Below, piece after piece: positions 1 through 32,292 of a DNA stretch of 32,292 nt (within the stretch, counting starts at the first letter, position 1; the number at the start of each line of letters is the position of its first letter). The DNA is from Candidatus Methylomirabilota bacterium. GTDB lineage: Bacteria > Methylomirabilota > Methylomirabilia > Rokubacteriales > DASRDR01. The stretch lies in the NCBI GenBank assembly GCA_036005065.1, contig DASYQW010000026.1, forward strand, positions 1 through 32,292. Direction: 5' to 3'. A program made the position numbers and the translations under genes. The notes under the pieces were generated by a model. That model was not told the DNA's origin, searched no databases, and saw nothing but the letters and a program-made list of their open reading frames with translations.

Positions 1-113
1 GCGCCGGCGTCCTCGGCGATCTTGGCCTGCTCGGCGGTCGTCACGTCCATGATGACGCCGCCCTTCAGCATCTCCGCGAACCCGACCTTGAGCCGCAGCG
101 TCCCGAGCTCCAT
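1..113 (-). CDS. pdxS: Pyridoxal 5'-phosphate synthase subunit PdxS, N-terminal part (runs off the window)
   Basis: Only the first 37 codons are in the window; the gene continues beyond base 1. The peptide contains the hallmark PdxS/SNZ start, with [14 protein letters not shown] followed by [11 protein letters not shown]. PdxS is the synthase subunit of the deoxyxylulose-5-phosphate-independent vitamin B6 route. It joins ribose 5-phosphate, glyceraldehyde 3-phosphate and ammonia (supplied by the glutaminase PdxT) into PLP in the cytoplasm. The start is the ATG at 113-111, preceded by a strong ribosome site, GGAGGAG (read on the minus strand at 127-121). A promoter with an inverted repeat lies about 45 bp upstream. 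pdxT would be expected next to it, outside the window. Identification is from the N-terminus only but the motif is highly characteristic. Confidence 0.9.
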
Positions 114-147
114 CGCGAACCTCCTCCGGGCGTTCTCTCGATTGGCT

Positions 148-188
148 CAATTGGATCATCATATATGAAGGATGTAAAGATCCAATTG
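148..188 (-). promoter_or_regulatory. pdxS promoter with a 10-bp inverted-repeat operator
   Basis: On the minus strand a -35 TTGGAT (185-180) and a -10 TATGAT (163-158) are spaced by 16 bp and point at pdxS. A perfect 10-bp inverted repeat, CAATTGGATC at 148-157 and GATCCAATTG at 179-188, has a 21-bp spacer. One arm covers the -35 and the other lies just downstream of the -10. The stretch is strikingly AT-rich for this genome. The position suggests an operator; PLP-sensing MocR/PdxR regulators are known to control pdxST in other bacteria, but no such gene is visible here. Confidence 0.6.
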
Positions 189-193
189 GCACG

Positions 194-223
194 CCCCGGT
201 GCAGGCCAATCCACCCACCGGGG
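194..223. other. Stem-loop between pdxS promoter and zinc-ribbon gene
   Basis: CCCCGGTG at 194-201 pairs perfectly with CACCGGGG at 216-223 around a 14-nt loop. There is no T-run on either side, so it is not a convincing intrinsic terminator. It lies downstream of the minus-strand zinc-ribbon gene and could still help end that transcript. Confidence 0.35.
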
Positions 224-307
224 TGAGCGTGCGGCTCAGAGCGCGTGAGAAAGAGCGCGGGGTGTGGCCCTTGCGCTGAGACTTGACCGCCCCCCGACCG
301 GATGGTC

Positions 308-338
308 CGCTTCGAGCGGCGGCTTTGCCGCCGCAACG
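308..338 (-). repeat. Dispersed hairpin repeat, copy D
   Basis: Read on the minus strand this is GTTGCG, then stem GCGGCGGC / GCCGCCGC around AAA, then CTCGAAGCG. The same layout occurs at 12737-12767, 18730-18760 and 32065-32094 with different but still self-complementary stem bases. It lies 17 bases beyond the stop of the minus-strand zinc-ribbon gene and has the same orientation as that gene. Confidence 0.7.
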
Positions 339-354
339 ATCCGGGGGAGTGCCC

Positions 355-567
355 TCAGGCGGACTCGTCCTCGGGCACGTCCTGGTGCGCCTGGCAGGCG
401 AGGCAGACCCACCGCCGCCACACCCGGCGCTCGCGGTCCCGCCGGAGGTACCACCGGGTCAGCGTCTGGCGGCCACAGACCGGGCACTGCCGCGCCTCGG
501 CAGGGTCGGGCGAGGGGGGCGGATAGTAGGTGCGACGCTCGGTCGGGACGTCGGGTGTCGCGGGCAT
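355..567 (-). CDS. Small zinc-ribbon protein, function unknown
   Basis: A 70-residue protein with two CxxC pairs: CPVCGR near residue 26 and CLAC near residue 55, separated by an arginine/tryptophan-rich stretch. This spacing is typical of a one-metal zinc ribbon. There are no membrane segments and the C-terminus is acidic. I take the ATG at 567-565 as start. A TTG at 603 is in frame but looks like part of a -35 box instead. No ribosome site precedes the ATG, and the predicted -10 is only 7 nt away, so the mRNA may be leaderless. The transposon at 619 inserted immediately upstream of this promoter. Such small ribbons act in nucleic-acid binding or protein contacts, but nothing here shows which. 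Its reality rests on the two well-spaced Cys pairs and the promoter. Confidence 0.6.
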   Translation of the reverse strand: MPATPDVPTERRTYYPPPSPDPAEARQCPVCGRQTLTRWYLRRDRERRVWRRWVCLACQAHQDVPEDESA

Positions 568-574
568 CGCGCCT

Positions 575-603
575 ATGATTGCCCCGGCCCGCCCGCCAGT
601 CAA
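575..603 (-). promoter_or_regulatory. Promoter of the zinc-ribbon gene (leaderless type)
   Basis: TTGACT (603-598), a 17-bp spacer and AATCAT (580-575), read on the minus strand. Only 7 nt separate the -10 from the ATG at 567, so transcription would start at or next to the start codon. The transposon target duplication at 611-618 lies just upstream and leaves both boxes intact. Confidence 0.45.
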
Positions 604-610
604 GGGCGGG

Positions 611-618
611 CGGCGTGG
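611..618 (+). repeat. Target-site duplication, left copy
   Basis: CGGCGTGG here is repeated exactly at 4249-4256, directly outside the two terminal inverted repeats of the transposon. An 8-bp duplication is within the 8-9 bp usual for IS1-family insertions. Confidence 0.9.
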
Positions 619-634
619 GGTAGTGTCCTAATTT
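619..634 (+). repeat. Left terminal inverted repeat of the transposon
   Basis: GGTAGTGTCCTAATTT, a perfect inverted match to 4233-4248. Its last base (634) is also the last base of the restriction enzyme stop codon (636-634, minus strand), so the cargo gene runs right into the element end. Confidence 0.92.
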
Positions 635-1206
635 CACTCCGGGGTGGTCGGGTAGGTCCCGGACGCCTTCTTGGGCTGCTTCGGCAGGGCCGGGCCGGGG
701 CCATCGTGTTCGATTCCGATCAGGATGATGGGCAAATCCTCTACCCGGGCCTCCCGGATCATTCGCCGTGCGTCGGCGAGCCTCGGCCCACGGTCGGTCA
801 GGAATGGCCCGAGCTTATCGCTCGGCACTACCAGGATGCCGACGTCGATGCCGCCGCTCGTCAGAGCCAGCCTCAAGTGGATCAGATCAATGATGATGAG
901 ATCGCTACGGGCAGACATTTGGACTTCTACGCCAAGACATACCTCCGTCCCGTTGACAACGCGACACTTCGTCCAGTCCACGGCCCCAGTCTGGCGTTTC
1001 TTCCAACCCGTCTTCCGACGCGCCTCAAATCGGGCGTCGAGCAGCACGCGGACTGCCTTCCCACCGTTCGCGTTCTTCCTTTCCTTGACGAGCAGGGCGA
1101 ACCCCTTGAGAATCTCTTGGACTTCGCGATAGACCGGCGCCAGGCCAAGCCGGGCGATCTTCTCGACGGCCCCGCCAAATGGAACCTCGTCGGTGATCTT
1201 CGGCAC
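634..1206 (-). CDS. BglII-like type II restriction endonuclease
   Basis: A 190-residue protein, close to the size of BstYI and a little shorter than BglII. Around residues 77-125 it shows D77, then VEVQ with E94 and Q96, and then GGIDVGILVVPSDKL. In BglII the active site is Asp-Glu-x-Gln, with glutamine replacing the usual lysine of PD-(D/E)xK enzymes, followed by a conserved IDVG...VP segment. The match in order and spacing is what I rely on. The enzyme would cut unmethylated palindromes; BglII/BstYI cut within GATC-centred sites, but specificity here cannot be read. The start is GTG at 1206, 5 nt after the methyltransferase stop, so it is the third cistron of the operon. Its TGA stop shares a base with the left inverted repeat. 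Family assignment is by motif only, without a database search. Confidence 0.72.
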   Translation of the reverse strand: MPKITDEVPFGGAVEKIARLGLAPVYREVQEILKGFALLVKERKNANGGKAVRVLLDARFEARRKTGWKKRQTGAVDWTKCRVVNGTEVCLGVEVQMSARSDLIIIDLIHLRLALTSGGIDVGILVVPSDKLGPFLTDRGPRLADARRMIREARVEDLPIILIGIEHDGPGPALPKQPKKASGTYPTTPE

Positions 1207-1211
1207 GGACC

Positions 1212-2033
1212 CTAGCGGAAGATGGCCGACAGCCTCTTGGCTGGAGTCGATACTACCGAGCCGAAACGCTCCGTAAGTCGCTGAGCGACTGGCGCGCAGT
1301 CCGTGATCTCCGAGCCGATCCAGTAGCGCTTGAGCGCCTCGGCCGCTTCATAGCTTGACCCGCCGCCCCCGAATGGGTCTAGGATGATTTCCCGCGGATT
1401 GGTGGCGATCTGGAAGCACCGGCTGGCGATCATCGGCTTTAGCTCGTTGACGTGCCATCGGGTCTTGAATTTCCGGTGACGTGCCGGCGCGGTGTCGTCC
1501 CAGAAATCCGTGAGGTTGAGCCCAAGCGGGTTCAGATACTTCCGGTGGCCACCGTAGTCCTTGATGTCCTTGCCGCAGTGGCGACACGTCGGGATCGGAA
1601 GACGGACGCGGTTGAACGTCGCCGGCTGCCCCTTGGTGAAGTAGAGCAGCGCATAGTGAGCGGGATAGAGCTTCCGCCCACGGGGGAACGTCCCCTTCAT
1701 CGACAACGCGATCCAGTGCCGGAAGAGCATTCCCCGCTCTTCGAGATGCGAGGCCAAATGGTAGCCCCACTGCGGCAGGATGTAGATGAATACCGCGCCG
1801 CCCGGCTTGACGACGCGCACACTCTCATCGACCCAGGCAAACGACCACTTGAGGTAGTCCGTTTGCGCGAGGTCATCCTTGCCGGTGCCGTTCCCATAGT
1901 CTTTGCCGAGATTGAACGGCGGATCGGCAAAGACGCACTGCACGGACTCATCCTTGAGCGCCGCGAAGAGGTCCATACAGTCGGCCTGATAAAGCAGGCC
2001 GTACCGCGTCGTGAGGGCCGGCGCGCCGATCAT
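1212..2033 (-). CDS. DNA methyltransferase (N6-adenine/N4-cytosine, beta-class order)
   Basis: A 273-residue AdoMet-dependent DNA methyltransferase. The catalytic motif IV is FADPPFNLG (DPPF at 37-40). The AdoMet-binding motif, ILDPFGGGGSS, comes near the C-terminus (about 230-240), which is the beta-class arrangement. Between them lie LKWSFAWVDESVRVVKPGG and a middle region with a CxxC pair (CRHCGKDIKDYG), probably part of target recognition. DPPF leaves adenine-N6 versus cytosine-N4 open. It should protect the host from the adjacent BglII-like endonuclease. The ATG at 2033 overlaps the transposase stop as ATGA, so translation is coupled to the transposase. This ensures that methylation capacity is made whenever transposase is made and before the downstream nuclease. 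Confidence 0.88.
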   Translation of the reverse strand: MIGAPALTTRYGLLYQADCMDLFAALKDESVQCVFADPPFNLGKDYGNGTGKDDLAQTDYLKWSFAWVDESVRVVKPGGAVFIYILPQWGYHLASHLEERGMLFRHWIALSMKGTFPRGRKLYPAHYALLYFTKGQPATFNRVRLPIPTCRHCGKDIKDYGGHRKYLNPLGLNLTDFWDDTAPARHRKFKTRWHVNELKPMIASRCFQIATNPREIILDPFGGGGSSYEAAEALKRYWIGSEITDCAPVAQRLTERFGSVVSTPAKRLSAIFR

Positions 2034-2989
2034 GCGACCAGCTCCGCCAGCTCCCACACGCGATCCGAGGCTCCGGCCGCCATCGCCGGCGTGATTCGCA
2101 GGCTCCGGTGAATCCGGACCAGGTTGTACCACGCGAAGTGAACCGCCAACGCGGCCTTCAGGTTCTCTAGCTTCTTGCTGAAGCCATTGGTCAGCCGCGT
2201 GAAGCGTCGGCAGGCCATTCGGACCGTGAGATTCTGTCGCTCGATGAAGCTGGTAGAGATCAGGGCCGGGTCGGGCGTCCCGTGGATCACGGTTGGGACC
2301 GCCTCCAGAATCTTGGGCGGCGAGTACCGGGCGGGACCAGGGAGAGAGGCGCCGTAGAGCTTCACAAGCTGGCCGAAGTCCGGCGCGTCGGCCCCCCAAG
2401 CATGTTCAACAGCTCCGATATAGGGCACGAAGCCATCGGTCGTCAACTGAAAACGAAAGGACTCCGCCAGCCGGGCCTTGAGCGCGTCCATGAAGCGATA
2501 GGCCGTGACCATGTTCCGCTTGCCGACGTCGAAGTGCGGGATCAGCTTAGTCTCAGCGTCGATGGCGACGAAGGCGTATTGATCCCCCACGTCGAGCCGG
2601 AGCCGATCCTCGAACGAGAGCCGCGCCTGCTTCTTCTGGACGAAGGTCCACAGCTCGTCGACTTGCAGGCTCCGGCACCGAAGATCACGCATCGTCTCGG
2701 CCAGGATTGCCTGGCACCGCTCGCCGGTCCGAACGAGCAACCGCATGATGGTGTCGCGATGGACGCCGGTCAAGCGCTCCGTGCTCCGGATGCTGTTCCC
2801 TTCAACAAGGGTGGCGATGACGGCAAGCTTCTTTTCGGGCGCAAGCACATACACGGTGGGCCTTCCGTTTCTGCCCGGAAGGTCGTAGACTAGGCGTGGC
2901 GACCAACCGCACCTAGCGGCCTTCGGGCTGTTGGGGTGGGACGCCAGCCCCCGGGTCGTTCTAGCGGCTCGGGGGTTTTGCTTGCCCAT
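2030..2989 (-). CDS. IS1-family transposase (single-ORF type)
   Basis: A 319-residue DDE transposase. The N-terminal third carries a helix-turn-helix, around LVEGNSIRSTERLTGVHRDT (about residues 62-81), comparable to the DNA-binding InsA part of IS1. The catalytic portion has VDELWTF (first Asp), TDGFVPY (second Asp) and FIERQNLTVR followed by RRFTRLTNGFSK. The IERxNLTxR...R block is the signature of IS1 transposases. It is longer than IS1 InsAB' (about 230) and needs no frameshift, as in single-ORF subgroups of the family. It acts on the 16-bp ends at 619 and 4248. The ATG at 2989 lies only 6 nt from a predicted -10, so the mRNA is probably leaderless, which would keep translation low. It is the first cistron of the transposase-methyltransferase-endonuclease operon. 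Confidence 0.9.
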   Translation of the reverse strand: MGKQNPRAARTTRGLASHPNSPKAARCGWSPRLVYDLPGRNGRPTVYVLAPEKKLAVIATLVEGNSIRSTERLTGVHRDTIMRLLVRTGERCQAILAETMRDLRCRSLQVDELWTFVQKKQARLSFEDRLRLDVGDQYAFVAIDAETKLIPHFDVGKRNMVTAYRFMDALKARLAESFRFQLTTDGFVPYIGAVEHAWGADAPDFGQLVKLYGASLPGPARYSPPKILEAVPTVIHGTPDPALISTSFIERQNLTVRMACRRFTRLTNGFSKKLENLKAALAVHFAWYNLVRIHRSLRITPAMAAGASDRVWELAELVA

Positions 2990-2995
2990 GCCCCT

Positions 2996-3024
2996 ATCCT
3001 ATGCTTGCCCGAGTAGGAAGTCAA
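2996..3024 (-). promoter_or_regulatory. Promoter of the transposase/R-M operon (leaderless)
   Basis: Minus-strand TTGACT (3024-3019), 17 bp, TAGGAT (3001-2996), followed after 6 nt by the transposase ATG at 2989. The predicted start of transcription coincides with the start codon and there is no ribosome site. One 12-bp direct repeat (3006-3017) sits inside the spacer, where a bound protein would block this promoter. Confidence 0.6.
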
Positions 3025-3051
3025 GCGCTATTTCTTGTGTGCCCGAGCAGG
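3006..3051 (+). promoter_or_regulatory. Pair of 12-bp direct repeats, candidate operator shared by divergent promoters
   Basis: TGCCCGAGTAGG at 3006-3017 and TGCCCGAGCAGG at 3040-3051 differ at one base and are 34 bp apart, close to three helical turns. The first lies within the transposase promoter spacer and the second ends 2 bp before the -35 of the P63C promoter. That is a natural layout for joint repression of both directions; the binding protein is not known. Confidence 0.5.
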
Positions 3052-3053
3052 CA

Positions 3054-3082
3054 TTGACATTCCGTGCAAGAGCAAGTATGAT
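3054..3082 (+). promoter_or_regulatory. Promoter of the P63C-domain gene
   Basis: TTGACA (3054-3059), 17 bp, TATGAT (3077-3082): a near-consensus sigma-70 promoter and the strongest in the window. A GGAGG ribosome site (3091-3095) and the ATG at 3102 follow. Confidence 0.75.
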
Positions 3083-3101
3083 GGGCGGTAGGAGGTGGCT
3101 C

Positions 3102-4178
3102 ATGGAGCAGATGAATAAGCACGCCCAGGCACTCTCGGCCCTCGGCGCCGCGAAAGGAGGGAAGGCTAGGGCCGCCGCCCTCACTGCTGAGGAACGATCG
3201 GATATCGCCAGGATGGCTGCGGAAAAGAGATGGTCAGGGGAACGCGATCAGTCCGTGGCACTCGCTATGCCCCGCGAGACCCATCCCGGCATCCTCCGCA
3301 TTGGAGATCGCCAAATCCCCTGCTCCGTGCTGGACAATGGCCTCCGGGTACTCTCGGCCGGCGGAGTATCGCGTGCCCTAGGTAGCCGAAAGGTCGGGCG
3401 GAATCAACCGCCCGGAGAGCAAACCGAGGTCCTTCCTCAACTGCCACCTTTTTTGGCCGCAAAGAACCTCCAGCCCTTTATTCCCGGCGACTTACTCGCC
3501 CTCCTCATCTCTCCGGTTCGGTACAAGCCTTGGCGGGGGGGCCGAGTGGGCTATGGCTATGAAGCAACCCTCCTGCCCCGAATCTGCGGTGTCATCTTGG
3601 ACGCCCATAAGGCCGGTGCCCTGCGCTCCAATCAACTCCGGCTCGTGGAGATTGCGGAGTTGCTGCTTCGTGGCTTTGCGCACGTCGGGATCATTGCTCT
3701 CGTAGACGAAGCCACGGGTTATCAAGCGGAACGGGCCAAGGACGAGCTAATGCGCATCTTGGAGGCGTACATCTCCAAGGCGCTTCTGCCGTGGACTCAG
3801 CGATTTCCAGATGACTTTTTCAAGGAGATTTACCGGCTACACGGCTGGCAGTTTCGAGAGGGGCATACTCGCGGTCCGAGAATTGTAGGGAAGCTGATCC
3901 GACAGCTCGTCTACGATCAGCTCCCGCGCGGCGTCATTCAGGAGCTAGAGGTTCGGAACCCGCAATTGCCGAGCGGATGGCGCCGCCACAAGCATCACCA
4001 ATTCTTGACCGAGGATATTGGGCATCCGCACCTTAACAATCAGGTGGCTTCCGTCATGACCCTTATGCGAGCCTCCACAAGCAAGCACGAATTCATGAAG
4101 CTGTTTGCCCGAGCGTTTCCGAAACCCGGGCAGGGGGAGCAACTGGAGTTGCCGGAATCTGAGGAGGAGGTCAGCTAG
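3102..4178 (+). CDS. P63C-domain protein, transposon passenger
   Basis: A 358-residue protein. Residues 10-45 contain the alanine/lysine-rich motif ALGAAKGGKARAAALT followed by EERSDIARMAAEKRW, common at the start of small phage and plasmid proteins. The C-terminal half matches the P63C domain known from phage and mobile-element proteins: LLPWTQRFPDDFFKEIYRLHGW (written here in pieces as LLPWTQRFPDDFF and KEIYRLHGW), then GPRIVGKLIRQLVYDQLP, HKHHQFLTEDIGHPHL and VMTLMRAS. The biochemical role of P63C is not established. The start ATG at 3102 has GGAGG six bases upstream and a near-consensus promoter. It is divergent from the transposase and ends about 55 bp before the right inverted repeat, so it moves with the element. 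A role in regulation, anti-phage function or element maintenance is possible but not shown. Confidence 0.82.
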   Translation: MEQMNKHAQALSALGAAKGGKARAAALTAEERSDIARMAAEKRWSGERDQSVALAMPRETHPGILRIGDRQIPCSVLDNGLRVLSAGGVSRALGSRKVGRNQPPGEQTEVLPQLPPFLAAKNLQPFIPGDLLALLISPVRYKPWRGGRVGYGYEATLLPRICGVILDAHKAGALRSNQLRLVEIAELLLRGFAHVGIIALVDEATGYQAERAKDELMRILEAYISKALLPWTQRFPDDFFKEIYRLHGWQFREGHTRGPRIVGKLIRQLVYDQLPRGVIQELEVRNPQLPSGWRRHKHHQFLTEDIGHPHLNNQVASVMTLMRASTSKHEFMKLFARAFPKPGQGEQLELPESEEEVS

Positions 4179-4232
4179 GCCCATGTCGGGGTGGCGGCCC
4201 GACCGTGCCAGGCCGCCGCCAAGGAGCCAGCC

Positions 4233-4248
4233 AAATTAGGACACTACC
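4233..4248 (-). repeat. Right terminal inverted repeat of the transposon
   Basis: AAATTAGGACACTACC, the exact reverse complement of 619-634. It is followed directly by the right copy of the target duplication. Confidence 0.92.
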
Positions 4249-4256
4249 CGGCGTGG
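4249..4256 (+). repeat. Target-site duplication, right copy
   Basis: CGGCGTGG, identical to 611-618. The unmutated pair indicates that the two ends still belong to one insertion event. Confidence 0.9.
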
Positions 4257-4291
4257 CCTGGCCGGTGGGTGGGTCCGCCGGTCCCCGGGTG

Positions 4292-4308
4292 TATACTGCC
4301 GGCGGAGG
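4292..4308 (+). promoter_or_regulatory. Candidate -10 and ribosome binding site of nadE
   Basis: A TATACT hexamer at 4292-4297 is the only AT-rich block between the transposon and nadE. No good -35 is visible 16-18 bp upstream. GGAGG at 4304-4308 lies 7 nt before the GTG at 4316 and fixes that start. The transposon end is only about 45 bp upstream of the hexamer. Confidence 0.4.
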
Positions 4309-4315
4309 ATACGGC

Positions 4316-6052
4316 GTGCGGCGGCTCCGGATCGCTCTCGGCCAGATCAACGCGACGGTCGGCGACCTCGAGGGCAATACCCGTCGTGTCCTGGACGGGA
4401 TCGACCGGGCGCGGGCGATCGGGGCCGACCTGGTCGCGTTTCCCGAGCTGGCGCTCACCGGCTACCCGCCCGAGGACCTCCTCTTCAAGCCGGCCTTCAT
4501 CGAGGCGAACCTCCGGGCGCTGGACGACGTCGTGCGCGCCAGCGACGGGCTCACCGTGGTGGTCGGATTCGTGGACCGACGCGACGACATCATGAACTCG
4601 GCGGCCGTCATCCACGATGGGGTCCTGGCCGGGGTCTATCACAAGCAGTACCTCCCGAACTACGGCGTCTTCGACGAGAACCGGTACTTCCAGGCCGGGA
4701 CCGAGACCCCGGTCTTCGAGCGGGATGGGCCCGCCGGGAGCACCGTCGTCGCGGTCAACATCTGCGAGGACATCTGGTATCCCACCGGGCCGGCCACCGC
4801 CCAGACGCTTGCCGGCGCCGAGCTGATCGTGACCATCACCTCGTCGCCGTACCACGCGGGCAAGGTGCACGCCCGCGAAAAGATGCTGGCCACGCGCGCC
4901 GCCGACCACGTCGCCTGTCTGGCCTACGCCAACCTCGTCGGGGGCCAGGACGAGCTGGTGTTCGACGGCCAGTCGATGATCTTCAACGAGCTGGGGGAAC
5001 GGCTGGCGCTCGGGCGCCCTTTCGAGGAAGACCTGATCGTGGCCGACCTCGACCTGGAGGCGGTGTTCCGGGCCCGCCTGCACGACTCGCGGCGACGGAA
5101 GGAGAAGCTCGGCGCGACCGCGCCCGTCCGGCGGATCGTCTTGCCGGCTCTGCCGGCGCGGCCGTGGCCCGCGCTCCCGCCGCGGGCGGACGCCTTTCTC
5201 GGTCCGGTGGCCGAGATCTATGCGGCGCTCGTCCTCGGCACCCGGGACTACGTCCGGAAGAATGGCTTCCGGCGCGTGGTGATCGGGCTGTCGGGCGGCA
5301 TCGACTCGGCGCTGACGGCCGCCATCGCGGTCGACGCGCTGGGGTGCGACAGCGTGGTCGGCGCGTCCATGCCCTCGCCGTTCTCCTCGGCCGGCACCCG
5401 GGCGGACGCCCGGCGGGTGGCGCGGAACCTCGGCATCGAGTTCCTGACGCTCCCCATCACGCCGGCCTTCCGCGCGTTCCGGCGGGTCCTGGCGCCCCCG
5501 TTCAAGGGCCTGAAGGAGGACGTGGCCGAGGAAAACATCCAGGCGCGCGTTCGGGGCACGCTCCTCATGGCGCTGTCCAACAAGTTCGGCTGGCTCGTCC
5601 TCACTACCGGGAACAAGAGCGAGATGGGCGTCGGGTACTGCACGACCTACGGTGACATGGCCGGGGGCTTCGCCGTCATCAAGGACGTGCCGAAGACGAC
5701 GGTCTACGCGCTGGCCCGGTACCGCAACGGGCGCGACGGGCAGCCCGTGATCCCGGAGAGCGTGCTCACGCGGGCCCCGTCGGCCGAGCTGCGCCCGAAC
5801 CAGACCGATCAGGACACCTTGCCGCCTTACGAGGTCCTGGACCGCATCCTCGAGGCCTACGTCGAGGAGGACCGCTCGCTCGCCGAGATCGTCGCGCTCG
5901 GCTTGGACGAGGCCACGGTGCGCAAGGTCGTCACGATGGTGGACCGAAACGAGTACAAGCGGCGGCAGGCCCCACCCGGAATCAAGATCACCCCGCGGGC
6001 CTTCGGCCGCGACTGGCGCCTGCCCATCGTGAACCGCTTCCGGCATCCCTGA
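4316..6052 (+). CDS. nadE: Glutamine-dependent NAD+ synthetase
   Basis: A 578-residue two-domain enzyme that makes NAD+ from deamido-NAD+, ATP and glutamine in the cytoplasm. The N-terminal nitrilase-type glutaminase domain has the triad E44 (FPELALTGYPPEDLL), K110 (VYHKQYLPNYG) and C150 (VNICEDIW). The C-terminal synthetase domain has the ATP-pyrophosphatase loop SGGIDSA starting at S326, then TTGNKSEMGVGYCTTYGDMAGG. Length and order match bacterial glutamine-dependent NadE. The GTG at 4316 is chosen over upstream in-frame codons because of the GGAGG at 4304-4308 and because the protein then starts at the usual RLRIALGQIN. The regulator pseudogene follows 24 nt downstream, so co-transcription is possible. 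The upstream region was cut by the transposon insertion but the immediate start region is intact. Confidence 0.95.
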   Translation: MRRLRIALGQINATVGDLEGNTRRVLDGIDRARAIGADLVAFPELALTGYPPEDLLFKPAFIEANLRALDDVVRASDGLTVVVGFVDRRDDIMNSAAVIHDGVLAGVYHKQYLPNYGVFDENRYFQAGTETPVFERDGPAGSTVVAVNICEDIWYPTGPATAQTLAGAELIVTITSSPYHAGKVHAREKMLATRAADHVACLAYANLVGGQDELVFDGQSMIFNELGERLALGRPFEEDLIVADLDLEAVFRARLHDSRRRKEKLGATAPVRRIVLPALPARPWPALPPRADAFLGPVAEIYAALVLGTRDYVRKNGFRRVVIGLSGGIDSALTAAIAVDALGCDSVVGASMPSPFSSAGTRADARRVARNLGIEFLTLPITPAFRAFRRVLAPPFKGLKEDVAEENIQARVRGTLLMALSNKFGWLVLTTGNKSEMGVGYCTTYGDMAGGFAVIKDVPKTTVYALARYRNGRDGQPVIPESVLTRAPSAELRPNQTDQDTLPPYEVLDRILEAYVEEDRSLAEIVALGLDEATVRKVVTMVDRNEYKRRQAPPGIKITPRAFGRDWRLPIVNRFRHP

Positions 6053-6076
6053 CCGCGCGCGCCGCCGGGAAGCCAC

Positions 6077-9000
6077 GTGCCCGGCCGGGTGCCCTCCCCG
6101 GCGAAGACAACCCGTCCGAATCCGGCCGGCATCCTCCCGCGTCCCCGCCTGTTCCGGCTGCTCGATCGCGCCCGTCGGCGGCCGGTCGTCTGGGTGACCG
6201 GTCCCCCGGGTGCGGGCAAGACCAGCCTGGTCACGGGCTATCTCGCGGCCCGCCGCCTCCGGAGCCTGTGGTACCAGCTCGACGAGGGTGACGGCGACGT
6301 CGCGACCTTCTACCATTACCTGGGGCTGGCGGCCGGCCGACAATCCTCGCGGCGCCTCCGGCTCCCGCCGCTGACGCCCGAGCGCTGGCTCCGGCTCTCC
6401 CTGTTCGCGCGCGAGTACTTCCGGGCGCTCTACGCGGGCCTCCGGAGCCCCTTCGTCCTCGTGCTCGACAACTATCACGAGGTCCCGGCCGACGCGCTGT
6501 TCCACGACATCGTCCACGACGGGCTCGGCGAGCTCCCGCCGGGCGGGCGTGTCCTGGTGCTGAGCCGCAGCGAGCCCCCGCCGGCCCTCGCTCGGCTGCG
6601 CGCGAGCGACGCCCTCGAAGTCGTGGGGTGGGGCGCCCTCCGCCTGACTCTGGAAGAAGCCCGAGGCATTGCGCGCCAGCGCGAGGAGGGCCACCTGCCG
6701 GACGCCACCGTCCGGGCGTTGCATGCCACGACCGAGGGCTGGGCGGCCGGCCTGGTTCTCATGCTGGCGGGACGCGAGGCCGGGTCCGCGGCGCCACGCG
6801 CACCGGGCAGCCACGGGCCGGAGGCGGTCTTCGACTACTTCGCGGGCCAAGTCTTTCGGAAGGCGGATCCGGAGACGCAGCGCTTCCTGCTGGAGACCGC
6901 GTTCTTGCCGAGCATGACAGGGCGCATGGCGGCCGAGCTGACGGGCCTGGACCGGGCCGAGCGCATCCTCGCCGATCTCTGCCGGCGGAGCTACTTCACC
7001 GAGCGCCGGGCTCAGCCCGAGCCGGTCTTTCAGTACCACGCGCTGTTCCGGCTCTTCCTTCGGAGCCGCGCCATCCAGACCCTCTCGGCCGACGAGCTGG
7101 CCGGCGTGCAGCGCCGGGCGGCCACCCTGTCGGCGCGGGCCGGACAGGTGGAGCACGCCGTGGGACTCTTGCGCGAGGCGGGTGACTGGGAAGGCCTGGC
7201 CCGGGTGATCACCCGAGAGGCGCCCGCCCTCCTGGCCCAGGGGCGCAGCGTGACGCTCGAGGAGTGGATCGCCGGCTTGCCGCCGGACCTGGCGGGGGCG
7301 GACGCCTGGGTGCAGTACTGGCTGGGCACCTGCCGCATGCCATTCGACCCCGCGCGAGGCCGTTCGCCTCTGGAGCGCGCGTTCCAGCTCTTCCGCCGTG
7401 ACGGGAACGCCGACGGCGCCTTCTCGGCCTGGTGCGGAGCGGTGGGGACCATCCTCTACGAGTGGGGCGACTTCACGCGCCTCGACACCTGGATCCGCCT
7501 GCTCGACGAGCTGTGCCGCGAGTACCCGTCCTTCCCGTCCCCGGCGCTCGAGACGCGCGTGGCCTCGACGATGTTCGGCGCGCTGGCGTTTCGTCAGCCG
7601 GACCACCCCGAGATCGCGCGCTGGGCCGACCGCGCGTTCGCCCTCTCGCGGGCCAGCCCCGACGTCAACCGCCGGATGCTGACCGGGTTCATGCTGGCGA
7701 CCTATCACCTGTGGATCGGCAACCTCGCCAGGGCGGCTCTCGTCATCGAGTCGCTCCGGCCGCTGGCCCGCTCGCGCGACGCCACCCCCCTGGTCCGCCT
7801 GACGTGGGCTCTGGTGGAGGCCTATCACGGGTGGCAGGCCGGATTCCCCGAGGAGTCGCTGCGGGCGGCCGCGGCCGGTCTGGAGACCGCCGAGGTCACC
7901 GGGGGGTCCATCTCTGGGACTCCGAGCTCCTCGCCCAGGGAGCCTACGCGGCCCTGACGGCGGGCGACGTCCCGGCGGCGCAGGCCTTCCTCCAGCGGAA
8001 GGCGGCGGTGATGGACGGCGGGCGCGCCCTCGACGTCTCCCACTACCACTATCTCTCCGGGTGGGTCGCCGTTCTGCAAGGGGATCTCCTCCGCGCCCGG
8101 GAGTGCGTGGAGGCTGCGTTCCCGATCCAATCGGGGGTGCCGTTTCCCCTGGCGCTGAACCATCTGGCCCTGGCTCAGGTCCTCCACGAGTCGGGGGAAG
8201 ACGCCGCGGCCGCCGAGCACCTCGAAGGCGCTCGACGCATCGGCCGCGCGATGGGAAGCCGCCTGCTCGAGTACATGTGCGCTCTGGTCGAAGCGCGCGG
8301 GGCCGAGACGACGAAGGACTCGCGGCGCTGGCCCGGGCGATGGCGCTGGGTCGCGACGGGGGCTACGTGACCACCGCCTGGTGGCGCCCGGGGATGATGG
8401 CCGAGCTGTGCGCGCGTGCTCTGGCGGCCGGAATCGAGCCGGAGTACGTCCGGGAGCTCGTGCGTCGGCGCCGGCTCGTCCCCGACCAGCCGCCCCTCGA
8501 CGTTCCGGAGTGGCCGTGGCCGCTTCGCGTCCACACGCTGGGCGGATTCCGTCTCGAGAAGGATGGCCGTCCGGTCGAGTTCACCGGCAAGGCTCAGCGC
8601 AAGCCCATGGCGATGCTCGAGGCGATCGTGGCCTTCGGAGGTCGGGGGGTCCACGAGCCGCAACTCGCCGAGGCCCTGTGGCCCGATGCCGAGGGGGACG
8701 CCGCCCACCAGGCGTTCGCGACGACTCTGCACCGCCTCCGGCGCCTGGTCGGGCAGGACGACACCGTCGCCCTGCGCGAAGGACGCGTGAGCCTCGACTC
8801 CCGCCGCTGCTGGGTCGACGTCTGGGCGTTCGAGGCCCTGCTGGACCAGGCGGACGCCGAGAAGGCGGGCAACGCCGCGCGCGCCCGGACCCTCGGCGAG
8901 CGCGCCCTCGCGCTCTATCGGGGCCCCTTCCTCGGGCCCGACAGTCCCGCGTGGGCCGTCGCGGCCCGCGAGCGCCTGCGGCGGAGGTTCCTCCGGGGCG

Positions 9001-9108
9001 TCGGGCGACTCGGCCGCCACTCGGAGGATGCCGGGGAGTGGCGTCCGGCGATCGAGTGGTACGAGAAGGGCCTCGAGGTGGACGAGCTGGCCGAGGAGTT
9101 CTATCAGC
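6077..9108 (+). pseudogene. STAND ATPase / BTAD-type transcriptional regulator, twice frameshifted and 3'-truncated
   Basis: Three frames together read as one large MalT/SARP-like regulator. Part 1 (6077 to about 7906) has a Walker A loop GPPGAGKTS near residue 42, an ATPase core (VLVLDNYHEV, RVLVLSRSEPP) and TPR-like helical repeats. Part 2 (about 7907-8302) continues the repeats (HLWDSELLAQGAYAAL). Part 3 (about 8303-9108) carries a winged-helix DNA-binding domain (TLGGFRLEKDGRPVEF) and a BTAD domain that stops in the middle, at EEFYQ. Each shift is repaired by one extra G, in a run of six G (7901-7906) and a run of four G (8299-8302). After 9108 the sequence belongs to another gene. Start GTG 6077 follows GGGAAG. 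Intact relatives sense small molecules and activate nearby genes; the frameshifts could be sequencing errors, but the lost 3' end is not explained that way. Confidence 0.8.
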
Positions 9109-9426
9109 CTGACCTTGTACTACGGGAGCTCGATCGCGGCAGTTCGGGGCTATCCCGTCCGGGGCTCCGGCTACAGCGCCACGGACCGGGCGATCTACAG
9201 CCTGAGCGCGTATAACCGGCTCTGCATCTGGAACCGGGTGACCCGGGTCTGGAGCTGCAACCTCAGCTACTGGCGCACTGTCTACTACAAGACTTTCGTC
9301 TCCGCGACCAGTGAATGGCGGATCTACGCGCCTCTCGGGACGTACTGGGGGTCCCAGACGTTCCACCTCTTCCGGACGGGCAGCGGCGGCTACAATCGGA
9401 CCAGCTTCAAGCAGATCCTCTACTAG
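9109..9426 (+). pseudogene. C-terminal remnant of a tyrosine-rich, probably secreted protein
   Basis: From about 9109 a new reading frame begins with LYYGSSIAAVRGYPVRGSGY and ends at the TAG at 9424-9426. It is rich in Tyr, Trp, Ser and Asn (SLSAYNRLCIWNRV, LSYWRTVYYKTF, WRIYAPLGTYWGS), unlike the Ala/Arg-rich regulator before it. No start codon or signal peptide is available in this frame downstream of the regulator, so it looks like the tail of a gene whose beginning was deleted. The stop overlaps the GTG start of the following lipoprotein gene (TAGTG), an arrangement typical of a former operon. I do not recognise the family. Confidence 0.6.
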
Positions 9427-10478
9427 TGCGAGCACGGACCGCGATCGCGGTCTCGGCGCTCGCGCTGGCGGCCTGCGGCCCACCGGGTCTGGCGGTTCCG
9501 TCGAGGGCCGGAGTCGTGCCGGCGCCGCCGGCGGCGACCGCGCCTTCCGGCGAGACCCCGCCGACCGCGTGGGAAACCCCCGAGTCGCTACGTCGCGAGC
9601 TGGCCTACCTCCGGCAGATGGCGCGCGAGCATGGCGACGGCTTCATCTTCTGGCTCGACTCGCCGCACCGCACCGACACGCCCCAGGTCTTCCGCACCAC
9701 GGCCGGCCGGCCCTTCCGGGCTCGCGCCATCGTCGGGAACTACGAGCCCGCGCCGATGCGCGCAGCCAGCCTCTGCCTCGTGGACTACGCGCAGCGTCCC
9801 TGGCTGGCCGGCAGTCCGGCGACGGTGCATCGCGCCGTGCTGCCGGCCAGGACCGAGGCGAGTCTCGACGTCGCCATCGCCGAGCTGCCGCCGGGCGTCC
9901 ACGACGTCGTCTTCCTCACGTTCTTCGAGCCCGATGGTCCGGCGGCCGCGCCCGGCTTCTCTTCGGGTACCCGCCCGCCGCTGAGCTTCCACCGGATCAC
10001 CGTGGTGGTGGGGGAAGCGAGCGCGCCGCGGCCGGCCGTGACGCTCGCGCGCTTCGGGGCGCCCGATCGCTGGGCCAGGGAAGGGCTCTGGATCTACGGC
10101 CTGACCCGCGGCGAGGCCGATGACGTCCTCGACGCGCCCTGGCGTGAGGAGGCGGCCGCACCCGGCGCCGCGGTCTCGTACCGTGTCACGCTCAACAACC
10201 CTTCGGCGACGGCGACCACCTTCGCCTTGGTGGCCCTGCTCGATTACGAGCAGGTGCCTCTGGCGACCGAGCATCGGGTCTTCTACGGCGAGCTGGCGCC
10301 GTGGTCGAGGGCCACGGTGGCGGGTGCCCTGACCGCCCCGGCCGCGCGCGGCCTCCACGAGCTGCTCGTTCTTCGAGTCGACAATCCCTTCATGGATCTG
10401 TCGGCCCCGGCGAGTGCCGCGGCGCCCCTCTCTTCCATCCTTCACGGCTCGGAGCGCGTCCGCCTGACCGTGCGCTGA
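9426..10478 (+). CDS. Predicted lipoprotein, function unknown
   Basis: A 350-residue protein with an N-terminal lipoprotein signal: VRARTAIAVSALALAAC, lipobox LAAC with the acylated Cys at position 17, then a Pro/Ala-rich linker. The mature part begins near WETPESLRRELAYLRQMAREHGDGF and contains two probable beta-sandwich segments (for example FALVALLDYEQVPL followed by HRVFYGELAPWSRA). No enzyme motif is recognised. The start GTG at 9426 overlaps the stop of the preceding remnant. Longer in-frame starts upstream were rejected because they would bury the signal peptide. It is probably anchored in the envelope facing the periplasm. The gene likely belonged with the truncated secreted-protein gene before it. 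Confidence 0.75.
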   Translation: MRARTAIAVSALALAACGPPGLAVPSRAGVVPAPPAATAPSGETPPTAWETPESLRRELAYLRQMAREHGDGFIFWLDSPHRTDTPQVFRTTAGRPFRARAIVGNYEPAPMRAASLCLVDYAQRPWLAGSPATVHRAVLPARTEASLDVAIAELPPGVHDVVFLTFFEPDGPAAAPGFSSGTRPPLSFHRITVVVGEASAPRPAVTLARFGAPDRWAREGLWIYGLTRGEADDVLDAPWREEAAAPGAAVSYRVTLNNPSATATTFALVALLDYEQVPLATEHRVFYGELAPWSRATVAGALTAPAARGLHELLVLRVDNPFMDLSAPASAAAPLSSILHGSERVRLTVR

Positions 10479-10569
10479 GGACCCTCGCTCGAGGGCCTCG
10501 GCTGCCAGGCCGATCGGCTCGACGCGTCCTCGGGACCTGCCGTTTCTGCATCGGCGCCTCTTTTGCACC

Positions 10570-11055
10570 GTGGAGTCCCGGAGACTTGGAGTGCGACACC
10601 TGGCATTCATCGCTCGACTCGGTCTGTCCCGCGCGCCGCGCGTCGGGGCGGCCGGGTGCCCATCCCGTGCCGGTTCGGCACGAATTCCCCTGGCACCGGC
10701 AACTTTGGCATTGTCCAGCCCGGAGCATCCCCTGGTCGGAAGGCGGGACCATCGCGGGTGGGCGATCGGCCGGGCCCTCCGGCGAGTGGGCGCCTGGACG
10801 GTCGCCTGGACGCTCTTCCAGTGGTGGGCCGTGATCGGCTGGCCGGAGGGCCTGGGCGCGGAAGGGGTCACGGTCCTCTTCGCCGGAGCCACGGGGGTCG
10901 TCGGGATCGCCGTGTGGCGCGACCTTCGCATTCGGGAGGTCGGGTCCGAGGGATCCCACGCGGGCGCTCGCGTCGCGCCGCTTCCGGTGGCCGCTCCGGC
11001 GACGGTCACGGCTCGACCGAGCCGGACGGCACCGCCCCGCGATCTCGCGGCCTAG
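10570..11055 (+). CDS. Possible small membrane protein (doubtful)
   Basis: A GTG-started frame of 161 codons. Its middle holds two apolar stretches, AWTVAWTLFQWWAVIGW and TVLFAGATGVVGIAVW, followed by RDLRIRE, which look like a two-helix membrane hairpin with a charged cytoplasmic end. The first 60 residues are of random-looking Arg/Pro/Ala composition and there is no ribosome site at 10570, so the true start may lie near 10740-10790. It fills most of the 613-bp gap between the lipoprotein and the secreted protein; nothing else is visible in that gap. It could also be non-coding in a GC-rich genome. Confidence 0.3.
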   Translation: MESRRLGVRHLAFIARLGLSRAPRVGAAGCPSRAGSARIPLAPATLALSSPEHPLVGRRDHRGWAIGRALRRVGAWTVAWTLFQWWAVIGWPEGLGAEGVTVLFAGATGVVGIAVWRDLRIREVGSEGSHAGARVAPLPVAAPATVTARPSRTAPPRDLAA

Positions 11056-11091
11056 CATCAAGCGCGCTCGCGCGATGTGATTGGAGGGAGC

Positions 11092-12690
11092 ATGGCGCAG
11101 TTGCGGATCCGTCTGAGAAGCGTCGCGGCACTCGTCCTCGGCCTGCTCGGCCTGGCGGCGCTCGCGACGCTGGTCGTGGCGCAGGGGCCGGCCGAGGCGC
11201 CGGCGGTCATCGTGCCGAGCCGGGGCGCCGCCGCGCTGGGTCGCCTCGGACCCATCGGCGGTCTCGGCTACCGGGCCGTCAAGGCTCGGGCCGTGGCCCT
11301 CGACGTCGCCTCGCAGGAGGTGACGGTCCTGCCATGGTCCGGTCACAGCAGGCCCCGGGCTCGCCTGGCTCGCCTCTTCCCCGGTCTGGATCAGCCTCAG
11401 TCCGGCAACTACATGCCACCCGACACCACGGTCGCCAAGAGTCCGAACCGGGTCCTGGAAGCGACCCACCGGGCGATCCGTCTCTTCGATCCCACCGGTC
11501 AGGTGATCCACACGAGGAGCCTCAACGGCTTCTTCGGCGCGTCCCCCACCGAGGGACTCCTCTTCAACCCGAGGCTCTACTTCGACCGAAACGCGGCGAA
11601 CCGGCGGGTCTACGCGGTCACCGTCCAGCTCGACGAGGGCGCGGAAATCTCTCGGATCTGGCTGGCCGTCTCCAAGAGCCCCGATCCGGTGAACCTGACC
11701 GACGGTTGGTGCCGCTACGGGATCCCCGGGACGCTGCACCCCGGGTCCCCGCTGTCGAGCTGGGCGGATTTCCCGAACATGGGCATGGGGGTGGACAAGC
11801 TGGTGATCACGACCAACCAGTTCACGTTCCACGACGACCACTTCACCTTCGCCACGGTGCGGGTCCTCAACAAGCTGGCCCTCTCCAACAACGCCACCCG
11901 TTGCCCGCCGCTGCCGACGCCGGTGACGTTCCTTCCCGCCCGGTCGCCCGGTGACGGCTCGTTCTACACCCTGCAGCCGGTGCAGCACTATACCGGCCCG
12001 TCCTCCGGTCCCGGCGCCGCGAACCCCGTCTACCTGCTCGGCTCACAGTTCGGCGCCTCCAGGCGGTACCTGGTGTGGCGGGTGCGGAACCTCGCCCCGC
12101 CCGCTCTCGACGGCCCCCTCGTCCTGGAGGGCGCCTACGCGTACGACGCGCCGCCCGAGGCCCGCCAGCCCGCCAGTTCCCTGCGGCTCGACACCGGCGA
12201 TGCCCACCTCCTCCAGGCGGCCGGCGTCGGCGACCTGATCGCGGGCGTGCACGCGACCGCGTGCGGCACGGCCGAGTCTTGCGTCCGCTACGTCGGGTTC
12301 CGCGTGAGTGCCGCCACCGGAAGACTCACCGCGGCCATCAGGGAGCAGGAGACCCTCGGCGGGGGCGCGGGGACGTACTACTTCAATCCCGGCCTCGCCA
12401 TGAACGCGCTCGGTGCTACGGCGGTGGTCTTCAACGCCAGCGGCGAGAGCATGTTCCTGAGCACCGGGGCCAGCGTGAAGACCGAGGGGGGATTCGGGCC
12501 TGTGGTCTGGCTGAACCCCGGAAGCTGTGCCTATCAAGCGGTCGACAATCCGGCCGGCCGGACGGGAGATTACGTGGGCGCGCAGACCGACCCGTCCGAC
12601 ATGACGAGCTTCTGGCTCGCCGGCGAGCGCGCCACCGCCATCGGCGGCCACTGCCGCTGGCAGACCCGCGTCCTCCAGGTCGCTCCCTAG
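11092..12690 (+). CDS. Secreted protein of unknown function, probably beta-propeller-like
   Basis: A 532-residue protein with a clear signal peptide: a basic start, MAQLRIRLR, an apolar core, VAALVLGLLGLAALATLV, and a cleavage site near VAQG. The mature part has repeated segments with aromatic and Asp/Asn turns (NYMPPDTTVAKSPNRVLEA, FNPRLYFDRNAANRRVYAV, FPNMGMGVDKLVITTNQF, AGTYYFNPGLAMN, TGDYVGAQTDPSDMTSFW). These suggest a beta-propeller or similar repeat fold exposed outside the cytoplasm. The ATG at 11092 has GGAGGGAG immediately upstream (11083-11090); a GTG at 11077 is in frame but lacks a site. A strong terminator-like hairpin follows the stop at 12699-12724. No catalytic residues are recognised. 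Confidence 0.85.
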   Translation: MAQLRIRLRSVAALVLGLLGLAALATLVVAQGPAEAPAVIVPSRGAAALGRLGPIGGLGYRAVKARAVALDVASQEVTVLPWSGHSRPRARLARLFPGLDQPQSGNYMPPDTTVAKSPNRVLEATHRAIRLFDPTGQVIHTRSLNGFFGASPTEGLLFNPRLYFDRNAANRRVYAVTVQLDEGAEISRIWLAVSKSPDPVNLTDGWCRYGIPGTLHPGSPLSSWADFPNMGMGVDKLVITTNQFTFHDDHFTFATVRVLNKLALSNNATRCPPLPTPVTFLPARSPGDGSFYTLQPVQHYTGPSSGPGAANPVYLLGSQFGASRRYLVWRVRNLAPPALDGPLVLEGAYAYDAPPEARQPASSLRLDTGDAHLLQAAGVGDLIAGVHATACGTAESCVRYVGFRVSAATGRLTAAIREQETLGGGAGTYYFNPGLAMNALGATAVVFNASGESMFLSTGASVKTEGGFGPVVWLNPGSCAYQAVDNPAGRTGDYVGAQTDPSDMTSFWLAGERATAIGGHCRWQTRVLQVAP

Positions 12691-12698
12691 GTCATTTT

Positions 12699-12724
12699 CG
12701 GGGGGGTCTCGGAAGACCCCCCCG
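12699..12724 (+). terminator. Terminator-like hairpin after the secreted-protein gene
   Basis: Perfect 11-bp stem CGGGGGGGTCT / AGACCCCCCCG with the loop CGGA, 9 bases after the stop at 12690. There is no T-run, which is common in high-GC genomes. It forms the first part of dispersed repeat copy A and may also end transcription from the opposite strand. Confidence 0.6.
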
Positions 12725-12736
12725 AGGCCCCCCCTC

Positions 12737-12767
12737 GGTTGCGGCGGCACAGCCGCCGCTCGGAGTG
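12737..12767 (+). repeat. Dispersed hairpin repeat, copy A
   Basis: GGTTGCG, stem GCGGCGGC (12741-12748) / GCCGCCGC (12752-12759) with loop ACA, then CTCGGAGTG. It lies between convergent genes. Downstream it shares the phrase GGTTACTCCGACAG (starting near 12804) with copy B at 32065. Confidence 0.75.
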
Positions 12768-12818
12768 CTGCCCGACACGGCCCGTGCTCGGGGCGAGCTG
12801 TCGGGTTACTCCGACAGG

Positions 12819-14135
12819 CTAGGCCGGATGATTCGACGACGACGGGAGGCCCTTTTCGACGATGAACGGGAGGGCCATCAGGGCGTAGACGAGCATCACG
12901 ACCTCGGAGTCCCCGAAGTTGTGCTCGAAGAGCCCGGCCACCAGGAAGCCGCTCACGCCGCCGAGGCTCGCGCAGACGAGGGCCCGATCACGCGGCCGGT
13001 CGGGCCCGACCCGGGCGAGGATCCGGACGCCCTCCCGGAAGAAGACCATCCAGAGCCAGATCCACACGGCCAGGGCCGGGAGTCCCCGCTCGGCCGCGAT
13101 CTGGACCGGCGAGTTGTGCAGGTGGCCGGTGGAAGGGCGGACCGCTTCCGGCCGCCGGTAGTGTGGATACCAGGCCCGGACCTGCCCCGGGCCGACGCCC
13201 AGGAACGGGTGATCGGCGATCATGCCGAGGCCGGCCCGCCACATGGCCACCCGGTCCCGGATCGTCGCGTCCTGCGGATTGGCGATCGAGCGGATGCGGT
13301 CCATGACGGCGCCGGGCGTGATGGCGGCGACCAGGAGACCGAGGAGGACGAGAACCAGGACGATGCGCGCGGTGCGGCGCGTCGTGGCCACCAGGCCGAG
13401 CGTTCCCGCCGCCAGCCCGAGCCAGGCGTTCCGCGAATAGGTGAAGGCGAGCGCGGTGACGGTGATGGCGCCGGCTGGCACCATCCACCACACCCGGCGC
13501 CACGACACGTTGGCCAGGTACGCCACGAAGAAGAGGGCGCCCAGCAGCAGGACGCCACCGAAGGTCATGTAGATGCTGAAGGGGCCGCGCACCCGCGAGG
13601 GATGGGGGCAGATCGCCGTGACCCACTCCGGCGGCAAGAGTCCCGTCGGCGTCCCGCACAGATAGGCCTGGGCGAGGCCATAGCAGGCCATCACCGTCAG
13701 CGCGACGAGGAAGCCCTGCCAGAGTCGGAGCGCGTGAGCGGAGTCGCGCGTGTACCAGAGGACCAGGTAGAAGGTCGCGATCCGAAGGGTATCGCGTGCC
13801 ATCCAGAAGCTCCAGCCGGGGTTGCCCGAGAAGGCCGCCGAAAGGAGCGTGAGCGCGACCAGGAGGAGGAACGGGGGCGTCAGCGGATGACGGCGAAGGG
13901 TCGCGGTGTCACTCCAGAGCTGGCTCCCCAGGTGGCGAAACCCGGACGTCCTGACGTGGCCGCCGACCCCATCCGTCCACGGCACGACGAGCACGACGAG
14001 GAGGGTCAGCAGGAGCTGGGAGAGGCTGATGGAGAAGGACATCGCGATGAAGAACGCGGTGAGGGCTCCCTCTCGGATCGGGGGCAGGAGGTCACGGGGC
14101 CGCGACAGCGCGAGGGGCGGAGCGACGCTACTCAC
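12819..14135 (-). CDS. O-antigen ligase / polymerase family membrane protein
   Basis: A 438-residue polytopic membrane protein with about ten to twelve apolar helices (for example FFIAMSFSISLSQLLLTLLV, IVLVLVLLGLLVAAITPG, VSGFLVAGLFEHNFGDSEV). The periplasmic loop GLGMIADHPFLGVGPGQVRAWY, with HLHNSPVQIAAERGLPAL after it, is the Wzy_C motif of O-antigen ligases and polymerases. These enzymes transfer or polymerise undecaprenyl-linked glycan at the periplasmic face of the inner membrane. Start GTG at 14135 overlaps the stop of the upstream MsbA-like gene by 4 bp (GTGA), so the two are translationally coupled. Whether it is a ligase (WaaL) or a polymerase (Wzy) cannot be decided from the sequence. 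Confidence 0.85.
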   Translation of the reverse strand: MSSVAPPLALSRPRDLLPPIREGALTAFFIAMSFSISLSQLLLTLLVVLVVPWTDGVGGHVRTSGFRHLGSQLWSDTATLRRHPLTPPFLLLVALTLLSAAFSGNPGWSFWMARDTLRIATFYLVLWYTRDSAHALRLWQGFLVALTVMACYGLAQAYLCGTPTGLLPPEWVTAICPHPSRVRGPFSIYMTFGGVLLLGALFFVAYLANVSWRRVWWMVPAGAITVTALAFTYSRNAWLGLAAGTLGLVATTRRTARIVLVLVLLGLLVAAITPGAVMDRIRSIANPQDATIRDRVAMWRAGLGMIADHPFLGVGPGQVRAWYPHYRRPEAVRPSTGHLHNSPVQIAAERGLPALAVWIWLWMVFFREGVRILARVGPDRPRDRALVCASLGGVSGFLVAGLFEHNFGDSEVVMLVYALMALPFIVEKGLPSSSNHPA

Positions 14136-15853
14136 GGGAGCGCAAACTGAAGCGCGTGGAGGCGCTTGTAGAGGCCGTCCCGCGCGAGCAGCTCGTCGTG
14201 GCGACCCTCCTCGACGATCCGGCCCTCGTGGAAGACGACGATGCGGTGCGCCAGGCGGACGGTGGAGAGCCGGTGCGCGATGAGGAAGACGGTGCGGTCC
14301 TTGGTGAGATCGGCCAGGGCCTGCTGGACCATGAACTCGGACTCGGCGTCGAGGTCGGACGTCGCCTCGTCCAGGATCAGGATGGCCGGATCCTTCAGGA
14401 AGGCCCGGGCCAGGGCGATCCGCTGCCGCTGGCCCCCCGAGACCTTCACGCCGCGCTCGCCGACCACGGTCCGGTAGCCCTCCGGGAGCCCCCCGATGAA
14501 GTCGTGGGCGTACGCCGCCCGGGCGGCCCGTTCGATCTCCTCCCGCGTCGCCTCGGGCTTCCCGTAGGCGATGTTGGCCTCGATCGTATCGTTGAAGAGG
14601 AACGTCTCCTGGGTGACGATGGCGATCTGGCCGCGCAGCGAAGCCTGGGTGTACGCGCGCACGTCCACCCCGTCCACCAGGATGCGCCCCCGCGTCACGT
14701 CGTGGAAGCGCGGCACCAGGTCGGTGAGCGTCGACTTGCCCGCCCCGCTCATTCCCACGAAGGCCACCACCTCGCCGCGGGGCACGATGAGGCAGATGTC
14801 CTTGAGGACCATCTCTCCGTCCTCGTACTGGAACCAGACGTGGTCGAACTCGATTCGGTCCCGGAACGCCGCCAGGGCGCGGGCGGCCGGCGCGTCGGCC
14901 ACGGCGGGCTGGAGCGCCAGGACCTCGAAGATGCGCTCGACCGACGGCGTCGTCTGCTGGTAGAGGTTCGCGGTGCGGGAGAGCTTCCGCACGGGGCCAT
15001 AGAGCATGAGGGTGGCGGTGACGAAGGAGAAGAGCGCGCCCGGCGTCATGTCGCCCTGGATCACGCGGTAGCCGCCGTACCAGAGGATCGCCATGACGCC
15101 CAGGGCGGCCAGCACTTCCATCAGCGGCTCGGACAGCTCGTCGACGCGGTGGTCCTTCAGCGACAGCTCCAGCAGACGCCGGTTGATCTGGTCGAAGCGC
15201 CCGCGCTCGTGCGCCTCCCGGCCGAAGGCCTTGACGATCTTGGTGCCGGTCAGGGCCTCCTGCAGGAGGGTGGTGAGCGCCGAGATCTCCTCCTGGGTGC
15301 GACGGTTGATGCGATAGAGCCGCCGGCCCATCTCGCGCACGGTCAGGCCCACCAGCGGGAAGGCGATGAGCGCCAGGACGGTCAGGCGCGCCTCCTGCGT
15401 GAACATGACCGCCACCAGGGCGACCACGGTGGCGACTTGCCGAATGACCATGACGAGCACCTCGGACGACAATCGCGCCAGGCGGCCGGCATCCACCACG
15501 ATCCGCGACATGAGATCCGCCGAGTGGCGCCCGTGGAAGAACGCCAGCGGCATGCCCTGGATGTGCACGTACAGGTCGCGCCGGACGGCGGCGATGATCC
15601 GCTCGCCCACCGACGCCATCAGGTACGACTGGCCGTAGCGAGCCGCCGCCTTGGTGAGGTAGACGGCCAGGATGAGGACCGGCAAAAGCTTCAGCATCGT
15701 GAGGTCGCGGCGGATGAAGATGCCATCCATGGTCGGCTTGACCAGCCAGGCGATGAGCCCATCCATGGCCGACACCACGAGGGCCAGGGCGGCGCCGGCG
15801 GCGAGCCACCACGCGTACGGCCGGACATAGGGCAGGAGCCGGCGAATGCTCAC
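14132..15853 (-). CDS. MsbA-like ABC exporter (lipid A or lipid-linked glycan flippase)
   Basis: A 573-residue half-transporter with an N-terminal membrane domain of six helices (residues about 1-310) and a C-terminal ATPase. The ATPase has Walker A GMSGAGKST, the signature VSGGQRQR, Walker B ILILDEATSDLD and the switch LIAHRLST. Size and organisation match MsbA and related lipid flippases, which act as homodimers in the inner membrane. The GTG at 15853 is used because the protein then begins VSIRRLLPYVRPY, as family members do; the ribosome site is weak. The gene lies 50 nt after a glycosyltransferase and overlaps an O-antigen ligase-type gene, which supports a role in lipopolysaccharide core or glycan export. 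A multidrug exporter is the alternative. Confidence 0.88.
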   Translation of the reverse strand: MSIRRLLPYVRPYAWWLAAGAALALVVSAMDGLIAWLVKPTMDGIFIRRDLTMLKLLPVLILAVYLTKAAARYGQSYLMASVGERIIAAVRRDLYVHIQGMPLAFFHGRHSADLMSRIVVDAGRLARLSSEVLVMVIRQVATVVALVAVMFTQEARLTVLALIAFPLVGLTVREMGRRLYRINRRTQEEISALTTLLQEALTGTKIVKAFGREAHERGRFDQINRRLLELSLKDHRVDELSEPLMEVLAALGVMAILWYGGYRVIQGDMTPGALFSFVTATLMLYGPVRKLSRTANLYQQTTPSVERIFEVLALQPAVADAPAARALAAFRDRIEFDHVWFQYEDGEMVLKDICLIVPRGEVVAFVGMSGAGKSTLTDLVPRFHDVTRGRILVDGVDVRAYTQASLRGQIAIVTQETFLFNDTIEANIAYGKPEATREEIERAARAAYAHDFIGGLPEGYRTVVGERGVKVSGGQRQRIALARAFLKDPAILILDEATSDLDAESEFMVQQALADLTKDRTVFLIAHRLSTVRLAHRIVVFHEGRIVEEGRHDELLARDGLYKRLHALQFALP

Positions 15854-15903
15854 GGGGCCATCCGAGTGGCCGTATTGTAGCAGCCGGGACGCGGTCGACG
15901 CGC

Positions 15904-17049
15904 TCAATTCCGGCTGGTCAGGCGACGGTACAGCGCCTCCAGCCGCTCGACCTTGGCCGCCGTCGAGAAGCGCTCGCGCACCCACGTGCGTCCCGCGCGC
16001 CCGAGGGCCTCGGCCCACGCCGGAGCCTCGAGGAGCCGGAGGATGGCAGCGCCCAGCGCTTCGGGGTCCCGCGGGCGCACCAGCAGCCCCGTACGTTCGT
16101 GGAGCACGAGCTCGGGATTCCCGGCGGCCGCGGTGGCGACCACGGGCGTTTCCATCGCCAGCGACTCGCGGAGCGCCCCCGTGATGCCGTGACCCACGTG
16201 CGAGGCATCCACCGACACGTCGGAAGCGGCCAGGATCTCGGGGATGTCGTCCCGGTAGCCCCAGATCGTCACCGCCGGCTCGAGCCCGAGCTCGGCAGTC
16301 AGCGCCGCCAGCGGCCCGCGCTTCGCCGTTCGCGCGCCGACCAGGAGCAGGCGGGCTGCCGAGCGAGCCGCCCGGACGCGGGCGAAGGCCCGGATGACGT
16401 CGTCGTTGCCCTTCGGCTCGCGCACCCCGATCTGGGTCACCAGCGGTGTCGCCGGGTCGAGGCCGAGCTCGGCGCGGATGGCCGTCCCGCGAGCTCGGGC
16501 GGGGTCGAAGTGATCGGTGTCCGTTCCCGAGTACACGACCTCGATCTTGTCAGCCGGGACTCCCTGGAGGATGAGCCCCGCCTTGATCGCCTCACAGACG
16601 GCGACCACGCGGGCGACGAGCCGGCTCCGGTCGAGCAGGCGGCCGCCCAGCGACAGGGGAAAGCTCACGCCGCGGTTCACGACGAGGGGCGGGCGCGGAC
16701 CGAAGGCGCGGGCCAGCAAGGTGAGCGTGCGCCCGCCCCCCTTGTGGGCGTGGACCACCTGGGTCCCTTCGGTCCGGAGCAGCGCCGCCAGCCGGAGGGC
16801 GCCGACCGGATCGGCCGGCGAGCGGAAGAAGCCCACGTGAGCGAAGCCGGCGTCTTCCGCCTCGGCCGCCCACCGCGCGCTGGGCTGGGTCACCACCAGG
16901 ACCCGATGGCCCCGGGCGGCCAGGCCGCGGGCCAGGTCACGGAGCTGGATGGCGGCGCCGGTGTAGAAGTCGTCCTTCGGGTAGATTTGAAGGACGCGCA
17001 GCGGGTCTCCGGCTCCCTTTCGCTCGCCGCCGCCGGCGATGCCCCTCAC
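15904..17049 (-). CDS. GT4-family glycosyltransferase
   Basis: A 381-residue GT-B fold enzyme. The N-terminal acceptor domain starts LRVLQIYPKDDFYTGAAIQL, with a glycine-bearing loop and then VVHAHKGGGRTL. The C-terminal domain shows VVYSGTDTDHFDPARARG, LLLVGARTAKRGPL, GYRDDIPEILAASDVSVD, and the nucleotide-sugar site ESLAMETPVVATAAAGNPELV with the usual E-x7-E-type spacing. It probably adds a sugar to a lipopolysaccharide core or capsule precursor at the cytoplasmic membrane face. I use GTG 17049 as start because upstream codons overlap the rhodanese gene; no clear ribosome site supports it, and the true start could be a few codons downstream. First gene of the glycan cluster on this strand. 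Confidence 0.85.
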   Translation of the reverse strand: MRGIAGGGERKGAGDPLRVLQIYPKDDFYTGAAIQLRDLARGLAARGHRVLVVTQPSARWAAEAEDAGFAHVGFFRSPADPVGALRLAALLRTEGTQVVHAHKGGGRTLTLLARAFGPRPPLVVNRGVSFPLSLGGRLLDRSRLVARVVAVCEAIKAGLILQGVPADKIEVVYSGTDTDHFDPARARGTAIRAELGLDPATPLVTQIGVREPKGNDDVIRAFARVRAARSAARLLLVGARTAKRGPLAALTAELGLEPAVTIWGYRDDIPEILAASDVSVDASHVGHGITGALRESLAMETPVVATAAAGNPELVLHERTGLLVRPRDPEALGAAILRLLEAPAWAEALGRAGRTWVRERFSTAAKVERLEALYRRLTSRN

Positions 17050-17162
17050 CCCGGCCGGAGGGCGCGCATCAGTCCAGCTTGGGGCGGGAGCGCCTGCTGC
17101 CGCCTGCTGCCTGGCGCCGTCCCCGCACGGGTACGGTCCCGCATCGGTTTCTTCAGAGGCTC

Positions 17163-17807
17163 TCAGTCCTCGGCCAGCGGCAGGCCGGCGTCGATCCAGC
17201 CGGTCATGCCGCCCCACACGTTGGTGAGGCGCGGGAAGCCGCGGGCGAGGAGAAGGCTCCCCACCAGGCTCGAGCGGGGACCCCCGCGGCAGATGAGGGC
17301 GATGGGCCGATCGCGCGGGAGCTCGCCGGCGCGGCTCGGGACCTCCCGCATCGGGATGTGGGTGGCGCCCGGGACGTGGCCTTCCTCCCACTCGATGGGC
17401 TCCCGGACGTCGAGCACGATCAGATCGCGCTCGACCTCCCGCCGACGGGCCAGCTCGGGCGCGGTGACGTTGGGAAGCTCGGCCACCGGCAAGCCTGAGG
17501 CCCGCACCGCGTCCGATCCCACCACGTAGGCGCCGACGTCGTCCAGCCCGATCCGGGTGAATGCCGCCAGGGCCCGGACCACGTCGGCCTCGCTCTCGGC
17601 CAGCAGCACCAGCGGACGGTCGGCCGGGACGAACCAGCTCACGCGCTCGGCGAACTGCGGGCTGTCGATCCAGACGTTGAGACTCCCCGCCACGTGACCC
17701 GCGCCGAACGCGCGAGGCTCCCGGATGTCGACGAGCGTGGCCCCGGCGTCGAGACGGGCCCCGAGCGCCGTGGGCTGGAGGCGCTCCGGTGTCGCGCGCT
17801 TGAGCAT
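17163..17807 (-). CDS. Tandem rhodanese-domain protein
   Basis: A 214-residue protein with two rhodanese modules. The first (about 10-95) has LVDIREPRAFGAGHVAGSLN, but its active loop reads LLAESEAD, with no catalytic cysteine, so it should be inactive. The second (about 115-205) has VLDVREPIEWEEGHVPGATH and a catalytic loop ICRGGPRS, with Cys in place, ending WGGMTGWIDAGLPL. Such proteins move sulfane sulfur from thiosulfate or persulfides to acceptors in the cytoplasm. The ATG at 17807 has AAGGAGG a few bases upstream. It follows the flavin reductase-like gene by 34 nt and is probably in the same operon; the link to the glycan genes 113 nt downstream is uncertain. Confidence 0.9.
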   Translation of the reverse strand: MLKRATPERLQPTALGARLDAGATLVDIREPRAFGAGHVAGSLNVWIDSPQFAERVSWFVPADRPLVLLAESEADVVRALAAFTRIGLDDVGAYVVGSDAVRASGLPVAELPNVTAPELARRREVERDLIVLDVREPIEWEEGHVPGATHIPMREVPSRAGELPRDRPIALICRGGPRSSLVGSLLLARGFPRLTNVWGGMTGWIDAGLPLAED

Positions 17808-17841
17808 GACGACCTCCTTGTTCCTGGCGATGCGCTGAAGA

Positions 17842-18330
17842 TCATGGGCCCTCGTCGGTCTCCAGGTGGTGATAGCCGCCGCGGAAGTACACGAGCGGCG
17901 ACCCGTCGCCGACCCGCACACCTTCGACCTTACCCACGAAGATCGTGTGGTCGCCACCCTCGTAGCGGTGGAGCACTCGGCACTCGAGCGCCGCCACGAC
18001 GTCCTCGAGAATCGGGAGCCGGGCTTGCCCCTCGTGATGAGCGATCCCGCTGAACTTGTCGGCCATCGTGGAGGCGAAGTGCCGGGACAGATGCTCCTGG
18101 CTCTTCCCGAGCATGTTGACCGCGAACCAGCCGTACTCCTGGAACGCGCGGTAGGCCGTCGCCCCGTGGTCGATGCAGACGAGCACGAGCGGCGGCTCGA
18201 GCGAGACGGACGTGAACGCGCTGGCCGTGAGCCCGCACGGTCGCCCCTCGCGATCCCGCGTCGTCACCACGGTGACGCCGGCGGGGAACTCGCGGAGCGC
18301 GGACCGGAACTCAGCCGGGGTGACGGGCAT
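17842..18330 (-). CDS. Flavin reductase-like FMN-binding split-barrel protein
   Basis: A 162-residue flavoprotein of the flavin reductase family. Characteristic pieces are FRSALREFPAGVTVVTT, GLTASAFTSVSLEPPLVLVCID, FAVNMLGKSQEHLSRHFA, and the end EGGDHTIFVGKVEGVRVGDGSPLVYFRGGYH. Members reduce free flavin with NAD(P)H, either for a partner monooxygenase or as stand-alone reductases; no partner oxygenase is in view. The ATG at 18330 gives the usual family start. A TTGAAA / TACAAA promoter lies very close upstream. It precedes the rhodanese gene by 34 nt, suggesting a link with sulfur or redox chemistry. Confidence 0.9.
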   Translation of the reverse strand: MPVTPAEFRSALREFPAGVTVVTTRDREGRPCGLTASAFTSVSLEPPLVLVCIDHGATAYRAFQEYGWFAVNMLGKSQEHLSRHFASTMADKFSGIAHHEGQARLPILEDVVAALECRVLHRYEGGDHTIFVGKVEGVRVGDGSPLVYFRGGYHHLETDEGP

Positions 18331-18343
18331 GACCCTGGCTCCC

Positions 18344-18373
18344 TTTGTAGCAGACCGCCGGCCGTCGTTTCAA
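18344..18373 (-). promoter_or_regulatory. Promoter of the flavin reductase-rhodanese operon
   Basis: Minus-strand TTGAAA (18373-18368), 18 bp, TACAAA (18349-18344). The -10 is only 13 nt from the ATG at 18330, so the leader would be very short. Confidence 0.5.
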
Positions 18374-18412
18374 GAACCGCGCCGCGGCGTCGTCCGGAGC
18401 CGGGCGCCTGGC

Positions 18413-18441
18413 TTGACAAGGGTAGGGGCGGCCGCTACCTT
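18413..18441 (+). promoter_or_regulatory. Promoter of the former dipeptide importer operon
   Basis: TTGACA (18413-18418), 17 bp, TACCTT (18436-18441). It points at the decayed binding-protein remnant and, beyond it, the two permease genes. It diverges from the flavin reductase promoter. Confidence 0.6.
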
Positions 18442-18469
18442 GGGCGTACTTCGCGTCTCGCCCCTGCTC

Positions 18470-18619
18470 GAATGGCACGTTCCCACAGGAGGCGGTCCCT
18501 GGATCATCGTGATCCAGCCGTACGAGGACTACGGGCTCCAGAAGTACGTGGAGTTCACGCCGAGTCCGAACCAGCAGCTCGAGGTGCGCCGCTTCAACTT
18601 CCGTCTGCGGCGCGCGTAG
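18470..18619 (+). pseudogene. C-terminal remnant of a dipeptide/oligopeptide ABC binding protein
   Basis: The frame ending at TAG 18617-18619 reads GGPWIIVIQPYEDYGLQKYV, then EFTPSPNQQLEVRRFNFRLRRA. This is how family-5 solute-binding proteins (DppA type) end: a 'PWI..QP' strand followed by a short NPN/RRF tail. Only about 45-50 residues remain of the usual 500 or so, with no usable start codon, yet an intact promoter stands just upstream and the cognate permeases follow. An internal deletion removing nearly the whole gene is the simplest explanation. Recognition is from the C-terminal pattern and context only. Confidence 0.6.
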
Positions 18620-18634
18620 CGCCGATGACCCCGC

Positions 18635-18658
18635 CGGGCCCGGATCACCCGGGGCCCG
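18635..18658 (+). other. GC hairpin after the binding-protein remnant
   Basis: CGGGCCC at 18635-18641 pairs with GGGCCCG at 18652-18658 around a 10-nt loop, 16 bases after the remnant stop. There is no T-run. It could reduce read-through or stabilise the mRNA between binding protein and permeases. Confidence 0.35.
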
Positions 18659-18729
18659 TGCAGGGTGGTCTGATCAGGATGCGGATTCGAGTGCCACGAA
18701 CGATTGCCACGCCGCGCGGGCATTCGGAG

Positions 18730-18760
18730 CGCTTCGAGCGCGGGCTTCGCCCGCGCAACC
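18730..18760 (-). repeat. Dispersed hairpin repeat, copy C
   Basis: Read on the minus strand: GGTTGCG, stem GCGCGGGC / GCCCGCGC around GAA, then CTCGAAGCG. It is accompanied by the hairpin at 18776-18800, as in copies A and B. It lies in the gap between the binding-protein remnant and the first permease. Confidence 0.75.
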
Positions 18761-18775
18761 TCCGGGGGGGATTCT

Positions 18776-18800
18776 CAAAGGGGGGCAGAGCCCCCCTTTG
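18776..18800 (+). other. Perfect 10-bp hairpin just upstream of the first permease
   Basis: CAAAGGGGGG (18776-18785) pairs with CCCCCCTTTG (18791-18800) around CAGAG. The ATG of the permease is only 7 nt beyond. It is the partner hairpin of repeat copy C and resembles the terminator-like hairpins of copies A and B. So close to the start, it would be expected to affect translation or transcription of the permease. Confidence 0.6.
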
Positions 18801-18807
18801 AAGTAAG

Positions 18808-19740
18808 ATGCGCGGCCTCGGCGGCTTCCTCGGCTACCGGCTCTTTCGCACCCTCATCGCGCTCTGGCTGGTCTCGACCGTCGTCTTCGTGGTGATGCGG
18901 CTGTCGGGCGATCCGGTGCCGCTCCTCCTCCCGCCCGACGCGCCGATCGCGGAGATGAACCGCGTCCGCCGCGACCTCGGGCTCGACCGGCCGCTGGCCG
19001 TGCAGTACGGGGTGTTCCTGGTCGCAGTCGCCCGGGGCGACTTCGGGCGCTCGATCCACTTCCGTCAGCCGGCCATGGAAGTGGCGCTGTCCTATCTCCC
19101 GGCGACCTTCGAGCTGGGCCTGGCCGCGTTCGTGATCGCCGTCGTCGTCGCGTTTCCGGTCGGCGTCCTCTCCGCCATCCGCCGGAATTCGGTGCTCGAC
19201 CACGCCGCCATGGGGCTGGCCCTGATCGGCCAATCCGCCCCCACCTTCTTCATCGGCATCCTCTTCATCCTGGTCCTCTCGCTCAGGCTCGACCTGTTCC
19301 CGACCTCGGGACGGGGCGACTGGCACCACCTGGTCCTGCCGGCCCTGACGCTGGGCGCGTTCGCCATGGCGTCGATCGCCCGCATCACGCGCTCGGCCGT
19401 CCTCGAGGTCCAGCGAGCCGACTACATCCGGACGGCGCGCGCGAAGGGGGTCGGCGAGTTCCTGGTGGTCGCCAAGCACACCCTGAAGAACGCGGCGTTG
19501 CCGATCCTGACCATCACCGGGCTCCAGTTCGGGACGCTGCTGGGAGGCGCCGTGGTCACGGAGACGGTCTTCGCGTGGCCGGGAATGGGTCGGCTGGCGA
19601 TCCAGTCCATCTACAACCGGGACTACCCGGTGGTCCAGTCCACGGTCTTCCTCGCCGCGGTGCTCTTCATCGCGATCAACTTCGTCCTCGACCTGCTCTA
19701 CGGCGTGCTCGATCCACGAGCGCGGGAGGCCTCCGCGTGA
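18808..19740 (+). CDS. dppB: Dipeptide/oligopeptide-type ABC transporter permease (DppB family)
   Basis: A 310-residue inner-membrane permease with six apolar segments. It begins YRLFRTLIALWLVSTVVFVV and includes the typical periplasmic stretch MRLSGDPVPLL...RRDLGLDRPLAVQYG. The coupling 'EAA' loop, which contacts the ATPase, is VQRADYIRTARAKGVGEF, followed by KHTLKNAALPILTI. The end, FAWPGMGRLAIQSIYNRDYP, is also typical of DppB. Substrate may be peptides, nickel or glutathione; it cannot be told from the permease. The binding-protein gene upstream is destroyed and no ATPase genes (DppD/F) follow, so the importer is incomplete locally. Its last codons lie inside a 27-bp sequence repeated 174 bp downstream. 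Confidence 0.9.
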   Translation: MRGLGGFLGYRLFRTLIALWLVSTVVFVVMRLSGDPVPLLLPPDAPIAEMNRVRRDLGLDRPLAVQYGVFLVAVARGDFGRSIHFRQPAMEVALSYLPATFELGLAAFVIAVVVAFPVGVLSAIRRNSVLDHAAMGLALIGQSAPTFFIGILFILVLSLRLDLFPTSGRGDWHHLVLPALTLGAFAMASIARITRSAVLEVQRADYIRTARAKGVGEFLVVAKHTLKNAALPILTITGLQFGTLLGGAVVTETVFAWPGMGRLAIQSIYNRDYPVVQSTVFLAAVLFIAINFVLDLLYGVLDPRAREASA

Positions 19741-19927
19741 GGCGGCCCGGGCCGATCCCCGTCGCCGCGGGTCGTCCTCGGTCGTCGGCGGCCCTCAACG
19801 TATGCGGCATACGCCTCGGGCCGCCTCCTCCCTGCGTCCTACCGCGGCTCGGGGCTCGGCCCGGTTCCACCGTCGGAGCCGATCACGATGCCAGTCCGAA
19901 AGGCCTCCGCGTGAGGCGGCCCGGGCC
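19727..19927 (+). repeat. 27-bp direct repeats bracketing a 147-bp insert between the two permease genes
   Basis: The 27 bases at 19727-19753, which include the last codons and stop of the first permease, are repeated exactly at 19901-19927. The 147 bp between them contain a long interrupted palindrome (19787-19825) and no convincing gene. Removing one 174-bp unit would restore a normal short gap between the permeases, so this is an insertion or slippage product. The remaining 42 bp up to the second permease show nothing else. Confidence 0.85.
19787..19825. other. Interrupted 39-nt palindrome between permease genes
   Basis: Outer stem GGCGGCCC (19787-19794) / GGGCCGCC (19818-19825), then a symmetric 4 x 4 internal loop, then CGTATG / CATACG (19799-19804 / 19808-19813) around CGG. 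It would fold strongly in RNA or extrude in DNA. It lies inside the 147-bp insert. Confidence 0.6.
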
Positions 19928-19968
19928 CCGGCGCGGAATCGCGGCGCCGCCTCCGGCCGGGTGAGGCC

Positions 19969-20874
19969 GTGAGCCAGCCGGCCGTCATCTCGGAAGCGGT
20001 GGTGAGCGCGCCGGCGATCCCCGTGCCGGCGGGCGGCCGCCGCCGGCGGGTGCCGTGGCACGTCTGGGCCGCCGCGATGTTCGTGGCCGGGCTGGTCGTC
20101 GTCGCCGTGGCCGCGCCCTACCTGGCGCCGCACAACCCCGAGCGCGGCTCGCTCCGGGCGCGGCTCGCCGCGCCGACGCTGGAGGCCGCCGATGGCAAGG
20201 TCCATCCCCTCGGCACCGACCACCTCGGGCGGGACGTTCTATCCCGCATCATCTTCGGGACCCGCGTGTCGCTCACCATCGGCTTCGCGGCGGTGGCGGT
20301 CGGGGGGCTGGTCGGGGGCGTTCTCGGGCTGGTGGCGGGCTTCCGGGGGGGGTGGCTCGACGAGGCGATCATGACGGTGGCCGATGCCCAGCTCGCGTTC
20401 CCGTTCATCTTGCTGGCGATCGGGATCATCGCGGTCCTCGGGCCCTCGTTCCCGAATCTCGTCGTCGTCGTCGGGCTGTCCGGGTGGGTCACGTACGCCC
20501 GAGTGCTCCGCGCCCAGGTGCTCTCCCTCCGGCGGCGCGAGTTCGTGGACGCGATCCGGGGGCTCGGCGGTGCGCTTCCGCGGATCGTCCTCCGGCATAT
20601 CCTGCCCAACGTCGCGTCCACCCTCATGGTCATCGCCACCCTCGAGCTGGCCCGGGCCATCGTCCTGGAGGCGACGCTCTCCTTCCTGGGGCTCGGGATC
20701 CAGCCGCCGACGCCCTCGTGGGGCGGCATGATCCACGAGGGGCGCGAGTACCTGGACACCGCATGGTGGATCTCGGTGTGCCCGGGGCTCGTGCTCATGC
20801 TGACCTCGCTGGTGGTCAGCCGCACGGGCGATTGGCTGCGGGACGTCCTCGACCCGACCTTGCGCGGGGCGTAG
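19969..20874 (+). CDS. dppC: Dipeptide/oligopeptide-type ABC transporter permease (DppC family)
   Basis: A 301-residue permease. After a short variable start come VPWHVWAAAMFVAGLVVVAV and the DppC hallmarks PYLAPHNPERG and HPLGTDHLGRDVLSRIIFGTR. The membrane domain follows (LTIGFAAVAVGGLVGGVLGL). The EAA loop is LSLRRREFVDAIRGLG with RIVLRHILPNVAST. The end has ATLSFLGLGIQPPTPSWGGM. It forms the translocation pore with the DppB-like protein. Start is GTG 19969, with a weak GAGG upstream. The gap from the first permease has been widened by the 174-bp duplication. No ATPase follows; the next gene has its own promoter and belongs to another importer. Confidence 0.9.
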   Translation: MSQPAVISEAVVSAPAIPVPAGGRRRRVPWHVWAAAMFVAGLVVVAVAAPYLAPHNPERGSLRARLAAPTLEAADGKVHPLGTDHLGRDVLSRIIFGTRVSLTIGFAAVAVGGLVGGVLGLVAGFRGGWLDEAIMTVADAQLAFPFILLAIGIIAVLGPSFPNLVVVVGLSGWVTYARVLRAQVLSLRRREFVDAIRGLGGALPRIVLRHILPNVASTLMVIATLELARAIVLEATLSFLGLGIQPPTPSWGGMIHEGREYLDTAWWISVCPGLVLMLTSLVVSRTGDWLRDVLDPTLRGA

Positions 20875-20890
20875 CAGCGCCGACGGCGGG

Positions 20891-20919
20891 TTGACACTCG
20901 CGGAGCCTCATGTTACCGA
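20891..20919 (+). promoter_or_regulatory. Promoter of the polyamine-type importer operon
   Basis: TTGACA (20891-20896) with TACCGA (20914-20919) after 17 bp, or TTACCG after 16 bp. The -35 is perfect and the -10 weak. GGGAGG lies 8 nt before the ATG at 20940. Confidence 0.5.
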
Positions 20920-20939
20920 CTGGCACGGGAGGTCTCGCC

Positions 20940-22010
20940 ATGACAGAGAGTCTGATGGACCGCCGCGGGTTTCTGCTGGGGACGAGCGGGGTACTGGCCG
21001 GGGCATCCCTCGCCCGGCTCCGGCCGGCCGAGGCCCAGGCCAGGCCGAAGCAGCTCACGATGAGCAACTGGGGCGGGGAGTACGGGACGTTCGTCAAGGA
21101 GAACGTGGACGTCGATTTCACCAAGCGCTACGGGGTGTCCGTGGTGCACGACCCGAGCGCGGACAACGCGGCCCGGATCACCAAGGTGAAGCTGAGCCCG
21201 CCCGGGACCTACGACCTCCTCCACCTGGCCGACAGCTTCTTCGCCCGGGCCGTCGACGAGGGGATCCTGGAGCCGCTGAACTATCGCTCGCCGAACTTCA
21301 CCAACGTGCCCGACGTGGATCCGGCCGCCCTGACGCCCTACTGGCCGCGCGCGACCTTCAACGGGATGGGCATCGCCTACAACCCCCATATGGTGAAGGA
21401 GCCGCCGGTCTCCTGGGCCGACCTCTGGAAGCCGGAGTACAAGGGGAAGATCGTGGTGCCGGGCGTGAACCACTCGTTCGGGCTCTACGTGATCTTCTTC
21501 GGGGCGCTGGCCGCCGGCAAGGACTGGAAGGACGTCGACACCGGGTTCGAGATGCTCAAGCGCCTCTCCGACCTCCGCCCGGTGTGGTCCATGGACACGC
21601 CGTCGATCCAGAAGATGTTCCACCGGGAGGAGGTCGCCATCGGGTGGCTGGGCAAGGCCGAGACGCTCCACGCCCAGACGTGGGGGGCCAAGACGCAGTT
21701 CGCCATCCCGAAGGAAGGCGGCATCTTCGTCCAGTGGGGCTGGGGGATCGTCAAGGGGACCAAGAACCTGGAGTGGGCCGAGAAGTACGTGAACCTCAGC
21801 CTCGATCCCGAGGTTCAGGCACGGTACGCCGCCAAGTGGCGCTACGCCGGCTCGAACGCCAAGTGGGTCCAGCACGTCGACCCCGACGTCCGCAAGCGCG
21901 TCGAGTGGACGGCCGAGGAGACCAAGCGGCTGATCGTGCTCGACCACAGCTGGATCACCAAGCGGCGCGCCGAGCTCACGGAGCGGTGGAACAAGATCGT
22001 GAGCGGCTAG
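20940..22010 (+). CDS. Extracellular solute-binding protein of a spermidine/putrescine-type ABC importer
   Basis: A 356-residue binding protein. The N-terminus has a twin-arginine signal, DRRGFLLGTSGVLAGASLA, with probable cleavage after AEAQA, so it would be exported folded. The mature part begins KQLTMSNWGGEYGTFVKENV, like PotD/PotF-group proteins. It continues with YDLLHLADSFFARAVDEGIL, FNGMGIAYNPHMVKEPPVSW, WSMDTPSIQKMFHREEVAIGW and WGIVKGTKNLEWAEKYVN. It captures the substrate in the periplasm for the transporter encoded next. Substrate is unknown: the group covers polyamines, opine-like and other amines. The ATG at 20940 (GGGAGG upstream) is preferred to the ATG at 20910. First gene of an operon with the ATPase, two permeases and three catabolic-type enzymes. 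Confidence 0.9.
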   Translation: MTESLMDRRGFLLGTSGVLAGASLARLRPAEAQARPKQLTMSNWGGEYGTFVKENVDVDFTKRYGVSVVHDPSADNAARITKVKLSPPGTYDLLHLADSFFARAVDEGILEPLNYRSPNFTNVPDVDPAALTPYWPRATFNGMGIAYNPHMVKEPPVSWADLWKPEYKGKIVVPGVNHSFGLYVIFFGALAAGKDWKDVDTGFEMLKRLSDLRPVWSMDTPSIQKMFHREEVAIGWLGKAETLHAQTWGAKTQFAIPKEGGIFVQWGWGIVKGTKNLEWAEKYVNLSLDPEVQARYAAKWRYAGSNAKWVQHVDPDVRKRVEWTAEETKRLIVLDHSWITKRRAELTERWNKIVSG

Positions 22011-22116
22011 CCGCCCGCTCGACCCGGGGGCCGGGCCGCCACCCGCGGGTGACGAGCTCCGGAAGCGGCGGAAGCCCGGCGGCAGGCTCCGCGGGCCGGG
22101 CCGAGGGCGGGCGGTC

Positions 22117-23187
22117 ATGGCCCGCGTAGCCCTCGACCGCGTCACCAAGCGGTACGGGGACGTGGTCGCCGTCCGGGACGTCTCGCTCGTCGTCGACGAG
22201 GGGACGTTCGTCTCGTTCCTGGGCCCGAGCGGCAGCGGCAAGACCACCCTCCTGCGCCTCATCGCCGGGTTCCTGTCGCCGGAGGCGGGCGACATCTGGA
22301 TCGGGGACCGCCGGGTCAACGGGGTGCCGCCGCACCGGCGCAACATCGGAATGGTCTTTCAGCACTACGCGCTCTTCCCCCACATGACGGTGCTCGACAA
22401 CGTCGGGTTCGGCCTGGCCATGCGCGCGGTCGGCCGGATGGAAGCGGCCAGCCGGATTCGTGAGGCGCTGGCGCTGGTCAAGCTGGAGGGCCTCGAGCAC
22501 CGCTACCCCCGCGAGCTCTCCGGCGGCCAGCAGCAGCGGGTCGCGCTCGCCCGGTCCATCGTCATCAAGCCGGCCCTCCTCCTCCTGGACGAGCCTCTGA
22601 GCGCGCTCGACCGGAAGCTCCGAGCCGAGATGCAGCTCGAGCTGCGGCAACTCCAGCAGACGCTGGGCATCACCGCGCTGTACGTCACCCATGATCAGGA
22701 GGAAGCGCTGACGCTGTCCGATCGGATCGCCATCCTGAAGGACGGGGTGGTGGCCCAGGTCGGGGGCCCCCGCGAGATCTACGAGCAGCCGACCAGCGTG
22801 TTCGTGGCGGGATTCATGGGCACGGCCAACGTCTTCGAGGGCACCGTCGAGGCAGAAGGCGGCCGCCTGCGGGTCCGGTCGGGGCCCTTCGAGTTCGTCG
22901 TCCCGGCCGGGGCCGGCGCCGCGCCGGGCTCGGTGATCCGCGTGGCCGTCCGTCCCGAGCGGATCCGGCTCCTTCGGGCGGCGCCGCCGGGAATGCCGGC
23001 CATCCCGGGAAAGATCGCGAATGCGGTCTATCTCGGGGCGGAGACCCACTACCAGGTGGAGGTGGCGAGCCGGCATCGCGTGCTGGCGACCCTCCCCAAC
23101 GCCGGTGACGGCGGGCCGTCGCCCGAGCGGGGCGACACCCTCTACGTGAGTTGGCGGGTCGAGGATGTCCTCGTCCTCCGCGGCTGA
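22117..23187 (+). CDS. ABC importer ATPase, PotA type
   Basis: A 356-residue ATPase. It has Walker A GPSGSGKTT (36-44), Q-loop MVFQHYALFPHMTV, signature LSGGQQQRVALARS (starting at 134), Walker B LLLLDEPLSALD and the switch histidine in YVTHDQEEAL. The last 110 residues form a TOBE regulatory domain (for example VIRVAVRPERIRLL), as in PotA and MalK-type subunits. It powers uptake through the two permeases encoded directly after it. The ATG at 22117 is 106 bp after the binding-protein stop, in a GC-rich gap with no other feature. Its 3' end overlaps the next gene by 23 bp. Confidence 0.95.
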   Translation: MARVALDRVTKRYGDVVAVRDVSLVVDEGTFVSFLGPSGSGKTTLLRLIAGFLSPEAGDIWIGDRRVNGVPPHRRNIGMVFQHYALFPHMTVLDNVGFGLAMRAVGRMEAASRIREALALVKLEGLEHRYPRELSGGQQQRVALARSIVIKPALLLLDEPLSALDRKLRAEMQLELRQLQQTLGITALYVTHDQEEALTLSDRIAILKDGVVAQVGGPREIYEQPTSVFVAGFMGTANVFEGTVEAEGGRLRVRSGPFEFVVPAGAGAAPGSVIRVAVRPERIRLLRAAPPGMPAIPGKIANAVYLGAETHYQVEVASRHRVLATLPNAGDGGPSPERGDTLYVSWRVEDVLVLRG

Positions 23188-24064
23188 AGGGGCCGGCCGC
23201 CTGAGGCGGGTCCGGCACTGGCTGGGGCCGCCCGTGCTCCAGCCTCCGCTCGCCTTCTACGCCCTCCTCTTCCTGGCCCCGCTCCTGATCTTCTCGGTCG
23301 TGAGCGTCTTCCAGACGTCGCAGACCGGCCTCTTCGATCCCGTCTTCACCCTGCAGCACTACGCCAAGGCGCTGGGCGACCGCTTCTACCTGCGAAGTCT
23401 CTGGAACACGTTCGAGATCAGCCTGGGCGTGACGCTCCTGTGTCTGGCCCTCGGCTACCCGGTCGCGTACCTGCTGGCCGATCTCCGCCCGCGGCCGCGC
23501 AAGCTCTTGATCATCCTCCTTCTCTTCCCGCTCCTCGTCAGCACCATCATCCGGGTCTATGGCTGGATGGTCATCCTGGGTGGCCGCGGCATCGTCAACA
23601 ACTTTCTCCTGCGCTGGCGGCTCGTGGACGATGCGCTGCCCCTCATGTTCAACACGGGGACCCTCTACCTGGGCCTGGTGACCATCCTGCTCCCGTACAT
23701 GGTCATCAATGTCACCAATGTGCTGGTCGCCATCGATCCGGCCCTGGGGGAGGCGGCCTCGATCCACGGAGCCGACCGGCGGCGCGTCTTCTGGCGCGTC
23801 ACGCTGCCTCTGAGTCTCCCCGGCGTTCTGTCGGGATGCCTCCTCGTCTTCACCATCTCCATGAGCGCCTACGTCATCCCGCTCCTCCTCGGCGGCCACC
23901 GGGTCAAGATGCTCGGCAACCTCGTCTTCGAGTCGATCTCGTCGTTCAACTGGCCCTTTGCGGCCGCGCTGTCGCTGGTCCTGCTGGGGGGGACCCTGCT
24001 GGCCTGCCTCGGGTTCCTCACGCTGCTCGGCACCGAGCGGCGACGCGCCCCGCGGAGGGCGTGA
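23165..24064 (+). CDS. ABC importer permease, PotB type
   Basis: A 299-residue permease with six apolar helices. The first is PLAFYALLFLAPLLIFSVVSVF; a periplasmic piece QHYAKALGDRFYLRSLWNTF precedes the core. The EAA loop that docks to the ATPase is LGEAASIHGADRRRVFWRV, then TLPLSLPGVLSGCLLVFTIS. The ATG lies 23 bp inside the end of the ATPase gene, indicating tight coupling, and the stop overlaps the next ATG by one base. It makes a heterodimeric pore with the PotC-type protein. Confidence 0.93.
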   Translation: MSSSSAAEGAGRLRRVRHWLGPPVLQPPLAFYALLFLAPLLIFSVVSVFQTSQTGLFDPVFTLQHYAKALGDRFYLRSLWNTFEISLGVTLLCLALGYPVAYLLADLRPRPRKLLIILLLFPLLVSTIIRVYGWMVILGGRGIVNNFLLRWRLVDDALPLMFNTGTLYLGLVTILLPYMVINVTNVLVAIDPALGEAASIHGADRRRVFWRVTLPLSLPGVLSGCLLVFTISMSAYVIPLLLGGHRVKMLGNLVFESISSFNWPFAAALSLVLLGGTLLACLGFLTLLGTERRRAPRRA

Positions 24065-24921
24065 TGGCGGTCCGGCCCGGGCTCGACGTCATGGCCCGCG
24101 ACGTGGCCGGCGCGGATTGGGAAGCGATTCGCCACCGCTGGTTCCGCCGGGGCCTCGGGCTCCTCACCGCCGTCGTCTACCTGGGGATCCTGGCTCCGAT
24201 CCTGGTCGTCGTCCTGGCCTCGGTGAGCCCAACCGAGGTGTTCACCTTCCCGCCGCCGGGGGTCACGCTGAAGTGGTACCAGGAATTCTTCCGCGACTCG
24301 AACATGCGCGACGGATTCTGGCTGAGCTTCGTGGTGGCCGCTGGGTCCGCCGTCATCTCCCTCGTCCTGGGGACCGCCGCCGCCCTCGGGCTCACCCGGG
24401 AGCGCTTCGCGCTCCGGCACCTGGTGAGCGCCTTCTTCCTCTCCCCCATCATCTTCCCGAGCCTCATCACGGGGGTCGCCCTCCTCCTCTTCTTCCGGGC
24501 CTTGGGCGTGCCGACCCTGCCCGGCCTCATCCTGGGACACGCCATCATCAGCGTGCCCTACGTCATCCGGACGGTGGCGGCGAGCCTGGCCGGATTCGAC
24601 GTCACCATCGAGGAGGCGGCCCGGATCCACGGGGCCAGCCCCCTGCGTGCCTTCGTGCGGGTCACCCTGCCCATCATCCAACCCGGTATCATGGCCGGTG
24701 CGGTGTTCGCCTTCATCGTGTCGTTCAGCGAGCTGAACGTCTCGCTCTTCCTGTCCGGTCCCGGCGCGGCCACGCTCCCGATCCACATCTTCAGCCAGAT
24801 CCAGTTCGGGGCCGGCCAGGTCGTCATCGCGGCCGCCTCCACGCTCCAGATCGTGCTCATCGTGGGGTTGATGGTCGTGGTCGAGAAGCTCTTCGGGATC
24901 TCGGTGGCCCCGCAGTCCTGA
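24064..24921 (+). CDS. ABC importer permease, PotC type
   Basis: A 285-residue permease. The first helix is LLTAVVYLGILAPILVVVLA; FTFPPPGVTLKWYQEFF precedes the core, as in PotC proteins. The EAA loop is FDVTIEEAARIHGASPLRAF, then VTLPIIQPGIMAGAVFAFIV. The protein ends with helices around VVIAAASTLQIVLIVGLMVV. The ATG at 24064 shares its A with the preceding TGA stop. A short hydrophilic N-terminal tail (MAVRPGLDVMARDVAGADW) is longer than usual; the ATG at 24091 is an alternative start. Confidence 0.92.
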   Translation: MAVRPGLDVMARDVAGADWEAIRHRWFRRGLGLLTAVVYLGILAPILVVVLASVSPTEVFTFPPPGVTLKWYQEFFRDSNMRDGFWLSFVVAAGSAVISLVLGTAAALGLTRERFALRHLVSAFFLSPIIFPSLITGVALLLFFRALGVPTLPGLILGHAIISVPYVIRTVAASLAGFDVTIEEAARIHGASPLRAFVRVTLPIIQPGIMAGAVFAFIVSFSELNVSLFLSGPGAATLPIHIFSQIQFGAGQVVIAAASTLQIVLIVGLMVVVEKLFGISVAPQS

Positions 24922-24941
24922 GGGGAGGCAACGGCGAGCCC

Positions 24942-25781
24942 ATGCCGACGATCGTCGAGCGCGACGTGAAGATCGAAACCGGAACCAGCCTGCACATCCG
25001 GGAAGCCGCGGGAGCACCCGGTCCCGACGGACGGCTGACCCCGCTCGTCTGCATCCACGGCTTCAGCCTGTCGGGGCTGATCTACGAGCGCCTGCTGGCC
25101 GGGCTCCCGGCCGGCTACCGGGCGATCGCCGTCGACCAGCGCGGCTTCGGGGACTCGGCCAGGCCGCCGGCCGGATACACGATCCCCGAGTTCGCCGCCG
25201 ACAACGCCGCCCTGCTGGATGCGCTGGGGATCGACCGGGCGGTCGTCATGGGGCATTCCTACGGCGGCATGGTGGCCCAGCAGTTCGCGGTGGCCTATCC
25301 GGAGCGCCTGCTGGCCCTGGTCCCGGTGGGGACCTGGGCGCACGTGCCGCCGGCCTTCGGTCTCGGGGAGGACGTCGGCAGCCGCCTCGAGCTCTGGCGG
25401 ACCCGGGGGAACGTCCCGGAGGCCTTCACGGGCCGGATCGAGCGGTACGTTCTGGCCCGCAACGTCACCGCCGAGGAGAAGGCCCGCTTCCTGGCGATCG
25501 CCATGGGTGCCGGGACCACCGCCCTCATCGAGACGCTGACCGACATCTACACCAGGCCGTGCCTGACGCTCGACCAGCTGGCGGCGATCCGGGCTCCGAC
25601 GCTGGTGATGGCCGGCGCCGAGGACACGATCATCACCGTTCCCGCCGCCCGCCGCCTGGCCGACGCGATCCCGGGCAGCGAGCTCGTCGTGATCTCCGAT
25701 TCCGGGCATACGCCGATGTGGGAGCAGCCGCGCGCCTTCGCCGGGGCGCTCTTCGGCTTCCTGGCCCGGCACGGTCTCTGA
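24942..25781 (+). CDS. Alpha/beta-fold hydrolase
   Basis: A 279-residue hydrolase. It has the oxyanion region LVCIHGFSLSGLIYERL, the nucleophile elbow GHSYGG with S106, a probable acid D228 in AGAEDT and the catalytic H256 in SGHTPMWEQP. RGFGDSARPPAGYTI is typical of the epoxide hydrolase / C-C hydrolase / esterase branch. It probably cleaves an ester, amide or C-C bond in the imported compound or its oxidation product in the cytoplasm; the substrate is not readable. ATG 24942 lies 20 bp after the permease stop, with GGGGAGG upstream. Its place between importer and oxidoreductases suggests a catabolic step. Confidence 0.9.
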   Translation: MPTIVERDVKIETGTSLHIREAAGAPGPDGRLTPLVCIHGFSLSGLIYERLLAGLPAGYRAIAVDQRGFGDSARPPAGYTIPEFAADNAALLDALGIDRAVVMGHSYGGMVAQQFAVAYPERLLALVPVGTWAHVPPAFGLGEDVGSRLELWRTRGNVPEAFTGRIERYVLARNVTAEEKARFLAIAMGAGTTALIETLTDIYTRPCLTLDQLAAIRAPTLVMAGAEDTIITVPAARRLADAIPGSELVVISDSGHTPMWEQPRAFAGALFGFLARHGL

Positions 25782-25804
25782 CGCCGGGGTCGGGGGGAGC
25801 CGCC

Positions 25805-26980
25805 ATGGAACGGGCAGACGCCGTCATCATCGGGGGGGGCGTCATGGGGACGAGCATCGGGCTCAACCTGATGCGGCGGCGCTTCGGGCGCGTCGTCCTC
25901 CTGGAAAAGAACACCATCTGCTCGGGGACGTCCGGCAAGTCGTCGGCCGTGGTACGGACCCACTACACGACGCGGCCCACGGCGATGATGGCCCTGCTGG
26001 CCCGGCGCATCTTCGAGAACTTCCGGGAGGCGATCGGCGGCGAGTCCGGCTTCGTGCGGACCGGGATGCTCGTCATCGGCACGCCGGAGAGCCGGGAGGC
26101 TGTCGAGGCCACGGTCCGGATGAATCAGGAGCTCGGGATCGAGACCGGCCTGGTCACGGCGGCGGAGGCCCGGGCGATCGATCCTCTGCTGACGCCGGCC
26201 GACGACGCTCCCATCGCCTACGAGCCGGCCTCGGGATACGCGAGCCCGCACGAGGTGGCGTCGAGCTACGCCCGGCGGTTCACCGACCTCGGCGGCGTGA
26301 TCCGCCAGGGCACGCTGGTGACGGGCATCGGGACCGGCGGGGGCCGGGTTCGGTCGGTCCAGACCGACCGGGGCGAGATCGCCACCGCGCACGCGGTCAT
26401 CGCTGCCGGGCCCTGGGCCGACCGGGTCGGCCGTCTGGCCGGGATCGAGCTCCCGGTCATGGCGAGCCGGCAGCCGATCGTCATCCTCCGGCCGAAATTC
26501 GAATACGGGAGCACCCACCCCGTGGTGATCGATCTCGCCGACGAGATCTACAGCCGCCCGGAGACGGGCAACCTCATCCTCCTCGGGAATACCCGCCACG
26601 GGGACGACCGGCCCGGCGATCCGGACGACTACGAGGACCGGCCGGACCTGGCGACGGCGACGGATCTGGTGGAGCGGTTCGCGCGCCTGATGCCAGGGGC
26701 GGCCGAAGCCGAGATCAGCGGAGGGTGGTCGGGCATGTACGAGATCAGCCCCGACTGGAACCCGATCATGGGGAGCGCCCCCGGCGTGGCCGGGCTGCAC
26801 TTCTGTGTCGGCTTCTCGGGTCACGGATTCAAGCTCAGTCCCGTGGCCGGGATCCTGATGGCCGAGCACATCGCCGACGGTCACAGCACCACCCTCGACA
26901 TCACCCCCTATCGGCTCGAGCGGTTCGCCGAGGGACAGGAGCTCCGGATCGCCTACCGGCGAGCCGGCGTCGTCGGATAG
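25805..26980 (+). CDS. FAD-dependent oxidoreductase, sarcosine oxidase beta / DAO family
   Basis: A 391-residue flavoenzyme. The Rossmann FAD motif is DAVIIGGGVMGTSIGLNLMR (residues 5-24), followed by VVLLEKNTICSGTSGKSS and AVVRTHYTT, a pattern shared with sarcosine and dimethylglycine oxidases. The C-terminal FAD block is GWSGMYEISPDWNPIMG with FCVGFSGHGFKLSP. Enzymes of this group oxidise secondary or N-methylated amines and amino acids. The start ATG at 25805 has GGGGGGAG upstream and follows the hydrolase stop by 23 bp. It is likely to act on the substrate brought in by the Pot-type importer. Confidence 0.9.
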   Translation: MERADAVIIGGGVMGTSIGLNLMRRRFGRVVLLEKNTICSGTSGKSSAVVRTHYTTRPTAMMALLARRIFENFREAIGGESGFVRTGMLVIGTPESREAVEATVRMNQELGIETGLVTAAEARAIDPLLTPADDAPIAYEPASGYASPHEVASSYARRFTDLGGVIRQGTLVTGIGTGGGRVRSVQTDRGEIATAHAVIAAGPWADRVGRLAGIELPVMASRQPIVILRPKFEYGSTHPVVIDLADEIYSRPETGNLILLGNTRHGDDRPGDPDDYEDRPDLATATDLVERFARLMPGAAEAEISGGWSGMYEISPDWNPIMGSAPGVAGLHFCVGFSGHGFKLSPVAGILMAEHIADGHSTTLDITPYRLERFAEGQELRIAYRRAGVVG

Positions 26981-27046
26981 GCCCGTGACACCGCCAGCTT
27001 CGCGCCGCCGCTCGCGCGCCGCGCGGTGAGGGAAAGCGAGGGGTCC

Positions 27047-28297
27047 ATGGCGAAGCCATCCGCTCTCGTCATCGGCGGCGGGGTCATCGGCGTCGCCGCC
27101 GCCTACTACCTGGCGCGCGGTGGATGGGCCGTGACCATCGTCGAGACGGGGGAGATCTGCGCGGGCAGCTCCTACGGGAACGGGGGCCTCGTCGTCCCGA
27201 GCCACAGCATCCCCCTGGCGGCGCCGGGCGTGTGGCTGAAGGGCCTGAAGTGGATGCTGAACCCGGAGAGCCCGTTCTACATCAAGCCCCGCCTGAGCCC
27301 CGAGCTCCTCTCCTGGCTCTGGCAGTTCCGCGCCGCCTGCACGCCGGCGCGGGCGGCCCGGGCCATGCCGGTGCTTCGGGATCTGAGCTTCGCCAGCCTG
27401 GCGCTCTTCCGCGAGCTGGCCGCGATTCCGGGCTTCGAGTTCGGCTTCCGCCAGGAGGGGGCGCTGGCGGTCTTTCGCACGGAGAAGGCCTACGAGGCGG
27501 CGCTGGCGGACGCGCGGTTCCTGGGCGAGGGCGGCATTCCGACCAAGGTGCTCGACGGCGTGGCCGCCCGCGCGCTGGAGCCCGCGCTCGCGCCCGGCGT
27601 GGTGGGCGCGATCTTCTTTCCCGACGACGCGCTGCTGATCCCCGACGTGTTCGTCCGGGGGCTGGCCGCCCTCGCCGAGCAGCTGGGCGTCCGTATCCGG
27701 ACCGGGACGGAGGTCCTCGGCTTCCTGACCCGAGGGGCCCGCATCACCACGGTCGAGACGACGCGGGGGAACCTCCCGGCCGGCGAGGCGGTCGTGCTGG
27801 CCGCCGGCTCGTGGTCCCCCCGGCTGGCCGCCGCCGCCGGGCTGCGCCTTCCGATCCAGCCCGCCAAGGGCTACAGCGTGACCTATCGCCGGCCGCCCGA
27901 CGGGCTGCGGATTCCGCTGCTGCTCGGCGAGGCGAAGGCGGGCGTGACGCCGATGGGGGACATGCTCCGGTATGCCGGGACCCTCGAGCTGGCCGGGCTC
28001 GACCTCTCCATCAACCGCCGCCGGGTGAACGCCATCATCCGGTCCGCCGCCCCCTACCTCCGTGGCGCGGAATCCCTCGAGCTGCTCGAGATCTGGCGGG
28101 GCCTGCGTCCGTGCACGCCGGACGGGCTGCCGGTCATCGGGCGCCCGAAGCGGATCGAGAACTTGATCCTCGCCACCGGGCACGCGATGATCGGCGTCTC
28201 GCTGGGCCCGATCACCGGGAAGCTCGTCGCCCAGCTCGCCTCGGGCGAGCCGACGGCGGTCGACGTGGGCGCGCTGACGCCGGAGCGGTTCGCGTAG
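27047..28297 (+). CDS. FAD-dependent D-amino-acid dehydrogenase-like oxidoreductase (DadA group)
   Basis: A 416-residue flavoenzyme, near the length of DadA (432). The dinucleotide motif ALVIGGGVIGVAAAYYLARG (5-24) is followed by EICAGSSYGNGGLVVPSHSI. The substrate domain has APGVWLKGLKWMLNPESPFY, as in DadA. The C-terminal block is WRGLRPCTPDGLPVIGRPK, then LILATGHAMIGVSLGPITGK. DadA-type enzymes oxidatively deaminate D-amino acids to keto acids and pass electrons to quinones. The related group also includes glycine- and proline-oxidising enzymes, so the substrate is open. The ATG at 27047 has GAGGGG close upstream; a GTG at 27026 is in frame. Last gene of the importer-catabolism set. Confidence 0.88.
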   Translation: MAKPSALVIGGGVIGVAAAYYLARGGWAVTIVETGEICAGSSYGNGGLVVPSHSIPLAAPGVWLKGLKWMLNPESPFYIKPRLSPELLSWLWQFRAACTPARAARAMPVLRDLSFASLALFRELAAIPGFEFGFRQEGALAVFRTEKAYEAALADARFLGEGGIPTKVLDGVAARALEPALAPGVVGAIFFPDDALLIPDVFVRGLAALAEQLGVRIRTGTEVLGFLTRGARITTVETTRGNLPAGEAVVLAAGSWSPRLAAAAGLRLPIQPAKGYSVTYRRPPDGLRIPLLLGEAKAGVTPMGDMLRYAGTLELAGLDLSINRRRVNAIIRSAAPYLRGAESLELLEIWRGLRPCTPDGLPVIGRPKRIENLILATGHAMIGVSLGPITGKLVAQLASGEPTAVDVGALTPERFA

Positions 28298-28309
28298 CGA
28301 CCGCCCGCC

Positions 28310-28395
28310 CGCGGCCGTCCAGCGCGGCGTAGGCGAGCATCTCGACCCGCATGCTCGCCACCGTGAGGCCGGCCACGATGACGGTGGCGCGGTTA
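28310..28395 (-). pseudogene. Possible RidA-family C-terminal remnant
   Basis: On the minus strand a short reading frame gives NRATVIVAGLTVASMRVEML followed by AYAAL. This resembles the end of RidA-family proteins, where an 'R.TV.V..L....VEI.A.A' strand closes the fold. No stop follows at the expected place and upstream similarity fades, so it would be a fragment. RidA enzymes hydrolyse imines made by amino-acid oxidases, which makes a location next to two such oxidases sensible. The match is short and could be chance. Confidence 0.3.
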
Positions 28396-28572
28396 GGTGC
28401 CGAGAACCAGCCCTGGGTAGTCGGAGGGAGGAAATCGGAAGGAACACCGAACGCAGGCCGTCTAAAGCACCTTTCGCTTCCTCCCGCTGGCACCCGGTGG
28501 CCCGTCCCCGAAGCCACGACGACGCCTGCCGCTCCGCTGGTGGCGGCGTGAGAGCCCAGGACCGAGCCGCCC

Positions 28573-28601
28573 TTGACAGCCCGCGGGCGGTGGGCTATGC
28601 A
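28573..28601 (+). promoter_or_regulatory. Promoter of the branched-chain-type importer operon
   Basis: TTGACA (28573-28578), 17 bp, TATGCA (28596-28601). The expected leader is about 90 nt and ends in GAGGAGGATGAC before the ATG at 28698. The rest of the 400-bp gap 28298-28697 shows only the possible RidA remnant. Confidence 0.65.
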
Positions 28602-28697
28602 TGGCTGGCGCATCGGGGGCGGCGCTCTCGGTGCTGAGCGGGATCGTACGCTCCGGTTCGCGCGAAAGAGGGGACGTGGTGTCCCGAGGAGGATGAC

Positions 28698-29858
28698 ATG
28701 AGACGCAGAGTGGCGGGGAACCTGTGGATCATCGGCGGACTGCTCCTGCTGGCCCTCGGGCTGGCGACGGGGGCGGTCGCTCAGCAACAGAAGGTGGTGA
28801 TCGCGGTGACGAGCCCCCAGTCGGGGCCGCAGGCCGCGTGGGGGTCGGAGCTCATCCGCGGCGCCGAGCTGGCGCTGGCGGAGTACGACCCCAAGAAGCT
28901 CAAGTTCAAGTACGAGATCCTGCCCTTGGACGATCAGGCCGATCCCAAGGTGGGCCTGACCGTCGCCAACAAGCTGAAGGTCGACAAGGACGTCATGGGC
29001 GTGATCGGCCCCTGGAACAGCGGGGTGGCCATCCCGGCCTCACCGGTCTACTCCGAGGCCAAGCTCCCCTTGTTCGCCATCGCCAGTGATCCCAAGCTCA
29101 CCCGGCAGGGCTTCACCAACATCTTCCGGACCGTGTCGACGAACGACTTCCAGGCCATCGGAGGCGAGGCCTACCTGGTCGGCGAGCTGAAGAAGAAGCG
29201 CGTCGCCATCATCCACGACAACACGATCCCGGGCGTGACCATCAGCGAGATCTTCCGGGACATGGCCAAGAAGGACAAGGCCGAGATCGTGATGTTCGAG
29301 GGCGTGAGCTGGGGCGAGCGGGACTGGAGCCCGGTCCTCACGAGCCTCAAGCAGAAGAACGCCGACGCGCTCTATCTGGTCACCGTGTTCGCCGACGTCG
29401 CCCTGGCCATGAAGCAGATGAAGGACCTCGGGATGAACCTGACGGTCCTCGGGCCCGACGGCATGTACTCGGACGAGCTGATCACGCTCGGCGGGCCGGC
29501 CGTCGAGGGCGCCTGCGCCACGGCCCTGGGAGCCGACGTCAACAAGCTGCCCAGCGCGTCGAAGTTCGTCAGCGCCTTCAAGGCCAAGTACAACGAGAGC
29601 CCCCAGCAGTACAGCGTCTTCGCCTACGAGGACATGCACATCCTGATCAAGGCCATCGAGAAGGCCGGCAAGAAGGACCGGGCCGCCATCCTGAAGGCGG
29701 TGCGCGAGGTGACGCCCTACGACGGGGCGCTCGGCCGGACCGCCTTCAACGGCCGGGGCGACACCGTGAACCAGGTGATCGGGATCTTCTGCGTGAAGGA
29801 CGGCAAGTGGGGGTATCTCAAGACCGCCGACATCCCGAAGGACCGGATGCCGAAGTAG
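28698..29858 (+). CDS. Branched-chain amino acid-type ABC binding protein (LivJ family)
   Basis: A 386-residue periplasmic binding protein. The signal peptide is WIIGGLLLLALGLATGAVAQ. The mature start KVVIAVTSPQSGPQAAWGSE is typical of type I periplasmic binding proteins of the Liv/amide group. Further marks are DDQADPKVGLTVANKL, GVIGPWNSGVAIPASPVYSE, NIFRTVSTNDFQAIGGEAYL, RVAIIHDNTIPGVT and DALYLVTVFADVALAMKQMK. The family binds Leu/Ile/Val, amides, urea or aromatic acids, and the ligand cannot be assigned. GGAGGATGAC right before the ATG gives a strong start, behind a good promoter. Permeases of the same system follow. Confidence 0.92.
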   Translation: MRRRVAGNLWIIGGLLLLALGLATGAVAQQQKVVIAVTSPQSGPQAAWGSELIRGAELALAEYDPKKLKFKYEILPLDDQADPKVGLTVANKLKVDKDVMGVIGPWNSGVAIPASPVYSEAKLPLFAIASDPKLTRQGFTNIFRTVSTNDFQAIGGEAYLVGELKKKRVAIIHDNTIPGVTISEIFRDMAKKDKAEIVMFEGVSWGERDWSPVLTSLKQKNADALYLVTVFADVALAMKQMKDLGMNLTVLGPDGMYSDELITLGGPAVEGACATALGADVNKLPSASKFVSAFKAKYNESPQQYSVFAYEDMHILIKAIEKAGKKDRAAILKAVREVTPYDGALGRTAFNGRGDTVNQVIGIFCVKDGKWGYLKTADIPKDRMPK

Positions 29859-29952
29859 AGGCACCGGCCCGAACGGCGGCGGACGTCCCAGCGGTGACGC
29901 GGTGAAGGGGCGCCGGGGCCGTCCCGGGTCGTGAGCCCGAAGGAAGGACGGC

Positions 29953-30879
29953 ATGGAAGGGTGGGGCGCCGTCTATCTCCAGCAGGTCGTCAACGGGCTC
30001 ACGATCGGGAGCGTGTACGCCCTGATCGCGCTGGGCTACACGATGGTCTACGGCGTCCTCGAGATGATCAACTTCGCCCACGGCGACGTGTTCATGGTGG
30101 GCAGCTTCGTCGGGCTCCTGGTCCTGGCACTCCTGGCGCCCTCCTCCTCTGCCGCCGCCGGAGGGGGGCTGCTCCTCGTGCTGGGGGCCGTCTTCCTCGG
30201 GGCGATGGCGAGCTGCGGCTCCCTCGGCGTCACCATCGAGCGCGTCGCCTACCGGCCCCTCCGGGCGAGCTCCCGGCTCGGCCCGCTCATCTCGGCCCTC
30301 GGCGTGTCCCTCTTCATCCAGAACGCCGTCATGTTGCTGGTGGGGGCGCGCCCGAAGGCCTTTCCCCAGCTCATTCCCAAGCAGCTCTACCACGTCGGCG
30401 GGGCGGTGTTCACCAACGTCCAGGTGATCATCCTCCTCGCCTCGCTCCTCCTCATGCTGGCGCTCGACCAGTTCGTGCGCCGGACCCGCTGGGGCCGGGC
30501 CATGCGGGCGGTGGCCCAGGACGCCGAGGCCGCCGGGTTCATGGGGGTCGAGGTCAACTCGGTCGTCACCCTCACGTTCCTGCTGGGGTCGATCCTGGCG
30601 GCGGGGGCCGGCATCATGGTGGGCCTCTACTACGGGATCGTCGATTTCTTCATGGGGTACGTGGCAGGCCTGAAGGCCTTCACGGCGGCCGTGCTGGGTG
30701 GCATCGGCAACCTGCGGGGGGCCATGCTCGGGGGCCTCCTGCTGGGGCTGGCGGAGAGCTTCGGCGCGGGCTTCGTCGGGGCGCACTGGAGAGACGTCAT
30801 CGCCTTCGGGGTGCTGATCACCGTCCTCGTCCTGCGCCCCGGCGGACTGCTCGGGGAGCACCTCCCCGAGAAAGTCTGA
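29953..30879 (+). CDS. Branched-chain amino acid-type ABC permease (LivH family)
   Basis: A 308-residue inner-membrane permease with about eight helices. It starts VYLQQVVNGLTIGSVYALIA, then LGYTMVYGVLEMINFAHGDV, the signature start of LivH proteins. The coupling region is VRRTRWGRAMRAVAQDAEAA with GFMGVEVNSVVTLTF, and the end has GLKAFTAAVLGGIGNLRGAM and LVLRPGGLLGE. It lies 94 bp after the binding-protein gene, with GGAAGGACGGC before the ATG. It pairs with the LivM-type protein encoded next. Confidence 0.93.
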   Translation: MEGWGAVYLQQVVNGLTIGSVYALIALGYTMVYGVLEMINFAHGDVFMVGSFVGLLVLALLAPSSSAAAGGGLLLVLGAVFLGAMASCGSLGVTIERVAYRPLRASSRLGPLISALGVSLFIQNAVMLLVGARPKAFPQLIPKQLYHVGGAVFTNVQVIILLASLLLMLALDQFVRRTRWGRAMRAVAQDAEAAGFMGVEVNSVVTLTFLLGSILAAGAGIMVGLYYGIVDFFMGYVAGLKAFTAAVLGGIGNLRGAMLGGLLLGLAESFGAGFVGAHWRDVIAFGVLITVLVLRPGGLLGEHLPEKV

Positions 30880-30944
30880 CAGGCCCTGAAGGCATTGATG
30901 CGGGACGTGGCCGGGCGGGGACGACGGGAGGCAGCGGGCGGCTG

Positions 30945-32015
30945 GTGGGAGGGTTTGGGAGGAGCGGCAGCCGGCGCTCCCGCCCCAAGCTGACTGAGCG
31001 CTTGCGGCGCGCGTCGCGCTTCATCGGGCGGAGCCGCCATCTCCAGCTCCTCGCGCTGCTCGCGGCCCTGGTCGTCTTCGGGCTCCAGGCCGACGAGTAC
31101 CTCCTCGACATCGGCGTCCTGGTCGGGATCTACTCGATCCTGGGTCTCGGGCTGAGCATCGTCATCGGTCAGGCTGGTCTCCTCGACCTCGGCTACATCG
31201 CCTTCTACGCGATCGGCGCCTACTGGACCGCGCTGCTCTCGACCCATTTCGGCGTGCCGTTCTGGCTCCTCCTGCCGAGCGCAGCCGCCCTGGCCGCGGT
31301 GTTCGGGGTCCTCCTGGGGTATCCGACCTTGCGCCTCCGGGGCGACTACCTGGCCATCGTGACGCTCGGCTTCGGGGAGATCATCCGGATCACGCTGAAC
31401 AACTGGCGCCAGCTGACCAACGGCCCCATGGGCATCATGGGCATCGGCCATCCCCGGTTGGCCCTCCCCGGGCTCGGCGCCTTCGACTTCGGGCTGAACG
31501 TCCAGGCCTATTACTTCCTGATCCTCGTGCTCGACGTCGTCGCGGTGTTCGTGGTGGCCCGCCTGGCCCGGTCGAGGGTCGGGCTCGCCTGGAAGGCCAT
31601 CCGCGAGGACGAGCTGGCGGCGGGGGCGATGGGCGTGAACGTCCGGCGGGCCAAGCTGCTGGCCTTCGCGCTGGGGGCCGCCTTCGCCGGGGCCGCCGGC
31701 AGCTTCTTCGCCGGCCGGGTGGGGTTCGTCTCGCCGGAGAGCTTCACGTTCGTCGAGTCCGTGCTCGTCGTCTGCATCGTCGTCATCGGCGGCTCGGCCA
31801 GCATCGCCGGGGTCATCCTGGGCGCCGTGATCTTCATCGGGCTCCCGGAGCTCTTGCGCGAGGTGGCCCGCTTCCGGATGCTGGCCTTCGGCCTCGGCAT
31901 GGTCGTCCTGATGCTCACGCGTCCCCAGGGGCTCCTCGGCCAGGAATGGATGGGCGAACCCGAGAAATCCCGGACCGAGCCGGAGCCCGAGCCGGCCCTG
32001 GTCCCCGACCTCTAG
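30945..32015 (+). CDS. Branched-chain amino acid-type ABC permease (LivM family)
   Basis: A 356-residue permease. The typical core begins LVGIYSILGLGLSIVIGQAG, then LLDLGYIAFYAIGAYWTALL. It continues YPTLRLRGDYLAIVTLGFGE, SRVGLAWKAIREDELAAGAM and GSASIAGVILGAVIFIGLPE, and ends MLTRPQGLLGQ with a charged tail. The start is uncertain: GTG 30945 is the first reasonable in-frame start after the LivH stop, with GGGAGG about 13 nt upstream; TTG 31002 is an alternative. No LivG or LivF ATPase gene follows. Instead there is a hairpin repeat and a transposase gene, so the ATPases are elsewhere or lost. Confidence 0.9.
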   Translation: MGGFGRSGSRRSRPKLTERLRRASRFIGRSRHLQLLALLAALVVFGLQADEYLLDIGVLVGIYSILGLGLSIVIGQAGLLDLGYIAFYAIGAYWTALLSTHFGVPFWLLLPSAAALAAVFGVLLGYPTLRLRGDYLAIVTLGFGEIIRITLNNWRQLTNGPMGIMGIGHPRLALPGLGAFDFGLNVQAYYFLILVLDVVAVFVVARLARSRVGLAWKAIREDELAAGAMGVNVRRAKLLAFALGAAFAGAAGSFFAGRVGFVSPESFTFVESVLVVCIVVIGGSASIAGVILGAVIFIGLPELLREVARFRMLAFGLGMVVLMLTRPQGLLGQEWMGEPEKSRTEPEPEPALVPDL

Positions 32016-32020
32016 ATCAT

Positions 32021-32047
32021 GGGAGGGGGCCTCGACGGCCCCCTCCC
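32021..32047 (+). terminator. Terminator-like hairpin after the LivM-type gene
   Basis: Perfect 11-bp stem GGGAGGGGGCC (32021-32031) / GGCCCCCTCCC (32037-32047) with a TCGAC loop, 5 bases after the stop. It has the same position and design as 12699-12724, and a second small palindrome (CCCTCCC / GGGAGGG, 32051-32066) follows. There is no T-run. Confidence 0.6.
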
Positions 32048-32064
32048 AGACCCTCCCCCGGGAG

Positions 32065-32094
32065 GGTTGCGCGGGCAAGCCCGCGCTCGGAGTG
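32065..32094 (+). repeat. Dispersed hairpin repeat, copy B
   Basis: GGTTGCG, stem GCGCGGGC / GCCCGCGC around AA, then CTCGGAGTG. Further downstream it shares GGTTACTCCGACAG (from about 32135) with copy A, so the full repeat of this type spans roughly 130 bases. Confidence 0.75.
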
Positions 32095-32259
32095 GACACT
32101 GACCCGCGGCATCGGGGCGAGGCGTCGGCGCGCGGTTACTCCGACAGCCTCCTAGCCCGCATTATGCGTGAAAGATGAAACAAAGGAGCCACCGAGCCCC
32201 TCAACGGTGCTATAGAAGCGGTGATGAGGCGCTTCGACACCGAAACGCGAGGAGGCTCG

Positions 32260-32292
32260 ATGGCTACAGACTGTATACCTCAGGTGACCTTC
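32260..32292 (+). CDS. Probable IS1380-family transposase, first 11 codons (runs off the window)
   Basis: The ATG at 32260 follows GGAGG at 32251-32255 (the wider GAGGAGG is at 32249-32255). The peptide MATDCIPQVTF resembles the start of IS1380-family transposases, in which a 'CIPQ..F' motif opens the protein. The 110 bp before it are noticeably less GC-rich than the preceding repeat, as expected for the left end of an insertion sequence. Only 33 bases are available, so the family call is tentative. Confidence 0.45.
   Translation, partial: MATDCIPQVTF

Follow-up and report, generated by a model that had tools for sequence, protein, structure and literature searches.

Positions 634-2989 of the window (the whole stretch of 32,292 nucleotides analysed, contig DASYQW010000026.1 from a Candidatus Methylomirabilota bacterium) contain genes for a transposase, a DNA methyltransferase (M) and a nuclease (R) that follow one another almost without spacing and end in an inverted repeat. 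The question raised by this locus is how such an order has arisen. The original prediction answered it with 'co-evolution, not random capture'. The analysis described here leads to a different answer: the genes very probably belong to an IS1-family transposon with passenger genes ('tIS'), in which a restriction-modification (R-M) unit was captured whole and docked at the transposase stop and at the end of the element.

The element and its ends

The element is delimited by perfect terminal repeats and by an exact duplication outside them:

619-4248 (3,630 bp), IS1-type transposon with four genes (transposase, M, R and a P63C-domain gene)
619-634, plus strand, left terminal inverted repeat GGTAGTGTCCTAATTT, 16/16 match to 4233-4248
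4233-4248, minus strand, right terminal inverted repeat (copy of GGTAGTGTCCTAATTT), 16/16 match to 619-634
611-618, unstranded, left target-site duplication CGGCGTGG, exact repeat of 4249-4256 (sequence and repeat-pair search)
4249-4256, unstranded, right target-site duplication CGGCGTGG (sequence)

The terminal repeat occurs at two places in the window, versus 0.01 expected when up to three mismatches are allowed. Both ends begin with GGnnnTG, and the start GGTAGTG is shared by most of the related elements delimited below. The flanking target duplication is 8 bp long and both copies are exact. At the DNA level the element is present as a single copy in its draft genome (5.6 Mb, 419 contigs), and a DNA-level search of that genome returned no further copies; the target duplication alone thus attests to past insertion, for one copy in a draft assembly. 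Single near-matches to the terminal repeat, with one mismatch each, lie at G000:C100:13959 and G000:C126:1783 (L233, L234) and are possibly remnants.

The passengers between the ends are M, R and the P63C gene. The last of these (3102-4178, plus strand), left out of the original prediction, belongs to the element as well. A search for terminator-like sites inside the element found none.

The transposase and its leader

2030-2989, minus strand, ORF of an IS1-family DDE transposase (NCBIfam IS1, alignment and leader comparison), probable real start GTG 2854 or 2848
2996-3024, minus strand, promoter-like site of the transposase gene, TTGACT-17-TAGGAT, with a counterpart at the equivalent position of L031 and L032
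2948-2975, minus strand, leader hairpin CCCCCGAGCCG..CGACCCGGGGG, between this promoter and the transposase start, also in L031 and L032

Among all insertion sequence models, the transposase is best matched by the NCBIfam IS1 model NF033558 (3.8e-15), with 56 bits against a curated cut-off of 100, so it is regarded as a divergent member of the IS1 family. The D and E residues are invariant in an alignment with 11 relatives, and relatives of the protein carry the annotation 'IS1 family transposase'. The IS1595 family is known for passenger genes and 8-bp duplications; it was rejected as a candidate because no IS1595 model matched.

The start at position 2989 that had been assigned originally does not hold up well, and the real one is probably GTG 2854 or 2848. 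The upstream ATG is probably unused because the two nearest relatives of the transposase (L031 and L032) have stops in frame upstream of a conserved MNRLK start, because a conserved hairpin lies inside the upstream stretch, and because GTG 2854 is preceded at a suitable distance by GGAAGG, a good ribosome-binding site. Starting at either GTG, the transposase has the same length as its relatives. The hairpin includes a compensatory pair change (covariation), seen in three sequences only (the window, L031 and L032), and the promoter at the matching place in these two relatives reads TTGACA-TATATT. As a separate observation, the promoter and the covarying hairpin (2948-3024), which the window shares with L031 and L032, might restrict how far promoters outside the element drive the transposase by read-through.

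The methyltransferase and the nuclease

1212-2033, minus strand, M, N6/N4 DNA methyltransferase, 273 aa (Pfam N6_N4_Mtase 7.9e-31; PADLOC MTase_II PDLC03238 7.8e-87)
634-1206, minus strand, R, BglII/BamHI-like type II restriction endonuclease of 190 aa with a GTG start (Pfam BglII, PADLOC, PDB)

The motifs DPPF and DPFGGGG of M are intact. For R, a distant relationship to BglII and BamHI is predicted. It scores below the family cut-offs, both for Pfam BglII (5.1e-5, 23.5 bits against 26) and for Pfam BamHI (12.1 bits against 22.8), so that it is called 'BglII/BamHI-like' and not a member of the BglII/BamHI endonuclease family. The match to PADLOC REase_II has an E-value of 1.5e-4, and that to BamHI in the PDB 0.011 by sequence and, worse, 0.3 by a profile of three homologues. 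Residues D77, E94 and Q96 (E94-x-Q96) are invariant in three homologues, and the stretch that contains them lines up with the D...E-x-E part of BamHI; we take the aligned residues to have the roles of the catalytic D, E, E/Q pattern. The single-sequence fold of R had a pLDDT of 45 and was uninformative. Independent support for the assignment comes from two relatives of M, one encoded on a Geobacillus plasmid (49% identical) and one on a Desulfocapsa plasmid (44% identical), because both adjoin BamHI-type nucleases. A search for close relatives in viral contigs and plasmids gave two weak matches for M and none for R, the plasmid relatives of M reaching at most 49% identity.

Some features could suggest that both genes are decaying, inactive remnants: M is ~12 residues shorter at its end than its homologues, and the homology of R stops at about residue 180, after which a foreign tail of 10-12 residues reads into the repeat. 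Against this stand the conserved catalytic motifs, the full cores of both proteins and the lack of stops or frameshifts in either gene, and decay is considered unlikely.

Avoidance of target sites was tried as evidence of specificity and rejected, since the relatives vary too much. None of the 28 GATC sequences in the element is part of an RGATCY site, and equally few occurred in 0.4% of order-2 simulations; in relatives RGATCY averages 9.6% and is zero in 10 of 46, and the M-R genes found without a transposon contain two or three such sites.

Junctions between the three genes

The order transposase-M-R is compact, and the junctions described originally were confirmed letter by letter. The ATG of M (2033-2031) overlaps the TGA of the transposase (2032-2030) in the tetranucleotide ATGA, a 4-nt overlap; the GTG of R (1206-1204) follows 5 nt after the TAG of M (1214-1212); and the TGA of R (636-634) has base 634 in common with the left repeat (619-634). 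Besides, a GGAG lies 8 nt before the ATG of M, inside the last transposase codons. The three genes are probably co-transcribed.

Such tight junctions are what would be expected if transposase, M and R had co-evolved as one operon and if their order served the transposon as an adaptation for becoming established. The comparisons that follow weigh this explanation against the capture of a finished unit.

A homologous pair outside the transposon

Two genomes of the same order (G089 and G091; loci L225 and L226) contain a standalone M-R pair without transposase or terminal repeats. Its proteins are 71% (M) and 62-63% (R) identical to those of the window. The order is again M-R, the flanking genes are like those of tungstate ABC transporters, and M stop and R start are adjacent with a junction of zero nt; in G091 the TGA of M is followed directly by the GTG of R. 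Since the coupled pair exists outside the transposon, the simplest reading is that tight M-R coupling predates capture. The missing end of M and the tail of R running to the repeat make it seem that the unit was inserted with boundaries almost exactly at the start of M and the end of R. On this reading the direction of capture would be from chromosome to transposon.

Cargo of related elements

Relatives were drawn from genome contigs, viral contigs and genomes of the same phylum around related transposases, and were delimited by inverted repeats and an exact 8-bp duplication, the latter being required by the search design. This gave 100 elements (101 with the window) of 1.3 to 6.2 kb, and the R-M pair of the window is in none of the 100. 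In L031 and L032, which are from the same class and have the closest transposases, the cargo is different and lacks this pair.

The cargo of the relatives is modular. The gap from transposase stop to repeat is at most 20 bp in 31 elements, in 28 of which the stop falls exactly at repeat positions 10-12, and the remainder have other ORFs or none there. As a side observation, in these 28 of the 100 scored (e.g. L056, L034 and L140) the terminal repeat itself supplies the TAG stop of the transposase. The 128 passenger ORFs that were scanned include 11 HTH-IrrE, six P63C proteins, three ClpP-like proteases, two SLFN/ATPase and two SocA-like proteins, and one each of AAA and zeta-toxin proteins.

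DNA methyltransferases are cargo in seven relatives (L034, L056, L140, L121, L141, L180 and L124). The enzyme is accompanied by an SfiI-like nuclease in L034 (2.7e-53), by a Tsp45I-like nuclease in L056 (1.2e-58) and by a PADLOC type II nuclease of PDLC03455 type in L140 (2e-150), and is fused to HNH in L121. When the eight methyltransferase carriers, window included, are placed on a quick tree of the transposases, eight changes are required without any clustering, and shuffled labels require no more; the natural reading of this pattern is that such cargo would have been acquired repeatedly and independently.

These results bear directly on co-evolution. The check proposed with the original prediction, the cargo of relatives with the same transposase, was run, and the cargo was unrelated, which goes against the prediction on its own terms. 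Because the cargo of about 100 relatives is quite different, the M-R pair appears to have been picked up as a ready-made unit and not to have co-evolved with the transposase. Co-evolution is reasonable for M and R with each other; for the transposase with the R-M genes it is not supported, given the modular cargo of the 100 relatives and the M-R pair living without a transposon.

Coupling at the transposase stop

Cargo that varies so freely downstream of the transposase could also mean that the R-M genes simply fell behind it and that the overlap is meaningless, and 4-nt overlaps are common in bacteria. This was weighed using the 63 elements with room downstream. The transposase ends in ATGA, GTGA or TTGA (NTGA) in 18 of them; 14 of these 18 have an open stretch of 60 codons or more in the overlapping frame, compared with 3 for each of the other frames. 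After transposase stops other than NTGA, the frame is open over the same length in 14 of 45. The Fisher p-values are ~2e-5 (overlapping versus other frame) and 0.0016 (NTGA versus not NTGA); relatedness was not corrected for, and both values are optimistic because one small gene family gives about six cases. The NTGA overlap nevertheless recurs with several unrelated downstream ORFs. This excess of open frames, together with the intact frames and motifs of both passenger genes M and R, makes a chance juxtaposition improbable.

In each of the IS1-borne R-M pairs (window, L034, L056 and L140), only four in number, M comes before R. R ends at element position 16 in the window, 20 in L056 and 42 in L140, that is, 0 to ~26 bp from the terminal repeat. 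The recurring 4-bp overlap and the placing of M before R, with R near the repeat, favour design over chance.

The same regularities, NTGA overlaps at transposase stops and M before R near the repeat, can be quoted for co-evolution of all three genes. On the other hand, the other three pairs (L034, L056 and L140) have both genes on the opposite strand, upstream of the transposase. Since placement behind the transposase is not a conserved trait, the order transposase-M-R is peculiar to the copy in the window. Taken with the lack of any relative carrying the same cargo, the other genes borne by the nearest transposases and the M-R coupling that exists without a transposon, this renders the co-evolution of the three genes as one operon very unlikely.

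Proposed mechanism

In the reading that is preferred here, capture of a finished unit, the transposase would mobilise all the DNA between the two 16-bp repeats and make an 8-bp duplication on insertion. A pre-existing, tightly coupled BglII/BamHI-like unit, M followed by R, would have been captured whole and docked so that the start codon of M lies inside the transposase stop (ATGA) and the frame of R runs to a TGA abutting the repeat. One transcript from the transposase promoter would cover all three genes, M would be made by termination-reinitiation at the ATGA and R after M, and methylation would then come before cleavage. The sequences directly show the anatomy and transposon nature of the element, its intact M-R unit and the geometry of the overlaps, the existence of the M-R pair as a unit elsewhere and the modular cargo of relatives; we infer co-transcription and enzyme activity, as well as the direction of capture, the recognition sequence and the biological role. 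The earlier suggestion that protection is made before the nuclease is compatible with the M-before-R order of the four pairs. Type II R-M systems are established as selfish maintenance modules, and the unit may serve both phage defence and its own maintenance, as cells losing it would risk cleavage of unmethylated sites.

Relation to known systems and significance

Insertion sequences with passenger genes have been described under the name tIS (PMC7986276). The element resembles them in having one transposase, terminal repeats, a target duplication and passengers without a role in transposition; it differs in that it carries a full R-M pair together with a P63C gene, and in the coupling of the R-M pair to the transposase stop.

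As in the IS1 family, the DDE transposase is best matched by the IS1 model, the ends are GGnnnTG and the duplication is of 8 bp. IS1 itself measures about 0.8 kb and uses an InsA/InsB' frameshift, whereas the element of the window has 3.6 kb, a single transposase ORF and a score below the curated cut-off. With BglII/BamHI R-M systems it shares the remote similarity of R, a D-x16-E-x-Q pattern and an M 44-49% identical to methyltransferases of which two, on Geobacillus and Desulfocapsa plasmids, adjoin BamHI-type nucleases; unlike the Geobacillus and Desulfocapsa plasmid pairs, M and R stand here in tandem without a neighbouring HTH regulator gene. The M-R pairs closest to that of the window are the standalone ones described above.

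No description of IS1-family elements with R-M passengers was found in the open-licence literature. Within that literature, the tIS kind is known, and R-M genes as recurrent IS1-group cargo coupled at the transposase stop look new. The usual view is that R-M systems travel on plasmids, phages and genomic islands. In the present case a full R-M pair lies within an element of 3.6 kb that has one transposase, and its transposase group would have acquired methyltransferase or R-M modules repeatedly. A wider proposal can be advanced only tentatively: small IS1-type transposons might be a widespread, general shuttle for exchangeable modules of defence or toxin-antitoxin-like character (several kinds of R-M, HTH-IrrE pairs, SLFN/ATPase, AAA, SocA-like), with the transposase stop as a reusable docking point that couples captured genes translationally. 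If defence or addiction cargo is common, these elements would be among the smallest autonomous carriers and would help to explain the scattering of defence genes across genomes. Coupling to the transposase stop also suggests how a captured gene could be expressed immediately after arrival at a new site.

The P63C gene and other passenger families

3102-4178, plus strand, P63C-domain protein, 358 aa, divergent passenger (Pfam PF10546 4e-32)
3054-3082, plus strand, promoter-like site for the P63C gene, TTGACA-17-TATGAT (11/12)

A promoter shared with phage was considered for this gene from a phage DNA match and rejected, because the match falls in the coding region. P63C-domain proteins recur as IS1-group passengers (L050, L052, L114, L115, L059, L021 and L197), usually divergent from the transposase.

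Other passenger families were noticed as well. Proteins of ~100 aa that start like MSxIxELRDVIxKLHG are found in 17 elements (L022, L023, L066, L077, L095 and L107 among them), and in several elements they overlap the transposase stop by 4 nt. A family with the N-terminal motif RSPNYPAIxLxxAI occurs in L032, L039, L048, L061 and L153, the members scanned having no Pfam match. L022 also contains a carrier of indole-3-glycerol phosphate synthase (954-3981) nested in a larger related element (22-6182). Finally, 55 of the 101 elements (e.g. L034:1842-2087 and L121:4429-4668) contain a short ORF whose product has a motif like GGKARAxxLTPEERxEIAxxAAxxRW; the motif is also N-terminal in the P63C protein, and it possibly marks a shared accessory factor.
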